From assembly GCA_001600175.1 (NCBI GenBank), contig BCJC01000003.1:1798001-1862000 (forward strand): a stretch of DNA of 64,000 nt. The letters are read 5' to 3'. Made by a program: the position numbers and the translations under genes. Of the stretch, positions 1 through 64,000 are shown in pieces. Below the pieces are notes generated by a model. The model made no database searches and was not told the DNA's origin. It worked only from the letters and a program-made list of their open reading frames with translations. Source of the stretch: Erythrobasidium yunnanense. Its lineage: Eukaryota; Basidiomycota; Cystobasidiomycetes; Erythrobasidiales; Erythrobasidiaceae. How positions within the stretch are numbered: position 1 is the stretch's first letter; every line of letters begins with the position of its first letter.

Positions 1-1547
1 GCTCGAAGGGTGTCGAAATAGCCTGGATGAAGTAAAGACAGGTTAGTCAGAGTGTATTGCCGGGTGTAAACGAGAAGATCGCAGAAGAGAAGAGATACAT
101 ACCACGATGAGATAAGTAGCCAGCTACGAGCTCAGCGATGCTTGTATGCACCTGCTGATCCGTAGCGATGTCTTTAGCGGCTGATGTAGGATTAGATGAG
201 GATGCAGTATGAGCAGGAGACAGAGTGTTGGTGAGACTGCGAGGGATGGGCGTTGAGAGTATAGCATCTGTTTGTTCTTGCTTCCGGCGCTAGCAACCGA
301 TGCACAGAGGCTCAATCTGGCGACCTGTAGCAAAGATAGAAGTGAGGCTTACCTTTACAAACCCATTTATATCAAACTTGAACGGCGACTGTCCAAAATT
401 GACTCTGACCGTCTCTCCAATAGTCTGCAACCCAATCGTCGGATAAAACAGCAGCGGGTCATTTCCCGAGCTCGTAGCTCTATCCGCCCTATTTCCCCTC
501 GCTATATTCCCACCGCTTCCATTATTCGCACTATTGCTGCCTTTATCTGCATAACTCAGAGGATGCGACAAATCGAAGATGTATCCGAGCCAGATCCCGT
601 TCTTGACGAAGAAAGCTTTGCGTAAAGTGAAGTCGATGCCGCACCCGATGATATCGCCGCTCCCGAAACGAGGACCATAGTTCTGCCCAACACCAGTGCA
701 TGCGAAAGCTTTCCCATCGTCCCCGTGGTAGCCATATGATTCGGGGTTCCAGCCTGCAGACACCAGGGAGCTTCAGCGTTGCTATGGGATTAGAGGTGTA
801 ATGTCAAGATGTGATCTACCTGGCAGGCGCTCGAGATTAACGGCACGCGTTGTAAATCCTATCCCGATATAGCCCTTCTGCCCTCGCGAAATAATCTCTA
901 CTTCATAGTAATATACGCCTGTCTGAGGTGGAATAGGTGCATCTGCGCGTACTGAGGCTGCGTCCTGCGTAATGGATTCATCGTATACTCAGCTGCCTGC
1001 TAGCCGGATGTCCGAGAGTTGACCGGACGCTCACCTTGTCTGGGTCGCGCGTGTTGACTCCTGTTATGAACGCTATATCAGTCAATGATAGTAGTAACTG
1101 TATGGGAAGACGGGCGGACGCACTCTCTCTACCCTGATCGTCTCGTTCCGGCATGAATTGAAGGCCAAAGTCATTCGATATGAGGAGTCTCTTGCAGCAC
1201 TGTTCTTGATCCAATCTGCACGGCAGTGGTATTCTGCGTTTCTGCCTTGACTGCGAACCAGATACCGCTATGGGGCCATGCGACGTTGATGCGAATGGTT
1301 GCTGCTGTTCTCGCTGTTTCCCTTTCGCGCCAGCTGGTAAGCCATGGGATGAAGGTATAGATGTGGATGATGATGATGATGATGATGATGTGGATGCTGG
1401 ATTTGATGCGACGTAGAATTGGTCATAGAAGGCGGATTGCTCGAGGTACGCCGGCAGCTTGAAGTCGCTCGCATAGACAAGGGTGGGCTGCTTGGACATG
1501 GAAGACGACGACGACGATGAGGCTGTCCCTCTGTTGTTGTTGCTCAT
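1..1547 (-). CDS. GID1: RanBP9/Vid30-type SPRY-LisH protein (GID1-like), partial
   Basis: Left edge cuts the 3' part. Splicing gives a SPRY domain (GVYYYEVEIISRGQKGYIGIGF, then SYGYHGDDG-like YGYHGDDGKAF, GSGDIIGCGIDF, FYPTIGLQTIGETVRVNFGQ) followed by a LisH-like segment ELVAGYLSHRGYFDTLR. This order matches the RanBP9/10 and yeast Vid30 (Gid1) family, scaffold of the GID/CTLH ubiquitin ligase. Introns supported by protein continuity: 352-290 and 102-23, plus three upstream ones inside the SPRY part. CTLH and CRA domains would lie beyond the window. The N-terminus is a Ser-rich low-complexity stretch. Start is uncertain: Met at 1547 or an in-frame Met at 1583. It diverges from the RTC1 gene, leaving about 135 bp for both promoters. 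Family assignment is firm; the GID role is known from yeast and animals, not shown here. Confidence 0.88.
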
Positions 1548-1682
1548 ATTGAAGGCGATCAAGTCGTTATGAAGCTGAAGCATGATGCTGCTTGGCCAGA
1601 CAACAACTCGATGTGAACTTACCGTACACAAGATAGCCCATGATGCACCCACAATGACACGATATGATATGCACCTTCTGCG

Positions 1683-4600
1683 ATGAGCGACCATCAAGAC
1701 GATTCTCGTCGCCCGGCTATCGACATGAACGCCGACCTGGATGGCAGAACTGACAGCCCGAGCGCAGCTACAGGCAGTGGAAGTGCAAGTGGAAGTGGAA
1801 GCAATTCTGGAAGTGCCAGTGCAGGCAGCAATGGCAGACCTCGACCAAAGCTCCAGCGTGGAAGCCGAGATGTATCTTCCTCACGCTCCCCTCGTCCTTC
1901 CAATGCGCTATTGTACGATTCAAGTGACCTCTCTTCACACGACTATGCATCCCGCGAACCATCCCAGTCCAGATCTAGGTCCCCTCCTATACCTAGGGAA
2001 TCTCCATCAGAAGACTATTCGAACATATCGAACGTACCTGGCATGTCGGGAATAGCACTTGCTCCTACTCAGCTATCATATGCTTCGGCGACCGGGTCTG
2101 GAGGATCTGCTTCTGTTTCTGGAGAAGGATCTGGATCTGGATCTGGATCAAGTGGGAGTCATAACCAGCAGCAATACCAGCAACAACAGCAGCAACGCCA
2201 TCAAGTGAGATCGGCTTCGCAGCATCGGCAGGCACACAGTCAGTCAGATGACGCTCCATCACCTTTACTTCCCCAGCCTTCAGGTTTCCACTTCCCTCGC
2301 TTCGGGAAATCAGCTTCTACAGCATCCTTCTCTACCTACGCACAGCAAGCACAGGCGCAGTCGTCTAGTTCTCGGACCCGGCAGCCGAGCAATCCATATT
2401 CCAGCAGCAACAGTGGCAGCAGGCAGAGTATGTATAGAGACTTGCCGTCTCCTAGACTACACAGCGACAGAGATAGCGATAGAGGTCGAGACAGTGGTTC
2501 GGAAGGAAGAGCAGGCACGAGTGGAGGTACAGGCGGCTCGCTGAGCGGTTCTTCAGCATGGTCGTTTTTCAGATCTTCGTCTTCGTCAGCAGCAAAAGAG
2601 CCTCAGCCGTCTTCTCGGCATCTGCGAAGCGATTCTTTCTCTTCGTCTCGAGGTGCTCTGACTCCAATACTCTCGCCTGGCATAGAAGACCCTGGAACAG
2701 GCTCCGTTACTCCTCAAGTGCTTACGGGCGGTACGACGACGCCTCAAGGCGGATATACAGATGGCGAGGGCATATCTCGCATGTCACGCTCACCTTTAGG
2801 CTTTGAGCTGTCCCGCAGTGCCGCCTTTGATCGGCAACAGCAGAACAAACACCGGCGCATGAGTTTATCAGCTTCTTTCGTCATCAACGAAGGTGCAGCT
2901 TCATTAGCTGGATCTTCATACTCGTCCATATCGACTTCCTCTTCGTCAAATTCGGCGGGTAGCCTGTCGGGATCGGGCTTTCAAACCGTTTCTGGGAGAA
3001 GAAGAAGAGAGAGACAGATGTCTGTTACCGCTAATACTGCGACTACGGCAGGACCCGCACACGCTTCTGCACCAGCTATCAACCCAGCACTAGATAGTTC
3101 TGCAGCTGCGAATAAGCGGAAAGCAGAAGGACTCGTAGCGATGGCTGTCAGACGGACCAACACAGCGGAGAGTCAGAAGGTGGTCGTGGCAGGTCGAAGC
3201 TGTAGGTTGCCCTACTGACTTTCTGCTTCGTGAAAGCTGACCCATGACTTGTTGGCAGTACTGAAGATCCTGGAGATTTCTATGCAAGACGATGAAACTG
3301 CACAAGACCGCCAAGGATTGTACATCAAGAGTCATTCACGAGATCCCTCGCCTTCTACGTTCTCAGCAGCCGCTAAAGTAGTTGTGAAAGAAGAGATGGA
3401 CCTCCAAGCCGGATTATATAACATTAGCGGAAAGAACTCGAAAGCTGCTCTCGTCAACGATGTGTCTTGGGGATACGACTGTGAGACCTAAATCGCTTCG
3501 CGAGCTTCACCTAGCTGATCAGTTGTCTATAAGCAACGGCAAATACTATTATGACGGGAAACTCGAATGGCACGGTCGCCTTATACGATATTGAGAAAGC
3601 AGGCACCAAGCTCGAGAGGCTGAAAGTCCACCACCATTCGGGAAGAGCTATCAACGTGGTCTCATTTGCTGGCCCGCAAGGAACTTTACTGGCATCAGGG
3701 TGTCAAGACGGAGATATAAAGCTGTCGGTACGCGGGCTATGTATTGATCATGGGTATTGAAGATCCCCAGCTGAGAACATTCGCTGCAGGACATCCGGCA
3801 TACAAGTCTTATCACACTCGCATCACCCTTGGATCCAGTTCGGACTATCTGCTTTCCACCTTTGACGAACTGCGCAGCCGATCCCTTCCACCTCATGGCA
3901 GCCTATGACTCCGGCAATATCTGTAGATGGGATCTTAGATCACCTAAGAATCCTCTTGATAAGTTTATGGCTCATCAAGGTGGCGTACTTAGTATCGATT
4001 GGAAAGGAAGTACGGGAGAATTGAATGTTGAGGGACCGCTGAATCACAATGAAGAGAGCCGATCATCAACTGCACCGACCGATCCGTGGGGCTGGCTGGC
4101 TACCGCGGGCATGGACGGGACAGTCAAAGTAAGCCTCGTCCCAGACGGGATGTTTCTACCAAGCTGATCGCCTTACGGCCCTCAGATATGGGACATGTCG
4201 GCTCATCAGCATACTCCAAGCTTGGTGCATACGCTACATGTTGGCAGACCCGCAAACTTTGTACGCTGGCACTCATCACCCTCGAGGCCTTGTGATATTG
4301 TCATTGTACCACAAATTGCTGGGTCTGCTATCGGCTCCGTAGAGGATAGGTGGCAGCCTGATGTGGAGATTTGGGATGTTCGGAAAGAATACCTGGCGAA
4401 GCAGGTCTTCTGGACAAATGGAACGCCAGTTGGTGAGTCACTCCTTGCTGTCTTGTATCGGCTTCTCGATAGCGGACTGAGCTGGTTGTTACAGCTGCTT
4501 TGTCCCCGCCGTCTCACCCTGATGTACTGTGGACGCTCAATAAGAACACTGCTACCTTCGAACAAATTGACACCGAAAAGGAAGCAATAGAGCCTATTAG

Positions 4601-7190
4601 CTATGCGCCGAAAGTAGCTGTAGCCTGGTCGCCCGAGGGAAGTCTAGCCTTTGCAGTCAAGGCCCGCGGTCAAGCAGCGAATGCTACGTCTGACAATGTG
4701 TCAGTGCCGCTCCGCTCAGCTGCTCGAGTGCAAAACGCTGATCATATCTAAATTCACGCAGCCGCGCATCGCCAGATGATCCTGCCATTCCTCATAATCA
4801 GGCAGTCGGCATCGTGTCTGGTCTCGACCCGACCTTTGATGTTCCGGCGTTCAAGTACTTGGCCGACGAATATCTGTTCAAGCCGCCAAATATGGAAGGT
4901 CAGCCCAAGCAGACGCTCATCGACGTATGTCTACACAACATACAAGCTGCGCTTGCAGTCGAGAAGCACGAGACTGCCAAGATATGGAATCTAGTCGCAC
5001 AATGGCTAGAATGGATAGAAGCAGATATTCCTCCTACACCTCTTTCCGCAGCGCATCCCAAGTCATCTCTCTCAAGCCCGAAAACCAGCAAAGCATTATC
5101 GCCGACTACATCTATGCGACGACTTCGCGCTCAGACTTCTCCTTCCCTCCCTCTAGCGAAGCTGAACAAAGATCTCCAGCATTCTTCCAGGCATTCTTCC
5201 CCTCTTGTGCAGAGTCAGATCATGTCTGAAGCCGACATCTCGCCCAAGCCGCTGCCGTCTAGATTACCTCAAGTGCCGCCACACAAGCCTCCGCATAGAG
5301 CTAGACATAGCAATAACGCAGACTTAGTGGGTAGCGATACATCTACATCTGCAGACAGAGAAGAAGAAGAGGAGGAAAGCGATACAGAAGCGAACGAGGC
5401 GCTCTCACTCTCGGAAAAGGCATTGGAGCGAAACTTTACGAAATCTCCGATATCAACGACGACTGTTTCGACAATTTCTTCCTCCTCCTCCTCGTCCTCG
5501 TCCTCTTCCTCGCCGAGCGATGACGAGAAAGCTTCTACAGCAGCTATGTCCCTGTCTGCAGCTTCCCTCATCACGAAGAAGAGGCCTGCTTTGGCTGCTG
5601 TGAGCCGGCAGGCCTCCACCGATACACTCATGACCTCGCATCCGAAACGCGAATATGTCCATCCTATGACAAGGCAGAACAGCTACGATCCGGGCACCAG
5701 CGCCACTCCCAAATTCGGTAAACAGCAGCAGAAACAGGACTTCTTACCTCTAGCCGAGATATCGTCATCTGCCTTAGCCAAACGAGCGACGGGAGGCGTT
5801 GCCGGACGACAAAGTATGTATGGCTCTACGAACATAAGCCGGCGGGGATCTATGCATGCTCAGCGAGGTGATCGACCACGAGCAGGCTCGGACCCAAAGA
5901 GCGCTCTCCTGCCGACTTCAGAAGACGAAAGTGACTCGCAGACGGATGAAGGAGACCACAGCCATGACGACGGGACTGCCGAAGCTCTGAAGGCTCGAGC
6001 ACAAAGGCTGCATCGAACTTTCCAGAAACGAGGCAAACATAGTCACTCCAGAAGTAGGCGAATCATGTCAGCTAATGAAGAGCTTCGGAGGAGGGGAGGC
6101 GGAAGAGCGAGTCGCACGCAGTCTCAGAACCGCAGGAGTAGGAACTCTTCCAGAGCTCGTGCGCTTGCAAGGCAACATAAAGTCGAAATGGACGCTCTGG
6201 CGATGAAGCTTGAGCTAGATGCGAAGATGAAGAGCCACCTCCTATCGCTGCTTGAAGACCTCGCCGAAGAGGTAAGCAACTCACTTACAGGGCTTTCAGA
6301 TATCATATAACATGGATTTGGGTTGCAGGGAGATGTTCAGACTAGCACGATATTGGCATATGTGCTTCGCCAGAAACTGGACATCGATCCTCACTTCCTA
6401 GCTCGTATAACATCAGCTTACCTAGGTAAGTGGTCATCGGTGTCGATTCGACCATGTCGGACTCACACAATGGTACTTTAGGCCTGCTTCGTCGGCTTGA
6501 TTGCCATCTAAGCTCTTCCTCGATCGTCAAGAACTCGGTCACCGACAGCATTCGGGGGCAAAGTCAAGAGAATACTACTCTACATACCGCTTGCGGCAAC
6601 TGCGAGCGGAGTCTGGGTAATCTGCCCTTCGGCAAATGCAAAAAGTGCTCTGCCACAGCTACCGTCTGCAGCGTCTGGTAAATCAGCTTCTATCTACTAC
6701 ATCATTGCCATGCTGACTGTGATTCTGCAGCCATCAAGTCGAGCTGGAAACCTTCATCTTTTGCGCTACATGTGGGCACGGTGCTCACGAAGAATGCCTG
6801 TACAGCTACGCGGCAGAGCTTTCCTTATCGCCCTTCTCGACGTTCGCACACGAGTACGAACATGAAGAGGAACGATCTCCTCCGACTGACTCGCCTTCAC
6901 TGTTTGTTAGGCGACCCAGGGTCACTACGCCATCTACTGCCCCTTCTTCTCCCTCGGTAACAGGACAGCACTCCTACTGGCTGTTCCCATCTGAACAAGC
7001 ACTCTTTCACAACTCTTCTTCTTCCGTTATGGTCAGCGGAGGTGGGGGATCTGGATCTAGGGTACAATCGCGGGCGGCGTCTCCAGACATGCTGGAAGCT
7101 ATGGAGGAAAGTAAGGCTTTCCTGCTCAGTCAATGTCCCTCAGGATGTGGTCATTCATGTATTTTGGCGCTACCTCTTTCTGAGATCTGA
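1683..7190 (+). CDS. RTC1: WDR24/Rtc1, SEA (GATOR2) complex subunit
   Basis: Ten exons; introns 3202-3258, 3481-3533, 3728-3789, 4129-4185, 4433-4494, 4700-4761, 6272-6328, 6426-6481, 6678-6730 keep one frame of about 1,662 aa. Order: a roughly 500-aa Ser/Gly/Gln-rich leader; WD40 repeats (NGTVALYDIEKAG, GDIKLSDIRHTSL, GNICRWDLRSPKN, DGTVKIWDMSAHQ, DVEIWDVRKEYLAKQ); an alpha-helical part; a 400-aa disordered insert; and a C-terminal zinc/RING module (CGNCERSLG, CKKCSAT, CSVCHQVE, CATCGHGAHEECL, CPSGCGHSC). This layout is that of WDR24/Rtc1, the GATOR2/SEACAT subunit acting in amino-acid control of TORC1 at the vacuole. The 4700 donor is the least certain (alternative two bases upstream). Leader and insert are much longer than in animal WDR24. 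Confidence 0.92.
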
Positions 7191-7339
7191 TACTCGATAT
7201 CATTCTATTGTTGTTGTTTCTCCTTCTTCCCGTCACGAAAGCAAAGCTTGTTCAGGCCAAAGTGCCTCCAGTCGCATACACAGATCCTTCACCGTCGTTT
7301 GATCAGTTGCACACCGCAGCCTACCGGTTTCTCTTGAAG

Positions 7340-8510
7340 ATGTCGTCTGCCCTGGCTCCTCTGCAAGGCATCACTCGCAACCTCCCAGCGTTCATCCGGG
7401 ATCCGCTCATCGCTGTCATTGGCAAAGAATGCTATACAAGCTTGATATGGTCAGCTAGAAGTCAGAGAAGATGCGAACGCAATTGATTCAGAACATTTAG
7501 GAACATCGATCTCTCGGACGCTGCGTGCATCAAGTATTCCGTCAGTAAAGGCCTAGGGCTGGGATTAGTAGTAGGAGGTACGTCTGCCCCTCTATAACTC
7601 CCTGTGCAGCAAGCTGAAGGCGCATAAACAGGCGGTATTGTCAAAGTCCCGCAAATCATCAAGATTCTGCAGTCGCACTCGGCAAGAGGATTAAGCTTGA
7701 CTTCGTATCTTTTGGATACAGCAAGCTTGCTCATCATTGTCGCTTACAATGCAAGGCTGCATTTCCCCTTCTCGACCTACGGCGAGAATGCATTCTTGTC
7801 CATACAGAACGTGGTGATAGTGTATGTGTTGTCCTCTCATCATTCACTACAAGGTCATACTGACTCTTGTTATTGATAGGCTGCTCATCATAGCCTACTC
7901 AAGAGGCTCTTCAGCCAAAGCCGCTAAGGCTCTCACTTTCCTCGCTGGTATTGGAGGTGCAAGTTACGCCTTATCTTCAGACGCGCTTGTTCCCATTCCA
8001 CTACTGCGCACCCTGCTAGCAGCCTCCATCCCGCTCTCCTTATCCAGCAAGGTCCCGCAAATCTACAAGATCTTCAAGAGCAAAACGACAGGCCAGCTAT
8101 CTGCCTTCTTGGTCTTCAACAGCTTGTTGGGCTGCTTGGCAAGAGTGTTCACCACCGCTACCGAGACTGGGGATGTCACGCTCTGGTGGAGCTTCGTCTC
8201 TGCCTCCATCTTGAACGGCATCATTGCTCTACAGATGTTCTACTATTGGAACAGCAGTGATAGCAAGATCAGTCAGAAAGGAGAGCAAGTAGCAAACCTC
8301 ATCTCTGATAAAGTTCAAGAGAAGAAGAAAAGAGAGGAAGGTGCTCAGATCAACTCGGCCCTGCCAGCCAAGATGCCAGTGGGAGCAACACCTGCAAAGC
8401 CTGTACAGCTCCAGCAGCAATCACAGCCGGATGTGCTGAGCCCAACAAGATCTGGGCTGCGATCTGCTGGAAGGGCTCCTTCCGCTCGCTACACACGGAA
8501 AGTGGACTAG
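7340..8510 (+). CDS. MPDU1: MPDU1/Lec35-like PQ-loop membrane protein
   Basis: Introns 7450-7500, 7578-7631 and 7822-7879 give about 335 aa. Two PQ-loop motifs are visible (KVPQIIKIL and KVPQIYKIF), with the family signatures SKGLGLGLVVGGGIVKVPQ, FPFSTYGENAFLSIQN, TGQLSAFLVFNSLLGCLARVFT and ETGD. About seven hydrophobic segments are expected. In animals MPDU1 is needed for use of dolichol-linked mannose and glucose in the ER during N-glycan and GPI assembly. The first ATG in frame is taken as start, giving a short cytosolic leader. The fungal copy has an extra ~90-residue polar, Lys/Gln-rich tail absent from the human protein (247 aa). It follows RTC1 in tandem with about 150 bp between them. 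Confidence 0.9.
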
Positions 8511-8733
8511 AACGGGCTGAGTGGTGCAATAGCTCATGTACTATAAAAGATGTGATGCGAAAGAGCAATTTTGAGACAACAAAGACCAGACAGAGACTTT
8601 GTCTTACAGGACGCACAGCCCAGCAGTCTCGCTATCGAAATTTCACCAGCGAGAGCTGCTTGTTGCATTCTAACTCCAGCGCATCTGATTGTGTCATCAG
8701 TAGTAGCAGAGACGCAGCGAGCTCTGACTCCTC

Positions 8734-9603
8734 ATGGACCGATTCAGTAGCTGGCTGTCCAAAAAGGCGGAAGCTTTGGACAATTCACGAGAGCCACCTA
8801 CTAAGCACAGGAGGCGAAAGAGAAGACATCATCATAGTTCAGAGAAGAGGCATAGCAGTAGTGACGAGTCGCGCTCACCGCGGCCTTCGGAGAGGACCGA
8901 TCGCGATAGAGTGAGGTTCACAGACGGAGGAGCAGGTCGTGGAGGACAAAGCAGTGTGGAGTCTGCTAGCATCTCTCCTGAGAGACGCGCTCGTCGTCGG
9001 AACAGCCCCTCGCCCGAAACTGAGTGTCAATATGAAGAGCGACCAATAAAGCGGTCTCCTCGATTGCCCTGGAATAGGCAGCTTGAGCAGGTCATGGCGA
9101 GCATTCCTGTCCACTGTGGTATAACACACCAGCAATACTCGGACCTGGACAAATCGCTCTACGACTATGAGAGGAATCAGCCGTCTGCCGCTGAGCGAGC
9201 ATCCCGAAAGCGTCGTGACAGTACACACATTGTCACGCTCACATTGAAGGGAGACGGATCACTGGAGACAAGGATGATAGATAGGCATATCGTACCTCGC
9301 AAGACACCTCGACATGAGTATGTCCGAAGGCAAACGCAGCTCGATGATGGAGCAGGATCCATGTCTAGCGGGAGCAGTGTCGTTTCGAGTGTCTTCAGTG
9401 ACGATCAAGTACGATATGTGGTTCGTCGACACCATCAGCGGGTGCACCAGCATAAGTTCTTCACCCCGAACAATCGCAAAGAAGGAGGAGCTGGGAAGTT
9501 CATCAAGCTGGAGGCAGGACTGAAGAAGGTGGAAGGAGGTAGAGATCTGATACCGTCAGCGAGAGAGCCGTATGTCGAGGTGACCCAAGGTCGAGAGTTG
9601 TAG
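8734..9603 (+). CDS. Hypothetical Arg/Ser-rich protein
   Basis: An intronless frame of 289 aa starting MDRFSSWLSKKAEALDNSRE. The first 110 residues are Arg/Ser/His-rich and probably disordered. The middle (residues ~110-200) looks more structured, with PWNRQLEQVMASIPVHCGI and a beta-like stretch THIVTLTLKGDGSLETRMID. The C-terminus is basic with HHQRVHQHKFF. No family is recognised. It lies in tandem between MPDU1 and VMA5, with only about 55 bp to the VMA5 start. An unbroken frame of this length in an intron-dense genome supports a real gene; function unknown. Confidence 0.6.
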   Translation: MDRFSSWLSKKAEALDNSREPPTKHRRRKRRHHHSSEKRHSSSDESRSPRPSERTDRDRVRFTDGGAGRGGQSSVESASISPERRARRRNSPSPETECQYEERPIKRSPRLPWNRQLEQVMASIPVHCGITHQQYSDLDKSLYDYERNQPSAAERASRKRRDSTHIVTLTLKGDGSLETRMIDRHIVPRKTPRHEYVRRQTQLDDGAGSMSSGSSVVSSVFSDDQVRYVVRRHHQRVHQHKFFTPNNRKEGGAGKFIKLEAGLKKVEGGRDLIPSAREPYVEVTQGREL

Positions 9604-9659
9604 AATCGAAAGCGTAGCCCTGATCCGACCCAACCCAACACCACCGATACGACTTAGCC

Positions 9660-11290
9660 ATGCCATCGCCATCGAGTGTCTGGCTTGTGAGCAGTCCGCT
9701 GTCGCACGCTGCAGACCGGGATGAGATGCTCGACGACATCGCGGCCAAACTGGGGGCCTCGAGCAGCAGCGGTGGTAGCAGTGGGAGCACCTTGAACGCG
9801 GCGAAGAGCGCAGTCAAACGAGCAGCAGCAGGGACATCAGGCAGCATCACCAGGGTGGAATGGCCAGATTTCAAGGTGGATATCATCATCATGATGGAAG
9901 GAAGGATGATGAGCTGATGGATCCTTGGCCTGCCAGACGGGAACGCTGGCTTCGCTGCTGAGTCTGGCAGACTCGCTCAACAAGCACGACGTATCGTTTC
10001 AAGGAACTCTGGACAAGATAGTCGGCAAGCCGCAGCCAGCTCAGCTCGAACGCAACGCCAGGACCACTTCTCTCTGACATCCATATGCTGATATCCCACA
10101 GAGACTATCCGAACACTGACTGTCAACGATAACGATAGTGCAACTTTCAACCGACATCTTCTAACAGAGGACGGCCAGCCGTACTTGTCCCCTCTGACGA
10201 GCGACCCCGAGAGCCATCCAGACGAGACATCTCAAGGCTGGTCATGGAATAGAGCAAAGTACAGAGTGGAAGGACGGGCGTTGGGCGATATCGTAGACTC
10301 GCTTGCCAAGGTATGCGACCGTGCTTCATCTGGCTCGAGGACTTATGCTCAGAACGTCAAATCCGTAATCTACAGGACATGCAATCACTAGACACTATCC
10401 ACAAGCAGAAGCAATCCTCTTACAACCTTGCTAAAGGACAACTGGCGACGCTGCAGCGCAAGCGGACTGGAAACTTGGCGACACGAGACTTGTCCACCGT
10501 TCTCACACAAGACGAGATCCCTCAGATTGGCGATTCTGAGTATTTACAAGTCGTCTTTGTTGCCGTTCCGAAGAACAACGTGAAGGATTTCGAGGCGAAA
10601 TATGAGAGACTAGCAGGGATGGTGGTACCGAGATCTGCAAACAAGATAGCGCAAGACGAAGAGTTTGCGCTGTATACGGTGACTATCTTCAAGAGGATCA
10701 GGGATGACTTTACGCAGAAATGCAGAGAGGAGAAGTTCTTGGTCAGGGAATATAACTATGATGAAGCGGTTATTGAGAAGCAGAAAGCAGAGTTGGCAGA
10801 GCTTGAAGCAAGCGAGAAGGATCTATGGGTGAGTCTACTCTCGGTCATGGCCCGCCCTACGTCGAGAGTACTAACGTTTTCATCGTGAAACCAGACCGAT
10901 CTCCTACGAATCTCCCGCATAAACTTCGCCGAAGCCTTCTCCCTCCTCATCCACCTCAAGGTCATCGCATCCTACGTCGAGTGCGTGCTACGCTATGGTC
11001 TCCCCGCCGAGTATTTCATCTGTTCCATAACGCCCGCTGCGCCCGACGAGAAGTCTGCAAAGAAGACTTTGAAAATCCTACAAGATTACTTCAAGGACTT
11101 CACGCCCGATACGAGTGCTTCGCATGCGAGGTTAGTGGGCGGAGATTCGCAGAAAAAGAAGAAGAAGAACACCAGTACGCTCGATGAAGCGGCGCTGGTG
11201 GGAGAATTCCAGAACCTTATGGAGGAAGAACACTTTAGATTCGTCCTGCAGGAGATCCCGACTTATAGCAGGACTTCCGAAGGGAGGTGA
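9660..11290 (+). CDS. VMA5: V-type ATPase subunit C (Vma5)
   Basis: Introns 9876-9936, 10025-10101, 10311-10375 and 10829-10894 give about 453 aa. Recognisable Vma5 blocks include VEWPDFKTGTLASLLSL, KRTGNLATRDLSTVL, EYLQVVFVAVPKNN, LVREYNYDE, WTDLLRISRINFAEAFSLL and SYVECVLRYGLPAEYF. Subunit C bridges the V1 peripheral stalks to the Vo sector and is released when the pump disassembles; it acts at the vacuole and endosomes. Intron 2 appears to begin with GC (GCAAGC): the nearby GT donors put a stop in frame, while the GC donor restores the family's KIVETIRTLT. A Lys-rich insert lies near the C-terminus. It converges on the minus-strand membrane gene downstream. Confidence 0.92.
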
Positions 11291-11659
11291 TGAGGGGACG
11301 ACCTTCTCAATCTTCTTCTTCGTTTATCGTGGTCCTAGTACTAGTAGTCTTAGATGGAACGACACATCGTCAATACCAGTAGACATTACAGGTCGACAGG
11401 TTAGATGCGCACATTGCGGTGTTCAGTGTGATCTGCAATGTGCTAAATCCATATGAGTAAAACTGTGCTTGTAACGTCTTGCCACAGTGAATCCGGCGAC
11501 AACGTAAGACTCCAGTAACTACCAAGACATCCTTCGAACTAAGAGTAACATCTAGCTAGCAGCAGGAATTGCACAAATTGGGGAGACATCCCCTATCCAC
11601 TAAAACGGTCAAGCTCCGCGTGTATCGGAGAAGTGTGGCTTGTGACATGACCCGGAGTC
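11291..11659. other. Intergenic between convergent genes
   Basis: 3' ends of VMA5 and the minus-strand membrane gene face each other here. Nothing beyond untranslated sequence is seen; there is no long open frame, repeat or RNA gene. Confidence 0.5.
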
Positions 11660-12428
11660 TCAAGGAAGAACTTGCTCGAAGCTAAAGGTTCTTGGATCTT
11701 GCCTGCGCACGTCACTGATTTCCACGGCTGCTCGAAGTCGTACGACAGTGTCTTCGTCCTCCAGGAGAGGACGCGTTTCACCATGTCGCAAAGCTCGCCC
11801 TCTATACAGGCGCCCCAAGACAGATTGTCGAGCATTTGTCCCATCATTGGATCTGTCGCGGATGAGGCTCAGGGTGGAAGGAGCAGATATCTTGCGAGGG
11901 TGACTCACATTAGAGTCAGGAACAGAAAGAGAGCTGTGAGTCCGAAGGTGACGAGGGCCACATGAATTTGGTGCGCATCGCCGAAGTTTTCCTTGAGCTC
12001 CGGTATAGCAGCGGCGGAGACGATGGATGTAGCGATGAGGCTGATCCGCCCGAGGTAGGGGAACAGAGAGGGCAGAAAGCCTGTAGGCCTGTTAGGCGGT
12101 CTGGTTTCGTCGGCGAAGGCTGTCTCGATCATATCTTGCATCTGGCGCAATCATTTGTAAGGTCCAGTTGGTTTTAAAAGTATACTAGCTACCGACAAAT
12201 TTAATGAAGGCTGTAACCATTGCAAACAGGAAGACAAGCCAGGAGCCAGAAGAGCCTATGTGTATCGATGTGATGTTGCCCATCTTGTCAGACAGTTCTC
12301 GCGAAGCAGAGGAAAGCCCGATTCGAGCATAATAGCTTGACACTATCTTGTGCGGACGGTATAGGTGCGATAAGATGCTCGGACCCCAATTGCAAAGCCT
12401 TGAGAGGATCGACGACGTTGACTTTCAT
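11660..12428 (-). CDS. Hypothetical membrane protein, 5' structure unresolved
   Basis: Two or three hydrophobic segments are clear in spliced minus-strand exons: SGSWLVFLFAMVTAFIKF, then FPYLGRISLIATSIVSAAA and VALVTFGLTALFLFLTL. A last exon after an intron near 11902-11840 encodes an Arg-rich tail containing RPLLEDED and ends at 11660. An intron around 12195-12146 joins the first hydrophobic exon to one beginning MQDMIETAFADE. The upstream coding part (perhaps starting MKVNVVDPLKALQLG, with SNRAFLCFART reminiscent of DUF202 proteins) cannot be joined cleanly. Further open, partly hydrophobic sequence reaches 12960 and may be another exon set or a separate gene. No family can be named safely. 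Confidence 0.45.
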
Positions 12429-12992
12429 CGGGACAGGGTCACTTGACTTTTCTTGCCACGCGGCGCGTCTGGACTGACAACCGCGCACTCCCATTGGGCA
12501 GCAACCCACAGTGTTCGGGCACATCTGCTCGAATCGGACCTCGATTTGTCGAGACCGAGCTGATCTTGGTGAGCGTTCGAAGGTTTTTTCAAACTCTCAG
12601 GCATAATCGGTCAGTCGGCGGCTTTGCTTCTTTGCTGCCCACATCCGAGGCTTTGAGCAGCACTGCGTTTCCTTTTGATGCGGAATAAAATGCTGCGCTC
12701 AGGATGGTCCGCCCCATCGCACTCAGGATGAGCTGAACGAGCGGAACTGATACGAAACCAGTAGCTTGTGATTCGCGCAAAGGTCGAAGGGGACACGTGT
12801 CAGTACCATCGACTGGGCGGCGCAGATTGGCTGAGTCTCGAATCTCGAGGAGTAGGAACACTTTGGAAAGCTGTTGCCCATACTTGACTTTACCATTTGC
12901 TAGGAAAACAACACAAGACGTACACAAACCGCCAAGATAGCCCACCGTATACCTCCCTATCACAATGCATCCGTCCCTGTTTCTTTGGCCGT
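12429..12992 (-). other. Unassigned open region upstream of the membrane gene
   Basis: A minus-strand frame is open across 12589-13023 and contains one possible membrane stretch (VSVPLVQLILSAMGRTILSA). It overlaps the end of the FAD oxidase gene. It may hold 5' exons of the downstream membrane gene or only untranslated sequence; I could not decide. Confidence 0.3.
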
Positions 12993-15192
12993 CTAAGAGC
13001 CGAAGACATCGCTCCCAACGCATTTATAGCATGTAAACAGTCCGTGTCTATCATACTTCATTTTGATCTCCATCAATTGCTCATAACGTTCTTTCCCCCA
13101 AAACACATCCTGCCAATGCTCTTCATTCGGATCAGCTTCATTCGAGTATCCATACTGTTTCTGCTCCTCAAATCCAGAGACTTGTCCAATCCGATCCGTG
13201 ATGTTAGTCAAGTAGGATTGAGTACCTTGGATCTTTGCTGAAGGAGCATCATCCGCCCACGTTACGACTGGCTCGATGACGAATAGAGAGTCGCGCCATG
13301 CTGGATTTAGGGAGGTAGAAGAAGGTGAAATGGTGGATATGCGACCGCCGGCTAGGAAGTGCGTGATCAGAGGTGTATGGATGTTCGAGAGCGTCTTGAT
13401 GAGTGGAGAAAGCTTGTCGTCCGAAAAGATGGCGTCGCGGGTAATCAATCGAGATGCGACCATCAGATTGAGCTAAACGATATTTTATCAGAGTGTTTGA
13501 TCAGCATCCTTCGAGAAAGCCTCTGTCTCCTTCAAGTAACTGAGAACTCACCCCTACAGCATCCAGCTCTCCGATCTTCTTGTCAAACGGACCATCCCAG
13601 AACTCGAACCAGCTTGGGCTAGTAAAGAACTCCGCATCCATCGTGACGTTGGCCGTCGTCTCTGCCCACCCAAGGACGTCCTTGAAAGCTTCTTTCGCTT
13701 TAGTTTCATAGGCTTCCAGACCTCCTTCCGACGGAGCAGAAGCGGGCACGGGTATGAAATACGCGAATATGCTCGTTGGGTAGACCAAGAAATTGTAGCC
13801 CGTCATTTGTATAGCATCGAATTGACGATGTGCACTCATCCATTTTTGCAGGAAGATGGGGTAGACGTCGGGCGAGGATAGGTGTGTTTGGCCGAATATC
13901 CCAATCACGCCTTGCAGCTTTGGATGGGCTTTGAGCACCACTTCGACGATCACGCCAAAGGCGCCGCCGCCGCCTCGGAGTGCCCAGAAGAGGTCCTGAA
14001 TCAGAGAAAGAGGGCTAGATGAGCTGCTGTGCAATCGGAAGTTAGGAATGGATACGCACGCTGTTCTCGAACTCATTTGCGGTCCTGAGCCTGCCGTCAG
14101 CTGTGACTACTGTCATCTGCAGTACGTCTGGGAAAGGAATGGTCAGCTGCGATATATTTCCTTAGTATTGCTTGCGTACTATCAACGCCCATGCCATATA
14201 GACGACCGAGGGGTCCGTGTCCACCTCCCAGCACCCAGCCTGATCACGTAAATCTCAGCAAGGTAGCGCTCGCACAACAGCGATTACTCACCTCCTGTAG
14301 CTCCGACCGTACGCGATGCACCTCCCACGACTGTGACGTTATTCTCATGAGCGGCCTTGAACAGGTCTTCCACATAAAGTCCACTGCCCGCTACCATCGC
14401 AGGCTGCCCTTCCGTCTTCCTACATTTCCTCCTCGCTCCGATACCCAGCCAAGGTGAGCAGTAAGGTTTCCACTCCTTCTCTACGCGAACTGACCTCAGA
14501 CGATGTGTGGAGATGGTGAAACTGCCTTCTCCGCTGCTGCGACCGAGATAGTCATGTCCTGTAGAACGGACGCGAAGACGGAGATGATGCTTTGCAGCGA
14601 ACTTTACGGCGGAAACAATGTCGTGAACTGTGTGTGCGTCGACAAAGTAGGAGGGAGCGCGCTGCGACAGCAGATAGCAATGTATCAGCGCGGGTTTTAT
14701 TGATTGTAAGGTGAAGGCCAGCTTACGCCCTGCTTGCAGCCTGCTACATCTATAGCGTGTCCATCGGTCGAGTTGACAGCAGGTAGTGGGCAAGTAGAAG
14801 TAGATCCATCGCCATTCCAATTCGTATATTGAACAGCTCCAGGTTGGTCCGCTCGCCAGGCTAGAACAGCGAATCCGGATTCAGCACTCATTTACATAAG
14901 CGTAGACGATAGGCATACCAGGATTGGCAAAGCTGCTTCTCACTTCCTCGCATTTTACTGCATCAAAGCCAGGTCCCGGATAGCATGGCAGAGCGGGCTG
15001 TGAGGGAGTGAGCAATCTTCCATGGATAGACGCGTTGAATGCATTTATGTGTAACTGAGATGGGAAGCAGCTGGATCCGGCAAGGCAGTAGGGTTTGACT
15101 GTTGGAGGAGCAGGGGAGAATAGGGAATCTTGGGAGAATGGCGACTGAAGGAGAGGGACAGCAGAGAAGACCGTCTGAAGGAATTTCACCAT
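12993..15192 (-). CDS. Berberine-bridge-type FAD-dependent oxidoreductase, secreted
   Basis: About seven exons. The FAD_binding_4 fold is clear: RVRSTGHDYLGRSSGEGSF holds the His of the flavin-attachment motif, followed by VAGSGLYVEDLFKAAHEN, a GWVLGGGHGPLGRLYGMG loop and DLFWALRGGGGAFGVIVEV. The C-terminal BBE block reads HWQDVFWGKERYEQLMEIK then KYDRHGLFTCYKCVGSD. The N-terminus (MVKFLQTVFSAVPLLQ) can act as a secretion signal, and the first ~100 residues are Cys/Pro-rich. Enzymes of this family oxidise sugars, alcohols or alkaloid-like substrates extracellularly with reduction of O2; the substrate here cannot be read from sequence. Upstream introns near 14930-14875 and 14720-14660 are supported by protein continuity (NPAWRADQPG and KQGRAPSYFVDA). 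Confidence 0.88.
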
Positions 15193-15417
15193 GATGAGTA
15201 CTGAGTGGTTGAAGCAGAGGCAAGCAAGAAACCTAACGACGCACAAAATTCGAATGCAGGAAATGTCCGGCTTTTGCAGTCCCTGGACAATTCCAAATCA
15301 GGGACGACAAGCTTCACGTGGGGAGACAAACACAAAACCTTGATACATGGTAGTGCAGCACTTTACATGGAGTATTGAATGAAGTGGTATATCGCGATTC
15401 TTTCACGTATACGCGCC

Positions 15418-17133
15418 TCACGAGGCTTCCTCGCCTTTCAGCACGACAAACGCGTCTGTTCCATGTCCATACAAGCTGACGAGCTCGAGAGATCCGCCAA
15501 AGTACTAGTCACAGCATCATGAGCTTCAGCCAACCCCCAAATATCGTAAAAGATAGCGAACTCACCTCGCAATGGAGCTTGCTCAACGGCAACCCGAATC
15601 CAAGGCCTGCAAGATGCCCCGTTCCACTCTGTACGCCTCCCAGCTCGCTCGGCGGTCCAGCACCTGCGTTCTGTATACTATACGGGCCCATATCCTCCTC
15701 CACTGCCCCATCCTCCTCACTGCCTTCATTCGAAGCACTATCCGGCGAAACAGTAGTAAATGCATAACTGTTGACTCGCGGAAGGATCTCAGGTGGGATA
15801 CCGCCTCCTGAATCCCGTATTCGAAGTGTTATGAGAGGAGAAAAAGGTGCTTTTGCGATGTTTACGAAGACGGGTGGTAAATCGGTTTGCGGAGAGGAAG
15901 AGTAGCGCTCGCATGTTGCCCGGAAGGCATTCTTGAGAAGCTCGTTGAGGACATAGTCGATATGTGAGGGAATGTATGCGAACAGAGCGTGCACGTCGCC
16001 TGTGACTTTGAGATCCGGAGCTGCACATACGATAAAATCAGTATAAATCACTTATAAAGATAGAGGGATACGCACATCGTCCATAAGCCCCATCGCACAG
16101 ACTCTCTACATGATACCCGCATTCCCTGACGATTCTCGCCAATGAACACCGCGTATCTACTATTCCCACCTCCGTCGACGAAGGCCTTGATCCGCTTCGT
16201 ACATCGCCTGCGCTTTTCGAATGAAACGTTAGGGCAAGATGCTGTTCTGCGATCAAGCGGATACCAATACGATTGCGTACGGCTCGGTCGAAGAAGGTGC
16301 TGATCTCGTCTTCGGAGAGGTAGTCTTTGCATTCCGAGAAGCCTGTGCATTTCCCACGCAGCTATCAATCTGCGTTCTCAATTGTCTGAGAGTGTCAATA
16401 CTCACCCTTGGCGAGTATGGGCACGTTGTCTGCATGATCCGCTACGAGCTGGTCGAGCGTCGCTGAGAAAGCTTCATTGTCTCCTAGGCTCTTTATCTCC
16501 GGCACGTCCGACAGAATTGAAAAAGACGTTTCGTAGAGGTTGTATACTTGTGCGATGTAGGGATTGCGCCCGACTATGAATGGCAGACTTCGGTGCGCGA
16601 GGACCTGCGAGACCACTCTTAATTAGCTTGAAGGAAATGTGAGTTTGAAGGGTGATGGACACTGACCCTCCGCGCTAATCGATGTGGTAGTTCTTTCCGC
16701 GTCGCTTCTGCGCTCGCTATCAGTGCGCTCTCTGATAGAGGCGGTCTGCCATGCTGCATCAGGTCTTTGAGCGTGACTGCAGGCACGATACGGGACATAA
16801 GTAGTAGTTCTATATCATGAAGAATGATTGGTATGCACCATAGGCAGGCGGCGACTCTGCGTACTGCATCAGGAGCTCCTCGGACACCGGTATGTAGGTG
16901 CCGTTTGCAGACGTCGTTGCAGCGCCATTCTGGCTACGCCGTCTTGCATGTGATGAGAATCTTCTGGCGCTAGTGCTGCTGATACGGCATCGATACCTAG
17001 TCCTTGAGGGTATGATTGGGCATTTCGACGATGAGGCTCTTGACGGACCAGCAGCAGCATATGTGGAAGGTGATGATGCTTGTATCTGATACTGCAACTG
17101 CCTTGTCGCAGCGTGAAAAGCTCTCTTGGACAT
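15418..17133 (-). CDS. Mitochondrial pyruvate/branched-chain dehydrogenase kinase
   Basis: The protein starts with a basic, Ser/Arg-rich presequence (MSKRAFHAATRQLQYQIQ and SARRFSSHARRR), consistent with mitochondrial import. The regulatory helical domain contains LMQHGRPPLSESALI, SLPFIVGRNPYIAQVYNLY, LADHADNVPILAKG-like LVADHADNVPILAKG and RIGIRLIAEQHLAL. The GHKL ATP site is intact: N box ELLKNAFRAT, G1 RDSGGGIPPEIL and G2 GLGFGLPLSK. The tail YFGGSLELVSLYGHGTDA is typical. It would phosphorylate E1-alpha of the pyruvate or branched-chain keto-acid dehydrogenase complex; sequence alone does not separate PDK from BCKDK, though the N-terminal blocks lean to BCKDK. The start is divergent from mL38, only ~70 bp away, suggesting a shared promoter for two mitochondrial genes. 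Confidence 0.9.
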
Positions 17134-17204
17134 TATCAATGGTCAATGTTGCGAATGAAAGACAACCCTTGGTTCTTCACGAAATCATCTTCAAGAAACG
17201 TGCG

Positions 17205-18512
17205 ATGAATACGGCCACATGTTCGACGTCGATACTACGGCCATGCTGTCGGCGTATCTTAGCACGACGCGCTGCCTCATCCTACGCCCGTCCGATAGCA
17301 GAGGGCTCACTTCCAGTGTACGACGAAGCGCTCTCCCTGATCCGGAATGATCAAGAACGAAGCAAGAGCAAGATGCAGAAACTGCAGAAAGACCTTGCTC
17401 AAACGAATAATGACGGGACGAAAGCTTGGTTGAAAGAAAGAATCGACGCTCTGGAACTGAGGAGCGAGCTGTATGATCCTGAGACCAGATGGAGAGCGAA
17501 GAATGGACAGGGTGTGTAACACTATCGATTCATGAGTGATAAAGCTGATGAGAAGTGACAGCCGACATGTCCAAGTCGGTCTTTCGATACATCGCAGAAG
17601 AAGCATGGCGGACAGAAGGGAGACTAGGCATACTCGTGCGTCCCATAACTATCCTTTCCTTACAATGCTCATAACCCCTACGCCCGCAGATGCAACGCAT
17701 CGAGCAGATGAACATAATTTCAGACCTCCTGGGCGTGATAGACCCAGATGCAGATCTGCAAGTATCGATAGATGGAGGAGACGTGATACCTGGAGCATAT
17801 CTGCTGCCTTCACAGGTATGCGCCATAATCCGTCCGGAAAGATAATGTGCTGATTAGGTTGGCCAGACTGTCACACCTCCTACACTGCGCGTCCAGGTGT
17901 ATCACCCCGAAGAGCGCTTATATACTATATTGATGGTCGATCCTGGTGTGTATCAGAATCTTCCGTATTCTCTGCAAATGCTGAATGGTCTCTGACAGAC
18001 TCGCCAAATCCGACAGAAGACACGTACAAGACGGCTTTGCATTGGGCAGTGTACGTGTCATCTCTCTCTGCTTCCTGGAACAAGCTCATGTATGCACGCT
18101 ACAGCTACAACGTCCCTCTCTCAAGCACGCAAAGCACCATCCCCCCAGAGTCAGGCGAGGTTCTTCAATCCTACATCCCACCGCACCCAGAGCGCGGAAC
18201 TCCCTATCACCGCTACACGTACATCCTCTACGAACAGTCCTCCTCCCTCTCTAATAAACCTGATCTGTCTCATGTGGAAGAGAAGGGCCTCGATACGAGG
18301 GCTTTTGCGAAACAGAATGGACTGACGCCTGTCGGAGTTCATTTCTTCAGACAGGAATGGGACAAGAGCGTCAGTAAGATATGTACTGATATCCTTAGTG
18401 AGTCGTGCGAGTTTGTCGGATTTAGTATGTTGCTGATGAGTCTGGATACGCAGAACGCCCTGAAGTCGTCTATGGCAAACCGCCGAAAGCGAGCAAGCAG
18501 CATCGCAGGTAG
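17205..18512 (+). CDS. MRPL38: Mitochondrial large-subunit ribosomal protein mL38
   Basis: Introns 17512-17561, 17636-17689, 17816-17857 (only 42 nt), 17946-17998, 18051-18104 and 18398-18453 give about 332 aa. A basic N-terminus (MNTATCSTSILRPCCRRILARR) fits a mitochondrial presequence. The body is a PEBP-like fold: PPTLRVQVYHPEERLYTILM, VDPDSPNPTEDTYKTALHW, PHPERGTPYHRYTYILYEQ and FAKQNGLTPVGVHFFRQEWD. That arrangement identifies mL38 (yeast Mrpl35), a component of the mitoribosome central protuberance rather than a lipid-binding PEBP. Start chosen because it opens the presequence; an in-frame ATG upstream is less likely. Confidence 0.9.
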
Positions 18513-18890
18513 TGAGAAGCATTAAAGGTAGCACAGAGCTGTCTTTCGTTGTACTCCGGCTACCTACTTTACACGTGCGAGCCTTGTCATTTGCGAACGT
18601 TCTCTTCCTTCTCGCACCTCGCTTCTTTCGCATCCGATACCATCGCACAACATCGCATCTGACGCGCAGTCTACAAGACAAGAACGACTCTCTGCGAACG
18701 CGAATCAGCGCCAAAGTCCCAGTAACAGTCACAATCTCGGAGCCGGGCGCAGAGTCATCGGAACCGCCTTTCTTCAAGCGAACGAACAGAGCAGAGCTTT
18801 CTTCGAGACATTCTACAAGTTCTCGGAAAGGCTCTTTCTTGCTCTGACTCTCCTCTCTAGTCGAGGAGAGACACGAGCTTCCTCCTGTGC
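18513..18890. other. Intergenic, mL38 to IBtk-like gene
   Basis: Tandem plus-strand spacing holding the 3' end of mL38 and the promoter of the next gene. Both strands are partly open by chance, but no coding sequence with family signal is seen. Confidence 0.4.
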
Positions 18891-21800
18891 ATGAGCGTCC
18901 CAGCAATCCACGAGATCTATGAGCAGCGCAACCTCTCGCGGTTCAGGGCTTTCCTCTCCTCTGGCAAGAGTAACTATAAAGGTAAAGAGAGGGATCGGGA
19001 CAACAGCTACAACTATGGGAACGGCGATGCGATAGGACCGGGATCATCATCGTTATCGAAATCACCTAGGTTCCATCAGCAGCATCACCTGGATGGAAGT
19101 GGAGCAAGTAATCAACCTAGCAAAGAAGAAGTAAACGCTAGAGATAGATGGGGAAGAACGGTCCTTCATCTAATCGCAAGTAATGGCGCGGCGGACTCAG
19201 ACGAAGGAGCGCTGGAATACTTGGACCCTCTGCTCGCTTGTACGACGCTGAATGTTAATCTGCAAGATAGGGAGAACGGATGGACTGCCTTGCACAGGTA
19301 GGCTTATCAAGCTTTGCCTAGCAATAAAGCTCTCTTCTGACATAGTGGCGATCTTCTCCTCTTCCCGCAGAGCACTCTATGCAGGCAACCTCATAGGAGC
19401 CCGTCGTATACTCCAGCATCCAGACACCGAGACGAACATCCGCGATCTTGAAGGCTTGACGGCATTCGACCTCCTCAATTCGACACTCTTGGGCACGAAT
19501 CCATCTGATCTGTTAGACAACCTTAGTAAAGAAGAACAAGCTAGTCCAAGACGGGAACTCGTTACGTGGGGTGCGAATAGGAACTTCGTCCTGGGCTTAC
19601 AAGGGGACAGCGACAGGACATTCCCAGAACGCGTACCTCTAGAGCGCGTTGCAGCTTCTTCTCACGCACAAGCACAAGAAGGATCTTCGAGAAGTAAAGA
19701 AGAAGCTTTCGAACCACTTCCAGTCCGCAAAATCGCGATGGAGAAACTCCATTCAGGCCTCATCACAGACGAGAAGAAGGGAAATTTCAGGATATGTGGT
19801 TTTGGATCAACAACCGGAAGATTGGGATACCAGTCGCAGCACCCGCAATTCGCTTTTGAGCCATTGAGGGATTTCGGTCAGCAGACTGTGGTCGACTTCG
19901 CACTGGGTCAAGATCACACGGTCTTGTGTACGGATAAGGGCGATGTGTGGACTTTTGGTTCGAATGTGAGGCTCTCGCACATCAATGATCACCTTTCGGC
20001 CGGCTAATTTGAGCATTATTCGCAGACATTCTCTGTTCTAGGCTATCCCGTCGAAACGTCTACTACGCCTTCTCGGTCCGGAGTAGTCGACGATGGTGTA
20101 CAAGCTTCGCCCAAAAGACTCGTCGGTATTCTCAAGAAGGAGTTCGTGATAGGTGTAGCGGCTTCCCGCTACCACACGGCCGTCTTCACAGCGGACTCGC
20201 TCTTCACTTGGGGCAAGAACAACGGCCAACTAGGCTATCCATCTAACACTACGCCGCTTCAACCTACTCCGCGCCGTGTATCTTCGCTCTCATCACCTAT
20301 CAAGCAGATGTGCGCTACGGAAGTAGCTACTGTCTGTCTTCTCGAAGGCGGAGAAGTGTTTGTCCTGCATCGCGATACGCACTTCAAGATCCTCTTCCCC
20401 ATGTCTCGCTTCCCTCCTTCTATGCAAGTGTATCGACCACCGAACGTCGGCCCTCGACCTGTTATCACGAAAATAGCAGGCAGCGGGACGACTTTCATTG
20501 CTTTATCATCGATGGGCGACGTGTTTTCATGGCAGTTGGATAACCCCTCTCTCGAATCACCGAGCCCAACACCGAGCTCAGGAAGAGATATAAAGCCCGT
20601 ACGGATCTGGGAGGACAGGAAGACATTCACGGCCGTCACGGATGCGTGTATCGCAAATGATACCATCGTGATAGCTACGAGATCAGGACATGTCTACGTC
20701 CGCTCGAGAAAGAAGGAATTGGCTACTGTTAAAGGCTTCGAGCTGCGAGGAGGAAATGCATCATCCGCTTCAAGCAATAATAACAAGAAGTCGCAGTATA
20801 AGTTTACGAGGGTCTCGAATCTCCAGAGAATAGTCAATGTGGCTGTCTCGTCAAGCGGAGGATTCGGAGCTATTCGATCGGACGCACATCTCCTCACTAT
20901 CGATCTGGCGGGTCCTTCACTTTCGCAATGCTTCTTGGCGCTCCTTCCTCACTACAGACGAGCGAAGGCAGAAGCTATTAAGAATGATAGCTTGGACGAG
21001 AACATCCCCCAGACGCTAGACTTGGCCACACATGGCGACGCAGAGGACGAAGAGGACGATGAATTTATCGAAGGCGACAAGATTACGCTCAACACCATCT
21101 GCAAGAGTGTCAGTAACTGGAATCCTTCTTGGTCACTACCTGCTGCAGGGTCGGATATTCTGCTTGTTGCTGGCTCTTCAGGCATTAAGATCCCCGTTCA
21201 TTCCGTCATTCTCTCAGCTCGGAGCGAGACTCTAGCTACTGCTCTTCGTGGCACACCTGTAGAAGGCATCACCTTCTCCCGCTCTGGCACAGATACTCTC
21301 CTCCTTCCACATTGCAGCCATCTATCCGCTCTCCTGCTTGTGCACTACTTGTACGGCGACGATGTGCCTGCCATATACGACCCACGACTCTTCCACAAGA
21401 TCCAAGCTTCTTATCCCGAACTTAAGATCAACCCTTCGCAAATCAAAGCCGAGCTACAAGCTTTGGCGAAAGTACTCAAACTACCCGCACTCAGCCAGGC
21501 GCTTCAGGCATATGGCAAGATGATACCCGAGCCTACTCTGGCTCGCGATATGATCAAGCTTTCCGATAAATACGAGACGGGAGATGTCATTCTCCGATCT
21601 GCATCTCGGAACTTCCGCTGCCATTCACCAATCCTTCGAGCCCGCTGTCCATTCTTCGAAGCGATCTTCGACGATCCAGACTGGTATGCCTCTCGTCGAG
21701 AAGAAGACGACGTCCTCGAGATCGACCTCGAGCATATAGATGCCGATATCATGGCTATAGTGCTACGGCACATATATACGAATGAAGATCATGAGCTATT

Positions 21801-23606
21801 TGGCGGTAGGGAGTTCGCGAAAGTCGATGAAAAGCTGGACTTCGTTACTCTGGTCCTTGCTGCTGCGAATGAGCTCCTGCTCGATCGACTGAAGGCTGCT
21901 TGTTCAGCTGTCATCCGGCCATTGAGTGAGTGGGAGTGCTTTCAGAACATATAGCAACGTGCTGACCGGGATCTTACTTTGCAGTCAATATGCATACAGT
22001 CTGTGCCATTCTTTCGGAGGCGGTCTTCTACGAAGCTGCAAGTCTGCGCGACTGCTGCATGCAGTACATCTGCTGCAACATCGAGACCATGCTCGAACAG
22101 CATCTCCTCGACATATTGCCCAGCGATCCAATGCGGAATCTCAGTCGCTTCTGCCGCAAGCGTCAATTGGACCGTATGCCTCGGACGGCACGTTCAGTGC
22201 CTATCTTAGCTGAGCTGCAGAAGAAGCATGCAGACTGGCTTCAGGAGCTCGATATAGCGAGACCCACCGGATCTTATAAGAAAGCTTTGCGACAAGCTTC
22301 GGCCAAATCTCCCAAACTCTCCCCAGCTATGATATCTACTTCTCTTCGCCTCTCTCCTTGCTTGTCACCGTCTCTCCCTGCTATTTTATCACCCCCTCGG
22401 CGTAGCAATCAACCTGGGTCACTGGAAGAAAGCGTTTCGCCTGAACCTTCGCCTTTAGTGCAAGCGACAACAGCAGACGATATCATGTTCGACATGGACG
22501 ATCTGTCGCTTGATGATCAGCCGTCGAAGTCAAGACCTGGTACTCCATCTGTGATGATGCAAGCTGGTCATCCTCAGCCTTTCGCTCCTACTTCTTCCTT
22601 TAAGGCTAGTGCGCCCTGGCAGCGTGCTACAAGCAATACACCTCCGACTACTAGTCTACGCGACATCATGTCCGCAGACGCATCAGCAACTTCACCCATA
22701 CCTCGCCGGACATCTGAGAGTAGGATGCCACCAGCATCTCCTGCTATTGATGGCTATCCTCTGTCTCCTCCTTCTAAGCTGTCTCAGAAGGATCGCAAGC
22801 GCCAGCAGCAGCAACAAAGCTTGCTTGCTCAGCAAAGTCCGACCGTCACTCCAGCAGCTTCCGTTCCTTGGAGGCCGTCAGCGCCGCCTGCAGCATGGAA
22901 GCCGCCTGTCGCTACTCGAGATCCATCTACACCAAGTCTAGCCAGCATACAATCAGCTCAAGCCGAAGGTTCCAGGGTGCCGGCTACGCCCTCGCCTATG
23001 ATGCGCCGTACAGACAGTGCAAGAGCTTCAGCAACGCCGCCCATGTCCAGTCCCTTGTCAGCTCTGAAGGCTCCTCAGCCACCTCAGGCGCCGGTCGATC
23101 CTGCTTCCGCCGTGGGTGCTCGTGTCATCACTCCTACGAGATTACCTCAGAAGCGGCAAGTCTCGTCCGCAAACGGGCCACCCGAGACCCGAGCATCGGA
23201 TAGGCCATGGGTATCATATACGTCTACCGTATCGGTTCAGCCTATGCTCGAAGACGATAGCAATCAATCTTTCGCTTCTATACAGAATCTACAGGCTACT
23301 GAGCGAGAGGCTCTGCGCGTCAAGCGGGGTGCAATGAGTCTAGCGGAGATACAAGCTGAAGAGAACAAGCAGCGAGAAGAGGCAGCCTTCCTGTCATGGT
23401 TTGAAGAGGAAAGCAAGCGGACCCAGGCTGAATTGGGCATGGGCTCATCGGAGCAGACTCAGCCTGCTGGCAGAGGCGGTCGTGGAGGTAATAGGGGAGG
23501 CAAGAGAGGTGGCGGTGCAGGACAAGGCCAGCGCGGTAGAGGAGGTGCGAGAGGCCGAGGTCGAGGGAAAGGTCCTTCTTCCGAGCTAGCTCGAGTAGAT
23601 GATTAG
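18891..23606 (+). CDS. IBtk-like ankyrin-RCC1-BTB protein with RGG tail
   Basis: Introns 19298-19370, 19966-20025 and 21926-21984 give about 1,507 aa. Order: ankyrin repeats at ~85-180 (DRWGRTVLHLIASNG, NGWTALHRALYAGNL); RCC1 repeats at ~215-440 (FRICGFGSTTGRLGY, ADSLFTWGKNNGQLGYP); BTB 1 near 710 (DILLVAGSSGIKIPVHSVIL); BTB 2 near 850 (GDVILRSASRNFRCHSPIL); then a Pro/Ser-rich region and an RGG/RG box near 1460-1495. The first four parts match the inhibitor of Bruton tyrosine kinase (IBtk) family, substrate adaptors for CUL3 ubiquitin ligases in animals. A fungal CUL3-adaptor role is inference. The Arg/Gly C-terminus suggests RNA binding or arginine methylation and is unexpected for this family. 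Confidence 0.85.
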
Positions 23607-23746
23607 GGTGAAAATCTGTGCATAGACAGGGCAAGTCTTCAGTAGTATAGCAGCTTGTAGCCGTATTGTTAGTGTGTATAGCAGTAGGTGTCTAGAAACA
23701 TGTGGATAGTGCACGCAGGTTGTTTCAGGTACAAACAGAATCAAGC

Positions 23747-24917
23747 ATGGGAGATGCTGCCATTCGCGACACCGACAACGATGCTGCTGTTTCTCGCTTC
23801 TCAGCAGTCAATGCTGCCTATCTAGATGATCCATTTGCCCAATACTTCGTCAAGCGGCCGCAGAGCCGACCTCCCTTGATCAACATCGGCACTTTCCTGC
23901 GGACATGGGCAATAGATGAGCTCGTCAACCAGTTTCTCGAACATACATCTGGCCAAGATGGCCATCAGAAAAAGCAGATTATCAGCGTCGGCGCGGGAAC
24001 AGACACGCGCTTCTTTCGCATACAGCAAGCTGGCGGGCGCCGGGCAGCGTCTTTGCATAGATATGTAGAGGTCGACTTTCCTGAAGCTACAACCAAGAAG
24101 GCCATGACCATAAAGAAGCAGTCTGCCTTGGCTAACTTATTGACCGATGTCCGGCTTGGTGGGTGAAGTATGTTTTGCTTTGAAATGCACGAAGGCTGAT
24201 ACAAAGCCTTGTACTAGAGCAGGGAGGCGCCAGTCTGAAGTCCAACAACTATATGCTCATACCTGGAGATCTGCGTGATTTTTCGCAAGGCCTGTCAAGC
24301 CAGCTCGAAGGTATTCTGGATCCATCGCTACCTACCGTTATTTTGGCGGAGTGTGTGTTCATCTATCTGGACCCTCAGCACAGCGAAAACCTGCTGCAAT
24401 GGAGTCTGGACACTTTCAGATCTGGCGGCGCAACGTGCATTTCGTATGATCCTGTTGCCCTCAACGATGCTTTCGGTAGAGTCATGATCAACAACCTGAA
24501 GGTATACAAGCATTCCTTCCCTCCCAAGTACTAGTCAGCTAACAGGCTCCTTGCAGGCTCGCGGACTGCAACTGCATGGATTAGCGGCGAATAGCTCGTT
24601 ACATGCACAGCAGGAGAGACTGCGGAGGATTGGCTTTCAGAATACAGCAGGGCGAACAGTTGCCGATGTCAGGTCGCAAGATCTGCCAGCAGAGCAATCG
24701 CAGCGGTAAGTGGAATACCTTGCAAGCTGGATCTGCTCAGTATGCTGATGAGTATATCAGCATATCGAAGCTGGAGATGCTAGATGAGGTAGAGGAGCTA
24801 AATCTGCTGCTATCACATTACTCGATTGTCTGGGCGTGCACGTCACCCCTGGTTCTGCCTTCTTTACGATCAGGTGACAACGCATCAGCTACGAACGAAG
24901 ATGAAGCGGATCCGTGA
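23747..24917 (+). CDS. PPM1: Leucine carboxyl methyltransferase 1 (PP2A methylation)
   Basis: Introns 24159-24217, 24502-24556 and 24706-24760 give about 333 aa, the usual length. SAM-binding and family motifs are present: RFSAVNAAYLDDPFAQYFV, PLINIGTFLRTWAIDELV, ISVGAGTDTRFFRI, YVEVDFPEATTKKAM, TVILAECVFIYLDPQHS and SKLEMLDEVEELNLLLSHY. LCMT1/Ppm1 methylates the C-terminal leucine of the PP2A catalytic subunit and so controls B-subunit binding. It follows the IBtk-like gene with 140 bp between them. The C-terminus runs past the usual HYCVSWA-like end into a short acidic tail. Confidence 0.92.
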
Positions 24918-25206
24918 GGAAATAAAAGTTATCAACTGCATTGCTGGCAAGCGTCAAGCCTATCAAGCAGCTCTCACATCACAAAGCTTGGGCCGGGCGC
25001 CATATACTAGATACAGGCATATACGATGTTGAGCAAGCTCGACATTTAGATCAATTGCTGAAGGGACTGCTCTCTCGACAAACATAGCGTATTCTAAGAA
25101 GCGGAGAACAGGAGAAGAGAGGAGAAAAAAATGAAGACCCGTCGTTTGGGTATATTGAGGCAAGTTTTCCACAAGAGACACATCGAGCGCGACTCGAAGA
25201 GTTGCG

Positions 25207-26749
25207 TTAGGCCTTTCTATACCGGCCGGAGTAGGCGACATGGATGCTGTGCTCCTCATCGTCAGTCTTGGCAGAGCGGTTTGTGGCAGCATAAGGATGA
25301 GTCTTCTCCTGGGCCTCTTCCTTCTCATCGAGGTGCCCATGGGTCTGAAGAGGTGGCACGATGATCTCTGTATGTCCAGGATTACCAGATTGTCTGTAGC
25401 CGGATGTGGTATCGTCTGGGACGTCCACTGCACGTTGGGAGGTAACGAATGCTCGGATACCTCCTGTCTTTCCACCATTGGCGTGGTTGCCTGAGTTCTG
25501 GGAGTTTTGGGAGGCTGAAGCGAGCGGATTGAGACCTTGCTTGGTAGTGAGACGCAAAGTGATGACCATCTGGCAGACAAGCACAGTCGTCAAGAAGCTA
25601 GAGAGCGGCGACATGAGCTGCAAGTTGTCAATAACGTCAGACTTGCTTAGAAGTCAAGTGGTGGAGGCAAGGCATACTGCTCGCTGCATGTCGCTTGCGC
25701 TGAGGAAGTAGATAATCTGTCCGAGATCTACGACCATGACCAGGAGAGGATAGATCTGGCCATACTTGGTGACTACGACCTGCCAAAGCCTGTCTGCGAT
25801 CGAAGAAGCAGGATTGTGGAAAGAGACGACCTCCCAAGCTTTGGCGAAGCTGAACGAGGTGATGAATAGGTGTGCAACCAGTGGCAGGATCCAGTATGCC
25901 ACGTAGAGGTCGCCGGGCTCAGCTGTCGCGACGCAGGCTTTTATGCCGGTTGCGAGCGAGTAGGAGGTGGTCTTTTCGATCGTTATAGCTAACATACCAC
26001 CGAACTGACACGCTGCGAGGAAGAGAGTGAAGGCCAGGATCTAATGATAGCCGAGGCGTCAGTTTTCAGATTACATTAGGGAGGGAAGGCTTTCGCGCAC
26101 AGCGGTGGATTTCTCCCATAGCAGATAGTTTCTAGCGGCGAGTATCAAGGTTGCTGTCGAGCCTATGTAAGCTTTGCTGTAAACTTCAGAGGGGCTGACT
26201 TACCGCCTAGAGCAGGTAGAGTCGCCAAAGCAGGTGGTGCCTTTACGAATCGGTCGCAGCTGGCAGGAGAGAAGTTGGCTGCAATATACATTCACGTCAG
26301 TCAAAGCCTGCGCGAAGTGCAATTAGCGTCACCTACTGAAAAAGCCGATGAAGAAGATGATTCCGGTCAGGAGGGTAGTGATGCGAGTGAAGAGATAAGA
26401 GTATTTGAGCAAGGAGCGTTTAGCAGTCTGTATATATCGCAGATCAGTACCTGTCTAACAGCACAAAGGGGGGAGGGTGGATGCGGGCTTACGAACACGA
26501 GGCGCCATTCAGTATGCAGGTAGGCTAGCGAATCCCAAAGTACGATAGCGAAAGCGCATGCTCCGATAGTTTGTGCGAGCTTGACATCGTGTTTGACTTC
26601 TTTTACGACAGCCGCAGTCGTGGGATCCATTCCTACCATCATGCAATCAGCATTTACTTGCAACCTTAATATACCAGATCAGACTCACCGAATGTACCAT
26701 CAAGGATGGACTGGATGTCGAAGCCGGCAGGAGGTGCAGTTCCAGCCAT
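25207..26749 (-). CDS. Fungal multi-pass (about seven TM) membrane protein
   Basis: The minus-strand gene begins MAGTAPPAGFDIQSILDGTFG and is split by several introns (the first about 26691-26636). Hydrophobic spans occur at IGACAFAIVLWDSLAYL, SYLFTRITTLLTGIIFFIGFF, ILAFTLFLAACQFGGML, LYVAYWILPLVAHLFITSF, YGQIYPLLVMVVDLGQIIYF and FLTTVLVCQMVITLRL. A hydrophilic tail of ~110 residues follows. The pattern, including TEWRLVF-xxx-RSLLKYSYLFTR, resembles the large basidiomycete families of seven-TM proteins such as DUF6533/6534. Function is unknown; a receptor-like role has been guessed for such families but is not supported here. It converges on PPM1 with about 290 bp between. Confidence 0.72.
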
Positions 26750-28032
26750 GGTGGTCAAATCAGCTGATTCTCTAACTCGGTCAAGCTGTCAGACTGGGAG
26801 GTAGGAAGCAGAGGAGAGGAGGAGTCAGAGTGCAGCAGAGCAGGGTTCTCAACCCCATAACGCCTCGTTTGCTGTCAAGAAGCCGAACACGAGCTCAGGA
26901 AGACTTTGGATTCGAGGCGTCCGGGCATCGTCCGAGCTCGACTTCTGCGATGAAGGCGAGTCACGACATCACCAGGAATGGCATGCTGCATCTGTCATGC
27001 TGTCTTGATAGCATGGCACATCTGGTCAGTGAGCGCATGCCAGAGACGAGATCAGCTACCAAGGACTGCTTGATGGGTCGCGAGCGATTGAAGTGTCGCT
27101 TTCCCTGCACTCTCGTTTTTTCCTTGTCACTCTACGCGTCGACTCACTGGCTACCTATCTGCTGCATCCACCCAAGCCTGCTCCCTTCGCCAATCCTTAT
27201 GTCCATCAACCTTTCATTTTCACTCCTTTAGATCACCACCCCTTCCAATCTCATGCAAATTCTGCTGACTCAAGTCCGCTCGCTCGCTGAAGCTGCTGAC
27301 GGCTCTTGCTTTCTCGCCCATCGATCGACGAACAATATCCGGTGGTCGAGCTCTCAGACCAGCTCTCAAAGACTGCTACGCTTCGATATAACTTCCAGTA
27401 TCAGTATGACCTGCGATTGCGATTCCACGTTCACATATCATCCCCAAACCGCAAGGCATTCAGCACATTGGACCTGCAGACGATGCGGCGAACGCAGGGA
27501 CACACATCCCTGCTCGGTCAGATCGATGCTCCCTGGTGCGGTCCGTGATCGATACGTATGTGCAGGACTTTGCGGGTACTGGAAGACCATGGTGGGTTAT
27601 TCGCTGCTGACTAAACACCTGCTAGTCGACCGTGATGGCTCTTACTTACTGTTTCTCACTTCAGACCTAGAGGGGGCCTTGATCCCTCTGTAACGGCATA
27701 AGATTGGCTCGGTAGAATCCCATCGTAGTCTCAAACCTATGCTACCCTGCTTTAACGACATTGTTGTTTGTGCCTGACACATGGACTTGCATTGACCTCG
27801 ACCTTTTCCTTCAAGCTATTCTATCCCTACATCTCGCGATGTTGCGGCTCGTTCGGAGTCCCAAACCTCAGCATTGAGGCCGGGACCTGCTATAGCTCAC
27901 CGGAAAGTTCACTTGCAAAGCGCCATTGTGGTGGCTTTTGACTTAGCCTTTGTCGTGTGTGCAGGTACCGGCGGTAGCGTATGTCTTTTGGCTTCTGGCG
28001 CTTCATCTGAAACATTCACCGATATCTTCACA
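26750..28032. other. Gene-poor stretch
   Basis: Divergent promoter zone between the membrane gene and a plus-strand orphan. One frame stays open from 27253 to 27693 (146 codons, Cys-rich middle such as CRRCGERRDTHPC), but it matches no family and its composition is unconvincing. Pyrimidine-rich tracts around 27100-27250 would suit a promoter or 5' leader. No repeat or RNA gene seen. Confidence 0.35.
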
Positions 28033-28500
28033 ATGTCCAAGAAAACAACAGCATCAATGGTGATCATCAAGAACGTACGACCGATATCTGCTCCAGTCGA
28101 TACTTCCGAATCAAAGGGTGCAAGCGGGCTCTGGCTACCTGTCCAAGTTGAACATATGTCGCTACGAGGTCCTCGAAAAGCGCACCACGTATCTTACATG
28201 GCGCCCACTTCTGTGCACTGGGACTATGCGCCTCAGCTGAACGCTATCGCGCCTGGATGGACAAAGGACGCGGATGTATTCCAGAAAGCATTGATGCAGC
28301 TTCGAAGAGATAAGAACTTCTTCTTTTCTGTCGTCAGGTACGATAACAACGATGGAAGCATCCATAGCGCCGTCGTGAACCCTCTTTGGAAGCCTCGGAC
28401 GATGGAGGAGATAATAGCCGAGGAGGCCTTGATGGCCGACAGCAGGCGTAAGAGGCGTGCTCTAGGTATACGTCGTAGACCAATAATCACTGTCGTATAG
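28033..28500 (+). CDS. Hypothetical protein, 155 aa
   Basis: An uninterrupted frame starting MSKKTTASMVIIKNVRPIS and ending in a basic tail (DSRRKRRALGIRRRP). The middle, with WLPVQVEHMSLRGPRKAHH, VHWDYAPQLNAIAPGW and FFFSVVRYDNNDGSIHS, looks folded. No family recognised. The frame is open upstream of the first ATG, so a spliced 5' exon cannot be excluded. It converges on the small minus-strand orphan with about 115 bp between stops. Confidence 0.5.
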   Translation: MSKKTTASMVIIKNVRPISAPVDTSESKGASGLWLPVQVEHMSLRGPRKAHHVSYMAPTSVHWDYAPQLNAIAPGWTKDADVFQKALMQLRRDKNFFFSVVRYDNNDGSIHSAVVNPLWKPRTMEEIIAEEALMADSRRKRRALGIRRRPIITVV

Positions 28501-28616
28501 TCGCGACTAAAGCTTTAGCAGCATAAGCCAGAGCTTTACAGACTATTTCTTCATTCTGTAGATCGATTGGCTCATGAAAATTGATGCGACCAGAGCTGAT
28601 GTTTGTGGGCCAGCGT

Positions 28617-28883
28617 TCATTCTCCATACAATTCTCTCTGCTCCTGCATCTGCTGCTTCTCCCACGCTTGCGCATCAGGACCTGCTTGGAACTCGTATTT
28701 CTCGATAACTTCCTTCGTGTCGGCGTTATGGATTTTGAGAATCACCGTCTTATAGTCTTCAGAGAACAAGATGCCAACGAACGTATCGCCACCTGCTGCA
28801 TCGAGGACTTTATTATATCGTGCCCTCTCGCTGGGATCGAGCCATTGGAGCTTGCGCGACTCTTCTTGAGTAGATGAGGTCAT
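28617..28883 (-). CDS. Small hypothetical protein, 88 aa
   Basis: Starts MTSSTQEESRKLQWLDPSER, followed by a compact beta-rich segment (GDTFVGILFSEDYKTVILKI) and a Gln/Glu-rich helical tail (WEKQQMQEQRELYGE). Unrecognised. The frame extends upstream without ATG to 28967, and an ATG at 28980 lies in another frame, so an unseen 5' exon is possible. The alternation of charged and hydrophobic residues argues for a real protein. Confidence 0.45.
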   Translation of the reverse strand: MTSSTQEESRKLQWLDPSERARYNKVLDAAGGDTFVGILFSEDYKTVILKIHNADTKEVIEKYEFQAGPDAQAWEKQQMQEQRELYGE

Positions 28884-29920
28884 GAGGAGGACTGAACAAG
28901 GAGGTGTGAAGAGACAGAAGACGGTCGGAAGGATATGTGCAGTCTTGGGCCGCAGAGCCAGGAACAAAGCTCTTGTACATTGAGAGCTGTTAGAAAGGAG
29001 AAAGGAACGCTGGCAATGGTGTTGCAGTGCATTCTCACTTCGTAGATACGCAGTAGCCTGAGATACGAGCTAGCGGCACCAGACGGTCATTAAGCGGGGT
29101 TGAGCGAAAGAAGACCGATGAAGCCGCAGCTGATCTCATGGTGTATGCATATTACATGAATTCTGAACTTGCGATATCTATCCAGAGGCAACATTATACA
29201 CAATCATGCTGCATCAAGGCCATCTGTGCCTTCCCAACACTGATCATTCTGATACTGCGTCATCAGCTATAGCAGCAGCAGCATGCGCACTGTAGATCAC
29301 CTGTAGTTACTAGGCTGCGTTGCATTGCTATTAGCTCATAGAGGCTTGAAAGGCCCAATTCTGTGAATAGGCAGGTCGAAGCAAGGCAATGGAAGCATCG
29401 CTAACAGCACCAGATCTCTAGATGATCTCTGAATTGTGCTATCAGTGCAGCCATCCAGTATGCCTGCGATAGTCTCTGGGCAAGGTCGGAAGCAGATAGA
29501 ATCGATTCATATATGCGACGCGTTCGGCAGGCAAAGTGCCGCTCGGTGATGCACCGCGCTGAAGCAGGATGAACAGGCGGGTCCAATGATGGTGAGCCTC
29601 TTAGCGTGATTTTCGTAGCTGGGATTGGACTTAGATGTCAATCTGCGTTGGAAGCGTTCGCAGTCGAGACATCGCGATGAATGTAAGCTCTGAAGACCAC
29701 TGGATCCGAAATGACTGATAAGACTGGCTGCAGGAATCGCTTGCACTTTGGGTAGTCAGGGTACGGATTGGTGAATTCGTCAGCCAGTCTGGGTCCGACC
29801 GCCGAAGAGCGCCAATATAGGAGATGATAGATGGATTGCCTGCTGCTTCTCCCGAGAGACAGACAACGGTGGTGAAACAGGAAAATAACCGAAAGCAGAA
29901 AATGCGAGTTTTGTTTCCGT
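28884..29920. other. Intergenic, about 1 kb, nothing recognised
   Basis: Region between the 3' end of RPL9 (29921) and the small minus-strand orphan, both on minus. Only short chance frames are present on both strands. No tRNA-like B box, repeat or transposon signature noticed. Confidence 0.4.
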
Positions 29921-30774
29921 TTAAACCTCCTCCACGGCGATGGTGCCCTTGTCGCTGACGTAGATACCTGCGACAGACAATGTATCATAATCAGCTTTGC
30001 GAACGATGCGACTGAAATGCGAGATGGGATTCGCGCACCGTCCAAGAACTTTCGGATATCCTTGTTTCGTACGAGGCATGCACCGTGCATGGAAGCAGCT
30101 GACTGCGATACGTTTTCGATGTCGTTTCCTTCTAGCCAGTACTCGTCCTTTTGCGCCTTTGCCTCGGATACGGTGACTCCGTCAAGCATGAGAACTTGGC
30201 GTGCGAGCTGCGAACGATGGTAACCGTCAGCTTCGGGCTGACCATCTTATCCTAAGCCTCTGCGCCCACCTTCTCGCCCAAAAAGTTTCTGATCTCTACT
30301 GCCTTCCCGCTGTCCTGGACGATAATGTTGATGGGGAAATGTGCGTAGACGGCGCGGACCTTGTATCTGAAACCCTTGGTAACACCGGTGATCATGTTCT
30401 CGATGAGGGATTTGACGGTTCTCAAGCATGCAATGTGCTTTCGTGCGCCGTGCCATACGACGAGCTTGACTCTGGTGTCTTTGCCTTCGGTCTTTGGCTT
30501 TTGCAGGCGGAGGTCCATGTTGATGTGCTTGATGGACTGTTGACGAAGCATTCTCAGCCTGCTGCTCTTGCCTGATCCTGCTACTTTGCTAGATCCACCT
30601 TCTTTAGGGCTCCTCTTGGACCGGAAACGGAGATTTCCCGCGCCTTGATGTCTACAGTGACTCCTGCAGGTACAATGACCTCCTCATCTGTATATACCGC
30701 TTTCTGGAAAGTGCAGATGTCCCGTCAATGCCTCGTCCTGCTGTATGCTGTTCTCGTCAAAGTTGACATACCAT
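29921..30774 (-). CDS. RPL9: 60S ribosomal protein L9 (uL6)
   Basis: Coding exons 30774-30772, 30703-30599, 30536-30270, 30207-30039 and 29967-29921 give 196 aa, close to the human and yeast lengths. Family blocks: MKAVYTDEEVIVPAGVTV, ISVSGPRGALKK, HGARKHIACLRTVKSLIENM, ITGVTKGFRYKVRAVYAHF, EIRNFLGEK, WLEGNDIENVSQSAA and NKDIRKFLDGIYVSDKGTI. The first coding exon is the ATG alone; the intron begins at the base after it. uL6 sits near the sarcin-ricin loop and P-stalk base of the 60S subunit. All five junctions preserve frame and family spacing. Confidence 0.93.
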
Positions 30775-31410
30775 GATGGAAACTGGACGCAGAAGCAACA
30801 GTCAGTACGCCGTGCTGTTGCAATACTGTACGCTATGCACTCACAGTGTTCTTGAGGATTGTCGACTGAGTCGTCCGGAAGAAGCGAGGCTTTCGGCGCA
30901 CTCAACCTGCAAAACTCGATCGAGCAAGGGGGAAGGCGCAAAATCGCAAAATGCAGAACGCAACTCGAAATTCATGCAAAATACTGACGCTGTATACAGA
31001 GAATGCACACATATCGCAGCTCCTTTAATTGCTTATGGCCCGCTCAAACGGCCTATCGAGCAAGAAAATGCGTTCAATCGAATACCCGTTGGAGACTGAC
31101 TTATACTTCCTTCCTCCCGGCTTCCCTACTTCCTATCCATACTCTTACTTCTTCTGTCTTCTCTACGGCGGTCTGATTCCTTGAATTGGAGGAGAACCTA
31201 CGGGTCCCTAATCTGCTTCACATGGCTTTGCAGTCGCAAAAGCTCAATCTGCGTACTTGCACTCTTTACATAACCCTCAGCATCCCCGTACTATCTCCAT
31301 ATCAGCCATGCCTGACTACGGGTCCTATCTAGCCAGCGTCGGCTGGAAGGCCCCCGACGAGAGCTAGGCAGAACAAGACTGCAATGCTGCCATGACGTAC
31401 AATGCTCTGC

Positions 31411-31492
31411 AGAAGAGCAACGCTACGCTAGTGCTCTTCTACGCTAGTGCTCTTCCACTTCCATAACAGCGGAAGATCTGATCAAATCTTCC
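31411..31492. repeat. Two hairpins and a tandem 16-bp repeat
   Basis: AGAAGAGCA (31411-31419) pairs with TGCTCTTCT (31432-31440) around a 12-nt loop. ACGCTAGTGCTCTTCT is followed immediately by a 15/16 copy (31425-31456). GGAAGAT (31471-31477) pairs with ATCTTCC (31486-31492). The cluster lies 40-130 bp upstream of a CCAAT/TATA promoter. Confidence 0.6.
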
Positions 31493-31533
31493 GTAAAACA
31501 AGACAACCTGGAAGATTCAGCACCTAGAATCAA

Positions 31534-31553
31534 CCAATTCGCAGCCTATAAAA
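31534..31553 (+). promoter_or_regulatory. CCAAT box plus TATA box (TATAAAA)
   Basis: CCAAT at 31534-31538 and TATAAAA at 31547-31553, followed by a pyrimidine-rich tract to about 31620, form a textbook RNA polymerase II core promoter pointing right. The transcript it would drive is uncertain: the nearest ATG is at 31657. Confidence 0.5.
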
Positions 31554-32791
31554 GCCCTCCTATCCTCTTGCTTCTCTTCTCTCTCCTTCATCTCATAATC
31601 ATAATCCCAATTCTAACTCTGACTCCATCTGCCTGCACCCTTACTTTCTATAACAGATGATCTATACCACTCTACTTCACGACGTATCTTTCATCTACAG
31701 CACACCGGGACACTCTACACAGCAACCTATGCCAGACCGTCAGTCTACCATCGTGGCGATTATGTCAGCCGTATGTTCGCAGAAACAACCAGGTGTCAGT
31801 CGATCTGAATATTGCTACACTAATCCATATCGCTCAAGGAACAATGCAACATAAGCAGGAGCATGCTCGGCGCTCTTACATCTACAGCTCGCTTTCACTT
31901 CATGCACAATGTCGCTCTACAACCCGCTTTCCTTCATGCACAATATGGACCTATCACCGCAAGTAGCCAAGACAGCTAATTCCTGCCGGCAACTACTACT
32001 GGCACTTCGGTGGGGCTATGAAGATTACGAAATCTGAATATAACTGGAGGATCGTCAGGGATGAACCCACATCGTGCGGTTTCCAGCTCCTGCTCCTCGC
32101 AATGGGAGCCCGTCTTCCGTCAGGACGTGTATCCATTTACCATCTTCAGCAAAGTGCAGCGCCTCAACACAGGCGAAATCTTACTGCTTGGTACATCTTC
32201 ACCAAGCGCTGCTTGCAAAGTTCTTAGGTCTGGCTCATTGGAGTCTGCACGAATCGAGCGGCTGCATACTCATTTGGAGGATCAGAAGTGCCAAGCCATC
32301 TTGGATGCTGCACATCATAGAAGATCGCGCTTTCTATCTTACAGTGGTCGTCGCGCTCCTCTGGATCTAGCCAGCGCACTGCTTTAGGGTGATCAGCCAG
32401 AGTCCAAAGTGGACATCTGCAGCCATCTTCCGCAGGGTAGCCGGTGCCTATGAGCATCATGCCTCATCCACTCAACTTTCATGTCCAACATCCATCGGCT
32501 ATGCGAGACCTTTGAACTGATCAAGTCGAAGCTCAAACAGTACCAGCTACAATCAATGAGCATGGCCCAGTTGCGCGCAAATGCAGGTTCGACCTCAAAG
32601 GCACGCCACCAATGCAAGAAGCTATAAAGCAGCGGAATACCAATGAAAGTCAGAGGCATGAGGAATAGACTCTGAAAGCGGTCCGCCATCCCACTATTGA
32701 TAGCTAGCAACGACACACTTGCTATTTGTCAAGGTCGAGCTGGAGTTGCAGCGACTGGGAAAGGATGAAATTCTAGCGGTCAGCCTCAAGC

Positions 32792-33661
32792 ATGGATGGT
32801 GCCCCCCGCTCAGAGAGTATTTCACCGGAAAACCTCTTTCACCGGTTATGCCGACCACTTGATAAGCTTCGCGAAAGACAAGCCAACCAGTCGGTGCTCT
32901 TTTACAAGTCATCGTGAGAGCTCCCATCCTCCAGAACCTTCGCTTACACCGGACGACTAAGCTCACATCGAGAAGACATAGCTCGATACTCGATACAATA
33001 CTCTGAGTGGTCGCCTTCTCATCCCGTTCTGGATGCCTGGAATTAACGTCGATAAGCTGGCAGGTATGCGGGCTCAGGACAAATGAGTATCCGCTCACGT
33101 AGCTCTCCTCTACAGACAGAGGTACTATCACGACCGCCAACTTGAGGGGCTTCGCTGTCTCGCTCTTTCGAGCTATATTGACGACCGATACTGTGCAGCG
33201 GGTAGCTAAATCAAACCTGCAGCTTCCTTTGGCATGCATACATTTGGCAGATGTACAGGAATTTCAGCGGCATCGAAGAGACAGCGACATCGAAGAGATC
33301 GCTTTCAAGAACGTCAGTGCAAGTACGACATCGCAAAGGTTACGGAAGAGGCTTCGTCTTGACTTGTTTTGTCTCATGCCTACTGGCTGATTCCTTTCGT
33401 AGAACTTCTTCTTTCTCAAGCGAAGACCGGAATCAAAATCGACTGGGGTTCTTCGAAAGATTCACGTCGATGCTCTGACTCGCAACTTGCATAGAGAAGC
33501 TCAAGAAACCTCCGAGGTGCATGTGGATATTACAGCTTCATCGTGGCTTTCCGCAGTCCATGGTAGGCTTGTTTTTCGTGCAGGTCAATTGGCTGGCAAT
33601 GTCTGACGAGCATGCTTCCTCTTGCTTAGAGCTTTCTCTGAAAATCCTTCGAATCTGCTAG
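32792..33661 (+). CDS. Spliced orphan protein, 174 aa, with a 7-nt first exon
   Basis: Six exons (32792-32798, 32867-32913, 32982-33063, 33116-33312, 33403-33562, 33630-33661) give one 175-codon frame with every phase consistent. Protein landmarks: start MDASRKTSQPVGALLQVIL, then RYNTLSGRLLIPFWMPGIN, DRGTITTANLRGFAVSLF, LQLPLACIHLADVQEF, NNFFFLKRRPESKS and HVDITASSWLSAVHELSL. Donors GTGAGA, GTATGC, GTCAGT and GTAGGC and acceptors ACATAG, TACAG, CGTAG and CTTAG are normal; the first donor (GTGCCC) is weak, so exon 1 is the least certain. No family recognised. The opposite strand is also open over part of this span (181 codons), which I treat as a shadow. Confidence 0.55.
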
Positions 33662-34628
33662 GTCTTCGCGATTTTGAAAGATCTCTGTGCTCGTTCGCGA
33701 TTCCAGAGTCTTCGCGTGACCAGGAGGGAAGGATGGCTCAGATTCCACGGGTGTGGAGTTGTGAAGTGACTTCTTGCAGGATATCAGAGAGATAAAAAAG
33801 AAGTGTTCAATGGGTACCGTATGCCGTCGAATCGACCATGATCGCCCATGCGAACAGCGTAAGATTGGGCTCAACGCCAACTACGTGGACTATGCATGCT
33901 GGCAGAGCTCGGTTGAGATCAAGTAACTGCTGCTCAATTCGAACTACTTCATCGCTGGCTGGCTGAAATGAGTAGCTTTCTCGTATATATCCTGCTTCGC
34001 TTCTCAGGCATTTAGGACCCAGGTCGAATTCTTGGAACTCAGAAGCAGAATCACAGCCAAACCACCTCCGCTAAAGGAAGACATCATCCAACGCTTTGGC
34101 AGTTAAGTCTAAAGAAGAATAGAAAACGAGCGAGTGGCCATCCCCAGTAGACCCGAGACTGAGCAGAGCTCCTGAGATTGTGCGGGCTGAAAATGAAGGT
34201 CCTGCATAGCGAATGCCAGCACTGTCGCCTGTCCAATCACGCCTGTTCAATCACGCGTACTGCAGACAGTAGCATAGATAAGTAGATTCGCACGATCGGA
34301 GTTGTTGACTTCTTGTTGACAGCTGCTTTGGCTTTCTTTTAGCAGTCCGAGCATCTGAAGAACCATAAGTCAGAGCAGAAGCCCTGAATCAAGACAGGCC
34401 GGAGAAGTGTATCTTCTCGAAGGACAGCAACCTTGAATGCGGAAAAAGGCGCGATAGCGGACCAGGGCATCTTCAGAGTTGTAGACAGATGATAAAGCAG
34501 CATTATAGAGGCATTGTGATACCGGCCTTGCGTAACTTTCACCTTTTGTTCGAAAGCGAACCTCTCTTTCTCTGCCCACCAATTTTCCTTCGATCTTTGA
34601 CCACAAAGGAACGCTTTTCGCACCTTGC
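33662..34628. other. Intergenic upstream of PCF11
   Basis: About 1 kb between the 174-aa orphan and PCF11, both on plus. Only short frames are seen on either strand. No repeats, RNA genes or transposon signatures recognised. Confidence 0.4.
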
Positions 34629-37600
34629 ATGCACCAGTATCAACAGCACCAGTATCCTGGTGCGGGTACTAGCGGTGTGCCAGCGCCAGCGCCAGCAGGC
34701 TACCCGTCATCTTCGTACCCTCAAAACGGCCATCAGCAGCTGCAGCCAGGCGCAGCAGGGTCGCCTTATCCTCCTCAGAATGCGTATGACCAGCGACCTG
34801 CGCCATCACCGCAGCCCTACTACGGTGCTCCTGCGCCAGGCGCTTCTGGGTACCCTGCACCAGCACCGCCGAATTACCAGCAACCTCAGCATCAACAGCC
34901 GCAGCAGCCTGCTTACTACAATCAACCACCTCCAGTAGTGCAACAGCAGCCTCCACCGCCTCCATTACCATACAACCTCGGCTCTGATCCCAGTGTTTTC
35001 AAAAATTACTACTCAAACGAACTTCGCCAACTGACCTTCAACTCCAAGATCATCATCAACAACCTGACCAGTCTTGCCGGTGATCATGCTCAGAGAATGG
35101 CCCCAATTGTTGCACAGTGCATCGAAGACCATATTAGACAGGTGAGATCAGCTTCGCACGATCGTTTCTCTTTGTTCTCGCGCAATCCAGCCACTTTCGA
35201 TTCATATGTGTGCATACTGCAACTCGATGAAAGCCAGCAGCTCTATAACGGAGATGTCGCTAGACTGCAGACTGTTCCCGCTTAAATGCAGCATCAGCCC
35301 AGGTCTCGCGGCCAAAGCACAAGCACAAGCACAAGATATGGAAGTAGTCGCCAGCGTGCACAATCGCAGATGTGCCTGGCCAATACGAAGGCAGATCGCG
35401 GGAGTAAGAGGCAAAGTCACAGTGAAGACCGCTAGAACAGTCCGCATTCTCGACACAGGCTTCGTCAATGCAAGAACCAGATAGCTAGAACAAGTAGCAG
35501 CCGTAGCCGTAAGTGCTTCTTGTACCGAAAGAGTCAATCTAGGCTAATCTGATCGTTCCATCTTGTCACCCTTCAATTTTCCTTTCGCATCGCGACCGTC
35601 TAACCTCTATCTGTTGTGTTGTTAGCTCATAGCTCATATTGCTCAGCGCGACGGTTTCCTGCGTTCTCCTGGGTCTGCATCTGCTGTCATTAGCAAGCGG
35701 CTAGATGATCAGATTAGGAGCGTTGATCCAGCTCAAGGACCATAACGGTTGCTGCGAAGCTTGCCAATCTGACTTCTAAGAAGACCAAACGCACCGTTTT
35801 CTGCTTGTCGCGAGACTTCGGCTGTCCCTCCGTCCCCTCCTCTCTACAGCATCCAATAGTCGGATCTGAATTGACAGCTGACATACTCCTACTTCCACCT
35901 TCTCCTCCATCTCTCATTTCTTACCATTCTGCACTTCATCGGTACAGACTCCTCCGAGCATCAAGCTCCCTCCCTTATATCTCCTAGATTCGATATGCAA
36001 GAACATTGGCCCTCCTTACACCACTCTCTTCGCGCGGACAATAGACAGAATTATTCTGACAGCTTACCGGTACGCTTCCTTCGCTGAGCGCCGCTGCTTT
36101 ACGGTGGTGAGGCACCGTTCTAGTCTATAACTCATGCCTTGTATACTATTCTTTTGACTCCATAGGGAAGTAGACGGCGCTACGAAGCTCAAGCTAGACG
36201 AGTTGATTGGAACATGGCGGAATGGCGGAAGAGACGGCGGCGAGCTATTCAAGTTACCTCCTGATGCGCCATTCGGTACACCGCCGCCTCAAAGAGTCAT
36301 CGAAGAAGCACTGTACGGGCGGCCGCAAGCGCCAATGCAAGCGCCAATTCCAGCTCCTACACCCCAGGCTGCATACCAGAATCCTCTTTCTCCACCAGTT
36401 CAAGCGCCACCTATGCCTCTTCCGCCTAATCTCCTTCCTCAGCAACAACAGGCCTACGGAGCGCCTCAAGCGCATACGCCGCAACCGCCTTCGATGCCAA
36501 TTCCCCCAACACCCAATCAAGCAGGGCCAGCGACAAATCTCGAAAAAGCAGCAGTGCTTTACGAGCTCAGGAAGTTGCTCAGTCTGAGGCGCGAGCATGC
36601 CAATGCGAATCCAGCCGACCGAAACAATCACGATCAGATTGCGACTCTTATGCAGGTAAGCTGATACTGCGTCAGAAAGAAAGCCCTCACAGAATGCTCA
36701 CTGATGCTGTCTCGTACATCTTAGCTGGAGCAGCTGGTACAGAACTCCAACCTTGGCTCGCCTCAACTGATGCAGATTCGAGATCAGCTAGCGCGATTAG
36801 CCCCTCCTCAGGCAGCCAGACTAGCGACACCTCCCGTTCATCTCCGACAAGAGGGCTTGTTAGATGGTGATGGACGTTCTGCAAAGAGACAGCGTCTTGT
36901 GTCGCCGCCTTCTCCCGCTCGAGCTCTTTCACCCAACTCGGCTGCTATCACTGCGACGCCCATGGCAGCTCTCGGCAGCCTGCTACATCCCGATATACTT
37001 CGAAGTGCTTCATCGCAGGCAATGCGCATGTCTGCGACTCCTCAGCCTGCAGTAGCTCCAATTCCACTTCCACCTTTCATGGCACAGCATGCGCCTCAGA
37101 TTGCTCCTCCCATCGTCGCTCCCATTCCTTCCATGCCTGCTCTCGATGCGAATCTTTTATCATCCTTAGCCACTGCTCCAGTGATCCCAAATGCGGCGGA
37201 AGCCGTTCAAGCGCAAGAGAAGGTAGCCAACGAGCGTGCTCTAGGCGCTTACGATCAACATCGACTGCACTACCATGTTCGCCTACTCAATAGCGATGTT
37301 GCGAGGTACAGACCTGGCTCGCATGCCTTGCTCTATGAAGCTATGCCTCTGCGTTGCAAGCAATGTGGAAATCGCTACCTAGACTGTCCATCGGGGAATG
37401 CCAGATTAGCGAAAGATCTCGACAGGCATCTGAGAATATCGAGGAGATATAACGATGGAGTTGGAGCTCAAAGAGCTGTCGGGCGAAGCTGGTTTGCACT
37501 GGAAGAGGTGGGTCGGTGCGACTCCGTCGATCTACGTACAAGCTGACGTCGCCTTCATTTACAGGAATGGGTGTTACCTGCACATGCTATTCAGCCATCA

Positions 37601-37843
37601 GAAGCTGTCATCAAGACTGAAGAGGCCAAGAAGGCGGCAGCAGCAACAGCCGAGATCTTGAACAAGTTTGTTCCGGTGCCCGCTTCTGCAGCTACAGACG
37701 AAGAGATACGACACTGTCCAATCTGCAAAGAAGAGTTTAAGAATGAATACAGTGAAGAAGAGGAGGATTGGATCTGGCGCAACACAGTAGAGGTTGATGG
37801 CCGGATATACCATGCGAGCTGCAAAGCTGAGCAAGGAGAATAA
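34629..37843 (+). CDS. PCF11: Pcf11, cleavage/polyadenylation factor CF IA subunit
   Basis: Introns 35142-35947 (806 nt), 36070-36165, 36656-36724 and 37508-37564 give about 728 aa. A Gln/Pro-rich leader precedes the CID domain, here after residue ~115 (LRQLTFNSKIIINNLTSLAG, then KLPPLYLLDSICKNIGPPYT and KLKLDELIGTWRNGG). A Pro-rich middle follows. The C-terminal zinc modules are clear: MPLRCKQCGNRYLDCPSG, WFALEEEWVLPAHA, HCPICKEEF and WRNTVEVDGRIYHASC. Pcf11 binds the Ser2-phosphorylated RNA polymerase II tail and couples 3'-end cleavage to termination. Joining across the giant intron is supported because HIRQ and TPPSIKLPPLYLL are contiguous in the CID fold. Confidence 0.93.
35142..35947 (+). 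other. Giant (806-nt) intron of PCF11
   Basis: Donor GTGAGA and acceptor GGTACAG. The flanking exons encode contiguous parts of the CID domain. Inside lie a GCACAA-type triple repeat near 35320, Arg/Ser-rich open sequence and an internal GTAAGT donor at 35509. No snoRNA boxes could be confirmed by eye. Confidence 0.7.
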
Positions 37844-38002
37844 TGTTCAAGCATAGTATCCAAGTCATCACCACAATGTATATTTCATGCAAACTTGGCT
37901 TCATGTGGTGCCCTTTCTTCTCTTCTTCCCCGGAGTCCAAAGTAACCGGTCTGCTTTGGGTTGTCCTTTGCTTGACCTTAGATCTACTCAATCCAGTCCA
38001 GC

Positions 38003-39461
38003 ATGAGTGTTCCAGTATCAAAGTTCTTAAAGCAGCCTCGCAAGGTCGCAGTCATTGGCTGTCCGTTCTCTGTATGTCAGCGTTTCTGGACACCGGCTGT
38101 TCGGGCTGAGACTTGGCCTTTGTTTTCCTGGCACTTCCTCTGCTAGGGTGGTCAGCCGCGCTCTGTATGTTCTGTCCTGGATGTCATGCGAGCCTGTCCT
38201 GATGGTCTGGTCTTCTTAGGGAGTCGATGAAGGTCCCTTGCGCATCATCGAAGCCGGACTTCTGGACGACATCAAGACTCTGGGATGGGATGTTGACTTT
38301 GACGAGCATCACAAATTCAGTCCTCTTGATGAAAAGGATGATCCGCCTATTGGCATCATGAAGCGACCTCGTTTAGTGTGAGCAGGAACGAAAAGCAGTT
38401 GGAGGACTATGTTTGGGCTAACCCTTTCACCTATTAGGTCGCAAGTCAACGAGAAGGTAGCAGAGTCTATCCATAAGGCTGCTGGAGCTGGAAGCCTGGT
38501 CCTAACGCTCGGCGGCGATCACTCCTTGGTAAGGAACCTCGCTGCCTAGACGTACTTAAGAGCTAATGCAGCATTCCTAGGCGATGGGTACCGTCAGCGG
38601 TACCTTCAGACAATACCCTGACGCCTGCTTGCTCTGGATTGACGCACATGCTGTAAGTACTTCCGTTCCGTAGCTCCAGCATATACTGACGCGAATATGC
38701 AGGATATTAATACACCGGAAACTACGGTATATGCTGTTCTTCCCTGTCGTCATTACTTCGCTGAAGAGTCTGCTACAGGACAGCGGGAACTTACATGGCT
38801 GCCCAGTTTCCTTCTTGATGGGTCTGCCAGGAACGGATGTACCCGAGTTCAGCTGGATCAAACCAGTTCTCAAGCCCGAGAGAATAGCCTATATTGGCTT
38901 GCGAGACGTCGATGCTGGCGAAAAGAAGATCTTGCGCGAGAACAGTAAGTACCTCTTGCTTTCGCTTACATAATCCATCCTCATCTGCATTCTCGCTTGC
39001 AGAGATCAAGGCTTTCTCGATGTATGACGTCGACAAGTACGGCATCGGCAAAGTTGTCGAGATGGCTCTCGATGCTGTCAATCCAAACCGCGATAGACCC
39101 ATCCATCTCAGCTTCGATGTGGATGCGTGCGATCCCAGCGTCGCTCCCTCCACGGGCACTCCTGTCCGGGGAGGCCTTACTTTCAGAGAAGCGCACTACA
39201 TTATGGAGTCGATCGCTGAGACAAACCTGCTTGTCTCGCTGGATATCATGGTGAGTCGGCTAGGTGTTCCCATTTGCCTTACTGATTTACATGGTTGCGT
39301 TTTCAGGAGGTCAATCCTACATTGGCAGCTACACAGCAAGAAGTAGATGCTACCGTCAATATCGGCCGAAGCTTGGTCAGATCAGCCATCGGTAAGTCGC
39401 GAGATCCTTCCCAGGCCTCGAAAGCTAATACAGCCTTTTCCTAGGTGAAACACTGCTATAG
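38003..39461 (+). CDS. CAR1: Arginase
   Basis: Ten exons; introns 38072-38146, 38165-38219, 38378-38437, 38529-38580, 38653-38702, 38727-38778, 38945-39002, 39251-39306 and 39392-39444 give 315 aa, the usual length. Mn-binding and catalytic motifs are complete: [54 protein letters not shown] and SLDIMEVNP. It hydrolyses arginine to ornithine and urea in the cytosol. Exon 2 is only 18 nt and encodes GGQPRS, which completes the family's PFSGGQPRSGVDEGP loop. It lies 160 bp downstream of PCF11 on the same strand. Confidence 0.95.
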
Positions 39462-39708
39462 AAGTAGATCACGATAGAGCACGTACATACCAAATCAGCA
39501 TACCAATGTCGTTAGCCAATATTCGTAGTGCTTGACAGCAATGCATCGCGTCGTCATTCTCTGTCGCACATATACATAGAGAGAAGGAATAATCAGAATC
39601 TTCCTTTGTCGAAGCCAGAAACAGTACCGGCTCAGACCTGTTTCAGCTTGCCTCCGCTTCCCCACCAGCTTTGTCTGAACAGCTTCGCACTCTCGGCACC
39701 ATGCTATC

Positions 39709-41221
39709 ATGAGCAATGTTGGAGGGACAGCTCTCCCAACGCGACCTACGTCGCCCATGCGGCTGTACCGCTCCAGACGAGATGCTGCTCGCAAGTCAGT
39801 GTTGGAGCAGTACAATATCTTGGGCTTTCTGGCTTCGGGAACGTATGGACGAGTCTACAAAGCGAGCTTGAAGTCGGATCACAACCAGCTGTATGCCATC
39901 AAGAAGTTCAAACCGGACAAAGAGAGCGATGCGAACGGCCCAATCTATACCGGCATATCGCAAAGTGCTTGTCGCGAGATTATGGTGTGCTTGTTCACAC
40001 TTTTGGAACGTAGAAGTATGTTCTGACGCGCTGTCCAGCTCAACCGCGAACTCAGTCATCCAAATGTGACGGCACTGTCGCAAGTCCTGCTGGAAGACCG
40101 ATGCATCTACATGGCTTTTGAATATTGCGAGCACGACTTTCTTCAGATCATCCATCAGCACAGCACGACGAGAACCTCCATATCCCTTCCTACGCTCAAG
40201 TCGCTTCTCTGGCAACTGCTCAATGGCTTGGTGTATCTACATGACAATTGGGTTATCCATCGTGATCTGAAGCCAGCCAATATCCTTGTCACATCCAATG
40301 GGACTGTACAGATCGGCGACTTGGGTCTAGCGAGGATCTATCAATCGCCGTTACAGTCTCTCTGGACAAGCGATAAAGTCGTAGTCACAATCTGGTATCG
40401 TCCCCCGGACCTCTTGCTAGGCGCACGGCACTACACGACCGCAGTGGATGTATGGAGTGTAGGGTGCATTTTCGGCGAGCTCATTGCGAACCGACCGATG
40501 TTCAAGGGTGAAGAAGCGAAACCAGAAGCGATAAATTCTGGTGTCATGGCTGTAGGACAGCCTAAGAAAGTTGGAGGCGTGCCTTTCCAGAGGGATCAGC
40601 TTCTCAAGATCTTCGAGATTATGGGCTCGCCAACTCGTAATCGCTACCCGTCTATCAACGATCTTCCAGACGCAAAGAACTTGCCTTCACTCCCCAACTA
40701 TCCAACGAACAAGCTTTTCAATTGGTATGCTGAAAGAGCGCCCGCAGGAAGTATGGCAGGAAGCGCCTCTGCAGGTTTTGACCTCCTGAGTCTGCTGCTC
40801 AACTACGATCCGAATACTCGAATCTCCGCAAGGAAGGCACTGATGCACCATTGGTGGAATGAAGAGCCAAAGGTGCAAGATTGTCGCAATTCTTGGGTCA
40901 TCGGCAGCTATCCGTTGCGAAGAGGTAGATTGCGCCATCTCTGTCAGCCGATATTCATCAAGTGTTAACAATGTTTCTTTTCGCTGCGACACAGTCACTC
41001 ACGATGATTCTGATCCCAAGCTCAATGCGGCTGCGGCTCAGAATGCTCATTTGGCAAGCCATGTTCTTCGCGCACATACAGTGTCCGCTGCCAGTGCTGC
41101 TGCATTGCGAGTGCCGACTGGAGGTGCCGCACCGGGAAGTGCGACTAATGCTGGCTCTCACGGTCCTGGACACGGTGTGATCGCGCAGCCTGCTAGTAGG
41201 AAGAGGAGCCGTCTGGAGTAG
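39709..41221 (+). CDS. SSN3: Cyclin-dependent kinase 8 (Mediator kinase Ssn3/Srb10)
   Basis: Introns 39985-40038 and 40925-40994 give 462 aa. Kinase motifs: GFLASGTYGRVYKA (P-loop), AIKKFKPDKE (lysine), SACREIMLNRELSHPNV (the SMSACRE-like C helix of CDK8), HRDLKPANILV, GDLGLARIYQSPLQSL with the DLG variant of DFG, VVTIWYRPPDLLLGARHYT and DVWSVGCIFGEL. These residues separate CDK8 from other CDKs. The kinase pairs with cyclin C in the Mediator head-regulating module. The tail is Ala/Gly-rich and low complexity, ending in a basic RKRSRLE. Confidence 0.94.
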
Positions 41222-41555
41222 GCTACTTAGATTCATTGTTGCTTGTATCATAATTTGCACAATAATAAGACAGGGATGATGGCCCAGTCGCGCTTCCAAC
41301 GATAGGCATTGGCCAACCCCCTGCCGAGCTGTTGATTTGAGCTGATGAGCATGTTGCTACGTGTAATTGTCTAAGTCTATCAGGATATGCGCCAGCTTCT
41401 GTGACAACTTGCACGTATCGACACGTTCTGCCCGGCGCGCCTGTTTCTTCCCGTCCAAATCGCAATATCAACAAAACATCGACACGAAGTGCTAGATCTT
41501 TAGTTAGCCTCTTACCTGACTGCTGTCACATCGAGGTCTGAATCACCCAGCGAAC

Positions 41556-43262
41556 ATGTCGCGCGACTCTCCAGTACGGTTGCCCGCTGAACTTGCTGGC
41601 CAAAAGCTAATGATTTTGGAGCTACCAGGCGGACAGCAGCGAGAAGGAGAACACGCCAGCTGGCAAATCCATGCGAAGAAGCTCGACGAGCAAGAATAGA
41701 GCGAAACAGCCGCAGCAAGCAACGCGCGTAGATAGCGCGAGCGACGCCGACGAAATGCAGATTGACAAGCAGCCTGCAAGCCAGGCAGCAGCGAATGGCA
41801 ACGAGCAAAATGATGACAACAATGATGATGATGAAGAGATGGAGACTGCTGCCTCAAGGCGCCGAAAGAGCAAAGGCAAAGCATCCAGTCGGAGCCGGCA
41901 GCAAGAAGAGGAGCCAGAAGAACAAGATGGGCCAAACGACCAGGATGAGCAGCAAGACGAAGAGCAAGAGCAAGATGAACAGGGTCAATATGACCCAGAT
42001 CAGCGTGAGAAGCTGTCCGCGTGCATAGACAGACTCTGCCTGACGCGCCTAATCTGCCCAGCTTTGGACGAGAAGCGCAAGATTAGAAAGGAATACAGAG
42101 ATTTAACTTCGAATCTGAATGGTAGGCTGTCAGCCCGCCTCAACTGACCCGTCCGTAAGTGCTGACGAGACATTGTGCTATCCACAGCCGAACGCGCTCG
42201 CGATCCAGAGGCGCTTACTGCAGCCCGTATCACAGAAGGGATAGCAACAGCCGATAGGTTTTTCTCGACAGTCAAGAATCCTGCGGAAGCTATTCTAGAC
42301 TCGCAATTCCTCATGGTCACTTCTGAAGTAGCTATGAACCAAGCTCGGAAGCTCAAGATAGGGGGCGACTACTTCGATACGGATGATTTCCTCAACAAGA
42401 TCAAGATTGTCGTGTCTGGCGCTGCTGTACGACGCGTGCCGGGATCGCAGAATCGTAGACGGCGCAACGCGTCGGATGACGAAGACGACGAGGAGTATGC
42501 AGGTACCCGAGATCCTGTCGTAGGGTGGGACTCGATTGGCAAACTTGCGACACGGCACACCCTGCGCGTACCACCCATCGATTTCATGTGAGTTTTAGCG
42601 ATCTGGAGTTGACTCACAAGCGCTTAACGTGCTTTCCGCAGGCTGGGACCGATTGCGATACCGCAAAAGAAGAAAGTGCAGAAGAAGCAGCGCGTCCAAC
42701 AAGCTAGACTGAAGGAATCTGACAGAGTGCAAGCGAAAGAGGTATGTGACCGAAGCGAGTCAAGCGTCCATTCTGTACTGACTAGCCTATGCTCAGCTCG
42801 ATCATACCGACATTCAAGCGGAAGTACAGACTACCGAGCTCGTTCGAAAGGTCTGCGACATTCTGGAGAAGGAGGGCGTTGGAACGGGAGTCAGCTTCTT
42901 CAAGTTCTTCATTAATCCCGAAAGTTTTACACAAACAGTAGAGAATCTTTTCTACATCTCTTTCCTCGTCAAAGACAGGAAAGCGAGCATAGAGTACAAC
43001 GACGAGCAGGAGCCGATTATATGTGAGCTCGGCAAACACTCAAAAGCATCGCAATCGTTCTTATGCTGATTTCGCAGCAATTCCAGATGCATGCGAGCCG
43101 CCGAACGAGGAGGACCGTTCAGAAGGCATTAAGGCTAGACAGCTCGTTATGGAACTCGATAAGCAGATGTGGCGCGATGCTATCGAGGCATACGACATCA
43201 CTAAGCCTATGATTCCAACAAGAGAGTATCAGGAACGAGTGAGGGGAAAGTGGTATGGTTGA
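41556..43262 (+). CDS. NSE4: Nse4, SMC5/6 complex kleisin
   Basis: Introns 41574-41628, 42122-42187, 42588-42641, 42742-42796 and 43023-43077 give 473 aa. After an acidic, Gln/Glu-rich N-terminus come Nse4 blocks: EKRKIRKEYRDLTSNLNAE, DPEALTAARITEGIATAD, DSQFLMVTSEVAMNQARKL, FDTDDFLNKIKI and the C-terminal winged-helix NPESFTQTVENLFYISFLV, KDRKASIEYNDEQEPII. Nse4 is the kleisin that joins the SMC5 and SMC6 heads, required for recombination repair. Exon 1 carries just six codons (MSRDSP). It lies about 330 bp downstream of SSN3 on the same strand. Confidence 0.92.
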
Positions 43263-43609
43263 AGGGCGTCTGCTTCAGCTGCTGTACACCATTCGTTCGC
43301 TTTCCATCAGTAGGTAGGACTATTCTGCGCTTCTCCTGTTGTTTTAGTACCTACTTCCTGTCGTGTTATAAGCGCTCTTTCGTCACTATGAAGCGGTCCA
43401 GTCTATAGTCTCTGACTTTCCATGCACTTTACAGCTCCGAGCTTTCCGCTCTTTGACTTACGGTATTTTGCATCGCACTCGCTTTATACTACATGTTCCG
43501 GAGATCTAGACAAGAGCAGCGACCCTAAGAGTAGCGACCCTGGAGTACAGAAGCTCGCGTCCGAATTACGTGTCTTCTTTCGACAATTTGACGAGGCACA
43601 ATCTTTCTT

Positions 43610-44570
43610 ATGGACTACTACGTCTTCGGGTGAGGGCAACATGCAAGAGCATACGATTCTAGGCTGATGGAGCACCGCAGATATGGCTGTAAGAAGCTCA
43701 AGACAGCTTCTCCTGGTCTGATTCGGTCACGGCTGATGTTCGCCCAACATGGTGCTTGACTGTTCCTTCAAGAAGCTTTGATATGGAAGCCTCCTCCTCA
43801 TATTGCTGAACGAATACCTGGCTATATCTCTGGCTTCTCCCGGCGCTTCGCCCGTGCGCGATCTAACTATCTATTCCTACGCAATTGAAAAGTGACCTGT
43901 TCTATCCATCTCCATAGAAAGTTCACATGACCACAGAGGTACTGAAGAGCACCCTGGGGTAGTCGCTACCCTAGTGACAGCCAAAGACTGGCATGAGCTT
44001 CCAGACGCCGATGACCTGCCAGACGGAGATCTCGTCTGGGGTGTTGCGTATAAGATACACCCAGAGTATGCAGAAGAAGTTAAAGCGTATCTGGATCACC
44101 GGGAAAAGGACGGTTTCACAATAGCATCGGTCGATGTCTGCAATATCGTAAATGGGAACGAGCAAGTGGTAGTCCGAGGTGTAAGTCCTGATCACCAAGC
44201 GAAGATTTTGCATAGCTAACGCTTCTATGTAGGCGCAGGTGAGCGTTTCTCGAGCTCAAAAACATTTAGGATGCTTCGCTTAGGTAGACAAATTTCAACA
44301 GACCTACGTGGGTCTGCGCGAGAACCCTTCTTTCTTCGGTCCAAAGCCCTTAGATGAGCTGGCTGACATCATACATAGAGCGGAAGGCCGTAAGTGCACG
44401 ACTTCAGTGAAGATGTGGCTTGCTAAGCAGCTCTTCCAGCATCTGGGAAGAACTCTGAGTACCTATACAAACTGCACGAAGCTGTGGCCAAGCTGTGTCC
44501 ATCTTCAACGGATGTATACTTAGACGAGCTGAGCAAGCGGGTACATAAGCTAGACAGCGCGAATGCCTAA
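43610..44570 (+). CDS. GCG1: ChaC-type glutathione gamma-glutamylcyclotransferase
   Basis: Seven coding exons: 43610-43629, 43681-43688 (8 nt), 43776-43853, 43918-44180, 44233-44238 (6 nt), 44302-44389 and 44440-44570, together 197 aa with all phases consistent. The product shows MDYYVFGYGSLIWKPPP, IPGYISGFSRRFAQSSHDH, GTEEHPGVVATLV, VWGVAYKIHPEYAEEVKAYL, DHREKDGFT (catalytic Glu in the YxxxREK-like loop) and YVGLRENPSFFGP. ChaC/Gcg1 enzymes split cytosolic glutathione into 5-oxoproline and Cys-Gly. The 8-nt exon supplies the YGS of the substrate-binding YGSL motif; without it the motif cannot be formed. The 6-nt exon adds Ala-Gln where the family has Ala-Leu. Confidence 0.88.
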
Positions 44571-44714
44571 TGAGCAGGCAGCCTGCCAAATTTTGGAGTA
44601 ATAGATTGCTTGCATAAAGCATACGGACGGACAATGAAGTCTAGTACAAGTCTAGGGAACTTCGATGGCATATTATGGAAAACCTTAGAATGAGAACATT
44701 TGGAAGTTGCGAAT

Positions 44715-47449
44715 CTAGTCTACCCGCTTCTTGCCAGGTGCAGGCGCCGCATTGTTGAGGTGCGCCATCTCCATGTCCTTATCCACCTTGACACTGCCTC
44801 TCTGGATGCCGAGCTGCTTGTTCTTGCCTCCGATCTTCCCGCCGCCTGACGCTGCAAAGCCACGTCCATGACGGCCTGAGAAGTAGCCTTTGCCGGAATA
44901 GTTGATTGTATCCGTAAGAGGCTGTAAGCGAGGCCAAGCTACGTATTCCGTGCCATGAGCGACGAGATAGTAGAATGCAGCAAACATCACTAGCACGTTG
45001 AGGACGAATAGCAGAGGGCTTGACAGTAGATGTTCTGAATAGGATGTATGGGTCAGCCCGTGGAAGGCGAGGTGAAGTAGGACGCTTACTGCTCGTGAAG
45101 GCGGGCAGAGAGATACGCAGGAACAACAGCAGGGTCGATGCCATCAGAACATACGGTACCTATATCCCGTCTGTCAGAGTCGATTACAAGATATAGGTCT
45201 AGTACTCACAGCACGAGTGACAAGCGGCCTGTGATCGACAAATGCCTTAGTGTCGCCTTTTTTAGGCTGCCAAGTACCAGTGACTAGATCGTAGGCATCT
45301 TGACGAGGTCCATCGAGGAAGTTGTTCTTGACATATCGCATAATCGAATTGATGCCGTCTTGCAGCAGCCCTTCATTGGTGCGCTTGCCGGTTCTGTTCA
45401 TCTGAATGAGCACTGGGTAAGATAGCTGCCACGTGTGACACTCACCTAGTATAGTCTGTCTTGAGAGCTCCTGTACCGGAATACGCTTTCGAGACGGTGT
45501 CGGCATTATCGGCCCAGACTAAAATTATCGAGTCAGTAGCCTTCCCTGTCTCGAGATGATGACTGACCATTTCGATAGAGGAATACAAAGTCAGAATGAT
45601 TGTCTAGGCCCTCCTGAGCTCCTAGAACACCGGCTTGACGTAACTGTTGAGTGAGCGCCCATTTGGCGAAGGTAGATTGAACAACGTTCGTACGGTCCAG
45701 TCTGCAATGGTAGATTACAAGATCAGCGAGAGGCAGTAAGCAGATCTATGGAGAGGCATACGAGTCCATGCAGTTCGTGCGAACAATCGAGCTTTGTGTC
45801 CGCTGAGGCGTACTGGACGAGGCATTGGTATCGTGGTAGAAGTACCTAAGCCCCTCGTCAGCACCATATCAGAATCTCTAAGTGATCGCAGAGCAAATGT
45901 ACCCTTGCTGTGCGAGATCTTTGTCGAGCCTGTCCAGCAGGAGAGACACTCGATCGAATCGCAAGCCTTTGCATTCGTGGTGGAAGTCAAAGTATATATA
46001 GTGTACTTTAGGGTCATTCAGCTCTTGAAGTGCACGCTCCAGAGCCTCCTTGACTGGCTTTTCGTAGCCTTTCTGGTTGACCAAGTTGACTATGTATACA
46101 TCGCCATATGCCGAGAGAAGGGTGTCGAAGTGTCGGCGAAGGGAGTCGACCTGGCACGGAAACAGTTGCTTTAGCAAGTGCAGGCTACGTAACTTGAACG
46201 TGGGCAGGCTGACCGTTGTGTCCAGGTCCATCACAACCAGATCTGGCTTGTACCTCAGGTTGTTCACCTCAGCCCAGTAGATAGGCACTGATCCTCTTAT
46301 TTGAGTATAGGAAGCTCTAATCTCGCCTTTGACCGGGCCACCCTTGCTATCTGGGTGATCCAGCAAGGTGAATTGCTCGGTTTCGTTGAAGTTGGAGACA
46401 TGACCATTCTGGTCGATTCCTCTAGAGAAGTAGCGCGTGCCTGCTCTGTACCGCGAACGACGCGAAACGACTCCGAAGACAAAGTCTCGCGAGTTGATGT
46501 TCGCTTGACGGACCTCGAAGACTATATTGAAAAGTAATTAGTAAAGATGGCAAAGAAGGGGGTGAGCAGATCACATACATCCGAATAAGACTGGCAGGAT
46601 GAACGGCGATAGCTAATGAAAGTCGTCAAATCAGCTACCAAGCAGATAGAGCATACTTGAGCAGAACTCACATCGCTACCAGGTTGCTGAGTATCGCTCA
46701 GGTCTATCAGACGAGTTTGTAGATGCTTGTTCCAGAAGAAGCGGTCATCGGCCTGCGATGTCATATCATCTGTCAGCAAGCCTCCACTCGGATGCTAGAG
46801 CGAACGGAGGCGCACTCGTTCCCACAGCGGTTTACTCGAGTTGGTGTCTTGCACTTGCATTCTAGAAGTAACATCGTAGCCTCCGTAAGTATAGTAGAAA
46901 GGTGCAGAGTAGAGATGGCCTTTGATCAGGCTGAGAAGGAAAGTCTCGTTCGGGCGGTGAATAGAGGATGCAGTCTTGATAGGACCTGCAGGTAATGATG
47001 TATCTAGAGGGAAGACCTTGAAGTCTCTTGCTGCATAGATCTCGGATCCGAGCACCTTTGTAACACGCTTTCTTGAGGTTATTAGGATAAGGTGGTCGCT
47101 CTGCGCCAGCGAGATGATTCCAAAGAGGCCATAGACGAGGATTGCGCTATCGTACGAAGTTGGGGGCTGCAAACTGGCTGTATAATCACGCCCAAGGATT
47201 CCGTCATCAGGGCATGAACCTTTATCTCTCGCCAGCAGAATACGCACGCTTGGTCGCTATCTCGCCAGTTCTTCTGTCGAAGACCAGACTGGTGCCCTGC
47301 CCAGTTCCTGCGAGACTGCCGCCTGATTCTGGAACGAGGTGATACGCTTCGTTCGAGATGTAGCTATGCGGAACAGGGCAGGAATATCAGCGCAGAACAC
47401 GTTTGATATGCGATGCTGCGAACAAGCGTAAGGTATCGTAGAGCGCCAT
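44715..47449 (-). CDS. SAC1: Sac1 phosphoinositide phosphatase
   Basis: Multi-exon minus-strand gene. Visible blocks: [123 protein letters not shown] and the CX5R(T) active site [37 protein letters not shown] and two C-terminal hydrophobic spans follow. Sac1 dephosphorylates PI4P (and PI3P) at the ER and Golgi, held by the two TM helices. The first intron, 47411-47364 (48 nt), fits best with a GC donor: it yields [18 protein letters not shown], while GT donors break the frame. The C-terminus is Gly/Lys-rich and lacks a simple KKXX signal. Confidence 0.93.
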
Positions 47450-47731
47450 GCTGCTCGAGGATGTCGGTGTTCGGATGACAAGCATGATGATAGCAATTAG
47501 CTGGCCGAAAGTTCTGACGAAGCTGGGTAATAGTTGCATTTCTAATACACTATACAACGTTACAGACAATAAGGAGTCTAGGCAGGGGTAGAGATCAACG
47601 TTCGTTCAGAAAGGAAAAGGGTAAATAGCAACAAAGCGTACTCGAGTTACTTAAACTCGATACGTAGGAAGCGCGAAGGGTACTGCTAACTACTTGACAC
47701 TGCCGCGTAGGAGGGAGGGGAGTAGGGTAGT

Positions 47732-49506
47732 CTAGCAGAATTGACCAGATAGCGCCTGCGCTACTGATGTAAGACCTGATGTCAGTCTGCCTGCGCCAGC
47801 ACAGTACAGAGCAGCTATAACAAGCGAGACTTTAGCTGAAGCTCCACTAAGCGGCCTGATAGCGTGCAACTCACCAGCAAAGGAAGCAGCGAAGGCTTCG
47901 GCACCGCCAGCGTTCGTCTGCAGACTGTCTCCGGACATAAAGTATTGAGGAGCGAGAGTTTGACCAATCGATGCGAGCGTCTTCATGGAAGTTTCCTGAT
48001 GAGGAACGTAGATTGCACCGGAGGCAGAAGCCGCTTGTCTGGCATAACCTGGGTAGCCTGACACAAAGGTGGGCGAGTCGCCTCGTCTCCACTCGTTCTT
48101 GGGTGTCATTGAGGAAATAACGCATGTCGCGCCCTTCTGGCTGACATCGGCGCACATCTTCTCCAAGTATGCCTGCAAGCCATGGGATTCAGCCATGTAG
48201 ACAAGTAGGTGTCGAACGAAGCTTACATTGTAGGTGAGAACGGTCTCGGGATTACCATCGCATCCAGTGACGGTGGTAGTCTGAGATCCGTAACCTGGTA
48301 CCGATCCTACACAGCCAGCATTGGTATCTGCGACCGAGCCAGGGATCTTATTATCGTAGTGTCCAAACTCGAGGACGACGACATCTCCAGAGTTTACAGC
48401 TGAGATAGTCTTGGACCAGGCATCACGGTAGTACGATCTCGCAGAGATTCCTCGCATGCCGCGGTTGTTGACAGACATGGTAGTGTACTTGTTTGCGAAG
48501 ACTGTGATGTGGAAACTGGATTAGTTGAGAAATCACGCATAACCAAGCTGAGGCACTTACCAGCTCCCCAGCCTTGAGCTGTACCCTGATCGGCTGAACT
48601 GACACCCACGGCGGCTATGATCTTGGCGGAACCAGTGGCTGCAACATCGATGGACGATGACGATACCGAAGGTGAAGAAGAAGCTGAAGAAGATGCGGAC
48701 TTGCTGGCGGACGAGGATGTAGATTTGCTCGCGGAAGACGATGCCGCCTTGCTAGCTGGAGAGGAGGTGGTTGCCGAGGAAGCAGACTTTGCGGAGGAGG
48801 AAATGGGCGTGCTCGAAGAGACGGGCTTGGACGAAGAGGCGGCCTCGGAAGAACTCGACGATGATGAAGAAGAAGATGACGATGAGACAGCTGGGACATT
48901 TGCTCTGGCTTCCAAAGTAGCAGCTTCCTCCTCTGACTCTTCTAGACCTCTGCGAGCTGGTTTTGCCGAGGGCGAACCAGCTGGAGCGAGAGATGTCGAC
49001 TTTGGCGTGCCTTTCTTAGGAACTACTCGAGTCGAGGTTGAAGCTGATGCGCTGGAGCTGCTCTCGGCCGCAGCTTTTAGAGCTTTCGGTGAGGCGGTAG
49101 AGGAAGAAACAGCCGGGGGGTTTACTCCATATCCAGCTCTGAAGCCTTTGATATTGCCAGGTAGGATCTCAGTGGCTGGGCCACCAGTGACCACTGCAGC
49201 CAGAGCAGTGGGTATAACGGCTGTGGCCTTTGTGAGCAATGAAGGAGGAACACCCAAGCCGGCGTTGATGGAATCGATGACATTGGTATAGCTAGTAGTA
49301 GGTACGACCGCTTTGATGATAGCAGGAGGTCCAGCGACGCCGCCTCCTGACCATTTCGCGACAGTCTCGTCTCCGATCAAGTGCAGTGTACCGCCGCCTC
49401 GCTTGACCTTGACGAAGCCTTGATGCTTTCCTCCGTGACCATGATCACCTAGCACAGCAGGTGCGGCCGCCAGTACGAGAAGGGTAGTAAGGGTCTGAAC
49501 GTGCAT
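47732..49506 (-). CDS. Secreted rhamnogalacturonan-acetylesterase-like pseudoenzyme
   Basis: Signal peptide MHVQTLTTLLVLAAAPAVLG, an N-terminal part containing HLIGDETVAKW, a Ser/Ala-rich linker of about 170 residues, then an SGNH/CE12-like domain: AQGWG, MSVNNRGMRGISARSYY, GDVVVLEFGHYD, NPETVLTYNAYLEKM, ATCVISSMTPKNEW and FMSGDSLQTNAGGAEAFA. Introns near 48560-48502, 48226-48176 and 47869-47763. In active rhamnogalacturonan acetylesterases the blocks are GDS, GHND and DHTH. Here the nucleophile block reads GVS (or GDE in the N-terminal copy), GHND reads GHYD, and DxxH reads DSLQ, so the catalytic His is missing. I infer a secreted, wall-associated non-catalytic carbohydrate binder; an unknown enzymatic use cannot be excluded. 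Confidence 0.8.
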
Positions 49507-50209
49507 TGTTCCTGGCTCAAGTCGGGCTTAACGGGTGGTTCTGGCCACTGAAGTTGTAGACTGAGTAGTCTTGTGGGTTGAAGTGAGTGTGGGTGTATGA
49601 TCGCAAGCGATGTTGTATGCTTGTAGCGAGATAGCCGAAAGTCGACTGTCTGTGGTGTTTCTCTGTTAGTTAGTGGAGCAGAGGGAGAGGAGGGCAACAA
49701 CGAACGCCAGAGAGTGTGTACGTCCTGCAATTAATTGAATTAGCGACTTGGCCCTCGGAGATTGTCAATAGATATGCGCCGCAGTCTGAAAATCAAGGAG
49801 AATGCGGCCTGTTCTTATGGTAAGGAACCCATACGCGACGTATAGAAGTGTTCCTAGACTGTATACGGAAGGTCCAGAACCAGCCAACTTCCCAAAAGCA
49901 GGTCCTGACCATTTCGATCACTCGTCCGGATTGGGCAGGATGGGTCGTAGAGCTCGATATGAAGGTACAGGTGAGGTAGTCTGGACAATAGACGTGAGTA
50001 TTGATGATCTTGAACAATGACACGCTCTTCCGCTTGTCGGAGGCTGCGGGAAGTGAATGTAACATGGTCGAGGAGAAAGACGATGGAGACATGGATATGG
50101 ACAGTCTGGATTGCGGTTCAGCAGATGCATCGATACTCGATGAGGATATACTCACATATAACAACAACGAATACGGGTCGATGACGAATTGGGGCTGTCC
50201 GGCTGCTAG
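49507..50209 (+). other. Possible unresolved spliced gene on plus
   Basis: Promoter of the esterase-like gene at the left. From an ATG at 49802 a plus frame runs to 50020, and a second open frame continues through 50001-50300 with an acidic stretch (MVEEKDDGDMDMDSLD). Donor-like GTAAGG at 49820 and GTGAGT at 49995 suggest splicing, but no join gives a recognisable protein. It would converge on the small myristoylation-type gene. Confidence 0.3.
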
Positions 50210-50615
50210 CTACTCGCTCGCTCGAAACGCGACAGGCTTGACTGCAGTGCCGCGCATCTTATCCTGCTCACATACATCAGCACTTCGGTACTGCTTCGTA
50301 GTTGGCCGTACACACTTTCTTCTCGCGCTTGGCTATTGCTTCAAGACGCTTCTGCCGGACCTCGTCGACCTCACTCGTCGTTTCTGGCACTCCTCCTCCG
50401 AGAACGTTGCCTTGCGGTGGTATATACATATTCTGCTGATTCGTCGCAGCTGGTACTGGAGCTACGCCGTTCGTCTTGGGCCCGCCATTGGTTTGGACCG
50501 CCGTCAATTTATGGCCTTCGCCAGAGCTGGATCAAGACAGTCAGCTCGCGCATCGACATGGAAGCTGCGATGTCGCGCACAAGTTCTTGTTGGCCTTGCT
50601 GCCGCATGCGCCCAT
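50210..50615 (-). CDS. Small MGAC-type lipid-anchored protein, ~99 aa
   Basis: Three exons on minus; exon 1 (about 35 nt) reads MGACGSKANKN and the last exon begins about 52 nt after a GTGTGT donor and ends KPVAFRASE. The N-terminus MGACGSK is a strong N-myristoylation signal (Gly2, small residue 6) with Cys4 for palmitoylation. The middle is Pro/Gly/Asn-rich (NGGPKTNGVAP, GNVLGGGVPETTSE), followed by a helix VRQKRLEAIAKREKKDK. That helix resembles the VCP/p97-interacting motif of SVIP-like proteins (Arg-rich with two Ala), but the match is loose. Probable membrane-anchored peptide of endosomal or plasma membrane; family not certain. Confidence 0.6.
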
Positions 50616-50846
50616 ATGGGAGGGGATGGTCAGAGGTCGACAGTCACCTTGGCTTGGCGCGACGAAGTCGAAGAAAGCATGCATTGCAGAAGCTCATCTA
50701 TAGCTACACATCTACTCCGGTTATTAACGAACACCGCCCTTATTCTTCAGTGCACGAAAGTCTAGCTATACTACCGGCTATGTAGCCTGAATGCTGCCAG
50801 AGTGTCCGTTCTTTTTGGCTGATCAAGTGCATGGTCCAAGCAGCAG

Positions 50847-51574
50847 CTATGCCATACCAATCTCAAACTCGGCGGCTTCGGCTTGTCCAGGCTCTTTCGC
50901 TAGCACAGTAGCTGTAGGACCGTCTTCGAACTCCGTCTGCACACCATCAGACGTCGGCTGGAGAGGTTTGCGCGGCTGTTCAGCAGCTTCAAGCTCTGCT
51001 GCTAGCTTGGCAGCTTCGTCTGCTGACAGGTCTGCCAGAGCTAGGTCATCATCTTGCATTGTTGGTGCCGGAGCTTCGTCTAGGCGCAGAAACTGTCGCA
51101 GCTCGCCATGCTCGACTCTGCGTGTATATAGCCAGTCAGTATCGTACTTCGGCAATTACAATAGCCCATTTACGCGTCTTCGAGTGCCTCGATATCACCA
51201 GGACGTGAGCCATCGACCTGGACGTAGCTTCAGCTGGGTGCGCTGTATCATCAGAAGGACCATCATACAAGGATCATTGGAAGTTCGGTATTGCCTCCAT
51301 TCTTGCGCTTCCACATAGCTTTGGCAGCTTCGTCGCTGGCCTGACCAACAATATCAGCTCGTTCGCAAGGCCGGGCGCCAGCTTGGAAGGTTCTTGCGCA
51401 CGATATCGTATTTCTGATGCGGTACTTTGGCGAGGAAACGCTCCACTTTCTCGCTGTTTGACCTGATCTTGGGGTTCGATAGAATAGAAGTGTCTGGATG
51501 AGGAACGCTTAGCCATAGTTGTCGTAATTCCTGTATTCCTTCCACCAACAGAACACTTCAATCCTGCTGGTCAT
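50847..51574 (-). CDS. SH3BGR-like thioredoxin-fold protein
   Basis: Splicing from ATG 51574 gives MTSRIEVFYTSILSNPKIRS, then FLAKVPHQKYDIASDEAAKA, MWKRKNGGNTELPMILVDG, RPGDIEALEDAVEHGELRQF and an acidic, Ala/Glu-rich tail. Alternative joins break the family motif IASDEAAK-xx-WKRK, so this path is well supported. The fold is the glutaredoxin-like SH3-binding Glu-rich (SH3BGR/SH3BGRL) family, which lacks the CXXC redox pair; none is present here. Such proteins are small cytosolic adaptors of unclear role. The start is divergent from DUG3, with only about 55 bp between the two ATGs. Confidence 0.78.
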
Positions 51575-51628
51575 GGTCGCTCGAAGTTGGAAGAGTCGAT
51601 AGCAGCTTGACCTGTGAACGACCGAAAC

Positions 51629-53212
51629 ATGTGCCGGCAAGTTGCAAGATGCTGACCTGATTCATGACTGATTATGATGCTCTCTATCATCATACGCCAG
51701 ACTCCTCGCCGTCAAATCTACCTGTCCTGTGGAGCTTGCAGATGTACCTTCACCTCACCTACCCCTATGTTGATTCTGGCGCCATCTGACTGACTGACAT
51801 GCTCCTACCATCTTTATCACTCATCTTTCCAGCTTATTACACGTATGTCGCTGACTTGGCTGAAGTACAATCCCTTCGGGCTGACAGGGTAGCCAGGGCC
51901 GGTCCATTCTATCATCAATCAAGCTTCAGACTCGAGACTACGGCTTGCTGGAGGTAACATCAATGCGGGTAAGTTCCTCCCACGTTAAAGCTGTTGGCTG
52001 TCCTGACAGTCTGATCCATTTCCTAGATGGCTTCGGATTAGGATGGTATGATGCATACTCGACTCCAGAAGATCCAGAGCGCAACACACCTTGCATATTC
52101 CAAGCTATCACGCCGGCATGGTCAAATCGGAACTTGCATCGCCTGGCAGAAAAGCTCAAGTCTCGGCTAGTGTTTGCACATGTCCGTGCATCGACTATGG
52201 GTGTAGTGAGCGAGCCAAACTGTGCGTAAATACCACTTCAGGAAGATGAATAAGTCAGGCTGAGAGCGTGGACCAGGCCACCCTTGGTCACTCGGGTGCA
52301 TCATGTTCATGCACAATGGAGACGTTGCACAATTCAGCAAGATCAAGCGCAAAGTACAAGCGTTCCTAAGCGATCGCTTCTTCCAACTACCTCTCGGCAA
52401 CACCGACAGCGAATGGTGTTTTGCCTTGTTCTTACAGCATTTGTCCATTCTGACGGACGTGGATGCAAATTCCTTTCACTATAAAATACTACAGCAAGCT
52501 ACGCTGAATACGATAGAAAGCATCAACCACTGGCAGGCAGAAGCAGGTGTTACGGAACCTAGTCTGCTCAACTTCTGCGTGACGGACGGGCAGAGCATCA
52601 TTGCGACGAGGTATATTAGCTCAGCGAAAGACGAGGCGGCCAGTTTGTGGTTCTCTACAGGAAGCGTGAGTACTTAAGCTGTCGGTAGATGACACCCGCT
52701 GAATGTACGATTAGTCCTTCGAGCAGTATGCACCAGGAGGTCACTATCGGATGCGGAAAGTCGACAAGCGAGAGAATATTGTGGTGAGCTGCTGTTTCTG
52801 CTAATACAAGCGGTCAGGGCTTAGGGGAGTTGCAGCTCATCGCCAGCGAGCCTCTCACTTTCGAGAAGGCAGATTGGCTGGAAGTCCCTTGTCGTAAGTA
52901 TCTCGTCTTCTATATATGCGGTATCTGCTGATGAGGTCTTCACTATTGGAGAAACATGCGTAATCGTTACACCGAAGTGAGCATTACTCAGTCAACTCAC
53001 CTCAGGCGGTATGCTGAGAAATACCTGAAAACTACAGGATGAACGTCCTTCAGATACCGATACGAGACAGGTTCTTCCAACATACTCTTCATCCATCCCG
53101 AGATCCAGACTTTGCAGCGAGAAAAGGTTATCCGCCCTCCAGGCCCTTGGACAGGAATCACAAACGCGCGGCAAGCATGAACATGGCTGTGATACCGGCA
53201 ATAGAAGCATGA
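51629..53212 (+). CDS. DUG3: Dug3-type glutamine amidotransferase
   Basis: Ten exons: the first is ATGTGCCG (8 nt), then 51701-51743, 51833-51842 (10 nt), 51897-51968, 52027-52221, 52277-52665, 52715-52783, 52836-52893, 52952-52976 and 53038-53212, summing to 347 aa. The spliced N-terminus MCRLLAVKSTCPVELADLIT, RPVHSIINQASDSRLRL gives the class II amidotransferase Cys2 and the Dug3 signature. GDGFGLGWYD-like ADGFGLGWYD, SRLVFAHVRAST, NCHPWSLGCIMFMHNGDV and NFCVTDGQSIIATRY follow. In yeast Dug3 with Dug2 cleaves glutathione from the gamma-glutamyl side. Intron 1 has a GC donor (GCAAGT). The DUG2 and DUG1 partners are not in this window. Confidence 0.9.
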
Positions 53213-53395
53213 CCTCTCCGAGTAGTAAGAAGACAGTGATCACGCATCGTCTAATGCTTATACGTAAGATAGTACGACAAGCTGTACATGTACGCACGCT
53301 ATTTGGAAGTTAAGACAGTCAAGCGAAGTCCGAAGTGAAGTACTCTTCTATTGTACATATTATGTGTTCCCTATACACTCTTTGTGCAGGCGTAG

Positions 53396-56300
53396 CTATT
53401 TTCTAGTATTTCCATTCGCAGCTATCGCAGTCGCAGCTGTCAAGACGGACGATCTCCTCGCTGCTTTCCTCGCCGCTAATGCGCTAGACATACGAGGCGC
53501 TTTGCTCTGTCCTGCCCCCTGTAGTGTTCCATTCTCCTCAAATCGATCTTCAGTCTCGCTTGAATGGCCTGCATCGCTCATCGCTTGATGTACATATGCG
53601 CCGTTCTTGATATAGTCAAGGACAGCATATCGGTCCCGATCTAGCGGATCATCGTTTTCTAACATTTCAGGCCAAGGCCGCTTAACGGGCGTCTGGCCTG
53701 TAGGGTAGTCGGAAGCTACATTCTGCTTCAAGTGCTGGTGCGTAGCTTTCTTGAGCTTGTCTAAATGAGTTGTTGAGTCTTGGCAATACTTGCTCGTAGA
53801 AGTATCGTATTGCGAGGCCTGAAGGAACAGTTTTTCAACTCAGCCTTCACTGCACGATTCCAATGTAAGGCCGGTGACACTCACGAGTACTTCAATATCG
53901 CTGTGCATAGCCGTTATTTCGCTTTGCGCTTCTTGCATGTCTTCTTGAATATCGCGGTACGTCTCTTCAGTAGCAGTAGTCAGCTCGTCCAGATCAGTAG
54001 TCAGAGCTGTGCTATGCGTCTTGCGAGCATCATCGACTGTACATATCCAATACTCAGCTAAGGCTGCTGGATCGCGGCGCACGTAGGTAGATCTACGCAC
54101 AATTGATGCAGTGTTTCTGGAGCATGCTGAAGCCGTTGTTTAGCACGACCTCTCGGGCAGTAAGCATGGACGTCATCCTGCTCTGCTTTGTCTTTATGTT
54201 GTGCTGCAATGTATTGCCGATGTGCGGCGTGTCCTGTCATCGAGATTAGTGTCCTACCCGTTCGCTTACTGAGGAATAGGGTAACGCACCTTATTGACCT
54301 GCATCGCTGTATCTTCTATCTCCTGTAGCATGTCTCTCAACTGATCCGTCGTGCTCACTGCCTCTTGATCGATCTTCTGCAACTCCGCAGTTCGAGCTTT
54401 CGAGCAGGAAGCTCTTTCTGCGTGTCCATCTTGTAGCGAAGTCTGTACTTGGTCTAGGTCTCTCTTGAGAAGAGTATGCTGGGACGTGGTGAACGCTGTG
54501 ATCCCTGCTGTCAAGGAAGTAATGAAGTCTGCCTGCCACCGTGTCGCTGCTTCTTGCTGATTCGTTAAAGCCTTCGCTAGGATGGCGTTCTGTGCTCTCA
54601 AACGATCGTTCTGATGAAATCGTTAGTGCTATGCATAGTCCGACAATGCGTTTGACTCACCTCATCCTGCAATGCTTTCACATCCTGCTCTCTCCTCTGC
54701 CTCGCAAACTGTATCTGGTTCTGAAGGTACATACCCGCAGTCGCATGCATACCCTTAACGCCCTGCACTACCTTCTTCAGCGCCTCCCCGCTCTTTAACA
54801 CAACTTCTTCACAGCCTTTCAGTGTACTTTCATACATCTCCTCCGCGACCTGGTTCACTTCAGTCTGTTTGGTCTTGGATTGAAGAAGCATTTCCTGCGA
54901 AGTAGTCTCGACGAGATGGAGGAAAGCTTCCAGTTGAATATTTTGAGAAGATAGCTTGGATCGGAGAGAGGTAGAGCCTTCGGAGAGCAGACCGAGCTGT
55001 TCCTCGATAAAAGCGTGGTTGGAAGAAAAGGCCTGATGTAACAAAAGGTCAGCTCTTATACTCGGACTCATGGTCGTCTACCGTACCTCAACCTGTCTCT
55101 CTGTCAATTGCTTGAACTTCTCTCCGTTCCGCTGCGTATGCACCGTATGCGCGTCCTCAAAGCCTTTCACGAGCATCTCCAAGTATCCCGCTATACTTTG
55201 CAGCCCTCCATGCGCGAGCTCAAAGTTGGCAGCATTCTTCTCCTCCGTATCCACTTTGCGTGCGATCTTGTTCCATAATCCATCAACGTCTTGCACTGCT
55301 TGCCCCGCTACTTCCTTCCATTTCTTCCTCTCGCTTTCATTGGCTTTCCTGAGCGCCATTTCATCATTCAGCTCCGTCTTCGCTATCGTTAGTATATTGT
55401 CCAGATGATTATATCTCCCCTTCTCTTGCTCCAAGCTATCCAATGCATTCTTGAGATCCGTATCTCTGAGTCCCAAGACGCGAAGAGCCTGTTCGAACTG
55501 TTCCCTCGTTGTCCTCAATTGACTTTGAAATATATCACCCATTCTCCTCGCCTCCCCCAACTCTGATTTCCTCTTCTCATGTTCCGACGAAATCTCATTC
55601 CAGCTCTCTCCACTGAGGTATATGCCATTCTTCTCCCTCGCAGCTAATACATCAGCTTTAAGACGTTCGATTTCTATAGCGTATTGTGATAAGAGGGCAG
55701 CTTTTGTCATTCGACTATTCACTTCGGGCTTGTTCCGGATAGACTTGGCGCGTGCTGCATAGTCGAGCGTAGATTGTGTCTCTTCGAGATTGATACGCGC
55801 AGGAGAAATGGTCGCGATGATGCATGTCTTGGTGCGCCCGCCGAGCGAGTCTTGCAGTAGGCGTGTAAGTTTGGATTCTCTGCCAATGCCGAGTGTGGAA
55901 CATTAGCTAGGTCAGGCTTACGCCAAGTAGGCAGCTAACGCTGCTTCTCACCTATACGGCACATGCGAGCTCTTCTCCACTAGGGCGTTGATGACTCTTC
56001 CGAGCGTCAATAAGCTCTGATTGATCATTCCCGCCTCTCTCGCTCTGCCCATCACCGCTCCCGATCTTCCCACATTCTCGCTGCCCGCCAAGTCCACAAG
56101 GTTCAATTTCCCCACTTTCAACAGATCTTCCCCTTTATTGCTCGTTTCTTTCAAGTGAATAGTGATGGTGAATATACTATGCGAGCGAGAGGACTGATCG
56201 TTGCATTTCGTGCTTGCGCTCTGTCGTCGCTGAGAACCGCGTGTAAGGATTCTGATACCTTGGTCGGCGGAAAGGATGTGCGTCTCTTCTTGCCCTTGGA

Positions 56301-57392
56301 CGACGACCCCGCCTTTTCGAGATGCATCGTCGAAGATCCGAAGAGTCGGTAGATCGTCAGTGTTGGATAAGTCGGGTGCGTTAAGGTCACGAAGCTCTTC
56401 GTTGTAGAGCTCCATGAAAGACACACGTAAGGTGAATTCGGAGCCTTCGAGCATGTGGAAGAGCCGATGGAGCGTGCGTGGGATGATGCCTGCTTCGGGA
56501 GAGAATGTCCCCAGAGCAGAAGGCACGAGATCGCCCTCCATGGTGTATCTGCGCGCGACCTCAGCTCAGCTCTCAAAGGCATAGAATGTGCTCGACCCAC
56601 GTCTTGCCCGTCCCCGTCTGGCCATAAGCGAATATCGTACAGTTATACCCTAGCAATACCTCATCCAATATCGGCTGCACGACATCCCCATACAGCATAG
56701 CCTGATCCGCCTGTTCCCCGAAAACATTGTCGAAGCTGTAATTTCTTCCAAAAGGCGGTTCTTCAGTCTTTGAGAAACCTATACTTGATGGAGGGAGAGG
56801 TGCTGGAGCTGCGACGGGCGGTGGTAGTAAACTTGGTTGAACGAGAGGCGTGACGAGCACTTCTTGCCCCCGAGTCGCTGATGTCGTTATGCATAGATCT
56901 GAGGATTCTGCCAACTCGCGAGTATTGGCGCCTCTGCAAACACACACACATATTTGAGCATGCCCAAACAAAGCCCGAAACTAGTCACGCGTGTCCTCAC
57001 CTGCATCTGACTACGACTTTGATGTTTCCCTGAGTCGCATCATTGTCATTCCTTCCATTACTATGTGTGCTTGCTTCGTTCCCTGCATGCTGGTCTGATA
57101 CTCCAGCGTTGTTGTTGTTGTTTTTCGACGAGGCTACAGATGCCGAGCTTGATGTTCTCGAATGGATGGAAGGTATGGCATTACTGTTGGAAGTTGCACT
57201 TCTGCTCTTGATCAATGATGGTTTGACACTGCTGCTGCGAGCATGCTGTGTGCTCTGGATGACGGCGTTTGGCGATGTTGTGGATAATGGCTGCCTTGAG
57301 GATGCAGACTGACGAGACAAGGGAGGAGCAGGACGCTTGACCAACGACGATGACGCTGTAGAGGAAACAGCTGGACGGCGAGGAGCTGCCAT
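53396..57392 (-). CDS. Kinesin-5 (BimC/Eg5/Cut7)
   Basis: A Ser/Asn-rich N-terminus ([16 protein letters not shown]) leads to the motor: [26 protein letters not shown], the P-loop [33 protein letters not shown], switch [14 protein letters not shown] and switch [16 protein letters not shown]. The neck [18 protein letters not shown] follows, then long coiled coils. Near the C-terminus [16 protein letters not shown] is the BimC box, the Cdk1 site that loads kinesin-5 on spindles. This identifies the homotetrameric spindle-pole-separating motor. Introns are numerous and short, for example one splitting the P-loop between GKT and YTMEG. The ATG lies 70 bp from that of WDR8 on the other strand. Confidence 0.94.
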
Positions 57393-57462
57393 CTTTGACA
57401 AGATTGAGGTCAAGAAGAAACAACAAGGAACAACCCTTTGATCTCACATCAATTGTGTTGGG

Positions 57463-59243
57463 ATGGACTTTACTCAGCTCTACCCTGCATCTACCACAGT
57501 TCTATCAGACGATGGCGCCTACATCCTCAGCGCAACAATTACCCATCTCGTCCTCAGAGACGCGACTTCGTTCCAGATTGTACAGTCATGGCGCAACAAC
57601 AACCACAACAATGTTAGATATATAGCATTCAGCGCAGATTCACAGTACTGTCTGGCAGTGGATATAGAGGATGGATGTGTGCATGTGTTCCATGTTGGAT
57701 CAGCAAACGATGAGCCAGTAGCAAGCATCAGAGAGGGCAGTGAGGGAATACAAGGTGCAAGATGGATAGATGAGAACCATATAGCATGCTGGAGCAAGCA
57801 TGGCATCAGATGCACGGTCTGGAATATGCACTCGGGGAAACAACACATCATAAACTCGCCAAAGAGAAGTGCGGGAGCAGGTCAGTCTGTCAACTCTCAT
57901 TATGTAATGCTGTATACTGATGTATTATACTTGCGCAGGCTGGGCTATCCATCCTCCGAGGAAAGACTACCTGGCCATCCTGGAACGACACAAATCAAAA
58001 GACTATCTAGGCATATACGGCCTGCATTTTTTCTCCCTCGTTCGCGTAAGCATGCTCTAGATCTCGTTGAAGAAGTACTCCAGCTGAGAAGACTTGGATT
58101 GAATGACAGCACGTGTTGTTACCGACCATAGACGCGTCTGACCTCTCGTGGTCGCCTTGCGGGCGGTACATAGCGATATGGGAGAGTTCCCTCGAAGTAA
58201 GCTTCCTCTCCCTCTTTCCTCGTTCTCCCTCGCTAACCCCCCTTGTCTTGTTCGACAGTACGCCCTGCACATCCTCACAGCAGACGGCCGTCTTCTCTCC
58301 TCACACATCCTTGATGCTCCATCCAATATCTCAGGCCTAGGTATAAGAAGTGTGGAATGGCATCCCTCAGGCCGCTTCTTGGCAATAGGAGGGTATGATG
58401 AGAAGATTAGGATATTGAATAATATTAGCTGGACGAGCGTTGCGGAGATTACGTTCCCAGGAAGCGTATGGAGTAGTGCTGGAGCAAAGAAGAGTGGGAG
58501 GATAGTAAGTTGATCTTGCATAGATGAGGGGAAAGGGGAGGCGCTGATGCCTTGGAGGGCAGCTCGTGCATCGAGAACCGGCTGGATGGCTGTCATCGCC
58601 CGCTACGAGTTCAAGCATAGTATCCTTCGACCTCCAGAATATACCCATTTCTTCTCTACACGCCTCTTCCTCTGCCTCATCCTCCACACACAAATCCACC
58701 TCATCGACCCTTTCCTCACGCACGACAGCCAGAGACCTCGGTATCACCCACTTATCGTTCTCTCCTTCCGGCGAATACTTGTGTGCGAGCATAGCGTCTT
58801 CACCTACGCTGCTTATGATAGTGAAGTTCGTAAGGTGTTCAGAGGCGCTGCCTTTTACAGCTGCGCGACCAAGGGTGCTTTGTATACTGGCGTTTAATAA
58901 GAAAGTGGTGAAATGCGCGTGGAGACCTGCTGGAAGTAGAGCTGGGAAGGAGGACGAGGAAGAAGAACAGGTGTTAGCTATCACGACGGGCGAGAAGAGT
59001 ATTCATCTCTGGCGACCTTCACCAGCATCAGATTCCCAATACGAAGAAGATGCAGAAGACGGTCAGGAATCAGAGTCTAGTGAAGCGATCAGAGCGGGCA
59101 TAGCGGAGGCCATCGGCATACCCTCACAAACGCACTTTGAGAACATGGATGTTAAGTGGTCAAATGGGGGAGAGAGCATGCTCTTGAGTGGGAAAGATAG
59201 GTTCTGCTTGGCTTATCCACTGCCGCTCGTTGGGGAGAGCTAG
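57463..59243 (+). CDS. WDR8: WDR8/WRAP73-like WD40 protein
   Basis: Introns 57881-57938, 58046-58109, 58197-58258 and 58505-58562 give 512 aa. It starts MDFTQLYPASTTVLSDDGAY, the family's conserved opening. WD repeats include LRDATSFQIVQSW, ASDLSWSPCGRYIAIWESS, IRSVEWHPSGRFLAIGGYD, ITHLSFSPSGEYLCAS and KSIHLWRPSPAS, plus LVHREPAGW. In fission yeast Wdr8 works with Msd1 to anchor microtubule minus ends at spindle poles; in animals WRAP73 acts at centrosomes. Sharing a 70-bp promoter region with kinesin-5 suggests common cell-cycle control, which is inference. Confidence 0.88.
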
Positions 59244-59439
59244 TGTGACCCCTATCAGTTGGAAACTCGAACCGGGTCTTGTGTGTTGTTGTCATTATAC
59301 GAGGGTAGTGTTGCAGAGTAGCAATAGTGAAGTCTAGTAATACAGCGTTCCCTATCCTGCGAAGGATCAAGCATCAGTCTATCATTTGCTACCAAAGTGC
59401 GAGCACTTTCACCTTTCATCTCGCCTGCATCTTGCTTGT

Positions 59440-59917
59440 CTACGACTTCTCCCACTTAGGCATGCCACCCTCAGCTTCCAGCTTCTTCTTCGCCTCAGCC
59501 AGCGCCCACGTCTGGACTGTACTATCTGGTTTGTAGAGGTAGAGGATCCCAAAGAGCGCCATCCCGCCGAACATCTGCGCATCCACACACACACATATTA
59601 GAGTCATGCCTTCTCGTTGAGTATGCAAGGAACGGGAGATAGAACGTACGCCATACATGAAGATGTTCTCCCAGTCCTCTTTCTGTCGAGGGCCGGCCTG
59701 CATTTACTCACCACAATCAGCTTTCTCGTCGAATGATAGAGTGATGTTGTAGATTAGAACGCACGGCCTCCCCGAAGAGTCGCCCTGTAGGCTGATTATA
59801 GTGCATCCCTCCAGAAGCTGCCCGGCGAGCTGGCTGAGAAGCAGCGATGGCGGATCTTTGCTGTAGCGTCCTTAATGCTGATGAAGAAGATAATGGGGAC
59901 AGGGTGCGGAATAACAT
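59440..59917 (-). CDS. Complex I ESSS/NDUFB11-like subunit
   Basis: Three exons (59917-59765, 59697-59650, 59574-59440) give 111 aa. A mitochondrial presequence (MLFRTLSPLSSSSALRTLQQ, RSAIAASQPARRAAS) is followed by GRLFGEAAGPRQKEDWENIF, one TM span MFGGMALFGILYLYK and a soluble helix KPDSTVQTWALAEAKKKLE. Size, single TM and the KPD-x-x-x-x-x-WA pattern fit the ESSS (NDUFB11) accessory subunit of NADH:ubiquinone oxidoreductase. The call rests on architecture and a short motif, so moderate confidence; another small inner-membrane protein is possible. Confidence 0.65.
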
Positions 59918-60294
59918 GGTGGATTGAAGGTGAAGGTGTTGGCTTGCGAGAAGGGGAGGAAAGCTGGCTCTCTGTCCTGACAATTAACTCTAAGATCTTG
60001 CTCAGACGTTGCTAACCTTTTCTCATAGTACAACAAATACAACGATACTTAAGTCATGATGGTCTGCACAGCTAGCAGGCTCCGATTGATCCCTAAGTTA
60101 TACTGGCTGGATGTTAGGAGATCTCTTCACGCAGTCTCGCAACTCTGGACGCTATTAGCATGCCGTACATATCCCTTGCTGCTATACCTATTGAAGAGAT
60201 GAGAGATCCACTACTCTTCCCTTGATGCCCTCATCGGCACTCTCGCGTCTCCTCTCGTTCAGGCAACCAAAGCTGCAATATCGACTGGCACAAG
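59918..60294. other. Intergenic, divergent promoters
   Basis: Region between the complex I-like gene (minus) and an orphan (plus). No frame, repeat or RNA gene recognised. Confidence 0.45.
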
Positions 60295-61089
60295 ATGCGC
60301 AAACGTTGGCATAACTTTCTACATGGCAGTGAAAACGAGACTGCTTCAGGCAAGCGAAAGCCTGAAGCCGTACCTGCTGGTTCAGGGTCCGGTCAAAGGC
60401 ACAAAGGAGCTCCAGCAACACGGCCTACACCTCCTCCTTCAAAACAACGCTCAAACTCCAGTTCTATCTTCAAAACCCCTGCCTGGCGAAATAGACTGAG
60501 CTTCCGGCCGAACAAGGCTCCTACTCCGCCTCCAATGGTCGAAAGAGCTCCTCTCCCACCTTCACCCACTGGCCTAGTCAGGATGAATAGTCAATTACGA
60601 CAATGGCGGACGGACTATGTTGAATCAAGATTCAGGACGACAGCAGATAATGCTGGACAGAAGAGCCGGAAAGCACAACGAGCTGAAAGGATGTTCGCTG
60701 CTATGGACGAGTATACAAGACAGACAGAAGAGCGTGAGAGACGAGATAGAAGAGAGAAAGAGGAACGCGAACAGCAAGAAAGACTCGATGCTATCTTGGC
60801 TAAGCTCGTACCTCAACCGCCGATGTCAGAAGCGGCATCAAGGAGATCATCTATCCAGATACAAACACATACACAGACAACAACGCCGAAGATAGACTCA
60901 CACGGAGAATCCTACGGAAACGAATATTACATAGGCCATACGTACCACCAAAGAAGATCTGAGCAAGGTTCTCGCATAAGTCGCATGCCCAGCGGACCCA
61001 GCCCTATCATCGTAAAACCGATAGAGAGGCTACCGAATCCAATCGAATGGGATTGGCACAAGCAGAATCATCCCAAAAAGCAAGCTTGA
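60295..61089 (+). CDS. Hypothetical charged protein, 264 aa
   Basis: An uninterrupted frame. The N-terminus MRKRWHNFLHGSENE is followed by a Pro/Ser-rich part (RPTPPPSKQRSNSSSIFK, KAPTPPPMVERAPLPP), then a strongly charged helix at ~125-175 (AERMFAAMDEYTRQTEERE, RREKEEREQQERLDAIL) likely to form a coiled coil, and a tail PNPIEWDWHKQNHPKK. No family recognised. The Pro-rich part could bind SH3 or WW domains. It begins a run of three similarly built plus-strand orphans. Confidence 0.6.
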   Translation: MRKRWHNFLHGSENETASGKRKPEAVPAGSGSGQRHKGAPATRPTPPPSKQRSNSSSIFKTPAWRNRLSFRPNKAPTPPPMVERAPLPPSPTGLVRMNSQLRQWRTDYVESRFRTTADNAGQKSRKAQRAERMFAAMDEYTRQTEERERRDRREKEEREQQERLDAILAKLVPQPPMSEAASRRSSIQIQTHTQTTTPKIDSHGESYGNEYYIGHTYHQRRSEQGSRISRMPSGPSPIIVKPIERLPNPIEWDWHKQNHPKKQA

Positions 61090-61277
61090 AGCATGACGTT
61101 CTAGTCATTCCGCTTCCTTGATGGTCCTTTGACTACCAACCCTTTCGTGCACACTTGCGGGCCGGTTCCTGCCAATGCGTCTTGGCTCGCTCCCTTCGAA
61201 TGGTCTGCTTGAGCAGCATCACCTCTTTCTGTCTTCATCATAAGATTATATCAATCATCAGTTTCGCCTGAGAAGCA

Positions 61278-61796
61278 ATGGATCCTTATAACAAATCTCG
61301 ACCAGCTAAGGCTCCACGACCAGACCCCTCTACTAGCTTTATGGATCTAGTCCGTGGTCATATCCGGCGAAGCGGGTTCAGGGCCCGTCCGCAGTCGGTC
61401 GAGCAGCCAATCGAAAAGGAAGTCGCTTTTCAATCTCCGTTCGAAGGCACACCAAGCAGCACGCCCCAGTCTAGTAAATGGCGAAACAATTCGATCCAAG
61501 CCACGAATCTCAAGGCTCGCGGACCTACAGCAAAAGACCTTGCCGAATGGCAAGATTGGGAGCGGAAGGTGCGCCTCGAGCTGCAGCGGGCAAAGGGAGA
61601 CGCTCGACGGAGTGAATGGCCGCAAACGCTGCCGCAGACGCTGCCGCCCAACTTCTATCCACTCCTCCAGGGAGCTAGCCACCCGCCTCGCCGTGGCGAG
61701 AGTGAGCTCAAGAAAAGCGACGCTCGTACACCAGACTGTTCACCGCCAACGAGGTCCTCACACGTCAGAAGACGCACCGGAGAATATCACGACTAG
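61278..61796 (+). CDS. Hypothetical charged protein, 172 aa
   Basis: Single frame starting MDPYNKSRPAKAPRPDPSTS. Contains FMDLVRGHIRRSGFRARP, a segment SSKWRNNSIQATN reminiscent of TPAWRNRLSF in the upstream orphan, a helix KDLAEWQDWERKVRLELQRA and a tandem QTLPQTLPPN. The C-terminus is Ser/Arg-rich. Unrecognised. About 190 bp separates it from the upstream orphan. A second frame (61354-61902) is open over the same span but has poorer composition. Confidence 0.5.
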   Translation: MDPYNKSRPAKAPRPDPSTSFMDLVRGHIRRSGFRARPQSVEQPIEKEVAFQSPFEGTPSSTPQSSKWRNNSIQATNLKARGPTAKDLAEWQDWERKVRLELQRAKGDARRSEWPQTLPQTLPPNFYPLLQGASHPPRRGESELKKSDARTPDCSPPTRSSHVRRRTGEYHD

Positions 61797-62031
61797 CCAA
61801 GAACACCAGCGCGATACCTGCCTCCGAGCCGCAACCCGAAATCCTGCTTCTGGTGAACACCTGTCCCCTGTCGACATATTCAGTGCCACCTCATGGAGCT
61901 GAAATTAAAACAACATGCGTATCTTCGTAGCCCACTGTATCGACTCATCTATCGATGGCTCACACTTGTTGGAGATGTCATAGATTGCTGCAATCGTATT
62001 CTATATACGCAGCTTTGACCCATCACACTTG

Positions 62032-62250
62032 ATGCGACCGAAAAGCCTACTACGACTACTCTCCTTATTCCTCCTGACCACTATCTTCTCTGGTATATGC
62101 GCAGATGGAAGTTCGCAGATCGAACTAGAGCACTCTCGACATCTTTCACTAGCAACAGCCTACCGGATATACTTACGACTCCATAAGATACCGTACCCTG
62201 ACTGCAACGGCCCTAAACGCATACACCGCGTATCTAGTGGACTGGTTTGA
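62032..62250 (+). CDS. Candidate small secreted protein, 72 aa
   Basis: The ATG opens MRPKSLLRLLSLFLLTTIFS, a well-formed signal peptide with basic n-region, Leu-rich core and a likely cleavage after GICA. The mature part is about 48 residues (ELEHSRHLSLATAYRIYLRL, then a C-terminal basic stretch) with few cysteines. No family. The frame is short enough to arise by chance, but the signal sequence is unusually good. It sits between two charged orphan genes. Candidate effector or wall peptide; unproven. Confidence 0.4.
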   Translation: MRPKSLLRLLSLFLLTTIFSGICADGSSQIELEHSRHLSLATAYRIYLRLHKIPYPDCNGPKRIHRVSSGLV

Positions 62251-62471
62251 TGAAGCTCATACAAAGAGCATGCTACCTTACGAAAGGGATTGGCGAAGAA
62301 GGCTCACTTGAGCCTTAGAACTCCGAAGCTGTAGGAGAGCTGACCCTGTGTGACTGTAGATTGTTACGGCTATGTCTGATGTCAGACCACCCCTTTCACT
62401 CTTGCTGGCAGTCAAAAGGCCCTCGCTCGTGTGATCACCTCTCTCTACCTATCTCCCACACCAACGCAGGC

Positions 62472-62931
62472 ATGTTCAACAGATGGACGAGCAAGAGCAC
62501 GAGCGCGAGCACGATCGAGGCAGACGCAAGGTCAGGTATCAAGAACAAGGGAGACTCGGGCACCGCCAGCAGTTATATGGTGAGGCACTTCTATGTCCGC
62601 TGCGTACATTGACTTACGCCAGCCATCATATGCAGACGAGCAGAACAGGAGATCGTACTACTCACCGCCTAGGCCTGAAGGGCGCTTTGGTGATTCACGA
62701 AACGAAAGGCACAAGAATAGACGTGAAATGGAAAATAGCGCACGCAAGTTTGATCAATTGAGGAGGGAGACAGACCATATGGAAGCGAAATGGCAGGAAG
62801 ACAAGCGACAGAAGCGCAGAGAGGAACGCAGCAAATATGTGAGTGCCTACATAAGAGGAGAATCCCCCTACGGGCGCGCCAAAGGTGACTACTTTCCTGA
62901 ACTGGAGCGGGATTGGACGAAAGACTGGTGA
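62472..62931 (+). CDS. Hypothetical charged protein, two exons
   Basis: Exon 1 encodes MFNRWTSKSTSASTIEADA and ends TASSYM; a 43-nt intron (62580-62622) joins PSYADEQNRRSYYSPPRPEG. Exon 2 continues with a charged helix LRRETDHMEAKWQEDKRQKR and ends GDYFPELERDWTKDW. Like its two upstream neighbours it pairs a short aromatic N-terminus, a Lys/Arg/Glu-rich helix and a Trp-containing C-terminus. No family recognised. It converges on prohibitin with ~180 bp between stops. Confidence 0.55.
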
Positions 62932-63113
62932 GGACCACTCCAGTGAATTGCAGCTGATTGACGCTATCAAGTCCGGCTTTCGGGCGGGGGATTCATCTTA
63001 AACATTAGGAGGAAGGGGCATGCTCAATTGATACACAAGCGTTGTAAGGTTACAAGCCTTCCTGAACAGCTTCAAAGACCAGCATGTCGGGTGTCCGGAC
63101 CGTTCCATCTCTT

Positions 63114-64000
63114 CTACTGCGCTGGCACCTGTAGGAGCATGTTGCCTCCGCTGCTCGGCAGATATGTGACATTCCTGTTCTTGCTCATCGTGCCAGCGAT
63201 GTCCTTTGCAGCTTCGATCTTTCGCAGAGCGACCAGTCCTTCGCCTGCTCGGTCTAGTGCTGCTGAGATGATTTGTGCTGCCTCTGCTTCGCCTTCTGCT
63301 CGGATGACGGATGCTTGACGTTCTTGCTCACTTCGCTCGACTACGAACTTGGCTCTTTCAGCCTCTGCCAGTCGGTAAGAAAGCGATTGGTCAGCTACAT
63401 AAGTTTGCTGGTACAGCTATTGAGACTGTCTCACCCTGCTGTGCGATCTGCTTCTGCTCTACCGCTTGCGTAAACTCCTTGCCGAAGGTGAGATGCGTCA
63501 AGGACACATCGTCCAAGACAATGTTGAACTCTCGCGCTCGCTTCAAGAGATCTTCTCTTATCCTGCTACTGACGATCTCTCTTTGCGTGATGAGCTCTGC
63601 TGCATCGAATTGAGCGACGATGGCTTTCAAGACTTCATTGCCGATGGAGGGCAGAACACGCTCTGAAGATGGGCCAAAAAGGTCAGCTAGCTTGTAGACT
63701 ACAGCTTACATTAACGCACCATCGTAATCGCTTCCCAGTGTGCGGTAGATAGAGCTTAGATGCTGGATGTCTGGCCTCGACATTACTCTGAGCGTCAGGG
63801 AGACTTGCTGCAGATCTTTCGAGCCGGTCGTCGTGCTGATGTTTCTTGGCTTGATTCTGACATCGTACAGGATAGCTCGCTGCAGCCATGGGACGAGGAA
63901 GTGTGTTCCTTCGCCGACTGCCTTGTCTTTTACACCTGCAAATCGGTCAAACCTGGCAGCGAAGGGATCAGTTTCAAAGCTACTAGGACGTTACCAACGA
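63114..64000 (-). CDS. PHB1: Prohibitin 1, partial
   Basis: Right edge cuts the N-terminus. Visible blocks: [98 protein letters not shown] and [19 protein letters not shown], then [19 protein letters not shown] and a C-terminus ending LLQVPAQ. Prohibitin 1 forms a ring with Phb2 in the inner mitochondrial membrane, acting as scaffold and m-AAA regulator. Introns occur at about 63428-63380 and 63719-63666. The assignment to Phb1 rather than Phb2 follows [10 protein letters not shown] and the short C-terminus. Confidence 0.93.

Follow-up and report, generated by a model that had tools for sequence, protein, structure and literature searches.

The ChaC gene and its surroundings

The analyzed DNA, here called the window, is a 64,000-nt stretch of Erythrobasidium yunnanense contig BCJC01000003.1 (positions 1,798,001 to 1,862,000). 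Its plus strand carries a ChaC gene, for which we built a seven-exon model of 594 nt that encodes 197 amino acids followed by the stop codon. Exon 1 (43610..43629, 20 nt), placed by its ATG start, its GT donor and spliced alignment, encodes MDYYVF and the first two bases of a glycine codon. It is followed by intron 1 (43630..43680, 51 nt, GTGAGG...CAG), whose donor and acceptor lie at the 39th and 81st percentile of 113 training introns, and which carries a branch-like CTGAT motif 14 nt before its end. The next exon is only 8 nt long (ATATGGCT, 43681..43688) and was located by a unique join, shuffle controls and homologue alignments. Downstream of this microexon, intron 2 (43689..43775, 87 nt, GTAAGA...AAGAAG) has a donor and an acceptor at the 10th and 25th percentile of the same training set. 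Nine of the 113 modeled training introns start with GC rather than GT, which is seemingly many; the choices of the aligner may contribute to this number.

The remainder of the gene begins with exon 3 (43776..43853, 78 nt), which reads (S)LIWKPPPH...RRFA(Q) in translation and in spliced alignment with homologues. Intron 3 (43854..43917, 64 nt) separates it from exon 4 (43918..44180, 263 nt, SSHDHRGT...VVVRG), which was delimited by translation and alignment with homologues and includes an REKDG segment. Intron 4 (44181..44232, 52 nt, GTAAGT...TAG) leads to a probable second microexon of 6 nt (44233..44238, GCGCAG, Ala-Gln), placed by gapless alignment to the homologue P0001 and less well supported than the first. 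Intron 5 (44239..44301, 63 nt, GTGAGC...CAG), exon 6 (44302..44389, 88 nt, TYVGLRENPSFFG...), intron 6 (44390..44439, 50 nt) and exon 7 (44440..44570, 131 nt, GPSGKNSEYLYKL... to the TAA stop codon) complete the model. Introns 3 to 6 were set by the gene model together with splice-site scoring, and exons 6 and 7 by translation and spliced alignment.

The protein matches the Pfam ChaC profile (PF04752) from position 2 to 175 of 176, with an E-value of 1.2e-52 and 178.9 bits against a family cut-off of 21, in keeping with the preliminary description, which had called the product a ChaC enzyme. In its loop VFGYGSLIWK, residues G7, Y8, G9 and S10 are nearly invariant and L11 is invariant among 26 aligned sequences; E98 is likewise invariant in all 26. 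We take the YGSL loop to have a substrate-binding role and E98 to be presumably the catalytic glutamate. The full-length match ties the protein to the ChaC family, as do its [FY]GYGSLIW loop and its REKDG segment. Solved relatives in this family (PDB 5hwk, 5hwi, 6k95, 6ky0, 6ky1) are named glutathione-specific gamma-glutamylcyclotransferases, and by this likeness the gene product is predicted to be such an enzyme. Measured against the family, the protein itself shows nothing unusual, and only the exon structure stands out. An exon-by-exon search of the organism's own genome, in which three candidates were scored, returned one match, exon 4 of the same gene, and no second ChaC match. Two scans of viral contigs found no encoded relative.

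Upstream of the ChaC gene, on the same strand, positions 42166-42588 encode an Nse4-Nse3 binding domain (PF15412), so that this neighbor is probably the SMC5/6 subunit Nse4. Elsewhere in the window, an open frame at 20008-21948 has RCC1-like and BTB domain matches.

A very small exon of the ChaC gene and a probable second one

Joining 43610-43629 to 43681-43688 and then to 43776 onward yields MDYYVFGYGSLIWK. The 8-nt exon thereby provides the third base of the Gly7 codon, all of Tyr8 and Gly9, and the opening base of the Ser10 codon. Its coordinates, its sequence and the flanking introns of 51 and 87 nt had been given exactly in the preliminary description. Both introns are of the GT..AG type (GTGAGG...CAG upstream, GTAAGA...AAG downstream), and at 8 nt the exon falls within the class of microexons, defined as coding exons of 3-30 nt (PMC9929638) lying between spliceosomal introns.

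To evaluate the join, we enumerated all paths that start at any ATG within 400 nt and contain at most two introns, allowing GT or GC donors, introns of 30-200 nt and a middle exon of at most 60 nt. In this exhaustive enumeration, the path through the 8-nt exon is the single join that places [FY]G[YF]GS ahead of the Leu codon at 43778. Loosening the motif to [YF]GS gives 46 joins, and the 40 that were listed all share the donor after 43688 and the acceptor before 43776. When the DNA separating exon 1 from exon 3 was dinucleotide-shuffled with the outer splice sites kept, G[YF]GS could be reached by any join in 16 of 20,000 shuffles. The earlier statement that the YGSL loop can be obtained only through this exon is upheld by the single solution.

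Homologues led to the same exon. A purpose-written spliced aligner recovered it with 117 of the 120 listed homologues (the best 120 of 839 found) at each of three intron penalties. The three exceptions, P0001, P0046 and P0051, have deposited N-termini that themselves lack the motif. Furthermore, the real alignment score of the exon was reached by none of 1000 shuffles for each of the references P0002, P0006, P0020 and P0024. As judged from reading frame and homology, the 8-nt stretch is a real coding exon of the ChaC gene.

Exon conservation in relatives was judged from deposited protein models. The closest named ChaC homologue among the 120 listed of 839, P0001 from Cystobasidiomycetes sp. 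EMM_F5, is 68% identical; its deposited sequence starts with MALIWK and has nothing of what precedes exon 3, including what exons 1 and 2 encode. The Cronartium model P0046 is garbled just before SLIW, and that of the agaric Leucocoprinus, P0051, just before its WKPPP. Other Pucciniomycotina models, for example from Melampsora, Atractiella and Rhodosporidiobolus, are intact at the loop. The garbled models suggest that some relatives have an intron at the loop position. The preliminary description held that such exons are missed by gene finders, which is plausible and would fit the truncated P0001 model if the gene behind it carried such an exon. We also considered that the P0001 model might begin within a microexon of the relative itself, but dropped this idea, as the splice phases do not fit.

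The stretch GCGCAG at 44233-44238, missed in the preliminary description, is a probable second microexon of the gene. With it included between VVVRG and TYVGL, the segment RGAQTYVGL aligns without gaps to PNAEVYVGL of P0001, and its alanine matches 15 of 25 aligned homologues chosen from the 120 listed. At intron penalties of 7, 11 and 15, the 6-nt exon was chosen with 64, 36 and 18 of the 120 listed homologues, while 32, 50 and 60 of them led to a model that skips it directly. In the shuffle test, the real score was equaled or exceeded in 0 of 1000 shuffles with P0001 (margin over the shuffle mean 7.1), 0 of 1000 with P0002, 16 of 1000 with P0006 and 30 of 1000 with P0024. The margins for the last three references are all 0.2 or less, so that among these four a clear preference is seen only with P0001. 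Skipping the exon keeps the frame, gives a 195-aa protein and shifts the Pfam score by 0.3 bit. Intron 5 contains a further AG upstream of its acceptor, in frame and ending at 44283, whose use would lengthen the protein by six residues.

Small exons in other conserved genes

To place these exons in their genomic context, we surveyed small-GTPase and ubiquitin-conjugating-enzyme genes from elsewhere in this genome; their exons were modeled by spliced alignment with yeast proteins, and each gene was labeled by the best-matching yeast protein. A total of 25 GTPase and 15 ubiquitin-conjugating-enzyme loci were fetched; a score cut of 280 left 22 of the former and 8 of the latter for counting and removed 3 and 7, respectively. 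The resulting 30 models (of 40 loci) contain 147 introns with a median length of 64 nt; their density over the aligned coding sequence is 9.8 per kb. Internal exons of at most 20 nt, down to 5 nt, make up 18 of 117 and occur in 13 of the 30 genes, five of which have two each. The 13 loci with internal exons of 5-20 nt comprise Ran, Rab-, Rac/Cdc42- and Ras-like genes as well as ubiquitin-conjugating-enzyme genes (L035, L037, L038, L039, L042, L047, L049, L050, L051, L053, L061, L065 and L066).

All 18 exons were subjected to 300 shuffles each, and the real score was reached by 0-1 shuffles for 14 exons, by 4-6 for three and by 30 for one. None of 300 shuffles matched the 5-nt exon that a Rab11-like gene has within its GKSNLLSRF motif, the 6-nt exon inside a conserved motif of Ran or the 12-nt exon of a Rac/Cdc42-like gene, and one of 300 matched a 5-nt exon of one Rab5-like gene. 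Another Rab5-like gene has an 8-nt exon (YKS), for which 5 of 300 shuffles reached the real score, and also a 14-nt exon (ITNA), both of them within conserved motifs. This 8-nt exon is one of the three in the 4-6 range, which are exons of 8 nt in L035, 8 nt in L042 and 13 nt in L066. The exon with 30 of 300 is an 11-nt exon in L051 that was not recovered on its own local stretch and is probably false; it was kept among the 18, and the count of 13 genes is unaffected since L051 also has a 20-nt exon.

The 8-nt and 14-nt exons of the Rab5-like gene were recovered with all 120 listed homologues of 7985 scored. The closest of these, P0121, is 92% identical, has the residues that both tiny exons encode, and is a protein of 225 aa on a contig of 937 nt. 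The introns of the Rab5-like gene described here total 561 nt; together with 225 codons they would exceed this contig, so that P0121 appears to derive from the spliced transcript of a relative. It offers indirect support that such tiny exons are included in mRNA. The closest named Rab5 protein among the 120 listed of 7985, P0122, is 89% identical and comes from EMM_F5, the source of P0001. It is intact at both tiny-exon sites, and deposited models of this lineage are thus not always wrong. Taken together, these two EMM_F5 proteins probably place the window in or near Cystobasidiomycetes, a class of Pucciniomycotina.

Random intron placement would give 24 internal exons of at most 20 nt (95% range 16-32), compared with the 18 observed. 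For exons of at most 10 nt, 12.6 are expected at random (range 7-19) and 5 were observed; the aligner penalizes, and in part cannot see, the smallest exons. The genome thus tolerates small exons. The very smallest are in short supply, in part perhaps because the aligner is blind to them. Exons of at most 10 nt may also carry a size cost.

Proposed splicing of the microexon and its significance

The reading we favor, at a probability of roughly 0.9, is that the 8-nt exon is real and constitutively included in transcripts of a glutathione-specific ChaC gene with seven exons; intron definition would be the mode of splicing in this intron-dense genome. Two introns that come to lie close together in such a genome would leave a tiny exon between them. 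If the two ends of every short intron are paired by the spliceosome, the intervening exon would need little or no minimum size, and removal of either intron would leave a longer exon beside the remaining one. We infer the splicing of the mRNA by the predicted joins, its mode and order, and the constitutive inclusion of the exon from the sequence, the frame, homology and the similar exons in other genes. For basidiomycetes, recognition of splice sites as pairs that span the intron has been predicted (PMC2397502). With such a prediction, the short introns, and exons of at most 20 nt in 13 of 30 genes, we do not follow the preliminary description in regarding so small an exon as a challenge, through exon definition, to splicing in this organism. 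In C. elegans and mammalian cells, inclusion of microexons is reported to need PRP-40, which is proposed to act via intron definition; the need is relieved once a flanking intron is made shorter (PMC8378409). FF-domain matches occur at two places in the genome studied here.

Several fungal systems offer points of comparison. The P450 genes of Phanerochaete chrysosporium, also a basidiomycete, are described as having coding exons down to 6 bp (PMC1184071), an 8-nt exon inside the conserved motif AGHETT (PMC12940212), and frequent small introns of 45-55 bp (PMC1184071, PMC12940212). This likeness in tiny coding exons spans a different fungus and different families, the genes here being ChaC, small-GTPase and ubiquitin-conjugating-enzyme genes. 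In Fusarium CYP621A, a 1-nt exon in 24 genes, with transcriptomic evidence according to the abstract (PMC12940212), was likewise deduced from the frame that a conserved motif demands; it lies in an unusually long intron region (139 nt in Fusarium). The 20-nt microexon of Trichoderma Xlr2 is similar in that its length is not a multiple of three, its absence alters the protein and a gene model missed it (PMC11121469). Fusarium is an ascomycete whose 1-nt exon has transcriptomic evidence, and glucose-dependent inclusion is reported for Xlr2 (PMC11121469), whereas the ChaC exon is predicted from sequence. Fungal microexons of 1-8 nt are therefore already in print (PMC12940212, PMC1184071), and a constitutive microexon of 4 bp is described in MPC1 (PMC9929638). 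The Cryptococcus neoformans genome paper uses the word "microexon" once, in its read-mapping method (PMC3990503). Among the papers listed for Pucciniomycotina and Cystobasidiomycetes, no title or opening of an abstract concerned microexons in the latter class, and at the same level the matches listed for ChaC and alternative splicing yielded nothing on a fungal ChaC microexon.

The preliminary description also proposed that inclusion of the exon could be a regulatory switch on glutathione breakdown. Skipping, intron retention or use of an upstream AG would then produce a non-functional mRNA and less glutathione breakdown under some condition. Skipping does shift the frame, as had been stated, and gives MDYYVFGFDMEASSSYC* with an early stop. 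All four alternatives tested stop early, after 17 aa upon skipping, 9 aa with the proximal AG, 7 aa with intron 1 retained and 32 aa with intron 2 retained. The proximal AG belongs to a tandem acceptor, AAGAAG (43770-43775), at the end of intron 2, and its use brings a stop right after MDYYVFGYG. At 87 nt, intron 2 also exceeds the median of 64 nt, and its sites are weak; with a donor at the 10th percentile and the tandem acceptor, its splicing may be inefficient. These sites may thus cause some unproductive splicing, and they are the only feature seen that could favor a switch; the flanking introns are otherwise ordinary. Xlr2 shows that a switch is compatible with a length of 20 nt, the multiple of three being a tendency of regulated microexons rather than a strict rule (PMC11121469), and the 8 nt of the ChaC exon are not such a multiple either.

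Against a switch stand the small exons of the other housekeeping genes. Just 4 of the 18 have a length divisible by three, a share that gives no hint of regulated cassettes. As the remaining 14 would break the frame as well, a frame break on skipping carries no special signal. We found no positive evidence for the proposed regulation and consider it improbable. That the exon is a chance match, in a gene that is broken or read via another path, is hardly credible, given an otherwise intact, full-length and conserved enzyme, no second ChaC match among the three candidates scored in the genome search, a motif obtainable by no other enumerated join, and shuffles that rarely (16 of 20,000 for G[YF]GS joins) or never (0 of 1000 in alignment, four references) reproduced it.

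Constitutive inclusion under intron definition remains the preferred reading, and the findings support a very small exon at the conserved loop of an enzyme and the recurrence of such exons in conserved genes of one genome. For annotation, they matter because the closest deposited ChaC protein (P0001, among the 120 listed of 839) lacks the loop. For splicing theory, the 18 exons of at most 20 nt stand beside the 24 (range 16-32) of random placement. Neither a new mechanism nor a regulatory switch is demonstrated, and the small exon is, by the best reading, ordinary gene structure in this fungus. More tentatively, at what we judge to be slightly below even odds, exon length may have practically no lower limit here, with intron positions near random and constitutive exons of 5-20 nt in many conserved genes. 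If so, gene models in this lineage would often be wrong at tiny exons, and the fungus would lend itself naturally to testing how splicing works by intron definition alone.
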